The notes below the pieces were generated by a model, which saw nothing but the letters and a program-made list of their open reading frames with translations, was not told the DNA's origin and did no database searches. The position numbers and the translations under genes are program-made. From NCBI RefSeq assembly GCF_002095435.2, contig NZ_MJEJ02000050.1:124001-188000 (forward strand): a stretch of DNA of 64,000 nt. Direction: 5' to 3'. Numbering within the stretch: position 1 is the first letter of the stretch; each line of letters begins with the position of its first letter. This document shows, in pieces, positions 1-64,000 of the stretch. This DNA is from Williamsia sp. 1138 (GTDB taxonomy: Bacteria; Actinomycetota; Actinomycetes; Mycobacteriales; Mycobacteriaceae).

Positions 1-1
1 C

Positions 2-418
2 GGGCTCGGCGTGATCCCCAGCATCACGGCTTTGGTGCTCTATTCGTTGCTGCCGATCATCCGGAACACGATCGTCGGGATGAACAACATCGAACCCGCG
101 CTCATCGACGCCGCCAGAGGTATCGGCATGGGCCGGGTGATCACCCTCGTGCGGGTGGAGCTCCCGCTCGTATGGCCGGCGATTCTCGCCGGTATGCGGC
201 TGAGCACCCAGATGGCGATGGGCGTCCTCGCGATCGCCGCGTACGTCAAGGGGCCGGGGCTGGGCAACCTGATCTTCGCCGGCCTCGCGCGCGTCGGTAG
301 TCCGACCGCGGTGCCGATGGCGCTGAGCGGCACCCTGCTCATCGTCATCCTCGCCCTCGTTCTCGACGCTCTCTACGTACTTCTCGGACGGCTCACAACG
401 TCGAAAGGCATCCGGTGA
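2..418 (+). CDS. osmolyte ABC transporter permease, 5' end cut off by window
   Basis: This is the C-terminal ~139 residues of an inner-membrane permease of the glycine betaine/carnitine/choline (ProW/OpuCB) type. The reading frame is open from base 2, so the real start lies outside the window; the GTG at 11 falls inside conserved sequence and is not a credible start. The segment with ALIDAARGIGMG followed by LVRVELPLVWPAILAGMR is the EAA-type loop that contacts the ATPase. It overlaps the next gene by 4 bp (GTGA), so the two are translationally coupled. Family assignment is firm; the exact substrate is inferred from the operon. Confidence 0.88.
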   Translation, partial: GLGVIPSITALVLYSLLPIIRNTIVGMNNIEPALIDAARGIGMGRVITLVRVELPLVWPAILAGMRLSTQMAMGVLAIAAYVKGPGLGNLIFAGLARVGSPTAVPMALSGTLLIVILALVLDALYVLLGRLTTSKGIR

Positions 419-1638
419 CAGAACAGTCAGCCGCAGTCTCCAAGAGTCTGCGCACCGAAAACCCCACCGGCGTGCAGATCACGCTGGATCACGTGTCGAA
501 GACGTACCCCGGGTCGAAAACACCTGCTGTAAATGACGTCTCACTGCACATTCCCGCAGGCGACGTCGTGGTGTTCGTCGGACCCTCCGGCTGCGGCAAG
601 ACCACGACCATGCGGATGATCAACCGTCTCAGCGAACCGACGTCGGGCAAGATAACGATCGGTGACAAAGACGCGCTGTCCATCAAGCCCACCGAACTGC
701 GCCGCTCGATCGGCTACTCGATCCAGCAGGCCGGCCTCTTCCCGCACATGACGATCCGCCAGAACATCGGGCTGGTCCCGGGATTGCTCAAGTGGGACAA
801 GAAGAAAATAGCCGACCGCGTCGACGAACTCCTCGATCTGGTCGGGCTCGATCCGGCTCAGTATGCGGGCAGGTACCCGCGGCAATTGTCCGGAGGGCAG
901 CAGCAGCGGGTCGGTGTCGCGCGGGCCCTGGCCGCGGATCCGCCGGTCCTGCTCATGGACGAGCCCTTCGGCGCCGTCGACCCGATCACCCGCAGTTCGC
1001 TGCAGGACGAATTGCTGAGACTGCAAAGCGAACTGGGCAAGACGATCGTGTTCGTCACCCACGACTTCAGCGAGGCCGTCAAACTCGGCGACCGTATCGC
1101 CGTGTTGGGTCAGCAGTCGAAGATTCTGCAGTACGACACCCCGCAGGCCATCCTCGCCAATCCTGCGGACGACACGGTCGCCGGGTTTGTGGGCACCGGC
1201 GCCTCACTTCGTCAGCTCGGACTGGTCCGCGTCAAGGACATCGATCTCGAGAGCCGGCCCACGGCCCATCTCGGAGACAGTGTCGACGTGTTGCGCACAG
1301 AACTCGCCACCAGCGAGCACGATTGGGCCGTCGTCCTGGACGACCGCGAGCGTCCCGTGAGCTGGGTGCGGGAAGGGCGGCTACGACAGGCGAACACCGT
1401 CGACGACGTCGCCGAACCGCTCAACGAACTGATCAGCATCCAGGCCACCCTGCAAGATGCGCTCGAAGCGATGCTTGCCGAAGACCACGCGTCCGCCGTC
1501 GTCGCGGGTGCGGGTAACCGCTACCAGGGTGTGGTCACCCTGGAGACGCTGATCTCGACCATCACCCACCTGCGGAACACCCCCGCCGCAGACCCGCCGG
1601 CCGGCGAGGTCGCCGATGCCCCGGACCTCACGAAATGA
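415..1638 (+). CDS. osmolyte ABC transporter ATP-binding protein with C-terminal CBS region (OpuCA/ProV-like)
   Basis: 407 aa cytoplasmic ATPase that powers uptake through the two flanking permeases. Walker A GPSGCGKTT lies near residues 55-63, the signature LSGGQQQRVGVARA near 160, Walker B VLLMDEPFGAVDP just after it, and the switch His in FVTHDFSEA. The C-terminal ~120 residues follow the OpuCA pattern of a CBS-pair region, which in relatives senses ionic strength. The start is a GTG overlapping the upstream permease stop, and the end overlaps the next permease by 4 bp. The Q-loop Q in SIQQAGLFPHMT is present, so the ATPase should be active. Quaternary amine specificity is inferred. Confidence 0.93.
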   Translation: MTEQSAAVSKSLRTENPTGVQITLDHVSKTYPGSKTPAVNDVSLHIPAGDVVVFVGPSGCGKTTTMRMINRLSEPTSGKITIGDKDALSIKPTELRRSIGYSIQQAGLFPHMTIRQNIGLVPGLLKWDKKKIADRVDELLDLVGLDPAQYAGRYPRQLSGGQQQRVGVARALAADPPVLLMDEPFGAVDPITRSSLQDELLRLQSELGKTIVFVTHDFSEAVKLGDRIAVLGQQSKILQYDTPQAILANPADDTVAGFVGTGASLRQLGLVRVKDIDLESRPTAHLGDSVDVLRTELATSEHDWAVVLDDRERPVSWVREGRLRQANTVDDVAEPLNELISIQATLQDALEAMLAEDHASAVVAGAGNRYQGVVTLETLISTITHLRNTPAADPPAGEVADAPDLTK

Positions 1639-2405
1639 CCACGGCAGTCGAGGCGCCGACACCCTCGATCAGCACCGCGGACAAACTGCGTCTGATCATC
1701 CAGCCCATCCTGGTGGTCATCGCCGCCGCCGCGGTCATCTTCTGGGCTTTCAGCCAGGATCTGACGGCGACACAGAAGGTCAACGTCAGCGTCGGCAACG
1801 TGAGCACGCTGGTGTGGCAGCATCTGCTGATCACCATCACGGTGACGGCGATCGTCGTCCTCGTCGGTGTCCCCGCGGGGATCCTGGTCACCCGCGGTCG
1901 CGCCCGGTTTCTGCGACCGCCGTTCATCGGCGTGGCGAACGTCGGTCAGGCGGCGCCTGCCGTCGGTCTGCTCGTGCTGCTCTTCCTCTGGACCGGTGAG
2001 ACTGGCTTCTGGATCGGTGTCCTCCCCATTGCGGTGTACTCGCTGCTCCCCGTGTTCAGCAGCACGATCCTGGGAATAGACCAGGTCAACAAGTCCCTGA
2101 TCGACGCCGGCCAAGGCCAGGGGATGTCGCCCTCGTCGATCCTGTTCCGGGTCGAACTCCCGCTCGCCGTGCCGTACATCCTCGCCGGGCTGCGCACCTC
2201 CCTGGTGCTCGCGGTCGGTACCGCCACCCTGTGCTTCCTCGTCAATGCAGGTGGACTCGGAGTCCTCATCGACACGGGGTACAAACTGCGCGACAACGTC
2301 ACCCTGATCCTCGGCAGCGTGCTGGCCGTGTGCCTGGCCTTGCTCGTGGATTGGGTCGGCGCGCTCGCCGAGTACTACCTGGGACCGAAGGGAGTGCGCG
2401 CATGA
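1635..2405 (+). CDS. osmolyte ABC transporter permease (OpuCB/ProW-like)
   Basis: 256 aa integral membrane protein, second permease of the transporter. After a short cytoplasmic N-terminus there are five to six hydrophobic segments, and the EAA-like loop reads SLIDAGQGQGMS ... VELPLAVPYILAGLRTS. It is paralogous to the truncated permease at the window start, as in OpuC-type systems with two different permeases. ATGA overlaps on both sides (with the ATPase at 1635 and the binding protein at 2402) indicate one polycistronic unit. Confidence 0.93.
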   Translation: MTTAVEAPTPSISTADKLRLIIQPILVVIAAAAVIFWAFSQDLTATQKVNVSVGNVSTLVWQHLLITITVTAIVVLVGVPAGILVTRGRARFLRPPFIGVANVGQAAPAVGLLVLLFLWTGETGFWIGVLPIAVYSLLPVFSSTILGIDQVNKSLIDAGQGQGMSPSSILFRVELPLAVPYILAGLRTSLVLAVGTATLCFLVNAGGLGVLIDTGYKLRDNVTLILGSVLAVCLALLVDWVGALAEYYLGPKGVRA

Positions 2406-3394
2406 CGCACTCCTCACCGCGGCGCCGAGTCTTCCCCGTCGTGATCGCACTCATCTGCGCAGTGGTCCTCGCCGGATGCGGACTGTCGTCCGGTGGCGCG
2501 GTTCCACTGAAGGTCGGCCCCGGATCGATCACCGAGAACGAGGGCCTCAAGGGCGTCGAGATCACCGTGGGTTCCAAGGAATACACCGAGCAGGTCATCC
2601 TCGGGTACATCCTCGAGTTCACCCTCGTCGCCGCAGGCGCCGAGGTCCGCGACATGACCGGGATCGTGGGCTCGCGCAGTACCCGGGACGCTCAGATCGC
2701 AGGACAGGTCGATGTCGCCTACGAATTCACCGGCAATGCGTGGATCAATTATCTCGGGCACGAAAAACCCATCGCGGACACCAGGGAGCAATTCGAGGCC
2801 GTACGCGATGAGGATCTTGCCAAGAACGACATGATCTGGCTCGAACCCGGACCCATGGACGACACCTATGCCCTGGCGGCGAGCCAAAAGGTCATCGACG
2901 AAACCGGCGTGACCAATCTTTCGGAGTACGCGGAACTGGTCAAAACCAATCCAGCCGCGGCAGCCACCTGTGTCGACACCGAATTCCGGGCCCGGCAAGA
3001 CGGTTTCCCGGGGATGGCGGCCGCATATGGATTCGATCCGGCCCAGGCCCAGACACCGATTCTTCAGGTGGGAATCATTTATCAGGCGACCTCCACCGGT
3101 AACCAATGCAAGTTCGGCGAGGTGTTCACCACCGACGGCCGAATCGCCGGGCTCGGACTCACCGTTCTGACCGACGACAAACAGTTCTTCCCGCATTACA
3201 ACCCGTCGGTCACGATGAAGGCGAGTTTCTTCGAGAAGCACCCGGAGATAGCGCCGGTCACCGCACCGGTGACTGCAGCACTCACCAACGAGGTCATCAC
3301 CGAGCTCAACAAGCAGGTCGACGTCGACGGCCGCGACCCCGCCATCGTGGCGAGGGACTGGATGGTGGCGCAGGGGTTCATCACCGAGGGATAG
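2402..3394 (+). CDS. osmolyte ABC transporter substrate-binding lipoprotein (OpuAC/OpuCC-like)
   Basis: 330 aa. The ATG at 2402 overlaps the permease stop and places a lipoprotein signal peptide exactly at the N-terminus: basic RRR, hydrophobic stretch, lipobox VLAGC with Cys26. The frame is open further upstream but nothing supports that. The mature part has [19 protein letters not shown], typical of the OpuAC/ProX-like binding fold, and [13 protein letters not shown], which in the family lines the quaternary-amine pocket with aromatics. It is predicted to be anchored outside the membrane and to deliver a compatible solute to the permeases. It is the last gene of the operon. Confidence 0.92.
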
Positions 3395-3473
3395 ATCCTC
3401 ACCCAGGCGAACTACTTCCGATCAGCGTGAGTCTAAGGTGTCGAGGATCTGCGGTCAGACGCAAACTGGAGTC

Positions 3474-4481
3474 ATGACCGCTCTTGCCGAATCCCCCGTC
3501 GTCACCCCAGATTCACCCTCGCGTCCGGCAGATCTGCTGACGGTGACCAAGCTCGGCGAACACCTCGGGGCCAGGGTGGACGGCGTCCGACTGTCCGCCG
3601 ATCTCGATGCCGAGACGGTGGAGGCCATCCGCGCGGTGATCGCCACCCACAAGGCGGTCATCTTCACCGGTCAGCAGCATCTCGACGACGACGCACAGTA
3701 CGCCTTCGCGGCGTTGCTCGGCACCCCCACCAAGGCTCATCCGACAGTGCTCTCTCGCGGCGAAGACCTGCTGCCGCTGGAGGGGGCCGCGAACTCCTGG
3801 CACACCGATGTCACGTTCGTCGACCGGATCCCGAAGATCTCCGTGCTGCGGCCCACCGTTCGTCCGAGCTACGGTGGCGCCACGATGTGGGCGTCGACGG
3901 TGGCGGCCTACGCGGCGCTGCCGCTGCCGCTGCGGGCCCTGGCCGACCAGCTGCGCGCCGTCCACTCCAATGACTACGACTACGCGGAGCACCTCACGGT
4001 CGGCGACAGTTCCGATGCCGCCTACCGCGCCGAGTTCTCCAAGACGGTCTTCCGCACCGAACACCCGGTCGTCAGGGTCCATCCGGAAACCGGCGAGCGT
4101 GCATTGACCCTCGGGCATTTCGTGCAATCGTTCTCCGGATTCAAGACGTCGGAGACCGCAGACCTGCTGCGGTTACTGCAGGCACGCATCGAACGACCTG
4201 ACAACACATTCCGGTGGAATTGGAATGACGGCGACGTGGCCATTTGGGACAACCGGTCCACCCAGCATTACGGTGTCGCCGATTTCGGAAAGCAATTCCG
4301 CCGGGTGAATCGCGTCACACTGGCGGGAGACGTACCCGTCGGGGTCGACCGGGTGCGTTCGACCTCGCTGGAAGGTGACGCATCGGGATATTCGATCGTC
4401 GAAACGCCGCGCTCGCTCGTTGGATGGGAACCGGCCAGCGACGCCAGCGTCACCGGATTTCTTGCCGGTGGCGGGCTCTGA
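3474..4481 (+). CDS. TauD/TfdA family Fe(II)/2-oxoglutarate dioxygenase
   Basis: 335 aa cytoplasmic oxygenase. The facial triad is visible: HTD in NSWHTDVTF, and the distal His in [10 protein letters not shown], with the 2-oxoglutarate-binding Arg in [12 protein letters not shown]. The family oxidises taurine, alkyl sulfates or phenoxy acids; the substrate cannot be decided here. I chose the ATG at 3474 with GGAG immediately upstream; an in-frame GTG at 3438 would add 12 residues of non-conserved sequence. Separated by 79 bp from the ABC operon and probably transcribed on its own. A role in scavenging organosulfur would fit TauD but is inference. Confidence 0.88.
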
Positions 4482-4586
4482 GCCGAGTTCGCCCTCAAAC
4501 CGACACGGTGATTTGCGAACCAATTCGATAACCGTGGCGTACTGAAGCGCGGTTCGACCGCAAAAACATTCTGTTTGCTGCTTACT

Positions 4587-6563
4587 ATGACCGTGATGAC
4601 TCCGGCATATCAGCGGTCCCTTCGCATATTCACCGCGATCACCACAGCTGCAATTGTGGTGATCCCGGCTTGTGCGCTTCCTTCAGCCGTGGCGGCGCCC
4701 GGCGACGGTGGATCCCCCTCGCAATCACCTGTTTTGGCGTTGCCCACGCTCGGCGCAGGTGACACCCTGTCCTTCTTCGGACAGCAAGGAACCCAGACGG
4801 TCACCATCCCGGTGCCTTCCGGCCTCGCTCCCTCCGAGCTGAGAGCGACCGTCGAATTACCCCCGAATCTGCAAGGCGGCAGCATCTCGGCCGTCCAGCA
4901 GGATCGCACGCTCTCCCGGGTCGACGTCCCCACCGCTGACCGGGCACCCATCACGATTCCCCTGCGCGGGGCAACCGTCGTCGAGAACTCTGTCGCGATA
5001 ACGCTGCAGTCGTTCCTGGAGCCCGCCGGCGGGCTCTGTGTGTTCGACAAGGCAGACCCGATGCGCCTAACCGACGCCTCGGTGGCGTTCACCGGGACCG
5101 AAACGGCGCCGACGTCGGTGGCAGAGTTCTTACCGCCCGTTCTGGAGAAGCTCACGGTGTCCGTTCCCGAGACGCCCAGCCAGAGCGAATCCAATGCTGC
5201 CGTCGCGCTGTCGTCGGCGGTGGTCGCGTATTACGGGGCTCAGCCAGTCGAAGTTGTGGTGCAGGGACTTCCGGCCGGCCGGAACGCACCCGACACCCCC
5301 TCCGCGCCACTCGAGCGCCAGATCACGATCATCGAACAACCGACCAGCGGGGTCACCCTGCTCGAGGGCCCCGGAGTGCCGGCATTGGTGATCAGTGGTC
5401 CCGCAGCCGAACTGAGCAACCAGACCCTCCTGCTGACCAGTGACATCTCCCGTCTCGCGGTCAGCTCCAGAGCAGTGGCCGGACCGCTGCGGGTCAGCCC
5501 GCAATTGCCTCCCGACTCGACCACCCTGCGCGACCTGGGCGAACCCGGTATCAGCGCAACGGCTTTGACCGACCCCCAGGTGTCCATCGGCATCGACCAG
5601 ACCCGCCTCGGACGACCGGCCGGGAACATCCGGGTGAATCTCAAGGGTTCGTATACACCGTTGCCGCCCAACTACGGGGGGCAGGTGGTCGTTTCCGTCG
5701 GCGATCAGGTGATCTCCCGGTGGGTCGCCGACCCGAACGGGACGATCGACAAGTGGGTCGACATCCCCGACCGGCTGCTGCAGCGCTTCACCGACCTCAA
5801 TGTCGCCGTCGACGCGGCCGGTGACACCGGTGGATGCGGCCAGAGCTCGCCCATCACACTCACCATCGACGGTGACAGCCCGGTACAGAGCACCCCCGCA
5901 GATCCACCTGTTCCGCCCGGATTCCAGTCGATTCCGCAGGCTTTCATGCCATCGGTGCAGATCGGTCTGACCGTGGGATCTCTGGCCGACACGGCGCGTG
6001 CGTCCAGCATCGTCACCGGTCTGCAGCGGCTGAGCTCCGTGCCGATCGAGACCACCGTGGTTCCCCTCGGAGAGGCTGTCTCATCGAGCAATCCGGCGAT
6101 CCTGATCTCAGCCGACGGCTGGAATGAGCCGGGCATCGATCTGCCGGTGAGTACCACCGCAGGTGGCCCGATCGACATCGAGGGAGTCGACAGTTCCGGA
6201 GAGAAGACCACCCTGACGCTCGACCCGGCAGTGGCATTCGGATCGCTGCAGACCGTACGGGACGGCGACCGGACGGTACTGGTGGCCTCCTCGACGGGCG
6301 CTGCGGGACAACTCGACTCGCTGCTCCGCTGGCTCGAAGCAGACGAAGAGCGCTGGATCACACTGAACGGCAACGCGTTGATCGCGGTACCCGACCGGGA
6401 TCCGATAGCGATGATCACGGATGCCGACTCCCAGCAATCCACCTCCGGGGACGATGACAACAAGCAGCTGGTCCGTTGGATCGGGGCGGGCGTGCTCGTC
6501 GCCATCGCACTTGGCGTCGGATTCTTGATCCTGCGCAGCCGGCGCCGCGAACCAGGTAGCTGA
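4587..6563 (+). CDS. BcsB-like exported beta-glycan synthase accessory protein
   Basis: About 658 aa from the ATG at 4587 (alternatives: TTG 4575, ATG 4596). A signal peptide ends around PSAVAAPGDG, followed by ~590 residues of beta-rich extracytoplasmic sequence and one C-terminal membrane helix (WIGAGVLVAIALGVGFLIL) ending in a basic tail. This topology, and the repeat of carbohydrate-binding-like and flavodoxin-like stretches, match the BcsB family that guides nascent glucan away from a BcsA-type synthase. The neighbouring GT2 gene three positions on strengthens the call. The polymer made is unknown. The protein is somewhat shorter than proteobacterial BcsB (~750 aa). Confidence 0.72.
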   Translation: MTVMTPAYQRSLRIFTAITTAAIVVIPACALPSAVAAPGDGGSPSQSPVLALPTLGAGDTLSFFGQQGTQTVTIPVPSGLAPSELRATVELPPNLQGGSISAVQQDRTLSRVDVPTADRAPITIPLRGATVVENSVAITLQSFLEPAGGLCVFDKADPMRLTDASVAFTGTETAPTSVAEFLPPVLEKLTVSVPETPSQSESNAAVALSSAVVAYYGAQPVEVVVQGLPAGRNAPDTPSAPLERQITIIEQPTSGVTLLEGPGVPALVISGPAAELSNQTLLLTSDISRLAVSSRAVAGPLRVSPQLPPDSTTLRDLGEPGISATALTDPQVSIGIDQTRLGRPAGNIRVNLKGSYTPLPPNYGGQVVVSVGDQVISRWVADPNGTIDKWVDIPDRLLQRFTDLNVAVDAAGDTGGCGQSSPITLTIDGDSPVQSTPADPPVPPGFQSIPQAFMPSVQIGLTVGSLADTARASSIVTGLQRLSSVPIETTVVPLGEAVSSSNPAILISADGWNEPGIDLPVSTTAGGPIDIEGVDSSGEKTTLTLDPAVAFGSLQTVRDGDRTVLVASSTGAAGQLDSLLRWLEADEERWITLNGNALIAVPDRDPIAMITDADSQQSTSGDDDNKQLVRWIGAGVLVAIALGVGFLILRSRRREPGS

Positions 6564-6569
6564 TCTCAG

Positions 6570-8057
6570 GTGGCGGCCGCTGAATTTCCGCTCTTCTCGT
6601 CCCTGCACCCGGTCTACCGGATCATCTTCCGCTGGGCGTTGATCGCCGTCCTCACGCTGGTGGCGTTCTGGGATTCTCTGGCGAGTGTGCTCGAGGAGTC
6701 GTACTCCGGCAGCCTGATCGGATATGTCCTCGCGATCCCCTGGCTCGCGCTGCTCGCGGCTCAGGGCGTGGCCAGGCGTCGTTCGGGCGAGCTCCCCATT
6801 CATGACCGGCAAACCGACTTCATCATCGGTTTCATGGGTTTGGTGCTGGCCCTGTTGATCAAAGGGGTCCTGGTCGGCAGGTACGCCGACCAATACCACC
6901 TCATACGGCTCGACCTACTTGCGATGTGGTTGTTCGTGGTCAGTGCCGCTGTGGTGTTGTTCGGGCTGCGTCCCGTGTCCCGCTTCGCGTTGGTATGGCT
7001 ACTCTTGCTGACCGTCTTCCCGCTCGGGTTTCGGATCATCGTCATCACGCTGGGCGGCACCCGATATGCTGCGGCCGGAGTCATGGTCGTCTTGGCCGCA
7101 GGCGCGACCGCTCTGGCGGTGGGCCGCACCCGCAGACGTGGACTGATCGGGGCGGCAGGCACAGTGGTCGTCGGGATGGGAATCCTGCTGGTCATGTACG
7201 TCACGTTCCCGACTGCTCCGGTCATGGCGTACACCCAAATTCCTCCACTGCTGGCCACCGCGCTCGTCGCCGAGGCGATGTATCTCTATTCCAGACGCGG
7301 GACGGCGAAAACGCCCATGGACCGTCCCATCAATCCACTCTCGGCGAAGACCATCCTGCTGGCCGTCACCATGGTGACCGCGTTCGCAGTGGCGCTGTCG
7401 CTCATCAGTCTGCCGCGGTCGACAGCGCCGCCTGTGCTGCGGGACAACGCACTCGAGTTCGGCTCCCCCCTCATCGCCCCAGCAGGGTGGCAGACCACCG
7501 ATGTCACCGAGTACGACTTCGTCAAGCGCTTCTTCGGTCGCACATCCAACCTGATCCGCCAGCGCCTGCTCGCCGAGGAAGGAAACCCCGCCTGGGACAA
7601 ACTGTCCCGGCCGAGGACCGTCGTCGTCGACAGCGTCACCACCCTCCGGCCGGTGGCCTTCTCCGTGTACCCCGACAACGTCATCTACAACATGACCGCG
7701 ACCCGATCCAGCAACGGCCGCGAGATCGATCTGGGCAATGACGTCGTCGGCGAGATCTTCACCGTCGTCGACGACACCTTGCTGGTGACCTGGACCAAGC
7801 TGACATGGACCTGGCGCAACAGGTCCGCCGCCCAGCGAGTCACGCTGCTCACCGTCGACAACCATGACGCAGACGCACCGTTCCCAAAACCCGAGGACGC
7901 TTTGGTCGACAACCTCAACACCTTGTTCACCGTCCTCATCCGCGGCAATTCGGTGGTGGACAACAACAATCCGAACTTCAAGGACGCCGGGATGCTCACC
8001 GTGCTGGGTCGGGAACTGGTCGCCGCACAACTCGAACCCGCAAGGCAGGCCTCATGA
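6570..8057 (+). CDS. multipass membrane protein with exosortase-like topology and C-terminal extracytoplasmic domain
   Basis: 495 aa from a GTG 6 bp after the BcsB-like stop. Residues ~15-280 form about eight hydrophobic segments. The first part (FWDSLASVLEESYSGSL, then a membrane helix ending in ARRRSG) resembles the opening of exosortases, and residues ~295-490 form a soluble domain beginning GWQTTDVTEYDF, reminiscent of EpsI-type domains often linked to exosortases. However, the protein contains no cysteine at all, so the catalytic Cys of sortase-like enzymes is absent. I therefore do not call it a peptidase. It ends with an ATGA overlap into the GT2 gene, so it is very likely a component of the polysaccharide machine. 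Function unknown. Confidence 0.6.
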   Translation: MAAAEFPLFSSLHPVYRIIFRWALIAVLTLVAFWDSLASVLEESYSGSLIGYVLAIPWLALLAAQGVARRRSGELPIHDRQTDFIIGFMGLVLALLIKGVLVGRYADQYHLIRLDLLAMWLFVVSAAVVLFGLRPVSRFALVWLLLLTVFPLGFRIIVITLGGTRYAAAGVMVVLAAGATALAVGRTRRRGLIGAAGTVVVGMGILLVMYVTFPTAPVMAYTQIPPLLATALVAEAMYLYSRRGTAKTPMDRPINPLSAKTILLAVTMVTAFAVALSLISLPRSTAPPVLRDNALEFGSPLIAPAGWQTTDVTEYDFVKRFFGRTSNLIRQRLLAEEGNPAWDKLSRPRTVVVDSVTTLRPVAFSVYPDNVIYNMTATRSSNGREIDLGNDVVGEIFTVVDDTLLVTWTKLTWTWRNRSAAQRVTLLTVDNHDADAPFPKPEDALVDNLNTLFTVLIRGNSVVDNNNPNFKDAGMLTVLGRELVAAQLEPARQAS

Positions 8058-9604
8058 CAGGGCCCTCCGAACCCGAGGGCTTGCGACGCGGTGCCCCGTT
8101 GTCGAACGGCATGAGCACCGACGGGATGGACCCGGACTCCGACGAGTTCAAGACCACCGCCCTGTTCGACGCGATCGAGGGTTTGCGCGCGGTCGACCCG
8201 CTGCGATCCGCCTCCACCGCGGTGGTGGGATGGCAGAAGGCCGTGCTGATCGGGTTCTGCGTCATCGTCATCGGTCTTGCCATCTGGCAACCCGTTGCCA
8301 CCGCGACCTCGCTGATCGGGCTCTGCACCCTCTTCTACGTCGGGTCCCTCGGCGACCGGCTCCTGATCTTCCGGCGCGGGCTCGCGTCCGGCCCCATCTC
8401 CATCAGTGACGAACGCGCCCGGGCCGTCCCGGACTCCGAACTCCCGATGTACACGATTCTCGTGCCCGCCTACAACGAGCCCGAGGTGGTGGCCGACCTC
8501 ATCGGGGCGATGGCCGCCATCGAGTACCCAGCCGAGAAGATGCAGGTCCTGCTGCTGCTCGAAGCGGACGATGACGTGACGATCAACGCGGCCGAGGCGT
8601 GCAAGGGCGTCGAGATGATCACCATCGTGCTGGTGCCGCCCGCCGAACCGCGCACCAAACCCAAGGCCTGCAACTACGGGCTCCACCTCGCCACGGGCGA
8701 GATCGTCACCATCTATGACGCGGAAGATCTCCCGGATCCGCTCCAATTGCGGCGTGCGGTCCTCGCTTTCGCCGACGGCGACGATTCGATCGCGTGCGTG
8801 CAGGCGAAACTCGCGTTCCACAACGGCAGGCAGAACCTGTTGACCGGATGGTTCACCAACGACTACGGACTGTGGTTCGGTTACCTGCTCCCCGGGCTGA
8901 TGCGAAGTCGCGCACCCATCCCGCTCGGTGGCACGTCGAATCATCTGCGGCGTTCTGTCCTGCGAGAGATCGGCGCGTGGGATCCTTTCAACGTCACCGA
9001 AGACGCCGACCTCGGGGTGCGGATCGCTGAAACCGGTTACCGCACAGCGGTGATCGACTCGGTGACCCTCGAGGAGGCGAACAGCGACCCGATCAATTGG
9101 ATCCGTCAGCGATCACGCTGGTACAAGGGCTACCTGCAGACCTGGCTGGTGCATGTGCGTCGGCCGGTCACACTGTGGAAAGCGATAGGCGCCGTCAGCT
9201 TCATCCGATTCACGCTGCTACTGGCGGGAACCCCCGTAATCGCCTGCCTGAATCTCGTCTTCTGGCTCATCACGGTGATGTGGTTTCTCGGCCAGCCGGC
9301 CTTCATCGGCGAGGTGTTCCCCTGGTACATCTACTTTCCGGCACTGGTCTCGCTCATCTTCGGCAATGGCGCCACGATCTACATGAACCTGATCGCCATC
9401 CGTGAGGACGACCGTCCCGATCTCCTGCTACCAGCGCTCACCGTCCCCATCTACTGGGTGATGATGAGCATCGCGTCCGCGAAGGGGTGCTACCAACTGA
9501 TCCGAAACCCCTCGTACTGGGAGAAGACCTTCCATGGCCTCTCGGTCAAGACCGACGTGAACCCCGGCGATGCGCCGACCGGTGCGGAGAGTGGCAATGG
9601 GTAG
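8054..9604 (+). CDS. family 2 glycosyltransferase, BcsA-like processive synthase without PilZ domain
   Basis: 516 aa. Two N-terminal membrane helices (~62-80 and 84-98) precede a GT-A domain with ILVPAYNEPE, the DxD-type DAED at 222-225, the TED base at 315-317, and the QxxRW product-channel motif as QRSRW at 352-356. Two to four helices follow (~380-490). These are the hallmarks of processive beta-glycan synthases (cellulose, curdlan, hyaluronan). It stops ~30 residues after the last helix, so the c-di-GMP-binding PilZ domain of BcsA is missing. ATGA overlap upstream and an 8-bp overlap downstream tie it to its neighbours. Confidence 0.88.
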   Translation: MTGPSEPEGLRRGAPLSNGMSTDGMDPDSDEFKTTALFDAIEGLRAVDPLRSASTAVVGWQKAVLIGFCVIVIGLAIWQPVATATSLIGLCTLFYVGSLGDRLLIFRRGLASGPISISDERARAVPDSELPMYTILVPAYNEPEVVADLIGAMAAIEYPAEKMQVLLLLEADDDVTINAAEACKGVEMITIVLVPPAEPRTKPKACNYGLHLATGEIVTIYDAEDLPDPLQLRRAVLAFADGDDSIACVQAKLAFHNGRQNLLTGWFTNDYGLWFGYLLPGLMRSRAPIPLGGTSNHLRRSVLREIGAWDPFNVTEDADLGVRIAETGYRTAVIDSVTLEEANSDPINWIRQRSRWYKGYLQTWLVHVRRPVTLWKAIGAVSFIRFTLLLAGTPVIACLNLVFWLITVMWFLGQPAFIGEVFPWYIYFPALVSLIFGNGATIYMNLIAIREDDRPDLLLPALTVPIYWVMMSIASAKGCYQLIRNPSYWEKTFHGLSVKTDVNPGDAPTGAESGNG

Positions 9605-11291
9605 CAGACGCCTCAGCACGATCGTCTACTTCGTCTGCGCCGCAGTTTATCTGGTGGTGGGGTACTACCTGTGTGTCCGTCATGGCTTCATCATCGGCGA
9701 TGCCCTGTCCAGGGTCTCATCAGCGGAGACGGTGCTCTTCAGCCGCGATCCCCACGTCGCCGCAATCGGTTTCATCTTCACGCCGCTCACCGCTCTCGTG
9801 CAGTTACCGGCCGTGGGGTTCAGCGAGATCTGGCAGCCGATGACGGAACTCGCCTACTCGGGAGTGATCATGTCGGCCCTCTTCATGGCCGGCGCCGCGG
9901 TACAGGTGCTCGGTATCGGCGCGGATCGTGGCCTCCCACGCTCGTTCACGCTGCTGATCACCGTTCTCTTCGCCTTCAATCCGATGATCGTGTTCTACGG
10001 CTCCAACGGGATGAGCGAGGCTCCGTTCGTGTTCTTCACCTGCTGGGCGGTCCGCCGATTGATCGCCTGGGCGACGGACGACGATGTCCACCATCTGGCT
10101 GCTGCCGGCGTGGCGCTCGGATTGGGCTACCTGACCCGGTACGACGCCGTCGCAGCCATCGGCGCTGCCGCGATCTTCGTGGCCGCGGTCACGGCATTTC
10201 GCAGTGTCCCGCACCTGCGCTGGCGTCGTGCCGTCCTCGACGGCGGACTGGTCGCGGCGCCCGGCTTCTTCGCATTTCTCGGCTGGGCAGCCACCAGTTG
10301 GCTGATCACCGGACAGGCGTTCGCCCAATTCAGCTCGCAGTACGGCAATTCGTCGATCATGCAGCAATCGGGGGCCGACACCCCCAGCCAGTTCGTACCC
10401 GGCCTCGAGTTCTCGTTCACCTCGACCTTGCTCCTCGCGCCGACCTTGATCCCACTTCTGGTGCTGGCCGGGGTGGCCGGCTGGTGGCGACGCGACTGGA
10501 TACCCCTGCTCGTACCGGTCTTGATCTTCGGGGCGGTGCTGGCCTTCCAGGCTTACAGCTACGCCAGCGGTTCCACGTTCGGCTTCCTGCGCTTCTACAT
10601 CCTCGCAGTACCGCTGGCCGCGACGACGGCCATCCTGCTCCTGCCCGCCCGTGCCTGCACGATCACCAAGCGGCGCGGCAAATATGCGCCGACTCAGACG
10701 CTCTCGCCATCGCGCCATCCGGCACCCCGGCACCGGATCAGCCACGCCCCGAAGTGGCCCGCTTTCGTCGCCGCGGCCTTGTTACTGGCGGTCACCGTTC
10801 CCAGTTCGGCGTGGGGAATGAGCAAGCCGCACTATGCTCCCCAGGAGTACGCGCTCGGAGCTGTGCTCGCGCCCGAACCGGACAACGTCACCGCCCGCAA
10901 GGCCACCGAACATCGCATCGCGGCGACCTTCTCGACCGAGCGCGAGATGGCGCGGTACCTCGACGGACTCGATCTGCCCGAGGGGTCGATCCTGACCGAC
11001 ACCGTCTACGGTTTCGCCGTCGTGGTCGCCTCGACGAAACCCAAGACCTTCGTTGTTCCATCCGATCAGGACTTCACCGCCATCCTCAACGATCCCGCGG
11101 CCAACAACGTGAAGTATCTGCTCTCGGTGCCCAACACCGGCCGAGGCGAATCAGATGCACTGAACCTCCGATATCCGACGCTCTACGAGACCGGCGCCGA
11201 TATCGCGACGCTGGCGCTCGAAGTGCCCAACGACGGCGAAAGTCAGCCGGTGTGGCGGATCTACCGGGTCCTCGATTCCGTTGACGACTGA
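9597..11291 (+). CDS. GT-C-like (ArnT/PMT-type) multipass membrane protein
   Basis: 564 aa from the ATG at 9597, overlapping the GT2 gene by 8 bp. About ten to twelve hydrophobic segments are followed by a ~170-residue C-terminal extracytoplasmic part. The first external loop carries an acidic residue (HGFIIGDALSRV), as in lipid-phosphate-sugar-dependent GT-C enzymes. YLTRYDAVAAIG and NPMIVFYGSNGMSEAPF are also typical of the ArnT/PMT-like superfamily. It may decorate the polymer made by the upstream synthase or modify its carrier; that is inference from operon position. Confidence 0.68.
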   Translation: MGSRRLSTIVYFVCAAVYLVVGYYLCVRHGFIIGDALSRVSSAETVLFSRDPHVAAIGFIFTPLTALVQLPAVGFSEIWQPMTELAYSGVIMSALFMAGAAVQVLGIGADRGLPRSFTLLITVLFAFNPMIVFYGSNGMSEAPFVFFTCWAVRRLIAWATDDDVHHLAAAGVALGLGYLTRYDAVAAIGAAAIFVAAVTAFRSVPHLRWRRAVLDGGLVAAPGFFAFLGWAATSWLITGQAFAQFSSQYGNSSIMQQSGADTPSQFVPGLEFSFTSTLLLAPTLIPLLVLAGVAGWWRRDWIPLLVPVLIFGAVLAFQAYSYASGSTFGFLRFYILAVPLAATTAILLLPARACTITKRRGKYAPTQTLSPSRHPAPRHRISHAPKWPAFVAAALLLAVTVPSSAWGMSKPHYAPQEYALGAVLAPEPDNVTARKATEHRIAATFSTEREMARYLDGLDLPEGSILTDTVYGFAVVVASTKPKTFVVPSDQDFTAILNDPAANNVKYLLSVPNTGRGESDALNLRYPTLYETGADIATLALEVPNDGESQPVWRIYRVLDSVDD

Positions 11292-11315
11292 TCGACGCGG
11301 CGGTAAACCGTCCGA

Positions 11316-12458
11316 CTAGGCCGCCAACTTGCGAATGACGCCGAACATGGGATCGCCGGGCCCGATGTCCAAGGTGCACTCACCGAGTCGAGGATCCGGC
11401 ACGAACGACCAGAACAGGGCACCTGCCGTACCCGCCTCGCTCTGAGCCGAGACCTTGCGCGCGAGCGTGTCCGCCCGTTCCTGCAAACGGACGCAGCCCC
11501 CCGCAGGCTGCCCCATCTCGGCCACGACCAGTGGTTTGCCCACCGCCTGCGCCTGCGTCAACCGAATCGCCAGTCCATCGTGCTGGGTGCCCGGTATCAG
11601 CTCCTGCGGACTGTAGTCGTGGTAGTCGAGAACGTCGATGCCCGCCGATGCGGCGACGTCGCCGTACTCGGTGAACTGCGCCCCGCACTGTCCACCGCCG
11701 GCGAGTCCGGCCCATACCGGGGTGTCGGGATCGAGCGACTTGAGCCGTGCGCCGGCGTCGTCGAAGAACGAACGCAACACGTGCGCGGCGTCGGCCGGGC
11801 AGGTTCGGGCCTGCCAGCTGCACGCCGCGTCACCACAGTTGCTAGCCTCTGGCTCGCCGACGAGTTCCCACCCGGCCAGGGTCGACGAGGAGCCCCAGCG
11901 GGCCACTGCGGTGTCGAGCCAGCGTGCATAGGGCATCGGCGCGGTCTCCGGCGGCATGTCGTCCCATCCGGAGGAGTACCACTGATGGTCTTTGAATTTG
12001 CCGTCCTCACAGGCACCTTCACCTGAGGCCAGCACGGGTACCAGTAACTGATCGTGTCGGCCCGCGGCGTCGAAGATCGAATCCAACCGGGAGAAGTCGG
12101 TCTCGTGGGTGTCTTTGTCGACCGCCATGGAGGCGAAGAGATTGAACCGGGTGACCGAATCCTTCGGTAAGGCCCCGAAGTACGAGTCGAGGTCGACCTG
12201 CGCCCCGCAGCCGTTGTTCAGCGTCCAATCGGTACCGAGCTGATAGGCGTTCAGCCCGATCGGCCACCAGGGTCGACCGTCCAGGAGTAGTCCGGCGGCG
12301 GTTGTCGACACGCGGGAGGTGTCTTGATCTTCCCCCGAACTGCCTGTCCCACATCCGGCGACAGCGGCAACCAGTGCCACGACCACGGTCGCGACGGCCA
12401 CCCGCGCCCACCGACGACGGTCCGTCGGGCGCCGCCCGGCACAGGCTCCACGGCTCAT
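11316..12458 (-). CDS. secreted lipoprotein of glycoside hydrolase (GH5-like) fold
   Basis: 380 aa. A signal peptide with a basic start and lipobox VAGC (Cys36) predicts a membrane-anchored lipoprotein. The mature region opens with LLLDGRPWWPIGLNAYQL, the usual first strand of GH5-type TIM barrels. It has an acid/base candidate in WELVGEPE (Glu202) and a nucleophile candidate in LVVAEMGQP (Glu314). It converges on the GT-C-like gene with 24 bp between stops. Glucan synthase loci commonly carry a periplasmic endoglucanase (BcsZ), so this enzyme probably trims or edits the exported polymer. The exact GH family is uncertain. Confidence 0.7.
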   Translation of the reverse strand: MSRGACAGRRPTDRRRWARVAVATVVVALVAAVAGCGTGSSGEDQDTSRVSTTAAGLLLDGRPWWPIGLNAYQLGTDWTLNNGCGAQVDLDSYFGALPKDSVTRFNLFASMAVDKDTHETDFSRLDSIFDAAGRHDQLLVPVLASGEGACEDGKFKDHQWYSSGWDDMPPETAPMPYARWLDTAVARWGSSSTLAGWELVGEPEASNCGDAACSWQARTCPADAAHVLRSFFDDAGARLKSLDPDTPVWAGLAGGGQCGAQFTEYGDVAASAGIDVLDYHDYSPQELIPGTQHDGLAIRLTQAQAVGKPLVVAEMGQPAGGCVRLQERADTLARKVSAQSEAGTAGALFWSFVPDPRLGECTLDIGPGDPMFGVIRKLAA

Positions 12459-12584
12459 CAGGCCATCGTATGCCGCTCCAGCCGAGTAGTCGGGCAGGCA
12501 TCTGGCCGAATCCCTGCACCAAACGGTCGAATTCCGCCATATGACGACACCTGAAGTGCACTGTGACCGGTACTGTCGCAGTCG

Positions 12585-13910
12585 ATGATCCGACCACTAC
12601 AGCGTGCTTCGGTCCTGGTGGCCGCGCTGATACTCCTGCTATCGCTCAGTGGACCTGTCGTGGTGACCGCCGCGCCCGTCACGCTGACGCCACCGATCGG
12701 CGTACCGGCGCCCGAGACGGTCACCGATGGGTGCCCGTACCAGACCACCCCGGTCCCGCCCGTCGACGAGTCCGAGGTCGTGCCGGCCGGCGTGCCGTCC
12801 CCTGCACCGCTGCCGGTACCCGATCCTCCGGTAGGTGGAGACCTGCTCGGAGGGTGCGGGGTCGTCCTCGCCCCTGGAGCCGCTCCCGTGCCTGCAGGCC
12901 TGACCGCCGCTGGTTGGTTGATCGCCGATCTGACCGCCGGGAAGGTGCTCGCAGCGAAGGATCCGCATGGCCGCTACCGCCCGGCCAGCACCATCAAGGT
13001 GTTGCTCGCCCTGGTGGTCCTCGACGAACTGGATCTGGACGCCACGATCACCGGCACCCAGGAAGACGACGAGGTCGAGGGCGACGCCGCCGGAGTCGGT
13101 CCCGGCGGCACCTACACCGTCCGCGACCTGCTCACCGGACTCATGCTGGTGTCTGGCAACGACTGTGCGCACGCTCTGGCCCGCGAACTCGGTGGCCAGG
13201 ACGCGGCCGTGGAGAAGATGAACGAGAAGGCGGCGGAACTGGGGGCAACCGACACCCGCGCCGCCTCCGCGTCCGGTCTCGACGGGCCCGGCATGAGCAG
13301 CTCACCCTACGATGAGGCGCTGATCTTCCGTGCGGCCCTGCAATTTCCCGAGTTCGTCGAGATCTCACGGCATGACGAACTCCGGTTCCCGGGATATCCC
13401 GGCATGCCCACGGAGACCACCGACGCCGACGGGACCGAACCGTCGACCGAGACCACGGTGGAAACCACCCCGTCCGGCGACCCTGGTATCGACCTCTACA
13501 ACATGAACCAGTTGCTCTACAGCTATCCGGGCATGATCGCCGGGAAGACCGGGTACACGGACGATGCCCGAAAAACATTCGTCGGCGCGGCAGAGCGTGA
13601 CGGCCGCCAGATCCTCATCGTGCAGATGTACGGACTCAACGACGGGCCCGGCTCGTTCTGGCGCCAGGCCGAGGCCATGCTCGACTACGGATACGCCCAG
13701 CCCGCCGAGCGAAACATCGGCACCCTGATCGAGGAGCCGGGCCAGCCGACCGAATCCGCAGACGCCGAGCCCCGAGACGGCAATCGGGTCGCCGCCCCCG
13801 AGTCCGAGTCCGGCACCGACTGGACTGTTCGACTGTTCATCGGGTTGATCGGTGCTCTCGTCGTCGTCGGCCTCGTGTACGCCGGCCTGCGGATGAACAA
13901 ACGACACTGA
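12585..13910 (+). CDS. dacB: D-alanyl-D-alanine carboxypeptidase (peptidase S11)
   Basis: 441 aa penicillin-binding protein that removes the terminal D-Ala of peptidoglycan stem peptides. A signal peptide (ends near VVVTAAP) leads into a proline-rich linker. The catalytic motifs are all present: SxxK as STIK at 135-138, SxN as SGN at 190-192, and KTG at 321-323. A C-terminal helix (FIGLIGALVVVGLVYAGL) anchors it. A Thr-rich insert (residues ~275-300) lies between the SxN and KTG motifs. It is divergent from the glycosidase lipoprotein with a 126-bp gap. Matches the mycobacterial dacB type in position and build. Confidence 0.92.
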   Translation: MIRPLQRASVLVAALILLLSLSGPVVVTAAPVTLTPPIGVPAPETVTDGCPYQTTPVPPVDESEVVPAGVPSPAPLPVPDPPVGGDLLGGCGVVLAPGAAPVPAGLTAAGWLIADLTAGKVLAAKDPHGRYRPASTIKVLLALVVLDELDLDATITGTQEDDEVEGDAAGVGPGGTYTVRDLLTGLMLVSGNDCAHALARELGGQDAAVEKMNEKAAELGATDTRAASASGLDGPGMSSSPYDEALIFRAALQFPEFVEISRHDELRFPGYPGMPTETTDADGTEPSTETTVETTPSGDPGIDLYNMNQLLYSYPGMIAGKTGYTDDARKTFVGAAERDGRQILIVQMYGLNDGPGSFWRQAEAMLDYGYAQPAERNIGTLIEEPGQPTESADAEPRDGNRVAAPESESGTDWTVRLFIGLIGALVVVGLVYAGLRMNKRH

Positions 13911-13938
13911 CGCCGCTCGCACTCCGGATCACACGCGA

Positions 13939-15057
13939 CTAGGACCGTCGCCGGGTCAGCGCCGCCGAGATACCCACGGCAGCAACCACACCGGTCCCGA
14001 TGGCTGCCGCGACGCCGCGCGGCCCGAGGCCCTCGCGTACCTGCACACGCGGATCGATGACCACCGGCTCCGGAATCGAGGCCGGTTCGTACTTACGATT
14101 GCGCGGATCCGTCGCGGCCCACGCAGTCGCGAACAAGATGATGCGAGTGGTGATGAACGCGAACACCATGATGCCCAGAATGGGGCCGAACGTGGCGCCC
14201 GCAGGGCCGGTGATCACCGACTGCAGGTAAAAACTCGCCACGAACTTGAAGATCTCGAACACGACGGCCGTCAGCAGACCCGCCCTCGCCGCGTTCCTCA
14301 GGGGCAACGCGATGCGCGGCAACTTCGCTATCACCCAGGTGAAGAGAAGCCACGAGGCGAAGATCGAAAGGACAATGGACACAGCCCTGATCGCTATGAA
14401 CACTCCCGGAAGCTCGTCGAGCTGCAGCCATTCGAGGATTTTGGCCGTCAGACCGCTGCTCGACAGGGCCGACAGCGCGAAGGTGACCACCATGGCCGCG
14501 AACAGCCCGAGCAACGCCGCGAGATCGGCCAGCTTGGTCTTCACCACGCCGTCGGACTCGGGCTCATCACCCCACTGCACCGTCAGCGCCATGCGCAGAT
14601 TCGCCATCCAGCCCAGTCCGGCGTACAGCGCCACCACCAGACCGATGACACCGATCGTCGTACGGGAGTCGATCGCCTGATTCATCAGATCGGTCAGCTG
14701 GTCCCCCATGCTGCCGTCCACCGACTCCGCGATCTTCTCCTTCGCGCGGTCCAGTAGATCGGGGTTGTTGACGAAGACGAAGCCCGCCACGGCGAACCCG
14801 ATCATCAGTAGCGGGAACAAGGCGAAGATGCTGAAATACGTTGTCCCGGCCGCGAAGTAGTCACCCTTGCTGCCCTGATAGCGCTGACCTGCCTCGACGA
14901 GGTGGTCCAACCAGGGACGAGCCGCGCGCTGCTTGTCGAGAAAGGATGGCTTTTCAGCGTTGTCTTCGGTCGCAGGTGTGTACTTGCGCTCCGGCGCCTT
15001 GGTGTCGACGTTCGTGGAGTCGCGACCCCCGATTCGCGGGTGGCGCGCTGGTGACAT
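13939..15057 (-). CDS. YihY/BrkB family inner-membrane protein
   Basis: 372 aa with six hydrophobic segments between residues ~65 and 320, the pattern of the YihY/BrkB (formerly RNase BN) family. Typical family text includes GDYFAAGTTYFSIFALFPLLMIG and YAGLGWMANLR. The charged N-terminus may start a little later (GTG at 15009 gives VDTKAPERKY). The C-terminal ~60 residues include a final hydrophobic segment. Biochemical function of the family is not settled. It lies 30 bp downstream of trpS on the same strand, and the same neighbour pair is known in mycobacteria. Confidence 0.88.
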   Translation of the reverse strand: MSPARHPRIGGRDSTNVDTKAPERKYTPATEDNAEKPSFLDKQRAARPWLDHLVEAGQRYQGSKGDYFAAGTTYFSIFALFPLLMIGFAVAGFVFVNNPDLLDRAKEKIAESVDGSMGDQLTDLMNQAIDSRTTIGVIGLVVALYAGLGWMANLRMALTVQWGDEPESDGVVKTKLADLAALLGLFAAMVVTFALSALSSSGLTAKILEWLQLDELPGVFIAIRAVSIVLSIFASWLLFTWVIAKLPRIALPLRNAARAGLLTAVVFEIFKFVASFYLQSVITGPAGATFGPILGIMVFAFITTRIILFATAWAATDPRNRKYEPASIPEPVVIDPRVQVREGLGPRGVAAAIGTGVVAAVGISAALTRRRS

Positions 15058-15087
15058 CGGTTTCCCCGTTCGGTAGGTCAGTCCATC

Positions 15088-16140
<1,053 letters not shown>

Positions 16141-16160
16141 TCATCCGGCCGCGACCGGTT

Positions 16161-16967
16161 TTACGAGTACTCCACTGTGACCGGCGCATGGTCGGACCAC
16201 CGCAGGTCGTATGCGCCGGCGCGGTGCACATAGGACTTCGTCGCCTTGGCGGCCAGTCGCTTGTTGGCCAGCTGGTAATCGATCCGCCAGCCCGCGTCGT
16301 TGTCGAATGCCTTGCCGCGCCAACTCCACCAGGAATACGGTCCGGCGACGTCCCCGGCGAGCTCCCGCGCGACATCGTTCCAGCCGCTCTCGAGAAGACC
16401 GGCCACCCATGCCCGCTCTTCCGGCAGGAAGCCCGGGTTCTTCACGTTTCCATTGGCGTTCTTCAGGTCGAGTTCGGTGGGCGCTATGTTCCAATCACCG
16501 CCGACGACAACGTCGCGACGCTTACGTGCGACCTTGCCGAGATGCGCGGCGAACTCGTCGAGAAAGCGGAACTTCTCGTCCCTCTTCGGCCCATCACCGG
16601 CGCCCTTCGGGAGGTACAGGCTCGCGACCGTCAAGTCACCGAAGTCGGCCTCGATATAGCGACCGGTGGAGTCGAACTCGTCGCTTCCGAAGCCCCGCCG
16701 GATCTTGTCCGGTTCGGTTCTGGACAGGATCGCGACCCCGGAGTGCCCTTTGATGGCGGCTTCACTCATACACAAGTGCCACCCGGCTGCCAACGCCGGA
16801 GCCAGCGCTTCGAAGGTCTGCTCTTCGGTGGCCCGAGTCTCTTGCAGGAGAACATAATCGGTGTCGGTGTCGCGCAGCCAGGGCAGCAATCCGAGATTGC
16901 GTTCCGACCGCTCTTTCACTGCCGCGCGGATGCCGTTTGCGTTTATCGTGGTCACGATTGTCGTCAC
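16161..16967 (-). CDS. xthA: exodeoxyribonuclease III (AP endonuclease)
   Basis: 268 aa Mg-dependent EEP-family nuclease for base-excision repair. Key motifs: NANGIR at the N-terminus, the metal ligand Glu in LLQETRA, GDWNIAP, and the C-terminal SDHAPV catalytic His. It is full-length and has no N-terminal signal. Situated just upstream of trpS on the same strand, 32 bp away. Confidence 0.94.
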   Translation of the reverse strand: MTTIVTTINANGIRAAVKERSERNLGLLPWLRDTDTDYVLLQETRATEEQTFEALAPALAAGWHLCMSEAAIKGHSGVAILSRTEPDKIRRGFGSDEFDSTGRYIEADFGDLTVASLYLPKGAGDGPKRDEKFRFLDEFAAHLGKVARKRRDVVVGGDWNIAPTELDLKNANGNVKNPGFLPEERAWVAGLLESGWNDVARELAGDVAGPYSWWSWRGKAFDNDAGWRIDYQLANKRLAAKATKSYVHRAGAYDLRWSDHAPVTVEYS

Positions 16968-17077
16968 GTCCGCCGAGCCTACGGGCGGGCACCGACACGA
17001 GATCGAGCGGGACTCGCGGCAAAGGCGGCCAGACCACCGCTGCGATTACGGCGTGGCCGACCCGCCGGCCTGCGACG

Positions 17078-18328
17078 TCATCGCGCGTCTGCCGTGACCA
17101 GCTGTTCGACGACGGGAGCCGCTCGCCTCCTGGTCCGCCGGGCATAGAGCAGAGCCATACCGAGAACCACCATGCCCGCCACGGCGAGGCCCGCACCGAG
17201 CACCGACGGCGCGCGGTATCCGTAACCGGCCGCGATCACGAGGCCGCCGAGCCATGCGCCACCTGCGTTCGCGATGTTCAGCGCCGAGTGGTTGAGCGCG
17301 GCCGCCAGCGTCTGTGCGTCATCGGCGACGTCCATCAGCCTGATCTGCAGCGCAGGGGTCAGAGCGGTCCCGCTCAGCCCGATCAGGAAGGTGAGCGCCA
17401 ACGCCGCCCAGGCGTTCGAGGCGAGCAGCGCGAAGAGCAGCAGCATCGCCATGATCGCCACGAGGCCGATCGCGATGGCGCGGACGACTCCGCGGTCGGC
17501 AAGCCAACCGCCTGCGAGGTTGCCGGCCACCATGCCGAGCCCGAAGAGCATCAGCGCAATCGGGATGAGCGACTCGGACACGCCCGAAACGCTGGTCAAC
17601 GTCGTGTTGATGTAGGTGTAGAACGCGAACATGCCGCCGAATCCGACGATCCCGATGAACAGGGTGAACCACACCTGTGGACGCACGAGCGCACCGAGTT
17701 CTGTCATCGGATTGGTGATCTTCATGCCGCTCAGAGACGGCAGATACCACCAGAGTGCCGCGATGGTGAGCAACCCGATCACGGCGACGACGACGAAGGC
17801 CGCTCGCCAACCGAGTGTGCTGCCGAGCCAGGTGGCAGCGGGCACCCCGACAACGTTCGCCACGCTCAGGCCGAGCATGACCTGCCCCACCGCCTTGGCC
17901 CGGGACGACGGTCCGGCAAGGTACGCGGCCACGAGCGACGCCACCCCGAAGTAGGCACCATGCGGCAGACCCGCGATGAAGCGGGCGAACATCAACATGC
18001 CGTAGGACTGCGCGAAGACGGTGGCGGCATTGCCGACCGTGAAAGCGATCATCAGTGCGATCAGCAGGGTGCGCCGAGACATCCGAGCGGTCAGGGCCGC
18101 GATCAGCGGGGCACCGACGACCACACCGAGCGCGTAGGCGGAGATCACATGACCGGCGGTTGGCTCGGTGGTTCCCAGCGACTGCGCGATCGAGGGCAGC
18201 AGGCCCATGGCGACGAACTCCGTGGTACCGATACCGAAGGCACCGAGGGCCAGGGCGAGGATGACGGTCCGTCTGCTGCCACGCATCTCCCCCGTTGGAG
18301 CTGGGGCGGTGGCACTGACTGCAGACAT
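17078..18328 (-). CDS. MFS efflux transporter (AraJ/Cmx-type, DHA1)
   Basis: 416 aa with about twelve membrane helices. I place the start at the ATG at 18328, which has GAGAGGA upstream and gives MSAVSATAPAP before the first helix; the frame stays open ~240 bp further upstream without conserved sequence. The opening LGAFGIGTTEFVAMGLLPSIAQSLG is typical of the chloramphenicol/arabinose-efflux group of DHA1 pumps, and the loop 2-3 motif appears as TARMSRRTLL. Substrate unknown. The nearest neighbour upstream (icd) reads in the same direction but ends 163 bp away. Confidence 0.88.
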   Translation of the reverse strand: MSAVSATAPAPTGEMRGSRRTVILALALGAFGIGTTEFVAMGLLPSIAQSLGTTEPTAGHVISAYALGVVVGAPLIAALTARMSRRTLLIALMIAFTVGNAATVFAQSYGMLMFARFIAGLPHGAYFGVASLVAAYLAGPSSRAKAVGQVMLGLSVANVVGVPAATWLGSTLGWRAAFVVVAVIGLLTIAALWWYLPSLSGMKITNPMTELGALVRPQVWFTLFIGIVGFGGMFAFYTYINTTLTSVSGVSESLIPIALMLFGLGMVAGNLAGGWLADRGVVRAIAIGLVAIMAMLLLFALLASNAWAALALTFLIGLSGTALTPALQIRLMDVADDAQTLAAALNHSALNIANAGGAWLGGLVIAAGYGYRAPSVLGAGLAVAGMVVLGMALLYARRTRRRAAPVVEQLVTADAR

Positions 18329-18491
18329 GGACCATCCTCTCGGGACGTTCGGGGTGACGGCTCCGTTGCCGAAATGACTAAGGTGCAAACCGTCGCAGGC
18401 GCCGCACCATTCCGCAACTGGCCGTGAACTGCCACACAGAGGACACGAGCCCTGGGCCGACGCGGATGCGAACGGCCGTCGCCGACCGGGG

Positions 18492-19715
18492 TCAGCCCGC
18501 CTTGATGGCCGCTTCGAGATTCTCGTCGATCGCACCCAGGAATTCCTCGGTGGTGAGATAGGCCTGGTCACCGCCGACGAGCTGAGCGAGATCCTTGGTC
18601 ATCTTGCCGCCCTCCACGGTGTCGATGACCACGTCTTCGAGCTTCTGCGCGAACTCCCGGACCTCCGGGGTGTTGTCGAGCTTGCCGCGATGATCGAGGC
18701 CACGGGTCCACGCGAAGATCGATGCGATCGGGTTGGTCGAGGTCGGTTTTCCCTGCTGATGCTGGCGGTAGTGCCGCGTCACCGTTCCATGGGCGGCCTC
18801 GGCTTCACAGATACGGCCGTCGGGGGTCAGCAGGACCGAGGTCATCAGGCCGAGCGATCCGTACCCCTGCGCAACGGTGTCCGACTGGACGTCACCGTCG
18901 TAGTTTTTGCACGCCCAGACGTAGCCGCCCTCCCATTTCAGGCTGGAGGCAACCATGTCGTCGATGAGGCGGTGCTCGTAATGGATTCCTGCAGCATCGA
19001 ACTCGGCCTTGAACTCGGTGTCGAAGACATGTTGGAAGATGTCCTTGAAAGCGCCGTCATAGGCCTTGAGGATGGTGTTCTTCGTCGACAGATAGACCGG
19101 GTAATTGCGCTGCAGGCCGTAGTTCAGCGAGGCCCGTGCGAAGTCCTCGATGGACTTGTTGAAGTTGTACATCCCCATCACGACGCCGCCCTCGGGGGGC
19201 ATCTGGACGATCTCGTGCTCGATCGGCTCCGAGCCGTCGTCCGGCGTGTAGGTGATGGTGACCTTGCCACCCGAAGGGACCTTGAAATCCGTTGCGCGGT
19301 ACTGGTCGCCGAAGGCGTGGCGCCCGACGATGACCGGTTTCGTCCACCCAGGAACCAGTCTCGGGACGTTCGAGATGATGATGGGGGCACGAAAGATGGT
19401 TCCGCCGAGAATGTTCCGAATGGTGCCGTTGGGCGAACGCCACATCTTCTTGAGGCCGAACTCCTCGACGCGAGCCTCGTCCGGTGTGATCGTCGCGCAC
19501 TTCACCCCGACGCCGTGCTCGAGGATGGCGTTCGCGGAATCGATGGTCACCTGATCGTCGGTGCGATCGCGCTCCTCGATCCCGAGGTCGTAGTAATCGA
19601 GGTCGATGTCCAGATAGGGGTGGATCAGCCTTTCTTTGATGAACTGCCAGATGATTCGCGTCATCTCGTCGCCGTCCAACTCTACGACTGTTCCTTCGAC
19701 CTTGATCTTGCCCAT
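18492..19715 (-). CDS. icd: NADP-dependent isocitrate dehydrogenase (eukaryote-like type II)
   Basis: 407 aa TCA-cycle enzyme converting isocitrate to 2-oxoglutarate and making NADPH. The opening [21 protein letters not shown] is diagnostic for the homodimeric type shared with eukaryotes and mycobacterial Icd1. Substrate-binding [12 protein letters not shown] and the acidic motif region [11 protein letters not shown] are present. It starts 4 bp into a good ATG context, and metY-metX lie downstream on the opposite strand as in M. tuberculosis. Confidence 0.96.
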
Positions 19716-20017
19716 ATGGCTACGCGTCCTCCTGCGATGTGCTGCCCTGCGAACGGGGCTTGTCTACTGCGACCTCGTCCGGTCGCGCGCACGTCCGACG
19801 CATCCGATCTGACACGGCGCGAGGAAACCGGCCGCACCACCCAAGAAAATATGACGGGCGTACTGCTAAATCAGCATACCCGTAGTCCGAGCGTCGAGAG
19901 CATCGGTTCTCGTGCTGTTCCGCGCAGACCACGCCGGCCACACAGACCCATGTACCTCAGACAAACCCACGTGCTGCACCGCTGGGTGTGTATGAGGTAG
20001 GTGGGTTTGTGGTTCCG
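19716..20017. other. 302-bp intergenic region upstream of icd and downstream of a hydrolase gene
   Basis: No credible gene. Two inverted repeats are visible. ACGGG...CCCGT at 19854-19858/19879-19883, with further pairing TGCT/AGCA inside, lies ~140 bp upstream of icd and could be an operator. The pair ACAAACCCAC/GTGGGTTTGT (19961-19970 and 20001-20010) abuts the hydrolase stop and may be part of its terminator. No clear T-tract follows. The icd promoter must lie here, but I cannot fix its -10 and -35. Confidence 0.5.
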
Positions 20018-21490
20018 TCAGGATGCGGCCGCCGGTTCAAGCTCTGGTTCCACAGCGCCGCCACCGGGCTCCTCTGCCGGGGCGACGTCAACCGAGGTGG
20101 GCGCAGAAGAAGCGGGTGCCAACGTGCCTGCCGGTGACCAGTCGGGCGCGGCCGACTCATCGGTTGGCTCGGCGGTCGCAGGGGTCGCCGCGGCCGGCTT
20201 CGACGCCACCGGCTCGGTCGCAGGCGGCGGGGTCGACACCCACGCAGGTTCAGGTGCGGCGGTCTGCGGGAGATCTTCCGGTTCGATCCAGACCCGGCCC
20301 TCCGGCGAGACCTCCGTCGCGGTTTGTTGCGTCGCGGACACGGGCGCCTCCGCGCGCGGCTCGGGAACGATACCGAGCCTGGTGCCGTCGAGTTGGTCGA
20401 GCTGCCGGTCGATCTCGGCAATCCAGTCGCGGACGAAGTTCTCCGGGTAACGCAGGATGCTGAGAGCGCTGTCACCGATCGCCTGCCAGGCACCGGGACT
20501 TCCTGACAGGGCGTCGCGAAGAACCCAGAGATCCGGTAGGTATGCGCCGTGTCCGAGATGCGGCAGTGGTGCCACCAGATCGTTGAAGGCATGGAACAGC
20601 GGACGAAGCACCGCGAGTTCCGGGAACTGCAGTGGATTGTCGACAGCGACGTACCGGTACGGCAGGCCGAGACTCTTGAGGATGACCCCGATCGCAGGGT
20701 CAGATGGGATGAGCACGTCGTCTGCGGGCCCGCCGCTGACGTCGGGACCGTTCTCGATGTCGTCGTCATAGGTGACGTGTTTGACGAAGTAGCCCAGCAA
20801 TCCGTCGATGGCCCTGAACGGGTAATGCAGTGGATCCTGCAGGTCGCAGATGGGGTCGCCTTCTACGCAGAACTGCGTGACGCTCGCGCCGCCGAAACCT
20901 TCCCGCGGACCGTTCATGGTGATGCCGGGGAGTACTCCCGGGAGGATCAACTCGATGCCGCGACCCTGGGCGTCTCCGGTGCGACGCGGGTCGGAGTACA
21001 GCTCACCCGATACCTGCGCCGGATCGATGTCCACCGAGCTCTGCCGACGGCCGATCTCCGACAACACGTCCCCGGCGATACGGGCACCCTGGGAGTACCC
21101 GACGATCACGACCGGCCGCTCCGGACACGCTGCGTGATACGCCGCCACCGCGGTCTCGAGGTTCGCGATCCCCTCGTCGACACTCTGGTCGTACGACGTC
21201 GCACCGAGGGGCCACAGCACACCTGGATACTCGACGACTTCGATCCGATAGTCCTTGCCCTGCGTTCCGTAGCGCGTCTCCAGGCCGGCTGTGTGCAAGG
21301 AGTTCGGATCGGCGGTTCCGGGCACGACGAACACGCGACCTTGCGCGCAATCGACCGGATCATCGGCCGCGTTCGCCGGCTGAGCCAAGAACCCGACGAC
21401 CGGCAGGGTCACCGCCACGGTGGCAGCGGCGGCCATCGAACGACGCCCCGAACTCGTCCGGGCACGAGCCCGCTTTCTGTGCGAACCCAT
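20018..21490 (-). CDS. secreted PE-PPE-type alpha/beta serine hydrolase
   Basis: 490 aa. A Sec signal peptide (MAAAATVAVTLPVVGFLAQPANAA) is followed by a ~230-residue alpha/beta hydrolase of the PE-PPE (PF08237-like, cutinase-related) type. The nucleophile elbow is GYSQGAR, with Asp and His candidates in VEGDPICDL and FVKHVTY. The remaining ~150 residues are Pro/Ala/Glu-rich low complexity, probably a cell-wall-spanning or surface linker. Family members act on acyl esters or lipids of the mycomembrane; the true substrate is unknown. Shared with mycolic-acid-containing actinobacteria, which supports the taxonomic placement. Confidence 0.82.
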   Translation of the reverse strand: MGSHRKRARARTSSGRRSMAAAATVAVTLPVVGFLAQPANAADDPVDCAQGRVFVVPGTADPNSLHTAGLETRYGTQGKDYRIEVVEYPGVLWPLGATSYDQSVDEGIANLETAVAAYHAACPERPVVIVGYSQGARIAGDVLSEIGRRQSSVDIDPAQVSGELYSDPRRTGDAQGRGIELILPGVLPGITMNGPREGFGGASVTQFCVEGDPICDLQDPLHYPFRAIDGLLGYFVKHVTYDDDIENGPDVSGGPADDVLIPSDPAIGVILKSLGLPYRYVAVDNPLQFPELAVLRPLFHAFNDLVAPLPHLGHGAYLPDLWVLRDALSGSPGAWQAIGDSALSILRYPENFVRDWIAEIDRQLDQLDGTRLGIVPEPRAEAPVSATQQTATEVSPEGRVWIEPEDLPQTAAPEPAWVSTPPPATEPVASKPAAATPATAEPTDESAAPDWSPAGTLAPASSAPTSVDVAPAEEPGGGAVEPELEPAAAS

Positions 21491-21751
21491 ACCGGCCCCT
21501 TGGTGGTCGTGACTGCGAGCGGTCGAGGTATCGCAGAAGAATGATTGCTACTGGCGAAGAAACAATCATAAAAGCCCACCTCCGATCACAGCTATCCATC
21601 GAACGTGTGAACCACCGGGCACGTCCGCCATGTGCCGTCGTCGGCGGGGCAAGAACGATACGGGAATCCGGGAGCCGGAAACGGAGAGGAATCGAGGTGC
21701 GCGAGAGGGTTCTCAGCGACTCCCACGCGTGTTATATCCTCTACTGCGAAA

Positions 21752-21871
21752 GGTCATGAGTGTCAGCAACAAGCCCCGGCTCGCTGACCGGCAACCCTCC
21801 AACCGCGGTGGGGTGCTCCGGGTGATGACCTGGTTGCGGTTCGCCGCAGCAAGCGCGGGTCCGCAGGTCGG
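21752..21871 (+). ncRNA. SAM-IV riboswitch upstream of metY
   Basis: The 5' leader of metY carries the SAM-IV/SAM-I-clan aptamer. Closing stem P1 pairs GGTCAT (21752-21757) with ATGACC (21825-21830). Conserved core blocks lie between: GAGTGTCAGC, CAAGCCCCGGC, GCTGACCGGCAACCCTCC and GGTGGGGTGCTCCGGGTGA. A downstream hairpin and pseudoknot arm specific to SAM-IV follows to about 21871. In actinomycetes this class represses methionine genes when S-adenosylmethionine is high. The aptamer ends ~48 nt before the metY ATG, which suggests control of translation initiation. A TATA-rich stretch at 21732-21738 is a plausible -10. Confidence 0.9.
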
Positions 21872-21919
21872 GCCCAATTTCAATTGGATGTTTCACCGAC
21901 CGAGAAAGAGAATTCTTGC

Positions 21920-23236
21920 ATGTCTGACAACGACGTCAATCCGGCTGACAACTGGAGCTTCGAAACCAAGCAGGTCCATGTCGGTCAGGCCCCCGACTCG
22001 CAGACCTCTGCGCGGGCCCTCCCGATCTACCAGACGACCTCGTACACGTTCCGCGACACAGAGCACGCCGCGAATCTCTTCGGTCTCGCAGAGCCGGGCA
22101 ACATCTACACCCGGATCATGAACCCGACGCAGGACGCGGTCGAGCAGCGCATCGCCGCGCTAGAGGGTGGCGTCGCGGCATTGCTCGTCGCGTCAGGTCA
22201 GGCCGCAGAGACGTACGCGATCCTCAATGTCGTGGAGAACGGTGGCCACGTCGTCTCGAGCCCCCGCCTGTACGGCGGCACCTACAACCTCTTCCACTAC
22301 ACCCTGCCGAAGCTCGGCATCCAGGTCAGCTTCGTCGAGGATCCCGAGGATCTCGACAGCTGGCGCGCCGCCATCCAGCCCAACACCCGCGCACTGTTCG
22401 GTGAGACCATCTCGAACCCGAACAACGAGATCCTCGACCTCGTCGGTATCTCGGGGGTCGCGCACGAGGCCGGCCTTCCGCTCATCGTCGACAACACTGT
22501 CGCGACGCCGTATCTGATCAACCCACTCGCCCACGGTGCGGACATCGTCGTCCACTCCGCCACCAAGTACCTCGGTGGCCACGGCACCTCGGTCGGTGGC
22601 GTGATCGTCGACGGGGGCACGTTCGATTGGCGCGGGCAGCGTGACGGCCAGGACCTCTTCCCCGGCTTCACCACGCCGGACCCGAGCTACCACGGTGCGA
22701 TCTTCGCCGACCTCGGTGCGCCGGCGTTCGCACTGAAGGCCCGGGTCCAGTGGCTCCGGGACACCGGTGCCGCCATCTCGCCGTTCAACGCCTTCCTCAT
22801 CGCGCAGGGCATCGAGACCCTGAGCCTTCGCATCGAGCGTCATGTGTCGAACGCGCAGGCCGTAGCCGAGTACCTGTCCAAGCACGCGCAGGTCGAGTCT
22901 GTTGCTTACGCCGGCCTCGAATCCTCTCGCTGGTACAAGCGCGGCCAGGAACTCGCGCCCCGCGGTCAAGGCGCGATCATCGGTTTCGAGATCGCCGGTG
23001 GTGTGGACGCGGGCAAGAAGTTCGTGGACGCACTCACCCTGCACAGCCACGTCGCCAACATCGGCGACGTGCGCTCGCTGGTGATCCATCCCGCGTCGAC
23101 CACCCACTCGCAGCTGATCCCGGAGGAGCAGATCGCCGCAGGTGTCTCCCCCGGCCTCGTGCGCCTGGCCGTCGGCATCGAGAACATCGCCGACATCCTG
23201 GCCGACCTCGACACCGGCTTCGCCGCGGCCAAGTGA
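21920..23236 (+). CDS. metY: O-acetylhomoserine sulfhydrylase
   Basis: 438 aa PLP enzyme that makes homocysteine from O-acetylhomoserine and sulfide. The start ATG at 21920 gives [16 protein letters not shown]; an earlier in-frame ATG at 21884 lies inside the riboswitch leader. The PLP lysine is Lys216 in [11 protein letters not shown], and [12 protein letters not shown] and the length fit the MetY branch of the Cys/Met metabolism family. metX follows after 1 bp, giving a two-enzyme direct-sulfhydrylation operon controlled by the SAM-IV element. Confidence 0.96.
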
Positions 23237-23237
23237 G

Positions 23238-24380
23238 GTGAGTATCGACCCGCACACGCCACCGCGCACTCATCCGGACTGGGAATCCCTTCCGGATGGG
23301 CAGTTGACCAGTGTGTCGGTCGGTCCTCTCGAGTTGGACAACGGTCAGCGCATCGACAACGTGACCCTGGCGTTCCAACGCTGGGGCACGTTGTCGCCGG
23401 CACGCGACAACGTCGTGCTCGCTCTACACGCACTCACCGGCGACTCCCACGTCACCGGACCTGCCGGGCCCGATCAGCCCTCCCCCGGTTGGTGGGATGG
23501 GCTGATCGGGCCCGGCGGTCCTGTGGACACCGACGAGTGGTGTGTGATCTCGGCAAATGTCCTGGGCGGCTGCCGCGGCTCAACAGGGCCGGCATCGTTG
23601 GATTCCGAAGGGCGCGTGTGGGGTTCGCGATTCCCGCACATCACCGTGCTCGACCAGGTGCGCGCTGAGGTCGCGCTGATGGACACCCTGCAGATCGACT
23701 CGGTCGCGTCGGTCCTCGGCGGTTCGATGGGTGGTGCTCGTTCACTCGAATGGGTGATCGGCTTTCCCGACCGGGTCCGCAGCGCATTGATCCTCGCTGT
23801 CGGAGCTCGGGCGTCGGCCGATCAGATCGGCACTCAGACCACTCAGATCGCGGCCATCACCTCGGACGCGAATTGGCAGAACGGCGACTACCACGGCTCC
23901 GGCCGTGCCCCCACCGCTGGGCTCGGCATCGCTCGACGCATCGCCCACATGTACTACCGGCACGAGCTGGAACTGGACGAGCGTTTCGCGAATTCGCCTC
24001 AGGGCGACGAAGATCCACTCAACGGAGGCCGCTACGCGGTGCAGAGCTATCTCGAGCACCAGGCCGACAAGTTGGTGCATCGATTCGACCCCGGTAGCTA
24101 CGTGGTGCTGTCCGAGGTCCTCAACCACCACGATGTGGGGCGTGGCCGCGGCGGTGTCGAAGCGGCGCTGCAAAGCTGCCGGGTCCCCGTCGTCATCGGT
24201 GGCATCGATTCAGACCGGCTCTACCCCTTGCGTCAGCAGGTCGAGCTGGCCGAACTCATGCCAGGATGCGTCGGCGGGTTGCACGTGGTGCATTCGGACA
24301 ATGGCCACGACGGTTTCCTGACCGAGTTCGACGCCATCGCAGAGCTTCTGAAGAAGACCATAGATCTCGCTCGGCGCTAG
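23238..24380 (+). CDS. metX: homoserine O-acetyltransferase
   Basis: 380 aa alpha/beta-hydrolase-fold acyltransferase supplying O-acetylhomoserine to MetY. The start is the GTG at 23238, one base after the metY stop, giving [10 protein letters not shown]. The nucleophile is Ser163 in [10 protein letters not shown]. The Asp lies in [10 protein letters not shown] and the His in HSDNGHDGF, completing the triad. Length matches mycobacterial MetX. Expression should follow metY through the shared SAM-sensing leader. Confidence 0.95.
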
Positions 24381-24404
24381 CCGCCGGCTTCAGGCCACGG
24401 CGTA

Positions 24405-25883
24405 TCAGCTCGCGGGCTGCGTGGTGGGCACCGAGTCCTGCTGTGGCGCAAGCGGTGCGGCCGGAGCACTCTCCGCAGGCGGCGTAGTGGGCAACGGCGA
24501 CGAGGAGGCCGGCGGGGTCGTCGTCGCGGTGGCGCCGGGCGCGCTCGACGGCAGCTGACCCAGCGGTGGTGGCCAGGTGATCGACGGGATCGGGAACGGC
24601 CACAGTGAAGTACTCAACGTCGAGGTCGACGGCTGCTCGGTCGGTCCGCTCGGCGCGGGCAATTCCGTTGTCGCCCATCCTGGATCCTGATTACCGCTTC
24701 CCGCTCCGATCCCGCTGTTGTCCCCGACTGTCGCCGGAGGCAACGCCGCGGTGACCGAGACCTGCTGCTGCGGCGAGGTGACCGCGGGCGGCACGCGCGA
24801 CTCGCCGGTGGAGGGCGGCGGTGGTGACGTGGTCGTCGCCTCGGCCTCGACCGTGACCGACGACGGCGTCGAGGGAGTCGACGGATTACCCGCCAGCGAG
24901 GACCCCACGGCGTACACCGTCATCAACGCTCCCGCGAGTAACGCGCCGAAAACCGCCAGGGGTGCTGCCGACAGCCAGTCGCGACTGCGTCGTCCCCCGA
25001 TGAACGCCAACGTCGAGGTCCTGGTTCCGGCCGCGGCGAGAGTTGCGGCGCCGCGCGCGGCGACGGATTCCGGGGCCTGGGGCAAGATCGGTTCGAGACC
25101 GCTGCGCTCGATGACCAGGTCGCGCAGCAGTGGGATGTGGGCCAGACCCCCGACCAGGACAACCGCCTCGGGACGCGCTGCACGCGGGGTCGCGACGTAC
25201 GCGGCGACCTCATCCGCGGCGGCAGTGGCCATCGGCCGCAGAAGCCGCTCGAGTGCCGTGCGGGTCACCGGCACGGGCAGTGCGGGGTTGCCGATCATGA
25301 TCGACGTTGATTCGTTGACGGACAGCTCCTCTTTGGCCGTCCGGCACGCGCTCATCACGCTGGACTTGCGACGGCCGCGGACCCTTCCCGTACTGGTGAG
25401 TTCCGAGGTGAGCAAGGCGTCGAGCGTGTTGCCCGACACCGCTGTACTGCGCTGGTGATGACCGATGCGCCTGGTCGCGGGATCAACCGTGTACAAGCTC
25501 ATCCCGGTGTCGCCCAGATCAACCACCACGACGGACCCGAAACGGTTGATCTCTCCGGTGGAGATCAGGTGGTGCGTAACCGCCTCGGTCTCCGCGACGA
25601 GATGGATCTGGCGTTTCGCGCCGGTACCGCGTGAGGCGATTTCTCGTGCCTGCTCGTCGGTTCGATACGCGACCCCGATCGCGCCCACGTTCGTGTCGTT
25701 GTCACGCGCTTGCCCCAACATGAGGTCGATGCCGGAATTGACCCGGCCGGCCCGGGTGAGTCCGTCCGTGGGGTCGACGTCGATGACGCGGTTGACCGTG
25801 TGAGTTCGACCGGCCTCATCGGTGGTCAGCAGTACACAGTGGATCATTCCACTGCCTGCGGACAAACCCAGTGAGGTGGTCAT
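24405..25883 (-). CDS. Hsp70-like actin-fold ATPase with membrane helix and proline-rich exported tail
   Basis: 492 aa from the ATG at 25883, which has GAGAG just upstream; the ORF could extend 19 residues further. Residues ~1-310 read as an actin/Hsp70-type nucleotide-binding domain: SLGLSAGSGMIHCVLL as phosphate-1 loop, VVVVDLGDTGMSLY as phosphate-2, and VVLVGGLAHIPLLRDLV as the adenosine motif. A helix follows (LAVFGALLAGALMTVYAVGSSL), then ~150 residues of Pro/Thr/Ser-rich tail ending in TTPPAESAPAAP and similar. No substrate-binding domain is present. Similar fusions occur in mycolic-acid bacteria, but I know of no assigned function. Confidence 0.62.
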   Translation of the reverse strand: MTTSLGLSAGSGMIHCVLLTTDEAGRTHTVNRVIDVDPTDGLTRAGRVNSGIDLMLGQARDNDTNVGAIGVAYRTDEQAREIASRGTGAKRQIHLVAETEAVTHHLISTGEINRFGSVVVVDLGDTGMSLYTVDPATRRIGHHQRSTAVSGNTLDALLTSELTSTGRVRGRRKSSVMSACRTAKEELSVNESTSIMIGNPALPVPVTRTALERLLRPMATAAADEVAAYVATPRAARPEAVVLVGGLAHIPLLRDLVIERSGLEPILPQAPESVAARGAATLAAAGTRTSTLAFIGGRRSRDWLSAAPLAVFGALLAGALMTVYAVGSSLAGNPSTPSTPSSVTVEAEATTTSPPPPSTGESRVPPAVTSPQQQVSVTAALPPATVGDNSGIGAGSGNQDPGWATTELPAPSGPTEQPSTSTLSTSLWPFPIPSITWPPPLGQLPSSAPGATATTTPPASSSPLPTTPPAESAPAAPLAPQQDSVPTTQPAS

Positions 25884-26064
25884 GACTCTCTTCCGGCTCG
25901 ATGATGGTCTCGGTCGTCCGGGTTGCGCAGTTGCTGCCATCCCCCGGCGGGGCCGCTCTCACCACCCCAACACTGCCCTCTGCGAACTGCATCGCCCGTA
26001 AGGATGAAAGTGTTCCATCTTTACTGGCTGCAAGTTCAAGTTGCAGTACCACGAACCATTGTAA

Positions 26065-26418
26065 TCAATCTGTGCCCAAAGGGTCGATGGAGGTCGCCAA
26101 CCAGAGGATCGCCACGCCGGCGAGTGTCATCGAGACCACGTCTGAAAAGCGACCGCGGACTTCGAGCAGTCCGACCCGAGATGTCGGTATCAGCGCGCGC
26201 AACAGGGCCGCGAGCAAGGCCGCCGATCCGAAGACGAACGCGCCGCGCCGCCAGCGATCGACGATGAGGAAGATGGCCGCCACGATGACAACCGTCATCA
26301 CCGCCAAGAACGGTAATTGGACCACTACCCAGCGCAGTTGCCGAACACGATGCAGTCGCCGCGCGCGAGCGCGACCACTGCCCGGGGTGGTCGGCTCGGT
26401 GGCCGAGGTACTGGGCAT
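26065..26418 (-). CDS. DUF3017 family small membrane protein
   Basis: 117 aa with three hydrophobic segments (roughly residues 33-53, 60-75 and 94-108) and a basic N-terminus. The pattern and its place 5 bp downstream of folD are typical of the actinobacterial DUF3017 family (Rv3355c in M. tuberculosis, as I recall). Function unknown. Probably co-transcribed with folD. Confidence 0.82.
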   Translation of the reverse strand: MPSTSATEPTTPGSGRARARRLHRVRQLRWVVVQLPFLAVMTVVIVAAIFLIVDRWRRGAFVFGSAALLAALLRALIPTSRVGLLEVRGRFSDVVSMTLAGVAILWLATSIDPLGTD

Positions 26419-26423
26419 CGCGA

Positions 26424-27293
26424 TCAGGCGCGAACCAACGCGGCCTCGGCGCGTTCGACCACGTTCGCCAACAAGAACGCCCGTGTGAGCGGGCCCACTC
26501 CCCCCGGATTGGGTGAGACATGCCCGGCCACGTCCCAGACGTCCTGTGCGACATCGCCGACGAGCCCGTCGGCCGTTCGACTGACACCGACATCGATCAC
26601 CGCGGCGCCGGGTTTGACCATCGCCGCCGTGATGAGTCCGGGGACCCCTGCCGCCGCGATCACGATGTCTGCCCGCGAGACCTCGGCGGCCAGGTCGCGA
26701 GTGCCGGTGTGACAGAGCGTGACGGTGGCATTCTCGGTGCGGCGGGTCAGCAGCAGCCCGATCGGACGGCCGACGGTGACGCCGCGGCCCACGACGACGA
26801 CGTGAGCGCCCCTGACCGGCACGTCATACCGGCGCAACAGATGCAGGATGCCGCGCGGCGTGCACGGTAACGCGCTCGTACCCGTCCCGGCGCCGTCGAG
26901 CACAAGTCGGCCGAGATTGATCGGGTGCAGGCCGTCTGCGTCTTTCTCGGGGTCGATGCGCTCGAGGGCCGCGTTCTCGTCCAGGTGCTTCGGCAACGGC
27001 AGCTGCACGATGTAGCCGGTGCAGCCCGGATCGGCGTTCAGCTCGTCGATCGCGGCGTTCAGCTGCTCCGTGGTGATGTCCGCGGGGAGATCCTTACGAA
27101 TGGACGCGATGCCCACCTTCGCGCAGTCGTTGTGCTTGCCGCGCACATAGGCCTGCGATCCCGGGTCGTCACCCACGAGGATGGTGCCGAGACCGGGCGT
27201 GACGCCCACATCCCGGAGCTTGTCCACACGCTCCTTGAGGTCGACGAAGACCTCGTCGCGGGTGGCTTTTCCATCAAGTACGACTGCGCTCAC
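26424..27293 (-). CDS. folD: bifunctional methylenetetrahydrofolate dehydrogenase/cyclohydrolase
   Basis: 289 aa cytoplasmic enzyme of one-carbon metabolism, interconverting methylene-, methenyl- and formyl-tetrahydrofolate with NADP. Visible signatures: [20 protein letters not shown] with the YxxxK catalytic pair, the substrate loop [12 protein letters not shown], and the dinucleotide site [17 protein letters not shown]. The C-terminal family signature reads [15 protein letters not shown]. Starts with GTG. Confidence 0.96.
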
Positions 27294-27340
27294 GACGCCA
27301 TTGTTTCAGGTTCCGCCCGCCGGCCGCGCCTGCCCCGTCA

Positions 27341-28375
27341 CTACACCATGTCGAACCACGCAACGCGCGACGAACCGATGCCGCCGATCCACACTCGCCC
27401 GTTGCTCTCGACGACTCCTGTGCTCTGACCGAACCCCGGAAGATCGACCCGATGGTCGGCGACCACTCGCCCACTCGGCAGGTGGATCTTCAGCACCCAC
27501 AGCGGTGCGTCCGGTTCCGGGAGAAATCGATCCGGGATCGTCCACACGAATCGCCGGAGACGTGGATGACCCGCCAGGAGTTCCAGCGGGCGGCTGCGCA
27601 GGCCCGCCATCGCGAGCCACAGATGCTCACCGTCCGGAGACAGTGAACAGTTGTCGGGATAGCCCGGCAGACCACCCCGCAGCACGTCACTCTCGCCTGT
27701 CAGCGGGTGGTATGAACGCAGACTGCGGTCGCCGGTCTCGGCGATCACCAACCGGCCGTCATGGCGCACCAGCCCGTTGGCGAATTGCAGGCCGGTCAGC
27801 AGAACGGTCGCTTGCGGCGGCCGCACCGCGTCCCCGAGGTCCACCCGGATCAGTCGTCCCGACCCGCCGTGCTCGATGATGTCGGCCTTGTAGTCGTCGA
27901 GGCTGAACCGGGTCGTCGACTGGGTCAGGTGCAGCTCGACCGGTCGTGGTGCCGAACCGCCGGAATGGCGGGTGACGATGACGTTGGAACAGAACGTCAA
28001 CGGCACACCGTCGATGTGATCGAGGACGACCTCGATCTCCCCACTGCTCAACTCCATCGAGAGGAGACCGCGCCTGCTGTCACAGATCAGCAGCGTCTCA
28101 CCGATGACCTCGAGCCCCAACGGCTGCCCGCCGGTGTTCGCGACCACTTCCCACCGGCCGGTAGCGGCGTCGATGGCGATGATGTTCCCGTCGACCGTCC
28201 CTGTCCAGATCCGGCCGCGATCATCGGCGACGACGTCCTCGGGCGAGGGCGAGCCGACGTCGATCACGGTGATCTCCGGTGTCAGCGGCGTGGGCCAGCC
28301 TGCGGTGTCCACCGGGGTCGGCGTCCACTTGACCGGTGCGATGGCCGGCTTTCGCCCCGTCGATCGAGCGGTCAC
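27341..28375 (-). CDS. SMP-30/strictosidine synthase-like beta-propeller protein
   Basis: 344 aa predicted six-bladed propeller. GLQFANGLVRHDGRLVIAET and GLPGYPDNCSLSPDGE are the metal-site and strand motifs shared by SMP-30/gluconolactonase and strictosidine-synthase-like lactonases or esterases. No signal peptide is evident. It overlaps the pentapeptide-repeat gene by 4 bp (ATGA), so the pair is one transcription unit. Substrate unknown; lactone hydrolysis is the default guess. Confidence 0.75.
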   Translation of the reverse strand: MTARSTGRKPAIAPVKWTPTPVDTAGWPTPLTPEITVIDVGSPSPEDVVADDRGRIWTGTVDGNIIAIDAATGRWEVVANTGGQPLGLEVIGETLLICDSRRGLLSMELSSGEIEVVLDHIDGVPLTFCSNVIVTRHSGGSAPRPVELHLTQSTTRFSLDDYKADIIEHGGSGRLIRVDLGDAVRPPQATVLLTGLQFANGLVRHDGRLVIAETGDRSLRSYHPLTGESDVLRGGLPGYPDNCSLSPDGEHLWLAMAGLRSRPLELLAGHPRLRRFVWTIPDRFLPEPDAPLWVLKIHLPSGRVVADHRVDLPGFGQSTGVVESNGRVWIGGIGSSRVAWFDMV

Positions 28376-28977
28376 CCCTGCCCTCCGATACGCAGGCCGT
28401 GGGCCGCCGCGAATTCCAGCGCCTGGCCGGCGTCCACCAGGGCATCGACCACGGACGCCTGCAGCCAGAGCACCGGGTCCACTCGCGCACCACGCAGATC
28501 CGCCTTGTCGAGTTTCGTGCCGATGGCGCGCACCCCGGTGAGGTCGGCCCCGGACAGGTCTGCACCGATCAGCGTCGAATCCGACAGGTTGGCCTCACGG
28601 AGCCGGCAACCTCGTAGCACCACCCCCGACAGATCGACACCACCGATCGACGTCAGCGACAGGTCGCAGTCGATCAATGTCATCGGCCGAACGCGCGAGT
28701 TCGTGATCACGGTGCCGAGCAGGCTGCAGTCGGTCATCTCGACCTTGTTCAGATGCGCCCGTTCGAAGTGGCAGTTGCGGAATGCGCTCGCGCTATGACT
28801 CGATCGGGAGAAGTTGGCCCCGCTGAAGTCGCAATCGGTGAATGTCACACCGCGCGTGCGCAGTTCACTCAGATCCGATTCAACAAAGCTGCAGCCTACA
28901 TACTCGCGCTCGGACCAGTCCTCATTGGAGAAGTCAGCGAAGTCGAACCGTTCGTCGGTGGAAACCTCAACACTCAT
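28372..28977 (-). CDS. pentapeptide repeat protein
   Basis: 201 aa. Residues ~25-170 follow the A(D/N)LXX-type five-residue periodicity, for example LRGCRLREANLSDSTLIGADLSG split over successive coils, giving a right-handed quadrilateral beta-helix. Relatives (MfpA, Qnr) mimic DNA and protect gyrase from quinolones, but most pentapeptide proteins have no known role. The ATGA overlap with the SMP-30-like gene suggests a shared process. I do not infer drug resistance from sequence alone. Confidence 0.85.
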   Translation of the reverse strand: MSVEVSTDERFDFADFSNEDWSEREYVGCSFVESDLSELRTRGVTFTDCDFSGANFSRSSHSASAFRNCHFERAHLNKVEMTDCSLLGTVITNSRVRPMTLIDCDLSLTSIGGVDLSGVVLRGCRLREANLSDSTLIGADLSGADLTGVRAIGTKLDKADLRGARVDPVLWLQASVVDALVDAGQALEFAAAHGLRIGGQG

Positions 28978-29009
28978 GTGCCCATGTCTACACGCCTCAC
29001 CCGTGGCGA

Positions 29010-29417
29010 TCAGTCGAGCACTGCGGTCGCCTCGACTTCGACCATGAGGTCGGGTTCACCGAGAGATGCGACGCCGAGCAGGGTGATGGGCTTCACCGGA
29101 TCGACACCTAGCTTCGCCGCCGCCCTCGCGACGCCCTCACCGAGCAGAGGGTACTTGTCCTGCGACCAATCCACCACGTAGATGGTCAGCTTGGCGACGT
29201 CGTCGAACGAGCCGCCGATCTCCGTCAGCGCAGTTCCGATGTTGAGGTATGCCTGCTCGACCTGCGCAGCGAAGTCTCCCGCGCCGACCTGGTTGCCCTC
29301 GGCATCCCTCGCCACCTGTCCGGCAAGAAACACCAGCCTGGATCCTGTCGCGATCGAGAGCTGGCGGTACACATCGGGTTTCGGCAGTCCTTCTGGGTTG
29401 ATCAGCTCTACGGCCAT
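29010..29417 (-). CDS. RidA/YjgF-family protein
   Basis: 135 aa. The fold signature is clear: RLVFLAGQVARDAEGN near the start, and PITLLGVASLGEPDLMVEVEATAVL at the end. RidA members hydrolyse reactive enamine/imine intermediates using a conserved Arg in the motif C/S-R-x-x-V. Here that position reads GVASLGEPD with no Arg, so this is probably a RidA-like subfamily with another function. Divergent from a TetR regulator 77 bp away. Confidence 0.85.
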   Translation of the reverse strand: MAVELINPEGLPKPDVYRQLSIATGSRLVFLAGQVARDAEGNQVGAGDFAAQVEQAYLNIGTALTEIGGSFDDVAKLTIYVVDWSQDKYPLLGEGVARAAAKLGVDPVKPITLLGVASLGEPDLMVEVEATAVLD

Positions 29418-29468
29418 GGGGTTCCCTTTCGGTCGTCGGCGCCGCCCGCGGGTCGCCGTATCGTAAAT

Positions 29469-29481
29469 ATAGCAATGTTAT
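29469..29481. promoter_or_regulatory. candidate TetR operator between ridA-like and tetR-like genes
   Basis: ATAgCAaTGtTAT is an imperfect 13-bp palindrome in the AT-rich core of the 77-bp divergent intergenic region, just in front of the regulator start. Position and symmetry are what TetR-family autoregulation would require. It is a motif call by eye only. Confidence 0.35.
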
Positions 29482-29494
29482 GTATTGTGGTGCC

Positions 29495-30106
29495 ATGGTT
29501 CGGACAAAAAATCCTCAGACCCGGTCGATGCTGATCGAACGCGCAGCACAGATGCTCCGTGCGCGGGAATCGGTGACGTTGCGTTCTCTGGTGTCGGGGA
29601 CGTCGGTGTCGACGATGGCGGTGTACACCTACTTCGACGGCATGGACGGCCTGTGGAAGGCGCTGCGCCAAGAAGGCTTCACTCGCCTCGCCGCCAGACT
29701 CTCCGACCTGCAGATGTCCGACGATCCGGTCCGCGATCAGACCATGATGGGCGTCGCGTATCTGTCGAACGCGCTGCAGAACCCCGATCTGTACCGGGTC
29801 ATGTTCGACACCAGCGCGGATCTGGAGGACGCGGCTGCAGCCGAGGCAAGCCTGCACCATCTCGTCATCGGCGCCGAACGCTGTTCGAGCGCAGGACGAT
29901 TCCGGTCCGATCTCGATCCGACCGCGCTGGCGACCCAGCAGTGGATGATCGGGCACGGGCTGGCATCTCTGGTGGCAGGCGGTCCCCTACCCGAATCTGC
30001 ACTCGCCCACGCCGTACCCATGCTGACAGCGTTGTTCGTCTCCGCGGGGGACGAACCGAGCCGGTGCGCGAGGTCCGTGGAGTCAGGATGGGCACTACCG
30101 GGCTGA
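29495..30106 (+). CDS. TetR/AcrR family transcriptional regulator
   Basis: 203 aa. The N-terminal ~50 residues form the HTH, with SVTLRSLVSGTSVSTMAVYTYFDGMDGLWKAL split across helices 2-4. The C-terminal domain has the WHG-type ligand-pocket pattern (VRDQTMMGVAYLSNALQNPDLYRVMF). The ATG at 29495 is preferred; an ATG at 29480 would overlap the proposed operator. It probably represses itself and the divergent RidA-like gene. Ligand unknown. Confidence 0.88.
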   Translation: MVRTKNPQTRSMLIERAAQMLRARESVTLRSLVSGTSVSTMAVYTYFDGMDGLWKALRQEGFTRLAARLSDLQMSDDPVRDQTMMGVAYLSNALQNPDLYRVMFDTSADLEDAAAAEASLHHLVIGAERCSSAGRFRSDLDPTALATQQWMIGHGLASLVAGGPLPESALAHAVPMLTALFVSAGDEPSRCARSVESGWALPG

Positions 30107-30149
30107 CACCGGTTTGTCGACGGTGCGACCCGTGCGGCAAGCTCAGGGG

Positions 30150-30614
30150 GTGTTTCGACTGCTGTTCCATGAACCTCGCATCCCACCGAACACGGGAAAT
30201 GCGATCCGGCTCGCCGCCAACACCGGGTGTGAATTACACCTGGTGGAACCGCTCGGCTTCGACTTGTCGGAACCAAAGGTCAAGCGAGCCGGGCTCGACT
30301 ACCACGACATGGCTTCGGTGACCGTCCACCCCGACCTGTTCGCCGCCTGGAAAGAACTTGCCCCACAACGGGTCTATGCGTTCACCGCTCACGCGGACAC
30401 GTTCTATACAGACATCAGCTACCAACCGGGCGACGTGCTGCTGTTCGGTCCCGAACCGACCGGGTTGTCCGACACCGTGCTCGCAGACCCTCACGTGACC
30501 GAGCGGGTTCGCATTCCGATGCTGCCAGGGCGGCGATCACTCAACCTGGCGAACGCCGCCAGCATCGTGATGTACGAGGCCTGGCGACAGCACGGGTTTC
30601 CTGGCGCGGTGTAG
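30150..30614 (+). CDS. trmL: tRNA (cytidine(34)-2'-O)-methyltransferase
   Basis: 154 aa SPOUT methyltransferase acting on the wobble nucleotide of certain tRNA-Leu. The GTG at 30150 begins VFRLLFHEPRIPPNTGNAIR, the universal TrmL opening, and yields the standard length. GTG codons at 30123 and 30132 and a TTG at 30114 are alternatives. The SPOUT knot motifs are LLFGPEPTGLSD and IPMLPGRRSLNLANAASIVMYE. Confidence 0.9.
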   Translation: MFRLLFHEPRIPPNTGNAIRLAANTGCELHLVEPLGFDLSEPKVKRAGLDYHDMASVTVHPDLFAAWKELAPQRVYAFTAHADTFYTDISYQPGDVLLFGPEPTGLSDTVLADPHVTERVRIPMLPGRRSLNLANAASIVMYEAWRQHGFPGAV

Positions 30615-30626
30615 CCGGTCTGCGCA

Positions 30627-31046
30627 TCAGTCGATCGGCAGTCCACGCATGATGAACTTGCGCAGCATCGCGGTGGTCGGTTCCTCGATATGCAGTTCGG
30701 CATTGTCTGCCGCGGTCGGGGCGACCACGTTCAGCAGCAGCTGACCGCCTGCCAGGATGTCTGCGGAGTAGGCACTGCCGTCGCGGCTCCATTCCATGTG
30801 GAGCCCCCCTTCAGGGGTCGCGGTGGGCGTTGATTCCGCCCAGTACGAACTCTGTAGCCCGTCGAAATATTTCTCGAAGAATTCCTTGGCAGCCGAGGTC
30901 GGGGCCAGTGAGCCGGCACCCTGCCAGCCGTCCTCGAGTCCGAGAACGTGCTCGAGTTGGGCGTCGAGATTCTGCTTGGTGTCGCTGGGGTCCGCAGCAC
31001 CGGGCGTTTGGCGGTCGAGATTGCTCGAATAATTGCTCAGGCTCAT
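30627..31046 (-). CDS. uncharacterised protein encoded directly downstream of the retron reverse transcriptase
   Basis: 139 aa, soluble, acidic, no signal peptide or membrane helix. The first ~30 residues are polar; the core has LGLEDGWQGAGSLAPTS, then an amphipathic helix, then PTATPEGGLHMEWSRDG and a beta-rich end. I recognise the W-x-G...TP-x-GG-x-x-x-EW layout from scattered hypothetical proteins in many bacteria, but I know of no function. It starts 58 bp after the RT stop on the same strand and is probably cotranscribed. That makes it the best candidate for a retron accessory or effector protein, or it may be a passenger. Confidence 0.6.
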   Translation of the reverse strand: MSLSNYSSNLDRQTPGAADPSDTKQNLDAQLEHVLGLEDGWQGAGSLAPTSAAKEFFEKYFDGLQSSYWAESTPTATPEGGLHMEWSRDGSAYSADILAGGQLLLNVVAPTAADNAELHIEEPTTAMLRKFIMRGLPID

Positions 31047-31104
31047 TTACCGATGTTAGGCGCCTTCCGCTCGGAGGCATAGAGCGGTCGCGGGGTGTTC
31101 ATCT

Positions 31105-32382
31105 TCAGCGGTCCCAGTCCACGTGCTCCGCCAACGCCAGCAAGATGTTTCGGCGCCGCGGGCTGGTCGCCCCGATCCAGGCGATCTTGCCGTGGACATG
31201 CGCGTGGAAGTTCGGGTGCGCCGACCTGTTCTGCCCCTGCGCGCCGGTACGAATCGCGTTGTGCAGCAATGCACGCAGATTGTCGTAGTCATGTCGGGCG
31301 ACGCGCGGTTGATCGTTGACCACCAGCCCGGCCAACTGCTGGCGTTGATGCGCACGCATCGTCTTCGTCTTGTCCGGATGCACGGTGAACCCTTCGTCGG
31401 CGATGATGCGGTGTACCACCCACAACACTGCTTCCGGGTTCATGTGATCGCCTGAGATCGCCAGGTCATCGCCATACCGGCTGTAATGCAATCTGTTTCG
31501 CTGCGCGTATCCCCAGATGCGGCGATCCATGGCACGCATGACGAGATTTGCCAACGCCGGAGAGGTCGGCGCCCCCTGCGGTAGGTGCCGCTGCCTCAGC
31601 AGCGTCGCCTGCCGATGATCGATGTGCCGAAGATGGCTGATGGGCGTGGTGGTCGTGCACAGTTCTGCCAGGACCCTCGCGGTCCTCTCGTAGCCCACCG
31701 CGTCGAAAACAGCCCGTACTCTGGCTGTTCCGATCGAGGTAAAGCAGTCCCGCAGGTCGAGCCTGACCACCACCGGCCGGTCGGTGTGCGGCCAGGCGAA
31801 GCTTGCGGTCGAGGTGCCGGGTACGAACCCCTGGGCAGCCCGATGCGGTGGGATGTGGTCGACAATGGTGCGCAGCATGCGCCGTTGGATTTCCCGAAGG
31901 TGGGGTTTGGGGGCCTCGATCATCCGGGCGCCGTGGCGTTTCGGCACCTGCCAGTACCGGTAATGCTGTAGCGGGCCGTCTTTCGTACGTAGCCAGTGAC
32001 CGCGATCAGCGAACCACTCCAGTTCGCCGACAGTCAGGTTGAGCCAGCGGGCCACGTCCGAGTAGTCATGTAACCGGGGCAGGTCGAAGCGCATGCTCGG
32101 CTCGTCCGGATCCTCGAACGCGCGTCGGCGCGGCGCGCCTATCAGCGGCGTGAGGAAGGTGCGGACAGCGGCCAGATCGGTGGGCCGCTCGGGGAATCGT
32201 TCGAGCAGCATTCCGAGTAGCTCCGTGACCACAGCCTGTTCCATCGTCGCCACGAGCATCTCCACGATCGCTGAGACCGTCCACCGTGGATCGACCTCGA
32301 GCCTGGTCAGCAGCTGCTCGACCGAGTCGGCGGACAGGCGCAAGTCAGGACCCAGACCACCCAGGGAATAGCTGTCGGTCAT
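31105..32382 (-). CDS. retron-type reverse transcriptase
   Basis: 425 aa RNA-directed DNA polymerase. Residues ~105-425 are the RT: RT1-like VPKRHGARMIEAPKPHLREIQ (147-167 region), GFVPGTSTASFAWPH (185-199), the first catalytic Asp in VVRLDLRDCFTSI (205-217), LPQGAPTSP (267-275), the active site YGDD (303-306), and the thumb LAGLVVND (350-357). The FAWPH and LAG positions match the retron X (NAxxH) and Y (VTG) motifs with substitutions. There is no group II intron maturase or HNH domain. Residues 1-104 are an alpha-helical extension of unknown role. A retron-like msr-msd lies immediately upstream. It should make msDNA from that RNA; relatives act in phage defence. Confidence 0.88.
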   Translation of the reverse strand: MTDSYSLGGLGPDLRLSADSVEQLLTRLEVDPRWTVSAIVEMLVATMEQAVVTELLGMLLERFPERPTDLAAVRTFLTPLIGAPRRRAFEDPDEPSMRFDLPRLHDYSDVARWLNLTVGELEWFADRGHWLRTKDGPLQHYRYWQVPKRHGARMIEAPKPHLREIQRRMLRTIVDHIPPHRAAQGFVPGTSTASFAWPHTDRPVVVRLDLRDCFTSIGTARVRAVFDAVGYERTARVLAELCTTTTPISHLRHIDHRQATLLRQRHLPQGAPTSPALANLVMRAMDRRIWGYAQRNRLHYSRYGDDLAISGDHMNPEAVLWVVHRIIADEGFTVHPDKTKTMRAHQRQQLAGLVVNDQPRVARHDYDNLRALLHNAIRTGAQGQNRSAHPNFHAHVHGKIAWIGATSPRRRNILLALAEHVDWDR

Positions 32383-32409
32383 GAAGCGGGGCCGGTCATG
32401 AGTCGGATA

Positions 32410-32563
32410 CGCGGCGGGGAGGTGACCACGAACCTGTGTCGGCGGCGCCGCGCAGCACGCGGAGCGTGCCCGACGGCGTCGGACGCTGATACCAACTGTG
32501 AGATGTACCCAGGGGTTGCCCCTGAGACGGGTTCGAAGAACCCACTCTCACCTCCCCACCGCG
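32410..32563 (-). ncRNA. predicted retron msr-msd RNA
   Basis: Read on the minus strand, a1 CGCGGTGGGGAGGTGA (32563-32548) and a2 TCACCTCCCCGCCGCG (32425-32410) pair over 16 bp with a single G-U. The nucleotide after a1 is an unpaired G (32547), the expected branch residue. Then come two small hairpins, GGGTTC-TTC-GAACCC (32543-32529) and CAGGGG-CAA-CCCCTG (32524-32510), as in msr. A long GC-rich hairpin follows with apex GCACGC-TCC-GCGTGC (32469-32455), the likely msd. The RNA ends 27 nt before the RT start codon, the classic retron order msr-msd-RT. The msDNA boundaries are not fixed. Confidence 0.8.
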
Positions 32564-32573
32564 CACAGGTGCC

Positions 32574-32579
32574 ATCGTA
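32574..32579 (-). promoter_or_regulatory. candidate -10 box of the retron promoter
   Basis: TACGAT on the minus strand fits the actinobacterial -10 pattern TAnnnT. A start 7-10 nt downstream would fall at 32567-32564, directly in front of a1 (32563). No convincing -35 is visible, which is common in this group. It sits between the DUF167 stop codon and a1, so the retron RNA can be made independently of the upstream gene. Confidence 0.5.
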
Positions 32580-32583
32580 TCGA

Positions 32584-32811
32584 CTATCGGTCGATACGAA
32601 ACCTTTTCGTGCGAGCGGTCGCACCACCGGTGAGGATGACGCGAGACCTGGCCACGCCGAAATGCTTCGCCAACACGAGCGCAACGGCGGCATTGGCCTT
32701 GCCTTCGGTGGCTGGTTCACGCACGAAAATCGTCAGAGCACCGTCGTCTGCAACCTCGACCAGCGGCCCCTTGCGACTGTTCGGCTTGACGGTCACCACG
32801 ATGTCGTCCAC
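32584..32811 (-). CDS. DUF167 (YggU) family protein
   Basis: 75 aa from the GTG at 32811 (VDDIVVTVKPNSRKG). VREPATEGKANAAVALVLAKHF and VILTGGATARTKRFRI are the DUF167 signatures. Length matches the family. The frame remains open up to 33087 through a tandem repeat that would add heptapeptides such as PQQSLTV; I treat that as non-coding or an optional extension. Function of the family is unknown. It lies just upstream of the retron promoter. Confidence 0.82.
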   Translation of the reverse strand: MDDIVVTVKPNSRKGPLVEVADDGALTIFVREPATEGKANAAVALVLAKHFGVARSRVILTGGATARTKRFRIDR

Positions 32812-32844
32812 AGAAGCGATTATGGGCCCGCTCGATGCGAACAA

Positions 32845-32922
32845 CGGCACGGTCAACGACTGTTGCGGCACGCTCAACGACTGTTGCGGCACGGTCAGCG
32901 GCTGTTTCGGCACGCTCGACGG
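32845..32922. repeat. 21-bp tandem repeat, about 3.7 copies
   Basis: Units start at 32845, 32866, 32887 and 32908, with sequence close to CGGCACGGTCAACGACTGTTG. Because 21 is a multiple of three, the minus-strand frame stays open and would read as repeated heptapeptides upstream of DUF167. The next ~150 bp (to 33075) also holds several GAGCGNAGCGA-type short repeats, a common extragenic motif in these genomes. Confidence 0.8.
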
Positions 32923-33090
32923 AACCACACGCATGAAGGTCTGAGCGAGCGCAGCGATGCGAGGACCCGGCGGTCGGCCCCGCGTTGTCTGGACGGAGGA
33001 GCGAGGGAGCGCAGCGACCGAGTCGACGAAGGAAGACGACGCGCTGAAGGGCCGACAGCCCGCGAGCGGAGCGAGCCAAACCAGCACCTC

Positions 33091-36000
33091 TCAAGCCCAG
33101 TCCCTTGACCTCGTCCCGACTCTGAGGTCCATGCGTTGGAGGCGTTCTGCCACCACGGTCACGGCTCCTTCAGCGTTTTGCACCCGGCCGCGGATGAGCA
33201 GGGCCGGGGCCGTCTGGGCGAGTTTGCGGTACTTGGCCCACAACCCCACCGAGCAGACCACGTTGATCATCCCGGTCTCGTCCTCGAGGTTTACGAAGGT
33301 CACCCCTGACGCGGTGGCGGGCCGCTGCCGGTGAGTGACCGCTCCCCCGACGAGCACCCGCGAGCCGTCGGGTACCGACAGCAGATCGACGGCGGCGATC
33401 ACGCCCAGGGCGTCCAGTTGTGGCCGGATGAACTCGGTCGGGTAGTTCCCCGGGCTGACCCCGGTGGCCCAGACGTCCGAGGCGGCCATCTCGACATCGC
33501 TCATCCCCGGCAGCGTGGGCGAGGTGTTGATCTCGTGCAGCGGGAGCCGGTCGGACTTCTCCTGCGCTGCCGCACCCGCATCCCAGAGGGCTTGGCGCCG
33601 ACTGGTCCCGAAGCATTCGAGCGCACCTGCGGTCGCGAGCGCCTCGAGCTGCCGGGTGTTGACGTCGCAGCGCCGAGAGAGGTCGGCGGCATTGGTGAAC
33701 GCCCCACCTGATTCGCGTTCGGCGACGATCGCCTCGGCCAGGTCGATACCTATGTGCTTCACCGAGCCGAGCCCGAGCCGTACGTCCAAGCCGGCGTTCT
33801 CCAGGTCCGCGTGCGGTTGCGACAGGTTGACGTCCGGCCCGTGCACCTTGACGCCGTGCCTCCGGGCATCGGCGACCAGTGACTGTGGTGAGTAGAAACC
33901 CATGGGTTGCGCCTTGATCAGGGCGGCGCAGAATGCGGCGGGATGGTGGAGTTTGAGCCAGGACGAATAGAACACGAGCGAGGCGAAACTCTGCGAATGA
34001 CTCTCTGGGAAGCCGAAATTGGCAAACGCGGCCATCTTCTCGAAGACACGGTCGGCCACCTCACCGGTGATGCCGTGCAGCTCTTCCATTCCTTCGTAGA
34101 ACCGTGCCCGCAGTCGCTCCATCTTCTCCGGGGAACGCTTCGACCCCATCGCCCGACGCAGCTGATCGGCCTCTGCGGACGTGAAGCCCGCCACGTCCAC
34201 CGCCAGTTGCATCAGCTGCTCTTGGAAGAGGGGCACCCCGAGCGTTCTGCGCAATGCCGGTTCCATCGAGGGGTGTTCGCAGGTGGGCTCTTCCAGGCCG
34301 TTGCGGCGCCGGATGTACGGGTGCACCGAACCGCCCTGGATCGGACCCGGCCGGATCAGCGCGACCTCTACGACGAGGTCATAGAACTCACGGGGCTTGA
34401 GCCGGGGCAGGGTCGCCATCTGCGCCCGCGACTCCACCTGGAACACCCCGACGGTGTCCGCCTTGCAGAGCATGTCATAGACGGCGGCCTCGGTGAGGTC
34501 GATCTTTGCCAGATCGACGTGGATGTCGCGATGCTCGGCAAGAAAGTCGATGGCGTAGTGGATGGCCGAGAGCATACCGAGACCCAGCAGGTCGAACTTC
34601 ACCAATCCGATTGCCGCACAGTCGTCTTTGTCCCACTGCAAGACGCTGCGATTGGGCATCCTCGCCCATTCCGTGGGGCATACATCGGCGATCGGGCGGT
34701 CGCAGATCACCATCCCGCCGGAGTGGATCCCCAGATGCCTGGGCATGCCGTTGATCTGACCGGCCAGCTCGAGCACGTCATCGGGGATATCACTGTCGGT
34801 GGGCTGGGCCTTGTCGTATCGCTGCACCTGTTTGCTCCAGGCATCCTGCTGTCCCACCGAATAGCCGAGCGCACGGGCCATGTCGCGGACCGACGACTTG
34901 CCGCGGTAGGTGATCACGTTGGCCACCTGTGCGGCGTTCTGTCTGCCGTACCGCTGGTACACGTACTGGATGGCTTCTTCGCGGCGGTCCGATTCGATGT
35001 CGACATCGATGTCCGGCGGGCCGTCCCTGGCCGGGGACAGGAATCGTTCGAACAACAGGCTGTTCCCCACCGGATCGATCGCGGTGACCCCGAGGGAGTA
35101 ACAGACCGCCGAGTTCGCCGCACTGCCCCGACCCTGACAGAGGATGTCGTGGGTGCGACAGAACGAGACGATGTCGTGTACCACCAGGAAATAGCCGGGG
35201 AATCCGAGCGAGTCGATCACGTTCAATTCGTGTTCGATCTGCTGATATGCCTTCGGGTGACTCTGGGGTGGGCCATACCTCTCCAGCGCTCCCCTGGCCG
35301 TCAGTTCACGTAGCCACGAACTCTCGGTGTAACCCTCGGGCACATCGAACGGTGGCAGTTTGGGCGCGATCAAGTGCAGCCCGAACGCCAGATCCTGGGC
35401 CAGCATCGCGGCGTTGTCGATGGCGTCGGGATGCGCGCTGAGCAGTCGCATCATCTCGTCACCACTGCGCAGGTGCGCCCCGCCCAGCGGGCCGAGCCAA
35501 CCGTCCATGTCGTCGAGGCTGCGCCTGGCACGGACCGCGGCCATCGCCATCGCCAACCGCCTGCGATGTGGCGCCGAGAAATGGGCGCCGGTGGTGGCCA
35601 CCGTGGCGACGCGGTTGCGCCGGGCCACCCAGGCGAGTGCGGCATTGCGCTCATCGTCATCGGCGGCGCCCTGCGCCGTCAACTCCATCACCACGTTCTC
35701 GCGACCGAACTTCTCGATCAACGCCCGTAGTGCCGCTTCCGCAGCGGACGGACCGCCGGTCGACAAGGCTTGTCGCACACTTCCTTTACGGCAGCCGCTG
35801 AGGATCAGCCAGTGCCCGGCAGCGGCCTGGGCCAGGGTGTCGATGTCGAATCGGAGCAACCCCTTCTCGCCCGCCGCCATGTGCCCGTCCGCGAGTTGCC
35901 GGGACAATCTCCGGTAGCCCTCCTGGCCGCGGGCCAGCACCAGCAGATGCGCACCATCCGGGTCGGCCACCCCCGTGCGGGCCGAGTCGTGTTCCAGCGA

Positions 36001-36378
36001 GAGTTCGGACCCGAAGACCGTCGGCAGTTCCCACTCCAGGGCCGCCTCGGCGAACCGCACCACGCCGTAGAAACCGTTGTGGTCGGTGATCGCCAGCGCT
36101 TCCAGCCCGAGCCGGTAGGCCTCTTCGGCCATCTCTTCCGGACTGCTGGCGCCATCGAGAAAACTGTAGGAGGTGTGGGCGTGCAATTCGGCGTACCGAG
36201 TGTCAGAAACACCGCGATGAAGAGCACCTGCCTCGTAGGGCCCCCGCTTGCGCGACCAGGCCGGACTGTCACCACCGTCACCGGCGAATGTCTCACCCGG
36301 ACGCCCACCAGCAGTCGGCCGTCCGGAAAGAACGCGCTCCATCTCCGACCAGGTCGGAGGGCCATTGTGCCAGCCCAT
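33091..36378 (-). CDS. dnaE2: error-prone DNA polymerase III alpha subunit
   Basis: 1095 aa polymerase (ImuC) of the SOS-inducible mutasome that copies damaged DNA. The N-terminus MGWHNGPPTWSEMERVL is characteristic of actinobacterial DnaE2. The PHP domain begins at ELHAHTSYSFLDGASS (~residue 65). The C-family palm carries the catalytic Asp pair in PPDIDVDIES, followed by GIHSGGMVICDRP and GVFQVESRAQM. An OB-fold near the end reads VGGAVTHRQRPATASG. It acts with ImuA' and ImuB, encoded ~5 kb away. A LexA-like box sits 11 bp upstream of the ATG, so the mRNA is probably almost leaderless. Confidence 0.95.
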   Translation of the reverse strand: MGWHNGPPTWSEMERVLSGRPTAGGRPGETFAGDGGDSPAWSRKRGPYEAGALHRGVSDTRYAELHAHTSYSFLDGASSPEEMAEEAYRLGLEALAITDHNGFYGVVRFAEAALEWELPTVFGSELSLEHDSARTGVADPDGAHLLVLARGQEGYRRLSRQLADGHMAAGEKGLLRFDIDTLAQAAAGHWLILSGCRKGSVRQALSTGGPSAAEAALRALIEKFGRENVVMELTAQGAADDDERNAALAWVARRNRVATVATTGAHFSAPHRRRLAMAMAAVRARRSLDDMDGWLGPLGGAHLRSGDEMMRLLSAHPDAIDNAAMLAQDLAFGLHLIAPKLPPFDVPEGYTESSWLRELTARGALERYGPPQSHPKAYQQIEHELNVIDSLGFPGYFLVVHDIVSFCRTHDILCQGRGSAANSAVCYSLGVTAIDPVGNSLLFERFLSPARDGPPDIDVDIESDRREEAIQYVYQRYGRQNAAQVANVITYRGKSSVRDMARALGYSVGQQDAWSKQVQRYDKAQPTDSDIPDDVLELAGQINGMPRHLGIHSGGMVICDRPIADVCPTEWARMPNRSVLQWDKDDCAAIGLVKFDLLGLGMLSAIHYAIDFLAEHRDIHVDLAKIDLTEAAVYDMLCKADTVGVFQVESRAQMATLPRLKPREFYDLVVEVALIRPGPIQGGSVHPYIRRRNGLEEPTCEHPSMEPALRRTLGVPLFQEQLMQLAVDVAGFTSAEADQLRRAMGSKRSPEKMERLRARFYEGMEELHGITGEVADRVFEKMAAFANFGFPESHSQSFASLVFYSSWLKLHHPAAFCAALIKAQPMGFYSPQSLVADARRHGVKVHGPDVNLSQPHADLENAGLDVRLGLGSVKHIGIDLAEAIVAERESGGAFTNAADLSRRCDVNTRQLEALATAGALECFGTSRRQALWDAGAAAQEKSDRLPLHEINTSPTLPGMSDVEMAASDVWATGVSPGNYPTEFIRPQLDALGVIAAVDLLSVPDGSRVLVGGAVTHRQRPATASGVTFVNLEDETGMINVVCSVGLWAKYRKLAQTAPALLIRGRVQNAEGAVTVVAERLQRMDLRVGTRSRDWA

Positions 36379-36389
36379 ACCTCACTATA

Positions 36390-36405
36390 TCGAACATACA
36401 TTCGA
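36390..36405. promoter_or_regulatory. SOS box (LexA site) of dnaE2
   Basis: TCGAACATACATTCGA differs in one position from the actinobacterial LexA consensus TCGAAC-N4-GTTCGA. It lies 12-27 bp upstream of the dnaE2 start and would block the promoter until RecA-stimulated LexA cleavage. Confidence 0.82.
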
Positions 36406-36502
36406 CAGACAAGTTACCTGTTACCCTCGTTACATCAATGTCGGTTCGCGGGTGGGGACAGCGCCTCTGGCGGGGCTTCACCTTTCAAGGAGGAGCGCAT
36501 CA

Positions 36503-38629
36503 ATGTCCGACTACTTCATCACCGGTGGCACCGGCTTCATCGGCCGCCGTGTTCTGCGCCTACTACTCGCCGCACTCGAGGCCGAAGAGTCACCCGGGGG
36601 CGACTCGACGGTGTTCGTGCTGGTCCGGCCGGGCTCTGTGCAGCGATTGACCACCGCGAAGGCGCACTGGCCTGGCGGCGATCGCATCACGGCCGTCGAG
36701 GGCGACCTGACCGCGCCAGATCTCGGCGTCGACACCACCGCACACGACCTGTCGAACATCGAACACGTTCTGCACCTGGGTGCGATCTACGACATGGCCG
36801 CGAGCGCCGCCGATCAGCAGAGCGCCAATGTCGACGGCACCGCCCGGGTCATCGCATTCGCACGCGAGCGCGGCGCGATGCTGCATCACGTGTCGTCGAT
36901 CGCGGTCGCGGGCGACCACGCCGGCGAGTTCACCGAAGCCGATTTCGATCTGGGACAACAATTCCCGTCTCCCTATCACCGCACCAAGTTCGAATCCGAG
37001 AGACTGGTCCGTGATGCCGAAAACCTTCGCTGGCGGGTATACCGACCTGCGATCGTGGTAGGTGATTCTGTCACCGGCGAAATGGACAAGGTCGACGGTC
37101 CGTACTACTTCTTCGGTTATCTGCGCGAACTCGGCCGGCTCCCCTCCCGATGGACAGTCCCCATGCCCGACATGGGTCTGACCAACATGGTGCCCGTCGA
37201 TTTCGTCGCCGATGCACTCGTGACCCTCATGCGGCACGATCTGGCCGAGGCACCGCCCGGCACCCCCGATCCCGGCGGTGAGGTGTTCCATCTCGTCAGT
37301 CCGCATCCCCAGACGATCACCGAGATGTACAACGCGATCGCGCCTGCCTTCGCCGGACCGCACGGCCGCGACCTGGTACCCCACCGATTCGTTGCGCCAG
37401 TCGTCGACCGCAGCTCACACGGGGTGATCCGGACCGGACGGGATCTCATCGCCCGGCAGCAGGGCATCCCGCCCGCCATCCTCGACACCCTCTCGATCCC
37501 CACGATCTTCAAGGCCGACAAAACGTTCGGAGTACTGGCCGGTTACGGGGTGGCCCTACCCGACCTGGCCGACTACGGACCCGGCCTCTGGCGGTACTGG
37601 CATGAGCACCTCGACCCCAGCCGGCACCGCCGGCGCAACCCGGCAGGGCCGCTCGCCGGATCACACATACTGATCACCGGGGGCTCGGCGGGTATCGGCA
37701 AGGAGACCGCCCGGCAATGCGTACGCAAAGGCGCCGTGGTCTTCCTGCTGGCCCGTGGCGCCGACGAACTCGAGGCGGCGGTCGATGAACTGCGGTCCGA
37801 ACAAACCGCACAGAACGGACACCGCGGCGAGGCCTACGCCTACCCCTGCGACATCACCGACAGCGAGGCGGTGAACCTCACTATCAAGGCAATCCTCACC
37901 GAACACGACCACGTCGACGTTCTCGTGAACAACGCCGGGCGCTCGATTCGACGGGCGACCATCGACGCGGTGGACCGCAATCATGATTACGAACGGACAA
38001 TGGCTGTCAATTACTTCGGCGCGGTGCACCTGACTCTGGCATTGTTGCCTCATATGAAGGAGCGCAACGTCGGGCACATCGTGAATGTGTCGAGTATCGG
38101 TGTGCAGGCGCGCGGCCCGCGCTTTGCCGCGTACGTGGCGTCGAAAGCTGCCCTGGAGGCGTTCAGCGACGTCACCGCCACCGAAACGCTCTCCGACCAC
38201 ATCACCTTCACCAACATCCACATGCCGCTGACGCGGACCAAGATGATCGCGCCCACCGAGGCGTACGACAATGCGCGGGTCCTCAGTCCACAGACGGCGG
38301 CGGCGATCGTGGTGCGGGGCATCGTCGAGAAGCCACGACGTATCGACACCCCACTGGGCACCCTCGCGCAGATCGGCCAGTTCCTCACGCCGAAGCTGAC
38401 CGGCCGACTGCATCACCAGGGTTATCTGCTCTTCCCCGATTCCGCTGCCGCCCAGGGCAAAACCGACGCCGCAGACGCCAATCGGGAAACAGGTGTGATC
38501 TCACGGGCGCACGATGTACGCGACCGCGCCCATGCACTCGCCCGACCAGCCCGCGTGGCGATGGTCGAAAGTGGCGCCCGCCGGGCGGCCCGCAAGACAC
38601 TGAACCGAATACCAGGGATTTCGTGGTAG
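36503..38629 (+). CDS. double-SDR fatty acyl-CoA reductase-like protein
   Basis: 708 aa with two Rossmann units. The N-terminal extended SDR (residues ~1-370) has YFITGGTGFIGRRVL and the YxxxK pair in PYHRTKFE, like fatty acyl-CoA reductases and male-sterility-type enzymes. The C-terminal classical SDR (~390-650) has ITGGSAGIGKETA, NNAG, and YVASK. The layout is that of mycobacterial AcrA1 (Rv3391), which reduces fatty acyl-CoA towards aldehyde or alcohol. The ATG at 36503 has an almost perfect AAGGAGG upstream; the frame is open back to 36248 but without support. The end overlaps the next gene by 7 bp. Confidence 0.85.
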   Translation: MSDYFITGGTGFIGRRVLRLLLAALEAEESPGGDSTVFVLVRPGSVQRLTTAKAHWPGGDRITAVEGDLTAPDLGVDTTAHDLSNIEHVLHLGAIYDMAASAADQQSANVDGTARVIAFARERGAMLHHVSSIAVAGDHAGEFTEADFDLGQQFPSPYHRTKFESERLVRDAENLRWRVYRPAIVVGDSVTGEMDKVDGPYYFFGYLRELGRLPSRWTVPMPDMGLTNMVPVDFVADALVTLMRHDLAEAPPGTPDPGGEVFHLVSPHPQTITEMYNAIAPAFAGPHGRDLVPHRFVAPVVDRSSHGVIRTGRDLIARQQGIPPAILDTLSIPTIFKADKTFGVLAGYGVALPDLADYGPGLWRYWHEHLDPSRHRRRNPAGPLAGSHILITGGSAGIGKETARQCVRKGAVVFLLARGADELEAAVDELRSEQTAQNGHRGEAYAYPCDITDSEAVNLTIKAILTEHDHVDVLVNNAGRSIRRATIDAVDRNHDYERTMAVNYFGAVHLTLALLPHMKERNVGHIVNVSSIGVQARGPRFAAYVASKAALEAFSDVTATETLSDHITFTNIHMPLTRTKMIAPTEAYDNARVLSPQTAAAIVVRGIVEKPRRIDTPLGTLAQIGQFLTPKLTGRLHHQGYLLFPDSAAAQGKTDAADANRETGVISRAHDVRDRAHALARPARVAMVESGARRAARKTLNRIPGISW

Positions 38630-39750
38630 CTCCTTCGGAAGATTCCCACAGCGGCGACGACACCGACCGCATCTCCAGAGTCCTGGCTGCGACCGCAGGA
38701 CTCGACACGCCATTGGCCGTGGTGGACGAAGTGGTGCTGAACGCCAACCTCGACCGGATGGCCGAGTTCGCCTCCGCCGCCGGTTTCGCGCTGAGACCAC
38801 ACGGGAAGACCCACAAGAGCCCGGAACTGGGGGCCCGTCAGATCTCCCGCGGCGCAATCGGCTTGACGGTGGCCACCGTGGGCGAGGCAGAGATCTTCGC
38901 AGCAGCCGGGGTCAGCGACCTGTTCATCGCCTATCCCCTGTGGCTCACCGAGGGCAAGGCCCGCAGGCTCCGCGCCATCATGGAACACGCAGACGTTCTA
39001 CTCGCGGTCGATTCCACTGCCGGCGCCGCCCGTCTGGCGCATCACCTGCCACACGCACGAGTCGTCGTGGAGGTCGACAGTGGTCAGCACCGCACCGGTG
39101 TTCATCCGCAGCGGGCGGGCGACATCGGGCACAGCGCCGCGGCGGCAGGTCTACAGGTCCTCGGGATCTTCACGTTTCCCGGACACAGCTACTTTCCGGG
39201 CCGACCGGTGGCCGTCGGGGTCCAGGAGGCCAACGCACTGGCGATGGCCGCCCAGTCACTGCGGGCAGTCGACATCGATCCGGTGATCCGAAGCGGTGGA
39301 TCGACACCGTCGGTGGCCCACGCCGATCCCACCGTGCTCACGGAGATCCGGCCCGGGGTCTATCCCTTCAACGATGCCCAACAGGTGGAGTTGGGTGTGT
39401 GCTCCTTGACGGATGTGGCACTGACCGTGGTGACCACGGTTGTACATCTCGACGGCAACAAAGCCGTCCTCGATGCGGGCAGCAAGGCGGTCGGAGCTGA
39501 TCACCCGGCCTGGACCACCGGGGGCGGCCGGTTGCCGGAGTTCGCCGACGCCCGCGTCTCGTCGTTGTCCGAGCACCACGCGACCGTCGACTTCACCGAT
39601 TCCGCTGAGCGACCCGGGTTGGGCGACCGGGTGCGACTGGCTCCCAATCACGTGTGTACAGCAGTCAATCTGACCGACGAATTGGTGATCGTCGACCATC
39701 ACGGCACACTGACCAGATGGCCGGTGACCGCCCGCGGGGCGAACGCATGA
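38623..39750 (+). CDS. D-serine dehydratase/D-threonine aldolase-like PLP enzyme (alanine racemase fold)
   Basis: 375 aa. The PLP lysine is Lys62 in RPHGKTHKSP, and the Zn-binding pair His343 and Cys345 in PNHVC matches that of eukaryotic-type D-serine dehydratase (DSD1) and D-threonine aldolase. RSGGSTPS is the phosphate-binding loop. It should act on a D-beta-hydroxy amino acid, cleaving or dehydrating it; I cannot choose between D-Ser and D-Thr. The GTG start overlaps the SDR stop, and its TGA overlaps the serpin ATG, so the three genes are translationally coupled. Confidence 0.82.
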   Translation: MVAPSEDSHSGDDTDRISRVLAATAGLDTPLAVVDEVVLNANLDRMAEFASAAGFALRPHGKTHKSPELGARQISRGAIGLTVATVGEAEIFAAAGVSDLFIAYPLWLTEGKARRLRAIMEHADVLLAVDSTAGAARLAHHLPHARVVVEVDSGQHRTGVHPQRAGDIGHSAAAAGLQVLGIFTFPGHSYFPGRPVAVGVQEANALAMAAQSLRAVDIDPVIRSGGSTPSVAHADPTVLTEIRPGVYPFNDAQQVELGVCSLTDVALTVVTTVVHLDGNKAVLDAGSKAVGADHPAWTTGGGRLPEFADARVSSLSEHHATVDFTDSAERPGLGDRVRLAPNHVCTAVNLTDELVIVDHHGTLTRWPVTARGANA

Positions 39751-41012
39751 AGCCGATCTGGGCGGTGGTCATCGCCGCCGCACTGACTGTCACCGCGTGC
39801 GCGCAAGGCGCGGAGGCGACTTCCACTGCGCAACTGACCAAGGCCTCCGGAGTTCGTTTCGACGAAATCGGTATCGACGAAGTACGCACCGCCGCAAACG
39901 AACTGGTCGAGGGCACCACCGAGTTCGGTATCGACATGTTGCGGCAGACCGGGCTGGATGTCAACAAGGTGGTTTCACCGTGGGGTGCGATGCTCGCACT
40001 GCAGATGCTGCGCGCCGGCGCGGGTGGCACCACCGCCGCCGAACTCGATGCGGCGCTCGGCGCGACCGATGACGACGCCATCGCGGCGATGATCGGTCAG
40101 CTCGACCGGATCGACGGCAATCCCGGCGACGTCGACAAAGAGAACCCTCCGACGCCACCGGTGTTTCACGAGGCCACCGGGATCTTCATCGACGAGTCAC
40201 TCGATGTGGGTCAGGACTACCTCGCGACCCTGGGGCGCGTGTTCGACAGTGGCGTCTACCCGGTCGATTTCGCGGCGTCGCAGACGGAGGCGGCCATCAA
40301 CAGGTGGTTGTCGATCAACACCGGTGGCCAGATCTCCGAAACCCCGACGACCTACGATCCCGACACGGTGATCAGTCTGCTGTCCACCGTGTTCCTCGCC
40401 GCCGCGTGGGAGCAGCCGTTCTCCCCGGCATCGACCGCCCCCGCTGATTTCACGTCCGCGAACGGCGAGATCGGTGAAGTCGACATGATGAACGCAGTTG
40501 TCACCGTGCCGTTCGGTCGTGGAGCAGGCTGGACCGGAGTGCAACTGCCGTACTCGGCCGGCCTGGCGATGCAGGTGTTCCTGCCTGAGGCGGGCATGGA
40601 CACCTTCTTCACCGATGCGGCACTCTCAAACGCCTCCGATGCCCTGCGGGGGGCGCCGCAGACGTTGACCAAGGTGAGGCTGCCGAAGTGGGATATCAAG
40701 ACATCGGTGGACCTGAAGGCCGTTCTGCAACAGCTCGGTGTTCGCGATCTGTTCGGTGACGCAGCCGATCTGACAGCGATCAGTCCGCAACTCGCGGTCA
40801 CGGCAGCAGCTCAGGACAGCACCATCACTGTGGGAGAAAAGGGAACCCTCGCGGCATCGGTCACCCAGATCGACGTCGGCGTCACTGCGTTGCCGCCGCA
40901 GGAACCCGCCGAGTTCTTTGTCGCGAACCGGCCTTTCGTCTTTCAGATCATAGACACCGCAACAGGTTTACCACTCTTTCTCGGTACGCTCTCTCGGCCC
41001 GACAGGCAGTGA
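39747..41012 (+). CDS. serpin-family lipoprotein (serine protease inhibitor)
   Basis: 421 aa. Lipobox TVTAC with Cys18 predicts membrane anchoring outside the cell. Serpin landmarks: VVSPWGAMLALQMLRAGAGG (the s-P-x-S-helix B region), LLSTVFLAAAWEQPF, and the C-terminal signature FVANRPFVFQIIDTATGLPLF in parts. The hinge before the reactive-centre loop reads GEKGTLAAS (363-371), close to the small-residue hinge of inhibitory serpins. The loop continues VTQIDVGVTALPP. The ATG overlaps the preceding TGA. The target protease is unknown. Confidence 0.85.
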   Translation: MKPIWAVVIAAALTVTACAQGAEATSTAQLTKASGVRFDEIGIDEVRTAANELVEGTTEFGIDMLRQTGLDVNKVVSPWGAMLALQMLRAGAGGTTAAELDAALGATDDDAIAAMIGQLDRIDGNPGDVDKENPPTPPVFHEATGIFIDESLDVGQDYLATLGRVFDSGVYPVDFAASQTEAAINRWLSINTGGQISETPTTYDPDTVISLLSTVFLAAAWEQPFSPASTAPADFTSANGEIGEVDMMNAVVTVPFGRGAGWTGVQLPYSAGLAMQVFLPEAGMDTFFTDAALSNASDALRGAPQTLTKVRLPKWDIKTSVDLKAVLQQLGVRDLFGDAADLTAISPQLAVTAAAQDSTITVGEKGTLAASVTQIDVGVTALPPQEPAEFFVANRPFVFQIIDTATGLPLFLGTLSRPDRQ

Positions 41013-41020
41013 TTTCTCAA

Positions 41021-41082
41021 ACGCTCCAGAATTACGAGGACGCTCCACATATTTGTGGCGCGTCTTCGTAAAGCTGGAGCGT
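41021..41082. terminator. large hairpin between convergent serpin and imuB genes
   Basis: ACGCTCCAG (41021-41029) pairs with CTGGAGCGT (41074-41082). TTACGAGGACGC pairs with GCGTCTTCGTAA with one G-T pair, and CCACA pairs with TGTGG around a TATT loop. That is ~26 pairs with only small internal mismatches. Its place 8 bp after one stop codon and 13 bp from the other suggests a bidirectional terminator, although no long T-tract follows. A small mobile palindromic element is the alternative. Confidence 0.6.
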
Positions 41083-41095
41083 CTTCGTCGGGGGG

Positions 41096-42676
41096 CTACT
41101 CGTACACCCCTTCCACCGTCCACTGCCCCTGCTGATAGTGCAGTAGCAGCGCCCGCGAATCTTCGAGCAGCACCTGAGCTCTGGCATACGAACCACCGTG
41201 TGAGCCTGCTTCCGACTCGGACCACCATCGCTCGTCGGTGGCCCAGGGACCGGCCCACCAGTTCAGCCGCCAGGTCCGGCTGCCCCAGGTGAGACTGGCC
41301 GGTTCCCCGGTGAAACCACCACGTCCGGTGACCTCCACCGGATGATCCTCGGCGTCTCGCACACTCACCGGCGCCATCGGCAGTATGGATGGGGACGGAC
41401 CCGGCACCCGTCCCGGCCACGGCGCCTGCGGGTCTGCCGCGGGTACGAGTTCGTCACCCAACGGCACCAGGGTGATCTGTTGTCCGGGACCACGGCCACC
41501 ACTGCGCAGGGGTATCTGCACCCGATCTCCACCGAGCAACCCCTGCACCCGCACGAGAGCCCGGCGCACCCGTTCGGCCACTTCCCCGTCCCCGCCGGTA
41601 AGTCCACCACCTGTGAAACCCAACTGCAATGCGCCCGAACTGATCACCTCCACCGGGTCGAGACGCAGCAACACCACCGGCCCATCCGGCCGGTCCGCGG
41701 CATTGCGCCCGGACAGCCAGCCCTCCAGTTGCCAGCGGATCCTGTCGGCCGTCGCGTCGGGAGTGAGCGGATTGGCACAGCGCCAGGTTCGGGAGTACTC
41801 GCGGCCACTGTCGGTGACCGCCTGCACGGTGAGCCGGGTGCAGGCCACCGACGCCGCCGCCAGCACATCGTGTAGCTGTGCCGACAGCCGGCGTCCGATG
41901 AACGCCGCAGCGTCCACCCGATCCACGGGCGGGTCGCACTGGTGCTCCACCACCAGGTCCGGTGGGGGCGCCTGACCGGACGGCGGACGCTGCGGCATGG
42001 CCCGGGCCGTGCGGTGGGCGTAGATGGCGTCGGCCCCGAATCGGGTGGCCACGTCCGCGGCCGACAGACCGGCGAAGTCGCCGATTGTCCGAAGTCCCAT
42101 CCGCCACAACAGGTCGACCAGCGCGAGGCGATCATCTGCGCACATGCTGGGCTCCACCGCCAATTCGGAGATGCGCAGTGGAGCAAGGAAATCAGCGCCT
42201 GCACCCACGGGGATCACCATGCCCCGCCGGGCGGCGATGATCGCGGTGAAGAGCTCGTCGGCGATCCCGACCTGGGATTCGATACCGCACGCGGAGACGA
42301 TGTCCGTCAGTTTCTCTGCGGCGATCTCCTCACTGCCGAAATACCGTGCGACACCGCGCGCAGGCAATACCAGCAGACCGGGTCGCAGGACCTCCACGAG
42401 AGGAATCAGCTCGGCCACCGCTGCCACCACCGGCTCGAACAACCGGGCGTCACGGCACTGATCGTTGTCGGCCACCGTCAACTGCGGACACCTGGCCTGG
42501 GCATCACGTTTACGCATGTCCCGGCGCACCCCCAACGCCCGCGCCGACGCCGAGCACGCGATCACCCGCCCTGCCCCCAGCACCGCGACCGGCTGATCAG
42601 GAGAGAGGTCGATGTCCGACGCCGCGGCCACCGCCGGCCAATCCGGACACCAGAGACCGAACACCCGACCGCTCAC
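41096..42676 (-). CDS. imuB: ImuB, catalytically inactive Y-family polymerase-like hub of the mutasome
   Basis: 526 aa. The opening GRVFGLWCPDWPAVAAA is a Y-family polymerase start in which the metal-binding Asp/Glu are replaced. LVVLPARGVARYFGSEE-like and MGLRTIGDFAGLSAADVATRFG follow as palm and finger/HhH parts. In M. tuberculosis ImuB recruits DnaE2 and the beta clamp through QLPLWG; the equivalent position here reads QLGFTG (351-356). It overlaps imuA' by 4 bp. It should act as a scaffold, not a polymerase. Confidence 0.9.
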   Translation of the reverse strand: MSGRVFGLWCPDWPAVAAASDIDLSPDQPVAVLGAGRVIACSASARALGVRRDMRKRDAQARCPQLTVADNDQCRDARLFEPVVAAVAELIPLVEVLRPGLLVLPARGVARYFGSEEIAAEKLTDIVSACGIESQVGIADELFTAIIAARRGMVIPVGAGADFLAPLRISELAVEPSMCADDRLALVDLLWRMGLRTIGDFAGLSAADVATRFGADAIYAHRTARAMPQRPPSGQAPPPDLVVEHQCDPPVDRVDAAAFIGRRLSAQLHDVLAAASVACTRLTVQAVTDSGREYSRTWRCANPLTPDATADRIRWQLEGWLSGRNAADRPDGPVVLLRLDPVEVISSGALQLGFTGGGLTGGDGEVAERVRRALVRVQGLLGGDRVQIPLRSGGRGPGQQITLVPLGDELVPAADPQAPWPGRVPGPSPSILPMAPVSVRDAEDHPVEVTGRGGFTGEPASLTWGSRTWRLNWWAGPWATDERWWSESEAGSHGGSYARAQVLLEDSRALLLHYQQGQWTVEGVYE

Positions 42677-43470
42677 AGCGCCACCTTCATGGTGTCCGAC
42701 TCGCGCGACGCAGCAACCGAATCATGCTGCTCGGCAACGGCGTCCACCAACTGCACTCGTCCCCCGCTGTCGACCACATCGAGTCGGGTACTGGCACCGG
42801 AAAAGCCACGCCCCACCGAGCGCACCGTCAACGACACCCCACCGAGGCGGCCGTAACCACGCCGCCGTGCAACAGGCTGATGCCGGTAATCGCAGACCCT
42901 CGACTGCAGCTTGACATGCGCCCCCGACCAGGTGCCGTCGGTGACCACCAGGACTGCGCCTTTACTGCGCGCACGAGCCATCACCACGCGACTGCGGGAC
43001 GGCGGCACCGAGATGCCACCGAGTCCGGCCACCACCAGATCGAGCCCGTCGAGCAGCACCGCGGCGATCTCGACGGGATCTGGGCCGGGATCTGGTATCA
43101 CCGCGATCCTCGACAGATCACCACCCATCTCCACCACCCCCAGCAAGCACAGTTGCGGCTGTCCGATCACCGCAACATGTCCGCCGTCAGCACTCACCTG
43201 GGCGATCAGTGAGAGCAACAGTGAACGCGCTCCTTCCAGCGCCACCACCGTGCCCCTCACCAACCCCGCCGCAGGCAACAACTGTTCGAGCGCAGGCGGG
43301 ACAGCAAGCCGATCCCGATCGGAGTACTTCTCCTGCGGCGTCGTCACTGCCGACATCTGACGTTGTGGCACAATTGATTCCGGTCGCGCCCTGGTGGTTG
43401 CCGAAGCCAGGGTCTGCCGCAACATCGCCAGCTTCGCAGCCTTGTCCGGGACTGTCTCCATCACCCGCAT
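42673..43470 (-). CDS. imuA': ImuA' mutasome protein (RecA-like)
   Basis: 265 aa accessory factor of DnaE2-dependent mutagenesis. RecA-related text includes LLPAAGLVRGTVVALEGARSLLLSLIAQ, where the Walker A Gly/Lys is degenerate, so ATP binding is doubtful, as in other ImuA' proteins. It precedes imuB with a 4-bp overlap. A LexA-like box lies 68 bp upstream. Confidence 0.9.
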   Translation of the reverse strand: MRVMETVPDKAAKLAMLRQTLASATTRARPESIVPQRQMSAVTTPQEKYSDRDRLAVPPALEQLLPAAGLVRGTVVALEGARSLLLSLIAQVSADGGHVAVIGQPQLCLLGVVEMGGDLSRIAVIPDPGPDPVEIAAVLLDGLDLVVAGLGGISVPPSRSRVVMARARSKGAVLVVTDGTWSGAHVKLQSRVCDYRHQPVARRRGYGRLGGVSLTVRSVGRGFSGASTRLDVVDSGGRVQLVDAVAEQHDSVAASRESDTMKVAL

Positions 43471-43537
43471 CGCACCTCCAGATCACTCCTCACCGAGATG
43501 AGGAAGCGGCTCAGGGAAGGTGGGCCACCGTCAGAAC

Positions 43538-43553
43538 TCGAACACATTTTCGA
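43538..43553. promoter_or_regulatory. SOS box (LexA site) of imuA'-imuB
   Basis: TCGAACACATTTTCGA matches TCGAAC-N4-GTTCGA with one change. It lies 68 bp upstream of the imuA' ATG and ~134 bp from the divergent kinase gene. Same type of site as in front of dnaE2, so the two mutasome units should be co-induced by DNA damage. Confidence 0.78.
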
Positions 43554-43686
43554 ACTTTCTGAGCGTAGGACAGCCCTCCGACAAGCGTCAACATCGACCG
43601 GCGCGTCGGCCAGATTTGTCTGGGCGAGTCGCACACACCAGGCACACCGTCCACTTGAGCCTCATCAGTCCACTAAGGTCGGACAC

Positions 43687-44874
43687 GTGAGCGCCTCCGC
43701 ATACCGCGTTCCCGGCCCGGACTATCTGGTCGCCGGGCGCTACCGGCTGCGCTCGAAGATCGGTGGCGGCGGCATGGGCGCCGTGTGGCTGGCCCACGAC
43801 ACCTTGCTCGACCGCGAGGTCGCCGTCAAACAGGTCCTCTCGGTGGCAGGCATGACCGAGGACTCAGCCGCCCAGATGCGCCAGCGGGCGATGCGTGAGG
43901 GCCGGATCGCCGCCAGGCTCAGTCACCGCAACGCCATCGCCATGCACGATGTGGCCCTGGAGTCGGGCGAACCATGGCTGGTGATGGAGTACCTGCCCTC
44001 GCGCAGTGTGGCCGAGATCCTTCATCAGACCGGCACCCTGCCCGTGCACCAGGTCGCGCAGATCGGCGCCCAGATCGCGGATGCGATGACAGAGGCACAC
44101 GCCGCCGGGATCCTGCATCGCGACATCAAGCCGGGCAACATCCTGATCGCCGAAGGCCGCAATGCCGGCCTGGTCAAACTCACCGACTTCGGCATCTCCC
44201 GATCCAAAGACGACGTACAACTCACCCAGACCGGGGTCATCACCGGCACCCCGGCATATTTTGCGCCGGAGGTCGCCCGCGGCGACGATCCCTCCGAGGC
44301 ATCAGACGTCTATTCGCTCGGCTCCACGCTCTTCACCGCCACCGAAGGTGAGCCACCCTTCGGCATCGACGACAATTCGCTGGTCCTCCTGCACCGGGTG
44401 GCAAGGGGCGAGATCAACCCGCCGAAACGGTCGGGTCACCTCGAAGGCGCACTGCTCGCGATGCTCGAACCCAGCCCTGCCCGCCGCCCGACCATGGCCG
44501 AGGTTCGCGACCGGCTCGCACAGGTGGCCGCGGGCGACAACGGCAACACGGCGATGATCCTGGCAAGTCCGCTCGATCGCACCTCATCGAACCGGCCGCA
44601 ACGCCCCCCGACCCGGCGCATCCCCACCACCACCGAGTCCGGCCTCCCCGCTGTCACGCCATCCGGCGCAGCACGGCAGGATGCCCCGCACCCCTATCCA
44701 CCCGTCGCCCCCGACCCCTGGCAGGTCACCCAGCACTCGCAACCGTCGTATCCCGTCTTCGGGCAGCAACCACCACAGCAGCAGTCACGGCACCTCGGCC
44801 TCGCCGCCGCGGTGTTCCTGGTCTTCGTGGTGCTCGCGGCGATCGCCATCACCTTGATCGCAGTCATCCGCTGA
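43687..44874 (+). CDS. serine/threonine protein kinase, single-pass membrane protein
   Basis: 395 aa from the GTG at 43687; the open frame upstream runs through the SOS promoter region and is not coding. Gly-rich loop IGGGGMGAVW, ATP Lys48, catalytic HRD (Asp146) in LHRDIKPGN, DFG at 167-169, and APEV are all intact, so it should be active. A Pro/Gln-rich juxtamembrane stretch leads to one C-terminal helix (LAAAVFLVFVVLAAIAITLIAVI) that ends the protein, with no extracellular sensor domain. Substrates unknown. Confidence 0.92.
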   Translation: MSASAYRVPGPDYLVAGRYRLRSKIGGGGMGAVWLAHDTLLDREVAVKQVLSVAGMTEDSAAQMRQRAMREGRIAARLSHRNAIAMHDVALESGEPWLVMEYLPSRSVAEILHQTGTLPVHQVAQIGAQIADAMTEAHAAGILHRDIKPGNILIAEGRNAGLVKLTDFGISRSKDDVQLTQTGVITGTPAYFAPEVARGDDPSEASDVYSLGSTLFTATEGEPPFGIDDNSLVLLHRVARGEINPPKRSGHLEGALLAMLEPSPARRPTMAEVRDRLAQVAAGDNGNTAMILASPLDRTSSNRPQRPPTRRIPTTTESGLPAVTPSGAARQDAPHPYPPVAPDPWQVTQHSQPSYPVFGQQPPQQQSRHLGLAAAVFLVFVVLAAIAITLIAVIR

Positions 44875-44890
44875 ACAAACCCAGCCGACC

Positions 44891-44928
44891 CAGGCACACC
44901 CAGGTGTTGCAACACCTGGGTCTGCCTG
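44891..44928. terminator. bidirectional palindromic terminator
   Basis: A perfect loop-free 22-bp palindrome with half-site CCCAGGTGTTG spans 44899-44920. An outer CAGGCA/TGCCTG pair extends the stem to about 44891-44928. It sits between the kinase (ending 44874) and the convergent response regulator (ending 44951). No T-run is present. Confidence 0.6.
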
Positions 44929-44950
44929 GAGTACCTGGGTTTATGCGGAA

Positions 44951-45622
44951 CTAACTGATGTGGCGGTTGGCAGCCCAGCGGGTCAGCGCATTTCGGTTGG
45001 ACTGCTGAGTCTTTCGCAGCACATTCGATGCATGTGTCTCGACCGTCTTGATGGAGATCACCAGATCCTCGGCGATCTCACGGTAGGTGAAACCGCGGGC
45101 GAGCAGTCGCAAGACCTCCATCTCCCGGGGCGTCAGGGAATCGAGTTCCGGGTCGAGATGGGGTTCGGGTAACGGAGAACGCCCTGTGAAGGAGTCGAGT
45201 ACGAACCCGGCGAGCCGCGGGCTGAACACCGCATCCCCGTCGGCCACGCGCCGCACCGAATCGGCGAGCTCCGGACCACCGATCGTCTTGGTCACGTAGC
45301 CGCGTGCCCCGGCCCGGATCGTCGCGATCACGTCTTCGGCGGCATCAGACACACTGAGCGCCAAGAACACCGGGGCCTTCTCGGGGGCTGCGTCGGCAAT
45401 CCCCCGGAGCACCGCGATGCCTCCGCCGGCGGGCATGTGCACGTCGAGGAGCACCACATCAGGACTCGACTGCAGGATCCCGGTGACTGCATCGGCCACC
45501 GCACCGGCCTCGCCGACCACCTGCATGTCGATCTCCGAGGCAAGCTCGGCTCGCACCCCCGAACGGAACACACCGTGGTCGTCCACCAAGAACACCCGAT
45601 ACGGCTCGCTTCGCCCGGTCAT
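44951..45622 (-). CDS. NarL/LuxR-type response regulator
   Basis: 223 aa. Receiver domain with phospho-acceptor Asp in VVLLDVHMPAGG and the conserved Lys in GYVTKTIGG. The C-terminal LuxR HTH reads LTPREMEVLRLLARGF and ISIKTVETHASNVLRK. The start overlaps the histidine kinase stop by 4 bp. It should be phosphorylated by that kinase and control the divergent PspC/LiaF-like genes. Confidence 0.94.
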   Translation of the reverse strand: MTGRSEPYRVFLVDDHGVFRSGVRAELASEIDMQVVGEAGAVADAVTGILQSSPDVVLLDVHMPAGGGIAVLRGIADAAPEKAPVFLALSVSDAAEDVIATIRAGARGYVTKTIGGPELADSVRRVADGDAVFSPRLAGFVLDSFTGRSPLPEPHLDPELDSLTPREMEVLRLLARGFTYREIAEDLVISIKTVETHASNVLRKTQQSNRNALTRWAANRHIS

Positions 45623-46872
45623 CTCTCCCGCTCTCGGTTCACCGTTTCCCGGATGGACTCGGTGTCCTCGCCACCTTCCGGAGGGCCCGAGGGCTCGCTC
45701 CCGCGCGGCATGGCCATCCGCACGTCGACCCCGCGACCCGGCGTCGACTTGATGTCAACGGTACCGCCGTGTCGCTGTACCCGGCCTTTGATGGAGCCCG
45801 ACACCCCGCGCCGATCCTCCGGGACCTGGTCGGCATCGAAACCGATGCCGCGGTCGCGGACGAACACCTCCACCAGATCACCATCGACCTCGGCGTAGAC
45901 GTCGACCGATCGTTCCCCGGAATGCTTGGCGGCGTTGACGAGGGCTTCCCGCGAGGCGGCGATGAGGGCGGCCCATCGGCGTTGTTCGGTGCTCCAGGAA
46001 GGGTCGTCGGCAGTGACATCCCCGACGGTCACAACCTCGACCTCGACGCCGTAGTGGTCCTCGACCTCGGCTGCCACCGACTTCAACGCGGCGGTCAGCG
46101 ATTCGCTCTGCGGGCCCACACCCCCGAACAGGTAGTTGCGCAACTCCCGCTCCTGGCTGCGCGCCAGCCGCTGCACCTCGTCCCCGTGGGCAGAACGCTT
46201 CTGGATCAACGCGAGCGTCTGAAGAACCGAATCATGAAGGTGTGCAGCGATTTCTTCTCGCTCCGCGGTGCGGATCCGGGCAGCCCTTTCGGCGCCGAGC
46301 ATCCGTGCCATGCGCAACCACAACGGGATGGTCAGCAGCAACACACCCAGGACCGTCGCCGCGACCGCGAGCAGCGTCGCGCTCAGCCCACCGATCCGGT
46401 TGTTTCCCGCCAGGACGACAACGACGAGACCCACCACCACAAGTGTTGCGCCACCGGCGATCCGGGTCCAGGTCAGGGCACGCGCCGACCCTGATCGCGG
46501 ACGCCAGCTGGAGTCGAGTTCGCGCCAGACCAGCGAGGCGCCGACGGCGACGACGACCAGCGGGATGAGGAACTGCGCAGGCGTTCCGGATGCCACGAAC
46601 CCCACCGACACCACGGCGACCACACCGACGATGGCCAGACCGATGCCCTGCCTGCGTTCAGAGCTGCTCGGCGGTTCGGTGTCGGTGCCGGGCGGGCACA
46701 TGAACCAGAGCAGCCCATAGGCACACACACCCGCCCCGGCCAGCGCACTCAAGATCACGAAGACGACCCGCACCCGAAATGCATCCATGCCAAGGTGATC
46801 GGCCACGCCACCGGCAACACCGCCGATGACACGGCCACCATCGCGGCGGTGCACGCGTTCGACTGTGGGCAT
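45619..46872 (-). CDS. PspC-domain sensor histidine kinase (HisKA_3 type)
   Basis: 417 aa from the ATG at 46872 (MPTVERVHRRDGGRVIGGV). An N-terminal PspC domain (~residues 8-65) is followed by four more helices in two pairs (~75-190). The dimerisation motif is AEREEIAAHLHD with the phospho-His, then a HATPase with RDRGIGFDADQVPEDRRGVSG. The PspC domain implies sensing of membrane stress through the partner protein encoded divergently. Paired with the LuxR-type regulator by a 4-bp overlap. Confidence 0.9.
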   Translation of the reverse strand: MPTVERVHRRDGGRVIGGVAGGVADHLGMDAFRVRVVFVILSALAGAGVCAYGLLWFMCPPGTDTEPPSSSERRQGIGLAIVGVVAVVSVGFVASGTPAQFLIPLVVVAVGASLVWRELDSSWRPRSGSARALTWTRIAGGATLVVVGLVVVVLAGNNRIGGLSATLLAVAATVLGVLLLTIPLWLRMARMLGAERAARIRTAEREEIAAHLHDSVLQTLALIQKRSAHGDEVQRLARSQERELRNYLFGGVGPQSESLTAALKSVAAEVEDHYGVEVEVVTVGDVTADDPSWSTEQRRWAALIAASREALVNAAKHSGERSVDVYAEVDGDLVEVFVRDRGIGFDADQVPEDRRGVSGSIKGRVQRHGGTVDIKSTPGRGVDVRMAMPRGSEPSGPPEGGEDTESIRETVNRERER

Positions 46873-47010
46873 CACTCGATACTTGCATGCGAGGACCGCT
46901 GTGCACATCAGGGTTGTTACCCAGATCGAAGTCCAGGGGGCAGATCAGGGTGAATCCCGATGGTCAACCCTCCGCTCGGTGCCCAGAATTGAGGCATGAA
47001 CTTCAGGCCG

Positions 47011-47088
47011 GCTCGACCATGAAGACGGAGACGAAGCGGAGCGGAGCTCGACCATGATGACGTATAAAAAGCGAAGCGGAGCTCGACG
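47011..47088. repeat. 35-bp direct repeat running into the pspC-like start codon
   Basis: GCTCGACCATGA-type units begin at 47011, 47046 and 47081, exactly 35 bp apart. The third runs into the ATG at 47089. The first two units also share an AAGCGGAGC or AAGCGAAGC block. A TATAAAA stretch at 47063-47069 inside the second unit is a possible -10, ~20 bp upstream of the start. Confidence 0.72.
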
Positions 47089-48435
47089 ATGACGAATACC
47101 GAGCATCAAGGCACGAAGAGTGGTTCGCCGTTCAATTCGGACGAGCTCCACAACATCTGGCGTACCCGACCTGCCCGTGCGGCGGCGGGCTCGTCCATCG
47201 CGGGTGTCGCCACAGGCATCGGCCTGCGGTACAAGGTCGACCCGACGCTGGTCAAGGTCGCTTTCATCGTCTCGGCTCTTTTCGGTGGCGCAGGCATCCT
47301 GATCTACATCGCCGCATGGATCCTGTTACCCGAGGGCTCGGCGTCGGCCGGAGCTGCCGCGCAGGACACCCATGCCAACCGCCTGCTGCACGGATTCCGG
47401 CATGCTTCGTCGCATCCCCCGACCATCGTCGGCATCGTCATCGTCGTGGTCGTCGCGTTGGTCGCCGGGCCCCATCTGGCCTGGAGCGGCGGCGGCGTCG
47501 CCGGACTCGCACTGATGGCTCTGGGATGGTGGCTGTTGTACCAGCGGACCCCTATTCCGGAACCAGGCACCAGTGCCGACACGGTGGGTCAGCGACCCGT
47601 CGCACAGTCCGCTGCGCCCGGGTCCTGGTGGCAGGAGACGACCGGCGGGATCGATGAGGCCGGACAAGCGTTCCAGCGCTGGACTCCACGGGCGTGGCTG
47701 AAGGACGCGCCGGCGAGTGATGGCACCGTCGCTCCCGAGGGTGCGACAGAAGACTCACCCGGCAGCTCGCAGGACCCGCTAGTCCCGACACCGCCGGCGT
47801 GGGATCCGTTGGGAGCCGCTCCCTTTGCGTGGGACCTACCCGAACCCACAGAGCCGGAAACCGACGCCCGTCCGCGCTCGAGGTTCACCCCGGTGGTACT
47901 CGGTCTCACCGTCATCGCCACCGGTGTGGCTGCAGCGATCTCGGTCGGCACCGACTGGCTCGACCCGGTCAAAGTGGCCTCGATCGGACTGGCGGTGGTC
48001 GCTGCGGGCCTCTTGGTCGGCGCTTTCCTCCGACGAGGCGCGGGGTTGATCCCCGTGGCGATCGCGATGGCCGGCTTCGTCGTGGTGGCCTCGCTGATCG
48101 ACGGAATGCCGTCCGGCCCGGTCGGCGACCGCGATTGGAAACCACTGACGAGCGCCGATATCCGGGACGAGTACACACTGATGATGGGGTCCGGCGAACT
48201 CGATCTGACTGCAGTCGACCTCACTGCGGACAAGAAGGTTTCCATCGACCTGGGCGTCGGAGAGTTCAAGATCATCGCGCCGAAAGACATGAATCTGCGC
48301 ACCACGTGTGACGCGGCGATCGGTGAGGCGAAGTGCCCCGACGGCCTCGACGGCGGCACGGACGGGACGGCAGGTCCGGTGCTGACCATCGACGCCGACA
48401 CGACCATCGGCAACGTGGAGGTCATCCGTGAGTAA
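47089..48435 (+). CDS. PspC-domain protein with LiaF-like C-terminus
   Basis: 448 aa. An N-terminal PspC domain (IAGVATGIGLRYKVDPTLVKVAFIVSALFGG) is followed by further membrane helices and a polar cytoplasmic insert (~170-250), then a second set of helices (~265-345). The C-terminal ~95 residues (LDLTAVDLTADKKVSIDLGVGEFKIIAPKD) resemble the extracytoplasmic beta domain of LiaF-type stress regulators. With the divergent kinase-regulator pair this makes a LiaFSR-like three-component envelope-stress system (inference). Confidence 0.82.
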   Translation: MTNTEHQGTKSGSPFNSDELHNIWRTRPARAAAGSSIAGVATGIGLRYKVDPTLVKVAFIVSALFGGAGILIYIAAWILLPEGSASAGAAAQDTHANRLLHGFRHASSHPPTIVGIVIVVVVALVAGPHLAWSGGGVAGLALMALGWWLLYQRTPIPEPGTSADTVGQRPVAQSAAPGSWWQETTGGIDEAGQAFQRWTPRAWLKDAPASDGTVAPEGATEDSPGSSQDPLVPTPPAWDPLGAAPFAWDLPEPTEPETDARPRSRFTPVVLGLTVIATGVAAAISVGTDWLDPVKVASIGLAVVAAGLLVGAFLRRGAGLIPVAIAMAGFVVVASLIDGMPSGPVGDRDWKPLTSADIRDEYTLMMGSGELDLTAVDLTADKKVSIDLGVGEFKIIAPKDMNLRTTCDAAIGEAKCPDGLDGGTDGTAGPVLTIDADTTIGNVEVIRE

Positions 48436-48649
48436 GTTCTCACCCACCCAGGCCCTGGTCGGCATCGGCGTCGCGCTCGTCGCGGTCTGGGGACTGCTCG
48501 GCGGTCCCGACATCGACGGGTCGGGGGCCGGTCCGTGGGTCATCCTCGGTGTCACGGTCATCGTCGGACTCACCCTGATCTTCAGCGGTGGCCGCGGCAG
48601 GGGTCCCGATGCGAAGAAGTCGACGACCGCATCGCCGCCGGACAGTTAG
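48428..48649 (+). CDS. small two-helix membrane protein downstream of pspC-like gene
   Basis: 73 aa from the GTG at 48428, overlapping the upstream stop by 8 bp. Two hydrophobic segments (ALVGIGVALVAVWGLLGG and VILGVTVIVGLTLIFSGG) are separated by a short Asp/Gly loop, and the tail is polar. No family recognised. Translational coupling suggests it works with the PspC/LiaF-like protein. Confidence 0.72.
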   Translation: MSKFSPTQALVGIGVALVAVWGLLGGPDIDGSGAGPWVILGVTVIVGLTLIFSGGRGRGPDAKKSTTASPPDS

Positions 48650-48653
48650 CCGA

Positions 48654-50249
48654 TCACTCCCACTCGATGGTGCCCGGCGGCTTGCTGGTCACATCGAGCA
48701 CCACCCGGTTCACCTCTGGCACCTCATTGGTGATCCTGGTGGAGATGATCTCCAGAACTTCATAGGGAATCCGCGTCCAGTCCGCGGTCATCGCATCCTC
48801 GCTCGACACCGGCCGCAGCACGATCGGGTGACCGTAGGTTCGCCCGTCGCCCTGCACGCCCACACTGCGCACATCGGCGAGCAGAACCACAGGGCACTGC
48901 CAGATCTGGTTGTCGAGTCCGGCGGTCGTCAATTCCTCGCGGGCGATCAGATCGGCCTTGCGCAACAACGCCAACCGTTCACCGGTGACCTCACCGACAA
49001 TTCTGATCGCCAGGCCCGGTCCCGGGAAGGGTTGCCGCGCAACGATTTCCTCGGGCAGACCCAGTTCCCGGCCGACCGCCCTGACCTCGTCCTTGAACAA
49101 CAGGCGCAACGGTTCGACGAGGCTGAACTCGAGATCTTCAGGCAGCCCGCCGACGTTGTGGTGACTCTTGATGTTGGCTGTCCCGCTGCCCCCGCCGGAC
49201 TCCACGACGTCCGGGTACAGGGTCCCCTGCACGAGGAAGTCGACCTTGTCGCCGTGCGCCGCCCGATCGCCGAGGACATCGGTGATCGCGCCTTCGAACG
49301 AGCGGATGAACTCACGGCCGATGATCTTGCGTTTGGCCTCCGGATCGCTCACCCCCGCCAGTTCCCGCAAGAAGGTCTCCTCGGCGTCCACGGTGACCAA
49401 ACGCGCGCCGGTGGCAGCGACGAAGTCCTGCTGGACCTGCTCGCGCTCTCCTGCCCGCAGTAGGCCGTGGTCTACGAAGACGCAGGTCAGTCGATCGCCG
49501 ATGGCGCGTTGAACCAGCGCTGCCGCCACCGCGGAATCGACACCGCCCGACAGCCCACAAATGGCCAGGCCGTCCCCGATCTGGGTCCGGACCTGTTCCA
49601 CGAGCGCGTCGGCGATGTTGGCCGCCGTCCAGGTGGGTGCGAGGTCGGCGACCTCGTAGAGGAACCTGGTGAGGATCTGCTGTCCGTGTGGCGTGTGCAT
49701 CACTTCCGGGTGGTACTGGACGCCGGCCATCCGCCGCTCGAGTGACTCGAACGCGGCCACCGGTGCACCCGGGGTCGACGCGGTGACGGTGAACCCGGGC
49801 GGCGGCTCCTGCACGGCGTCGTTGTGACTCATCCAGACCGGCTGCTGCTCGGGGGTTCCCGAGTGCAACACTCCGTCGCCTGCGGTGGTCAGAGTCGTCC
49901 GCCCGAACTCACGGCCGCCGGTGTTGGCGACGACGCCACCCAGGGCGTTGGCCATGGCCTGGTAGCCGTAACAGATCCCCATCACCGGGATACCCAGGTC
50001 GAAGAGGTCGTGGTCGATCCCCGGCGCGTCCTCGGAGTAGACCGACGCTGGTCCGCCCGAAAGAACCAGCGCCACAGGGTTCTTCGCTTTGATCTCTGCG
50101 ATGGACGCGGTATGCGGGATCACTTCGGAGAAGATCCTCGCCTCACGTACCCGTCGGGCGATCAACTGGGCGTATTGAGCGCCGAAGTCGACCACCAGCA
50201 CCGGTCGCGGGGCCACTGCTTCCACACCTGAATCTGCGCTGTCTGTCAC
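48654..50249 (-). CDS. guaA: GMP synthase (glutamine-hydrolysing)
   Basis: 531 aa. The N-terminal class I amidotransferase has Cys93 in GICYGYQ and the His/Glu pair in YHPEV. The ATP-pyrophosphatase P-loop is [12 protein letters not shown], and the C-terminal dimerisation domain ends in the conserved PPGTIEWE. It aminates XMP to GMP. Starts with GTG. The 4-bp gap to the small membrane protein gene is a convergent junction. It lies next to guaB3 and guaB2, with the GMC gene between them. Confidence 0.96.
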
Positions 50250-50273
50250 CGGACCAGTCTAAACGCGCCGCGA

Positions 50274-52094
50274 CTATGCACTGACCTCGGTGGGGCTGGG
50301 CACGACCGTCAGCGGCAGACGCAGAGCGCCCGGCGCCTCGGCGGGCACCACCGGGGCATTGGGACGCGTCGGTGCGATCCGGAGATACGGAGCGCCCTGC
50401 TGCGGCCGCTTGTCGTCCTCACCCTTGTTGGGCCACAGGGCGATGGCACGTTCTGCCTGCGCACAGATCGACAACGACGGGTTGACACCCAGGTTGGCCG
50501 AGATCGCCGCCCCGTCGGTGATGTGCAACGTCGGGTAGTTCCACACCCGGTGATACGGATCCACGACACCGGTATCCGGGTTGTCGGAGATCACACAACC
50601 GCCGAGGTAGTGTGCGGTCAGCGGCATGTTGAAGACATCGCCCCAGGTCCCACCGGCCAGTCCGTCGAACTGCGCTGCCGCTCGCTCGGTGGCCTCGTTG
50701 CCGGCCGGGATCCACGTCGGATTGGGCTCGCCGTGCCCCTGCTTGCTGTTCACGAACTTCCACGGCCCGAACTTCTGCACGAAGGTCGTCAACGAATTGT
50801 TCCGGTTCTGCATGACCAGCAGGATGACCGTGCGCTGGCTCCACTTGCGCAGCTTGAGCAGGAGCAGGAGACTGCCCGGCCCCTCTTCGCGGACCTTGTC
50901 GAGGAACTTGAGCCGCCGCGATCGACCCGGCTCGCCATCGGTGAGCAACGTCTGCAACAGCGCAATTGCGTTGGACCCCTTGCCATACCGGACCGGCTCG
51001 ATATGCGTGTCGGGAGCCGGATGGAAGGACGAGGTGATGGCGATGCCTTCGGAGAAGTCCTGCGCCGGGTCGTACTCGCGACGCATCGCTCCCAGGATCG
51101 ACTCGGAGTTGGTGCGCGTGAGCAGCCCCAGGGTGTCGGAGACGTCCCGAAGTGACCCGCTCTCCTTGCCCAGATGCATGATCTTCTGCGTATTGAACGT
51201 ACCCGCGGCAACGACCACCTGGGCTGCGGTGATCGTTCTCTTGCGTGCCCCGAGCCGCCCCCACGCGGCAGACCTCGACGTGCGCACCCGCCAGCTGCCG
51301 TCGGACTGGGGCTCGAGGCCGGTGACCGTGGTGCGATCGATGATCGTCGCGCCTGCGGATTCGGCCAGCCCGAGATAGTTCTTGAGCAAGGTGTTCTTCG
51401 CCCCGACCCGGCAGCCCGTCATACACGAACCACACTCCGTGCAGACCGTGCGGTCCGGACCCGCCCCACCGAAATAGGGGTCAGCCACCTGCTCGCCGGG
51501 CGCACCGGTGCCGCCCGACTTCGCGCCGAAGAACACCCCCACCGGGGTCGGGCCGAACGTGTCCCCGACACCCATGTCGTCGGCGACCTTGCGCATCACC
51601 CGGTCGGCGTGGGTCTCGATCGGGGTCGTCACGACGCCGAGCATGCGACGGGCCTGTTCGTAGTAGGGCGAGAGTTCGCCCTCCCAGTCCGTGATGTGCG
51701 CCCACTGCGGATCCTGAAAGAACGGTGTCGGCGGCTTGTACAAGGTGTTCGCGTAGTTCAGCGATCCCCCACCGACCCCCGATCCGGCCAGGATCATGAC
51801 GTCTTTGAGGAGGTGGATGCGCTGGATGCCGAACATCCCGAACTTGGGTGCCCACAGCCATTTGTGCAGTCGCCAGCTCGTCTTGGCGAACTGTTCGTCG
51901 GTGAACCGTCGACCTGCTTCGACGACGCCGACCCTGTAGCCCTTCTCGACCAGCCGCAAGGCACTGACGCTCCCGCCGAACCCCGATCCGATGATCAGCA
52001 CATCGAAATCGTGATCCGCGCCGGGAACGGTTTGCTCGGGCTGTGAGTAACCGTTACCGCGTGATACAGACACCTTGACATCGTACCTTGTCAC
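50274..52094 (-). CDS. GMC-type FAD oxidoreductase, cholesterol oxidase (ChoD)-like
   Basis: About 606 aa from a GTG at 52094; a GTG at 52076 is an equally good start. The FAD-binding motif IIGSGFGGSVSALRLVEKGYRVGVVEAG is near the N-terminus in parts, with ILAGSGVGGGSLNYANTLY and the C-terminal TAHYLGGCVISDNP...HITDGAAISANLGVNPS. A Cys-rich loop (CTECGSCMTGC) would suit an Fe-S or structural cluster. It resembles M. tuberculosis ChoD (Rv3409c) in sequence pattern and position beside guaB3. Despite that name, oxidation of cholesterol by ChoD orthologues is disputed. Confidence 0.85.
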   Translation of the reverse strand: MTRYDVKVSVSRGNGYSQPEQTVPGADHDFDVLIIGSGFGGSVSALRLVEKGYRVGVVEAGRRFTDEQFAKTSWRLHKWLWAPKFGMFGIQRIHLLKDVMILAGSGVGGGSLNYANTLYKPPTPFFQDPQWAHITDWEGELSPYYEQARRMLGVVTTPIETHADRVMRKVADDMGVGDTFGPTPVGVFFGAKSGGTGAPGEQVADPYFGGAGPDRTVCTECGSCMTGCRVGAKNTLLKNYLGLAESAGATIIDRTTVTGLEPQSDGSWRVRTSRSAAWGRLGARKRTITAAQVVVAAGTFNTQKIMHLGKESGSLRDVSDTLGLLTRTNSESILGAMRREYDPAQDFSEGIAITSSFHPAPDTHIEPVRYGKGSNAIALLQTLLTDGEPGRSRRLKFLDKVREEGPGSLLLLLKLRKWSQRTVILLVMQNRNNSLTTFVQKFGPWKFVNSKQGHGEPNPTWIPAGNEATERAAAQFDGLAGGTWGDVFNMPLTAHYLGGCVISDNPDTGVVDPYHRVWNYPTLHITDGAAISANLGVNPSLSICAQAERAIALWPNKGEDDKRPQQGAPYLRIAPTRPNAPVVPAEAPGALRLPLTVVPSPTEVSA

Positions 52095-52150
52095 ATACGT
52101 GCGATGTAACGCCTGTCACTCACGACGATTCGGCGGCTCCGAACAGGGCG

Positions 52151-53293
52151 TCAGTTGCAGGCTGAGAGCCCGACCTTCTGGAACTCCTTGAGGTCGGAGT
52201 AGCCGGCCTTGGCCATCGAACGGCGCAGCGCGCCAACGATGTTCAGGTGCCCGAACGGGTCGTCGGTGGGTCCGTGCAGGACCGTCTCCAGCGAGGGGCG
52301 CCCCGCATCCGTCGAGACCGGGAGCAGCGCACCTCTGGGCATGGATGGGTGGGCAGCAGCTGCAGGCCAGTAATAACCGCGACCGGGGGCCTCCGCGGCC
52401 GAGGCCAGCGGCGAGCCCAGCACCGCAGCATCGGCGCCGCAGGCAATCGCCTTGGCGAGCTCACCGGAAGTGTGGATGTCACCATCGGCGATGACGTGCA
52501 CGTACCGGCCACCGGTCTCGTCGAGGTACTCACGCCGGGCGGCGGCGGCGTCGGCGATCGCCGTGGCCATCGGCACCCCGATACCGAGCACCTCGCCGGT
52601 GGTGGTCGACCCGGCCGTGGACCCGTAGCCGACGATCACGGCCGCAGCTCCGGTGCGCATCAGGTGGAGGGCGGTCCGATGGTCGTGGACGCCTCCGGCG
52701 ATCACCGGTACGTCGAGGTCAGCGATGAACGTCTTGAGGTTCAGCGGCTCGGAACCGTCGTTCGAGACGTGTTCGGCCGAGATGATCGTGCCGTGGATGA
52801 CCAGCAGTTCGACGCCCGCCGCGACCAGGACCGGCGTCAGCTCGGCGGCCTTCTGGGGACTGACCCGCACAGCGGTGGTGACACCTGCATCGCGGATCGT
52901 CGAGACGGCAGCCGACAGCAGATCACGATCGATCGGGGCGGCATGCAATTCCTGGAGTTTGCGTACTGCCGCGGAAGGATCGACGTCGTTCTCCGCGATC
53001 TCGACAACCTGCGCGATCTTGTCCTCCACGTCGCGGTGCCGGGCCCACAGTCCCTCGCCGTTGAGCACTCCGAGTCCGCCGAGCCGACCCAGCTCGATGG
53101 CCGATTGCGGAGAGATCAGCGCATCGGTCGGGTGGGCCAGGATCGGGGTGTCGAAGCGATAGGCGTCGAGCTGCCACGTCGTCGTGACCTCGCTGGACGA
53201 GCGTGTCCGGCGAGACGGAACGATGTTGATGTCACTGAGCTCGAAGGTCTGCCGGGCTGTTCTGCCCATGCCGATATCGACGTGATCACGCAC
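52151..53293 (-). CDS. guaB3: GuaB3 family IMP dehydrogenase-related protein
   Basis: 380 aa. The TIM barrel starts with FELSDINIVPSRRTRSS. It lacks the CBS pair, and the catalytic loop Cys of true IMPDH is not seen in its expected context. Actinobacteria carry this paralogue next to guaB2; some characterised members behave as GMP reductases. Starts with GTG, 48 bp downstream of guaB2 on the same strand. Confidence 0.9.
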   Translation of the reverse strand: MRDHVDIGMGRTARQTFELSDINIVPSRRTRSSSEVTTTWQLDAYRFDTPILAHPTDALISPQSAIELGRLGGLGVLNGEGLWARHRDVEDKIAQVVEIAENDVDPSAAVRKLQELHAAPIDRDLLSAAVSTIRDAGVTTAVRVSPQKAAELTPVLVAAGVELLVIHGTIISAEHVSNDGSEPLNLKTFIADLDVPVIAGGVHDHRTALHLMRTGAAAVIVGYGSTAGSTTTGEVLGIGVPMATAIADAAAARREYLDETGGRYVHVIADGDIHTSGELAKAIACGADAAVLGSPLASAAEAPGRGYYWPAAAAHPSMPRGALLPVSTDAGRPSLETVLHGPTDDPFGHLNIVGALRRSMAKAGYSDLKEFQKVGLSACN

Positions 53294-53341
53294 GGAAGTG
53301 CCTTTCGTAGCTGCTGGTCTGTCAGAGACGGGACGACGGAC

Positions 53342-54958
<1,617 letters not shown>

Positions 54959-55100
54959 CTATCTGCTCTGCGGCAGCCGCCCGGACGGCCTGCGACCTGG
55001 GCTGGACGAGACGACCGGCGCCGACGGGGGCGCAGCGTCCGGTCATTCACCCAGGACACAGAGTGGCGCCGGTGGGGTGAGGCTGACTACCGTGGTCAGC

Positions 55101-55493
55101 GTGCGAGATCATCTGCCTCCGGGACTACCACCGGACCCCTTCGCCGACGATCCCGGAGGGGACCCGTCCGCAGCGCTCGACGCCGCCCCACCCGGTGAGC
55201 CCTTGGACGCCAATGAGCGGATGGCGATCGAGGAAGACCTTGCCGATCTCGCCGTCTATGAGGCCTTGCTCCACCGCCGCGGAATCCGCGGGCTGGTGGT
55301 CGTCTGCGACGATTGTCAACTCGATCACTATCACGACTGGGACATGCTGCGCGCCAATCTGCTGCAGCTCCTCGTCGAGGGCACGGTACGGCCCCATGAG
55401 CCCGCCGTCGATCCCTGCCCCGAGGCATATGTGACGTGGGACTACTGCCGCGGATACGCCGACGCGATGATGCACGCCAGAGACGACGACTGA
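55101..55493 (+). CDS. DUF5319 family protein
   Basis: 130 aa from the GTG at 55101, giving VRDHLPPGLPPDPFADDP, the conserved opening of this actinobacterial family. The core has VVVCDDCQLDHYHDWDMLRANLL in parts, with a CxxC pair, and ends ATYVTWDYCRGY-like (DPCPEAYVTWDYCRGYADAM). Possibly a metal-binding protein; function unknown. Rv3412 in M. tuberculosis occupies the same place, between guaB2 and the sigD module. Confidence 0.85.
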   Translation: MRDHLPPGLPPDPFADDPGGDPSAALDAAPPGEPLDANERMAIEEDLADLAVYEALLHRRGIRGLVVVCDDCQLDHYHDWDMLRANLLQLLVEGTVRPHEPAVDPCPEAYVTWDYCRGYADAMMHARDDD

Positions 55494-55555
55494 AACCTAC
55501 GTTCGACACCCCGAGCAGCGCCGCGATTGTTCGCGGCGCTGCTCGTGTGTCGGAC

Positions 55556-56479
55556 TCAGTTCGGGGCGGGAGGGGGCGGCAGCGGAACGCTACTGCTGCT
55601 ACTCGACTGGTTCGGCTCCGTCGACGGCGGCTCACTGACGATGGTCGGGCCGGACGGCGACGTCGAGATGGGGGGCTCGGACGCCGAGGTCTCGGGTGGG
55701 GTGATGGTCACGGTCTCTTGCGGGACCATCACCGTCACCGTCGGCTCTTCCACCACAGTCGTCTGCGGTGGGGGCGTCGAAACGCTGGTCGACTTCTCGG
55801 TGGTCGTGGTGGTGGTCGCCGGGACCGCGAGCTTGCCCCGGACGTCATCGATCCTGCCCTGCAACGCTTTTCGCTCGTCTTCGGCACGGACATCGCCGAG
55901 CTGCGACTGGGCGCGATCGAGGAAGGTCGTCGCGGCCGGCTTGTCACCGGCGGCCAACGCCTGCTCTGCGCGGTCGATGTCCGCCTGCACATCGGCAACC
56001 GCTTGGGTGGCCGAGGCATCGGCCCCGAACATCACCTCTTTGACGCCCCACAGGGCGTCGCCGGGTGCTGCATTGTGGGCGACCACGCTGACCCCGCCGA
56101 ACAGGATCGCGAAACCCGCGGCCGCACCAGCGGTGAACCGCACGAGTCGAAGAGATCTGCGGCGCGAGTCGGCCCGGCGCTGCGACTCGATCCCGGCTTC
56201 GACCTCTTCCAGGGTCGGACCCGCCGGCAACGGCTGCGCCATGATGTCGCTGCGCCAGTTGGACAGCAAGGACGCCAATTCGTAGTCGACAGGGGTCTGT
56301 GCGGGAACGATCGGCTTCGACAGCAGCGCGTCGATGAACTCGTCGTCGGCGCGCACTGCGCCCAGGTTGACGGGGATCGAGTCTTCGTCGATCGAATCGG
56401 GGCGGGGCGAGGGCACAGCCGTCACTCCCCTGTCAGCCCGTCTGTTGCGGTCTCTGCGTCGATCACGCCCACTGCTCAT
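55556..56479 (-). CDS. rsdA: anti-sigma-D factor (RsdA-like)
   Basis: 307 aa from the ATG at 56479; a GTG at 56491 is possible. The cytoplasmic N-terminal ~80 residues carry the sigma-D-binding segment (ADDEFIDALLSKPIVPAQTPVDYELASLLSNWRSDI in parts). One membrane helix follows (FTAGAAAGFAILFGGVSVVA), then a coiled external region and a Thr/Pro/Ser-rich end. It overlaps sigD by 17 bp. In M. tuberculosis RsdA is degraded by ClpXP to release SigD. Confidence 0.87.
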   Translation of the reverse strand: MSSGRDRRRDRNRRADRGVTAVPSPRPDSIDEDSIPVNLGAVRADDEFIDALLSKPIVPAQTPVDYELASLLSNWRSDIMAQPLPAGPTLEEVEAGIESQRRADSRRRSLRLVRFTAGAAAGFAILFGGVSVVAHNAAPGDALWGVKEVMFGADASATQAVADVQADIDRAEQALAAGDKPAATTFLDRAQSQLGDVRAEDERKALQGRIDDVRGKLAVPATTTTTTEKSTSVSTPPPQTTVVEEPTVTVMVPQETVTITPPETSASEPPISTSPSGPTIVSEPPSTEPNQSSSSSSVPLPPPPAPN

Positions 56480-57050
56480 TGCCCTCACCACCTTTCGAGA
56501 TCTCGTTCTTCAACTTGCCCAGTGCCCGGTGCTGGGCCACCCTGACCGCACCGGCCGTACTTCCGACGGCTGCCGCCGTCTCTTCCGCCGACAGACCCAC
56601 CACCAGTCGCAGCACGAGCACCTCACGCTGCTTCTCGGGGAGCTTGGCCAGCAGTTCGTCCATCCGCCTGCCGGCGTCCGAATCGAGTGCCCGCTGCTCC
56701 GGGCCGTCGCCGGTATCCATCCGTTCGGGCATATCCTCCACCGGCTCGGACTTGTTACGTCCGGCCGCGCGGTGGGCATCTGCCACCTTGTGCGCCGCGA
56801 TGCCGTACACGAACGCCATGAACGGTCTGCCCTGGTCCTGATACCGGGGCAGCGCGGTCATGACCGCCATGCAGACCTCCTGCGCCACATCGTCGGCGGA
56901 GAGCGAATGCCGCTCACCACCTCCGACCCTGGCCCTGCAATAACGCACCACCAGTGGTCGGACACTCTCGAGAACATCGGAGAGAGCTGACCGGTCGCCC
57001 TGCGCCGCCGCAGTCACCGCCCGATCCAACTCGTCACCTGTAAAAATCAT
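56463..57050 (-). CDS. sigD: ECF sigma factor SigD
   Basis: 195 aa from the ATG at 57050 (MIFTGDELDRAV); 11 extra residues are possible upstream. Region 2 has LVVRYCRARVGG and ADDVAQEVCMAVMTALPRY; region 4 has LPEKQREVLVLRLVVGLSAEE and TAGAVRVAQHRALGKL. It should direct RNA polymerase to stress or stationary-phase promoters and be held by the overlapping RsdA. Confidence 0.92.
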   Translation of the reverse strand: MIFTGDELDRAVTAAAQGDRSALSDVLESVRPLVVRYCRARVGGGERHSLSADDVAQEVCMAVMTALPRYQDQGRPFMAFVYGIAAHKVADAHRAAGRNKSEPVEDMPERMDTGDGPEQRALDSDAGRRMDELLAKLPEKQREVLVLRLVVGLSAEETAAAVGSTAGAVRVAQHRALGKLKNEISKGGEGNEQWA

Positions 57051-57177
57051 CGCTCGCTGATGTCTCCGCGTTACCTTCGCCAACTGGTGCAGGCCACGCA
57101 GGGGCGATTTCCCCCGCGGTAAGTCGCTAGTAGCTTATCCAGCAAGCCACTGGTGGCTCACGTGGTGGCTCGTGCGG

Positions 57178-58008
57178 CTAGTCCATCGCGGCACCTTGTA
57201 CCTTCAGTCGCGCCCCGAGTTGCTGCGCTCGCCCCGACCACTGTTCCCCGGCACCGATCCCGTCCAGCAGTTTGGCGGCGGCCCATTCCAACGGGAGCTG
57301 TCCGAACTCGATCGCCTGGTCGGTCACCCGCGACGCACGCTCGCCGGCCTGCCGGACATCGCCCGCGGTGGCGGCCGCGGCGGCTGCGATGAGATCGGTC
57401 TTGATGACGTGCCGGATCGAGGGACAGGCAGCAGTCATGGCTTCCGCCTCCCGGGCATGTCGCCCGGCCCCGGCCGGGTCCCCGGTGAACATCGCCAGCT
57501 CGGCCCGAACCCAGTGCGATCTGAGCTCCGTTCGCCCTCCCCACAGCCAGTCGCGGTCGGTCCCCCGGCCACGTGTTTCCAGGATCTGGTCCACCCTGTC
57601 CAGCAGACGGCCGGACGCCCCGAACATCCCGCGACCCAGATTGTCGGCAGCCAGACCGGTGAGGGCATCACAGAGCGCCGCGGTCCGGCGCTCCGCTACG
57701 TCGGGCGTCGGATCGGCCCGGGGTTTCCCAGCAGCCAAATACAGCGCTCTCGCGTCGTCGGCAACGGCGTGGTGATGGCGGCCCGCCTGCCTGCGGTGCG
57801 CCGCTCTGGTGGACAACGCGAACGATCTCAGGACGTCATCGACACCCGTCACGTCGAGTCGCCCGAGTTCTGCCGCAGCCGCGGCGTAACGCCCGGCACC
57901 ACCGAGCGCCACGGCCCGAAACCAGGTCGCCCAGGGGTCGGGTGCAGCGGGAATCGCGTGCGCTCTCGCGCTGCCGCCGAACGCGATCGCGGGTAGTGTG
58001 ACCTGCAC
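57178..58008 (-). CDS. conserved actinobacterial protein (Rv3415c-like), helical
   Basis: 276 aa from the GTG at 58008, which has AGGAG five bases upstream; the frame opens 12 bp earlier at 58020. Ala-rich, with pairs of helices (WFRAVALGGAGRYAAAAAELGRL, ALCDALTGLAADNLGRG, MFTGDPAGAGRHAREAEAMTAA in pieces) that suggest TPR-like repeats. No catalytic motif. It lies between sigD and whiB3 as in M. tuberculosis. Function unknown. Confidence 0.8.
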   Translation of the reverse strand: MQVTLPAIAFGGSARAHAIPAAPDPWATWFRAVALGGAGRYAAAAAELGRLDVTGVDDVLRSFALSTRAAHRRQAGRHHHAVADDARALYLAAGKPRADPTPDVAERRTAALCDALTGLAADNLGRGMFGASGRLLDRVDQILETRGRGTDRDWLWGGRTELRSHWVRAELAMFTGDPAGAGRHAREAEAMTAACPSIRHVIKTDLIAAAAAATAGDVRQAGERASRVTDQAIEFGQLPLEWAAAKLLDGIGAGEQWSGRAQQLGARLKVQGAAMD

Positions 58009-58452
58009 CGCACTCCTCACATCACACTTCTGACATCCGAATTAGCCTGAATTTAACTTACCGAAAAGTGCCGAAACGACTCCGGGATGTCAATTCCAGA
58101 TCAACCAGACGTGTCCGCCAGGTAAATTGCGCACCATGGGTCGGTGCGCTCCGACCGCCCGTTCCTGGCCTTGAATACGTGTAGAGATCAGCGGAAAAAT
58201 ACGACCTGAACTGCAACGATACTGACCAGAGCAATTCCGGCTGAGTGCGTTGACCGCACCGCAAACGACGTGTCGTCCATTAAACAATTGGTTAACATCG
58301 CCCGAAATCGACGTCTTCGAATGGCGAAATAACGGGCTGTTGACTCCATTTCCTGGATTTGCATACGGTAAGTGAGACACCGGAAAACAAAGTCGTTTCC
58401 GGTCGCACTGGTCTCAATTACGCCTCGCGGCACGTTATAGAGGAGCACGCAG
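58009..58452. other. ~440-bp non-coding region between Rv3415c-like gene and whiB3
   Basis: Markedly lower GC than its surroundings and without credible genes. The only signal I can support is the whiB3 promoter listed separately. Such long AT-richer leaders are common upstream of whiB genes and may hold several regulator sites. Confidence 0.6.
58340..58369 (+). promoter_or_regulatory. candidate whiB3 promoter
   Basis: -35 TTGACT (58340-58345) and -10 TACGGT (58364-58369) with an 18-bp spacer. It would give a leader of ~77 nt ending in AGAGGAG seven bases before the whiB3 ATG. Confidence 0.45.
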
Positions 58453-58749
58453 ATGCCTCAGCCAAACCACCTACCCGGACCGAACGCCGACATCTGGGAT
58501 TGGCAGATGAAGGGCCTGTGCCGTGGTGTCGACTCATCGATGTTCTTCCATCCCGACGGCGAACGCGGTCGAGCCCGTGCGCAGCGTGAACGGCGTGCCA
58601 AGGAACTCTGCCACCAGTGCCCGGTGGTCGCGGCGTGCCGCGAGCATGCACTTGCCGTCGCCGAGCCCTACGGCATCTGGGGCGGATTGTCGGAGTCCGA
58701 GCGTGGAATCCTGATGAAACGTGGCGTGGGCCGCCGTATCGCCAGCTGA
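58453..58749 (+). CDS. whiB3: WhiB3-like iron-sulfur transcription factor
   Basis: 98 aa. Four cluster Cys are present at 23, 53, 56 and 62 (C...CxxCxxxxxC), and the DNA-contact turn is GIWGGL. In mycobacteria WhiB3 is a 4Fe-4S redox sensor that binds SigA and controls lipid and redox metabolism. Strong RBS AGAGGAG. Same place upstream of groEL1-groES as Rv3416. Confidence 0.9.
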   Translation: MPQPNHLPGPNADIWDWQMKGLCRGVDSSMFFHPDGERGRARAQRERRAKELCHQCPVVAACREHALAVAEPYGIWGGLSESERGILMKRGVGRRIAS

Positions 58750-58795
58750 CGTCGCGTCGTCGGCAATTCACAACCATTCGGCCCAGTTCTCACTG

Positions 58796-58830
58796 AAGGC
58801 GCCGGCATCTCACTAGATGTTCGGCGCTTT
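58796..58830 (+). terminator. whiB3 terminator
   Basis: GCGCCG pairs with CGGCGC and ATCT with AGAT around CACT, 47 bp after the whiB3 stop. The stem is followed by TTT only, so a modest intrinsic terminator. Confidence 0.5.
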
Positions 58831-58869
58831 CAGTCTCGAATGAGGCCTGCCACTGCACGATCGATCTGA

Positions 58870-58909
58870 AAAAGCGGCGCCTCGACCGAGTGGTCGAGGC
58901 GCCGCTTTT
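58870..58909 (-). terminator. strong terminator of groEL1
   Basis: An 18-bp perfect stem (AAAAGCGGCGCCTCGACC with its complement) around a 4-nt loop, 17 bp past the groEL1 stop. On the minus strand it ends in TTTTT, so a classical intrinsic terminator; nearly symmetrical, it may also stop whiB3 read-through. Confidence 0.85.
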
Positions 58910-58925
58910 CGAGACGGTGCAAACG

Positions 58926-60569
<1,644 letters not shown>

Positions 60570-60600
60570 CTAGAAATATGGAAAAAGTGAGGGAAACAGA

Positions 60601-60639
60601 ACCGCCCCGGCAACCCCCGCATGGGGACGCCGGGGCGGT
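60601..60639 (-). terminator. hairpin between groES and groEL1
   Basis: ACCGCCCCGGC (60601-60611) and GCCGGGGCGGT (60629-60639) form an 11-bp perfect stem, followed on the minus strand by TCTGTTT. It may attenuate transcription into groEL1 or mark an RNA-processing site, adjusting the GroES:GroEL1 ratio. Confidence 0.6.
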
Positions 60640-60675
60640 TGTCCAACTCGTTTCTCGATTGCTCGAAGAACCGAG

Positions 60676-60975
60676 TTACTTGGAGATGACTGCCAGCACG
60701 TCGCGTGCCGAGAGAATCAGGTATTCCTCGCCGGAGTACTTGATCTCGGTGCCGCCGTACTTGCTGTAGATGACGGTGTCGCCTTCTTTGACGTCGACCG
60801 GGATCCGGTTGCCCTGCTCGTTCACGCGTCCTTCGCCAACGGCGACAACGGTGCCCTCTTGCGGCTTTTCTTTGGCCGTATCGGGGATGACCAGGCCGGA
60901 CGCAGTCGTCGTTTCGGCCTCATTGGCCTGAACGAGGATCTTGTCCTCAAGCGGCTTGATGTTCACGCTCGCCAC
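60676..60975 (-). CDS. groES: co-chaperonin GroES
   Basis: 99 aa. [38 protein letters not shown] in parts is the usual mobile-loop region, and [30 protein letters not shown] ends the protein. It caps the GroEL rings. First gene of the groES-groEL1 operon, with a CIRCE element ~127 bp upstream. Confidence 0.96.
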
Positions 60976-61101
60976 GATGTGAGCCCTCCACTTTCGGGGT
61001 AGTTCGGGTCCGGTGTCCGGACCCTGTCAGCTGCTGATGCACGTATACGGCGCCTGGATCGGTCCCGTCGTCGCGGGTGCCGGAACCTCACTGGGTGCCG
61101 A

Positions 61102-61128
61102 CTAGCACTCTATACATGCGAGTGCCAG
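61102..61128. promoter_or_regulatory. CIRCE element (HrcA operator) of groES-groEL1
   Basis: CTAGCACTC-N9-GAGTGCCAG matches TTAGCACTC-N9-GAGTGCTAA except at the two outermost positions and one inner one. It should bind the HrcA repressor and cause heat-shock induction. An extra GCACTC half-site directly adjoins it (61128-61133 area). Confidence 0.85.
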
Positions 61129-61155
61129 CACTCAAGGTCGGAGGGTGCAAACGTC

Positions 61156-62652
61156 TCATCCTGAGACCGCCGACGCGGACGGTTGGCTGGTGCCGCGACG
61201 GCGTTCGAGGGCCAGGACCACGACCGTTCCGAGCAATGCGACGACGGTGAGCGCCGCGATCACGGTGATCGCCGGGACCATACCGCCGATCAGCTCCCCC
61301 GAGCCGGCGGGCTCGGCACTGCCGAGGATGGCGGTGATCACCGCCATCATGAGCGCGCCGCCGATCTGGATGCTCGTGTTGACCAGTCCTGACGCCAGGC
61401 CCTGCTCGTCGTCGGAGACCCCGGCTGTCGCCTGGGAGTTGACGGACGGGAAGGTGATGGCGAATCCCAGACCGAGGAAGACGATCGTCGGAAGCAGGAA
61501 CACCACGTAGCTCGCGCCCGGTTCGACCCGCAGGAACCACAGGTACCCGACGAGGAACGCCACGAAGCCTGCTGCGATGAGGATGCGCGTACTGACGCGG
61601 TCCAGGATCCGGTCCATGAAGAAGGCGCTCGCGACGACCAGCAGACCGGCCGGCAAGAAGCCCAGGGACATCTGGATCGGCGACCATCCCAGCGAATCCT
61701 GCAAGTAAAGGGTGACCACGAACTGAAACGCGACGTACCCTCCGAACATCGCAGCCGCCGACAGGTTGGCGTGCACCAGGGTGAGCGAGCGCAGGATTCC
61801 CAGGCGCAGCAACGGGTGGCGGTGCCGGACCTCGACCGCGACGAACGTGGCCGCCAGCGCCACCGCGACGAGGAACAAGACGATCGTCGACGTGGCCGCC
61901 CATCCGACCTCGGGTGCTTGCACCACCGCGTAGACCAGCGTCAGCAGCGCGGCAGTGCTCGTGATCGCACCGATGGCGTCGAAGTGCGCCCAGCTGAACG
62001 GTTTACGCGACGATTTCGGGATGACCCGCGCGCCGACGACCAGCAGTGCAATGGCGACCGGGCCAGGGAAGATCAGCGTCGCACGCCAGGACAACTCGGT
62101 GAGCAACCCGCCGAACACGAGGCCGAGCGAGAATCCGCTGGCACCACAGACGGTGTAGATCGACAGCGCCTTGTTGCGTGCGGGACCCTCCGCGAAGGTC
62201 GTGGTGATGATGGAGAGTCCGGCAGGGACGGTGAACGCCGCGGCCACGCCCTTGACGAAACGCAGGGCGATGATCAGGGAGTCGATCTCCGTGGCCGCAC
62301 TGACGACCGACGCGATACCGAATACCGCCAATGCGGACAGGAAAACCGTCCGGCGCCCGAGTAGGTCGCTGGCACGGCCGCCGAGCAGCAGCAATCCCCC
62401 GTATCCAAGCACGTAGCCGCTGACGATCCACTGCAGCTGGGTCTGGTCCATTCCGAGGTCGCCGCCCATGGACGGCAGTGCGACACCGACCATCGAGACG
62501 TCGAGACCGTCGAGGAACAGGGCGCCGGCCAGCACGACGAGCAACAGCCAGATCTTTCCGCTCCACCCGCCTGCCGAGGTGACGTGTTCGGTTTCGGGCA
62601 CGGAGTTGGCGGACCCGTCGGGCGGTCGCTTTCGATTCAGATCAACAGTCAT
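61156..62652 (-). CDS. MFS drug-efflux transporter, DHA2 (14-helix) type
   Basis: 498 aa from the ATG at 62652 (MTVDLNRKRP); an in-frame start at 62676 falls in the operator region. About fourteen helices, with the loop 2-3 motif GGRASDLLGRRTV and motif C-like GLSIITTTF region of H+-antiporters. LFLDGLDVSMVGVALPSMGGDLGMDQTQLQWIVSGY is characteristic of DHA2 pumps in parts. Divergent from a MarR regulator, which probably represses it. Substrate unknown. Confidence 0.9.
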   Translation of the reverse strand: MTVDLNRKRPPDGSANSVPETEHVTSAGGWSGKIWLLLVVLAGALFLDGLDVSMVGVALPSMGGDLGMDQTQLQWIVSGYVLGYGGLLLLGGRASDLLGRRTVFLSALAVFGIASVVSAATEIDSLIIALRFVKGVAAAFTVPAGLSIITTTFAEGPARNKALSIYTVCGASGFSLGLVFGGLLTELSWRATLIFPGPVAIALLVVGARVIPKSSRKPFSWAHFDAIGAITSTAALLTLVYAVVQAPEVGWAATSTIVLFLVAVALAATFVAVEVRHRHPLLRLGILRSLTLVHANLSAAAMFGGYVAFQFVVTLYLQDSLGWSPIQMSLGFLPAGLLVVASAFFMDRILDRVSTRILIAAGFVAFLVGYLWFLRVEPGASYVVFLLPTIVFLGLGFAITFPSVNSQATAGVSDDEQGLASGLVNTSIQIGGALMMAVITAILGSAEPAGSGELIGGMVPAITVIAALTVVALLGTVVVLALERRRGTSQPSASAVSG

Positions 62653-62717
62653 GGACGGAACTATATGCATACGCATCTAATGTGTCTACATAAAATGCAG
62701 ACGACATTAATTCGATT

Positions 62718-62733
62718 GCATCTGATACGATGC
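62718..62733. promoter_or_regulatory. candidate MarR operator
   Basis: GCATCTGATACGATGC is a 5-6-5 inverted repeat directly in front of the marR-like ATG at 62738. Two more short inverted pairs (for example ATGT-N4-ACAT near 62681) lie in the same 85-bp AT-rich divergent region. By-eye call. Confidence 0.4.
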
Positions 62734-62737
62734 CCTC

Positions 62738-63184
62738 ATGTCCGACCCGCAGCGAAGCGACGATGACCTGGCCAAGGCCTGGCATATGCTCTCGGTGCGT
62801 TACCACCGCCTCGAGTGCGACCTCGATCGCGCGTTGCAGTCTTCCCACGAGATCTCCAACAGCGAGTTCGAGGTGCTCGAACTCCTGGCCGCTGCCGACA
62901 ACGCGAAGATGCGTATGAGCGAGCTCGCCGGACTCGTACACCTGAGCCAGAGCGCACTGTCCCGCCTCGTTGCGGGTCTGGAAAAAGACGGGCTGGTCGA
63001 GCGATCGATGTGTGCCGGAGACCGTCGATCGGTGTTCACCGAACTCACTGCCGAAGGCCGAAACCGTTACGACTCGGCAAAGCCCGTACAGCGCGCGATC
63101 CTGCGCGCAGAGGCCGACGGTTGCACATCGGGATCACTCTGCGGCGCAGCAGAACTGGGCACATCTACCGCCGCCTCGCATTGA
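62738..63184 (+). CDS. MarR family transcriptional regulator
   Basis: 148 aa winged-helix repressor. Recognition-helix region MRMSELAGLVHLSQSALSRLVAGLEKDGLVER is split by the usual helices, and the wing is CAGDRRSVFTELT. The end differs from typical MarR (short, Cys-containing tail). Likely binds the divergent intergenic region and releases it on ligand binding, derepressing the DHA2 pump. Confidence 0.9.
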   Translation: MSDPQRSDDDLAKAWHMLSVRYHRLECDLDRALQSSHEISNSEFEVLELLAAADNAKMRMSELAGLVHLSQSALSRLVAGLEKDGLVERSMCAGDRRSVFTELTAEGRNRYDSAKPVQRAILRAEADGCTSGSLCGAAELGTSTAASH

Positions 63185-63200
63185 GGACGGCCCCACGAGC

Positions 63201-64000
63201 TCAGTCTCGGTGTGCGGAGGCAACCATTGCCAGTCCGGGCAATTCGACACCGGCATCGGTCTCGTAGGGAGCAACAAGCTCCCGGAGCCGTCCGGTCAGC
63301 GACTCTGCCATGTCGGGATTCATCGCTTTCAGCATGGTCGCGAGCGGGCCGGACATCGCCGACACCCGCACCCACCACGATTCGAAGTCAGGGGCGACGA
63401 ACGGGTCGTATACCTCGGTGATGGTGACGTCGAGAAAACCTGCAGCGACGAACAATTCACGCAGCCGGCCCGGATCAGACAGCGAGAACGGCCCCGGCAG
63501 GCCAGGTGGCGGTACCGCGAACCCCAGCTCTGCGCTGACCGCATCGAACAGCACCCCGAGCCACGGGTTCTTGTCGCGCGCACCCCAGACCGCCACCGAC
63601 ACCGGGCCCCGCGGCACGAGGACGCGACGGATCTCGGCGAGCCCGCGCCCCGGATCCACCGCGAACATCAGCCCCTCTCGGCAGAGAACCGCGTCGAACA
63701 CCCCGTCGGGCATCTCGATCTGCTCGATGTCGAGCACCGTCGTCGCGACGTTGCCAACACCCTGTTCCGCGGCGCGCTCGGCGGCCACCGCCACCATGTC
63801 AGGCGCCACATCCGACACAGTCACCATGCTCCCGGGACCGAACCGGCGCGCCGCGGCAAGACCGGTGGCACCGGTTCCGCACGCGAGCTCGAGAATGCGC
63901 CGGCCGGGCTCCGGTCCGATGGCGTCGAGCATCAGGTCCGTGACCCTGGCGCCTCGCTGCTCGATGTGATCGATGTTGGCCGCCCAACCCGACGCCACCG
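63201..64000 (-). CDS. class I SAM-dependent methyltransferase, 5' end possibly cut by window
   Basis: At least 265 aa from a GTG at 63998, but the frame is open to the window edge, so the start may be outside. Motif I is LELACGTGATGLAAARRFG, with DVAPDMVAVAAERA as motif II and VFDAVLCREGLMFA as motif III, the UbiE/COQ5-like small-molecule methyltransferase layout. Converges on the marR gene with 16 bp between stops. Substrate unknown. Confidence 0.85.
   Translation of the reverse strand, partial: VASGWAANIDHIEQRGARVTDLMLDAIGPEPGRRILELACGTGATGLAAARRFGPGSMVTVSDVAPDMVAVAAERAAEQGVGNVATTVLDIEQIEMPDGVFDAVLCREGLMFAVDPGRGLAEIRRVLVPRGPVSVAVWGARDKNPWLGVLFDAVSAELGFAVPPPGLPGPFSLSDPGRLRELFVAAGFLDVTITEVYDPFVAPDFESWWVRVSAMSGPLATMLKAMNPDMAESLTGRLRELVAPYETDAGVELPGLAMVASAHRD

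Follow-up and report, generated by a model that had tools for sequence, protein, structure and literature searches.

The window analyzed here is a 64,000-nt stretch of the Williamsia sp. 1138 genome (NZ_MJEJ02000050.1, positions 124,001 to 188,000), to which all coordinates refer. Its minus strand carries a gene for a retron-type reverse transcriptase (RT; 31105–32382) of 425 aa with a YGDD sequence and a helical N-terminal extension (about residues 1–90), and directly 5′ of this gene lies an element that, by sequence, is an msr-msd-like RNA. The RT matched the PADLOC profiles RT_other and RT_outgroup ‘retron’ with 567 and 536 bits, respectively, and all 40 RTs of our alignment A4 matched both (best E 3.2e-180). 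The YxDD active site of retron-class RTs is present. The NAxxH motif of region X is absent, the sequence being mostly (F/Y)(A/G)xxH, as is the VTG motif of region Y, which mostly reads LAG or LTG. Similar departures occur in proven retrons, since Mx65 and Ec48 likewise lack the N of NAxxH and two proven retrons have substitutions in VTG (PMC6868368). A fold search with RT residues 1–90 was uninformative. No relatives of the RT were found in a scan of viral contigs, and 16 phage records contained distant RTs with at most 35% identity. The initial annotation had raised the possibility of an undescribed type of retron. This did not hold, as the RT class is already represented in PADLOC as RT_outgroup/RT_other and surveys had found putative retrons in Actinobacteria (PMC6868368, a 2019 review). 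The PADLOC entries are profiles of the RT only, and the coupled reading frame that we describe below is no part of them; an Rfam 15 search of positions 30000–34000 gave no msr match and one chance-level match to an unrelated family.

The RNA is framed by a 16-bp a1/a2 stem with a single G-U pair, formed by CGCGGTGGGGAGGTGA (32563–32548) and TCACCTCCCCGCCGCG (32425–32410), which encloses 122 nt (32547–32426). The stem can be extended to 19 nt (32566–32548 with 32425–32407), and in this form the a1 strand (32548–32566) opens with GTG and pairs with an a2 strand at 32407–32425, both strands showing covariation. Based on its position and sequence, the G directly after a1 (32547) is the putative 2′-5′ branching residue. 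The branch G at the end of a1 usually stands in the context TAGC or a variant of it; in the alignment of relatives described below (A2), the G is invariant in all 32 rows (G21) and its context is mostly GAG. Two msr hairpins follow, GGGTTC-TTC-GAACCC at 32529–32543 and CTCAGGGG-CAA-CCCCTGGG at 32508–32526, the second with a U-G and a C-G in addition to its six perfect pairs, and then a GC-rich hairpin of two stacked stems at 32446–32478 that approximates msd. Folding and covariation both support these hairpins. From the RNA end at 32410 to the RT ATG (32382) the distance is 27 nt. This is the anatomy of a retron, including the unpaired G that ends a1, as laid out in section 6 of PMC6868368. 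The RNA folded at −91.8 kcal/mol, compared with −66.4 ± 4.1 kcal/mol in 200 shuffles (z −6.3). The initial annotation had read the same elements on the minus strand, namely an inverted repeat with one G-U around about 122 nt, two perfect 6-bp hairpins (32543–32529 and 32526–32508), a GC-rich hairpin (32478–32446), an unpaired G, and a 27-nt gap, and each of them is where it placed them. A further pairing, between the end of a1 and the linker after hairpin 2, was dropped as inconsistent across rows by eye.

We found an RT match in 97 of 301 genomes of the family and fetched the loci of 90 of these (G049, G251, G277, G191, G230, G011, and G259 were left out). All eight Williamsia loci keep the upstream RNA with matched changes in a1 and a2, and it is kept across genera as well. 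For 32 of the 90 loci, hand-picked among rows with a clear repeat (A2), RNAalifold predicted the structure seen in the window, and both partners had changed in 23 of 36 pairs. When the full structure was scored on these rows, 30 of 44 pairs had changed on both sides and 90.3% of cells were paired, a result reached by none of 500 shuffles; the count is biased because a1/a2 pairing was part of how these rows were located. The compensatory changes fall in a1/a2 and in the hairpins and bear out the earlier view that agreement of so many elements by chance is unlikely. A covariance model built from the 32 rows, R1, matched 89 of the 90 loci, including 57 of the 58 outside the model. In this 58-locus set, many of whose members are close kin of model rows and whose alignment was fitted to R1, 98.2% of cells were paired, compared with 33–47% for slid partners, and 32 of 44 pairs had changed on both sides. 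The window RNA itself was matched at 32406–32567 with 164 bits (E 1.5e-27), a score obtained with the window row as part of the model. Its own genome contained this one full-length match; the other hit was weak, partial, and antisense to the same site.

The RNA and the RT occur together. Searched over the same 301 genomes with stricter filters, R1 matched 95, at one place each: 94 had a strong match (E 1.3e-11 or better) just upstream of the RT, and G286 had a weak partial match (E 1.8e-4) approximately 10 kb from a truncated RT. None of the 301 genomes had the RNA without an RT match. RT homologues came with the RNA save in L093, a locus with a truncated RT and the sole fetched locus that R1 missed, and in the genomes G011 (RT in pieces) and G259 (distant RT). 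Among 296 genomes across the class, 11 had an RT at E 1e-30 or better, and R1 matched upstream in all 7 of these that lie outside the family (E 5.5e-8 to 1.4e-3). R1 finds the RNA beside this RT. On the RT tree, the genus labels required 16 changes against a minimum of 14, although 24 of its 88 inner branches are weak, its rows share ancestry, and counts of changes on it may be inflated; this clustering fits largely vertical inheritance within genera. Vertical inheritance and an N-terminal RT extension are also described for the myxobacterial retrons Mx162, Mx65, and Sa163, of which Mx65 has a GAGC branch site in addition to its departure at the N of NAxxH (PMC6868368); we compared these by description only. 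Four loci with frame breaks or truncation in the RT (L033, L092, L094, and L095) retain a full-length RNA match. The RT of L035 groups within the Williamsia clade, and the title of its record, Kitasatospora arboriphila NRRL B-24581, is probably wrong.

These comparisons support the reading of the element as a retron msr-msd, and they give us an RNA/RT pair native to GC-rich actinobacteria; proven msDNA producers are listed from Proteobacteria and Bacteroides (PMC8867640). We also considered a purely regulatory role, in which the RNA acts in cis on the RT as a leader or attenuator and does not serve as a template for msDNA. It does overlap the region of a translation start, and msDNA is a prediction at this locus. 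Against this idea stand the retron layout (a1/a2, the unpaired G after a1, the msr hairpins, and the msd hairpin), the matches of the RT to retron profiles, and L146, one of two Burkholderia plasmid retrons, in which a 17-bp a1/a2 repeat is followed by GC, with CAAGC at the branch site. The RTs of these two loci, L145 and L146, are 44–45% identical to ours over 78% of the query; R1 found the RNA of L146 (E 6e-4) and did not find that of L145. We consider a purely regulatory RNA very improbable.

Retrons have been described as three-part systems (PMC13405049), and some are without a clear association with an effector gene (PMC8867640). When we clustered the ORFs in approximately 5 kb on each side of the 90 loci (less in L045, L109, and L116), no conserved effector emerged. 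Among the top 40 clusters listed, the widest non-RT cluster lay upstream and covered 28 loci in 6 of 13 genera. The search addressed separate ORFs in these flanks. The lack of a conserved flank partner indicates that the element consists of the RNA plus the RT; the initial annotation had called the retron complete, which stands for these two parts and fails for a protein partner. Ec86 (Eco1) differs in that an effector gene adjoins it; in E. coli strain C, the annotated effector CDS (L150, 590–1513) extends 13 nt into the retron RNA. The element studied here would be an effector-less retron that is common in one large actinobacterial family, in which the role of such elements becomes testable.

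The neighborhood is shared by some relatives. Sixteen loci, comprising every locus of g1 and g18, the single locus of g16, and L069, are flanked by dnaE2 on the upstream side and by trmL on the downstream side; L063 has a partial match to dnaE2 in reversed orientation. A 139-aa ORF downstream of the RT (30627–31046) is present in all eight Williamsia loci and in no other of the 90 fetched loci. We rejected it as an effector because it is kept in G106 (L137), a Williamsia with neither RT nor RNA, whose natural retron-free site reads DUF167, about 90 nt, the 139-aa ORF, and trmL. The product of this ORF has a weak PADLOC match to PDC-M32A (E 1.3e-5), and a −10-like TAACAT 6 nt before its ATG suggests that it may also be leaderless.

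The initial annotation overlooked a second property of the RNA, which our comparison suggests is also an ORF coupled to the RT. In the window, a predicted leaderless ORF of 56 codons (32396–32566, minus strand) begins with the GTG at the RNA 5′ end, spans the whole RNA, and ends with TGA; a predicted −10-like hexamer, TACGAT (32574–32579), lies 7 nt before the GTG. In mycobacteria, an ATG or GTG (RTG) at the first base of a transcript is necessary and sufficient for leaderless initiation (PMC4633059), and by analogy Williamsia may behave in the same way. Looking for RTG in eight positions around the start of the R1 match, we found that the RNA opens with it in 88 of 89 loci, the exception being L069. 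Of the 76 coupled loci, 74 have a [TC]AnnnT box that ends 6–8 nt upstream of this codon, compared with 3.5% of random upstream places. The RTG frame is without a stop across the entire msr-msd in 87 of 88 loci, compared with 27 and 41 loci for the two remaining frames. In L059, L060, and L065, the stretch from RTG to hairpin 2 is 33 nt longer, and the upstream ORF is still open and coupled. The two Burkholderia loci, which are related to each other, have no ATG or GTG at the predicted RNA 5′ end.

An upstream ORF so widely kept might encode a small protein acting together with the RT, such as the missing effector or an antitoxin; our first start rule gives an RTG ORF across the RNA in 86 of 88 loci and our second rule in 87 of 88. 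The substitution rate hardly differs among the three codon positions (0.106, 0.103, and 0.112; 187 non-independent pairs), and this lack of codon-position bias leaves the encoded peptide with no sign of selection. Frame shifts within the RNA also alter the peptide between the two Williamsia clades. We give the small-protein explanation hardly any credence.

What is conserved is the place where the frame ends. We scored a locus as coupled if the RTG-frame stop fell within −8 to +5 nt of an in-frame RT ATG or GTG, and this was the case in 73 of 82 loci, compared with 11 of 82 for the third frame used as a control. The overlaps are mostly ATGA/GTGA, ATGnnTGA, or TGATG. The base for this count was the 89 R1-matched loci (thus without L093) minus L069, which has no RTG, and six loci in which the RT 5′ part is broken or unclear (L033, L045, L092, L094, L095, and L114); listed separately, L045 and L095 are coupled and the other four are not. 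As the start we took the RTG nearest to the start of the R1 match, shifted by one for g1 and g24, and the shift for g24 turns L079 from having a stop inside the RNA to coupled. L063 is a miss unless its start is re-chosen, which we did after seeing the miss; the counts with and without this change are 75/83 and 74/83. L097, L068, L071, and L117 are uncoupled, as is L111, in which a stop falls within the RNA. An alternative count of 63/88 at −1 was set aside in favor of those restricted to ATG and GTG, since admitting CTG and TTG as starts makes NTGA automatic. Outside the family, the coupled layout was found in five of seven loci; L134 is uncoupled, and L135 has an open frame and ATGA, but because its RT is broken the frame cannot be assigned. 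The coupled layout is also seen in plasmid copies from Tsukamurella and Dietzia.

The window belongs to a clade with a variation on this theme. Its clade has a 1-nt shift in a1, and its coupling runs only via a relay ORF of six codons, MTGPAS* (32379–32399, minus strand), whose ATG overlaps the stop of the upstream ORF (ATGA) and whose own stop overlaps the RT ATG (ATGA). L031 and L032 (W. limnetica DSM 45521) have the same layout, and the three loci were scored as misses in the coupling counts.

Coupling persists while the spacing changes. When the 75 coupled rows were placed on the RT tree, the distance from a2 to the stop took 29 states with at least 35 changes, a number that may be inflated for the reasons given above, and such movement with coupling kept argues against a single frozen layout. 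Over all 83 tree rows, the spacing changed 38 times and the coupled state 5 times. In addition, an SD-like 4-mer occurs at the RT start in only 3 of 76 loci. These results bear on the view that the retron is real and its open frame incidental. Actinobacteria commonly have leaderless RTG starts, stops are scarce in GC-rich RNA, and translation could be noise; pervasive spurious translation, leaderless included, has been reported in a related genus (PMC9094748), and the peptide, as noted, has no sign of selection. An incidental frame does not predict that one of three frames stays open in 87 of 88 loci against 27 and 41, that the stop keeps to the RT start although the spacing changed at least 35 times, or that the RT start so rarely has an SD-like motif, and we regard it as quite unlikely.

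A functional frame might also serve transcription: ribosomes on the RNA would prevent Rho-dependent termination and let transcription extend into the RT, with re-initiation secondary. Rho could plausibly act on a long GC-rich leader that is left untranslated, and the open frame would be explained. Shielding needs no stop on the RT start, yet this is the conserved feature. A precedent comes from ppe2 of Mycobacterium tuberculosis, where a structured RNA, a B12 riboswitch, overlaps an upstream ORF with an AUGA overlap as here; the overlap lets that ORF drive PPE2, mainly by termination-reinitiation, and the authors judged the dependence not to be due to Rho (PMC11260477). We therefore find the shielding explanation unlikely. 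The two cases differ in that the ppe2 ORF is SD-led and its RNA is a riboswitch, while the ORF here looks leaderless and the RNA is the presumed template for reverse transcription (PMC11260477 for ppe2).

We propose as the probable explanation that this is a two-part retron whose RNA is a leaderless upstream ORF feeding ribosomes to the RT, and that translation competes with retron folding. The transcript would probably start at the first base of a1 and so open with an ATG or GTG codon. Ribosomes entering at the 5′ end as it emerges would translate a1, msr, msd, and a2 in turn, terminate at the RT start codon, and begin again at that codon, as mycobacterial ribosomes do and those of Williamsia may do by analogy. 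The RT, which has no evident ribosome-binding site of its own, would then be made by ribosomes that have passed through msr-msd. Alternatively, the RNA would fold, the a1/a2 stem would bury the RTG, the RT would bind, and the G after a1 (32547 in the window) would prime 2′-5′ synthesis with msd copied into DNA; from the layout, the predicted msDNA would be roughly 50–80 nt long. Predicted accessibility is consistent with this switch. The mean unpaired probability of the RTG is 0.14 in the full RNA compared with 0.58 in its first 110 nt, and it exceeds 0.5 in 1 of 88 full RNAs compared with 58 of 88 partial ones. Against it, the GTG of the window is already paired in the fold of the first 67 nt, though free at 127 nt. 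Since the folded a1/a2 buries the RTG, each RNA would be either translated or a retron primer-template.

Retron RNA is usually treated as noncoding, and the comparison here points to its also being the 5′ part of a leaderless mRNA. If this is true, the forced choice between being translated and being reverse transcribed would be a simple way to set the level of msDNA. As a more tentative extension, which we think possible and somewhat less probable than even, the retron would be a sensor of translation in which the translation state sets msDNA without a separate effector gene. In a healthy cell, ribosomes would enter at the 5′ RTG, hold the RNA open, and make RT. If the supply of ribosomes fell, as in phage shut-off or dormancy, nascent RNAs would fold with the RTG buried and could be turned into msDNA by RT already present.

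What our comparison suggests as new is the combination of an RTG at the 5′ end of a retron RNA, a frame open across the RNA, and a stop coupled to the RT start. Among the matches listed in our search of the open-access literature, to which Mestre et al. 2020 was outside scope, none described an upstream ORF in a retron, a coupled ORF formed by the retron RNA itself, or an actinobacterial msr-msd sequence. Nor did PMC12548924 and PMC12262390 contribute anything about this class. The available part of PMC6868368 does not mention a coupled ORF for Mx162, Mx65, or Sa163. In Ec86, for which we looked at one locus, an ATG frame in the RNA stops 17 nt before the RNA end and 23 nt before the RT ATG and is uncoupled.

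Lastly, a 21-bp tandem repeat of 3.7 copies lies between dnaE2 and the retron (32845–32921), and its two-unit pattern occurs at this one place in the genome. A repeat of the same 21-bp type, with about 5 or more copies, is found in L035 (4550–4672) and has the core CGTGCCG in common with that of the window.
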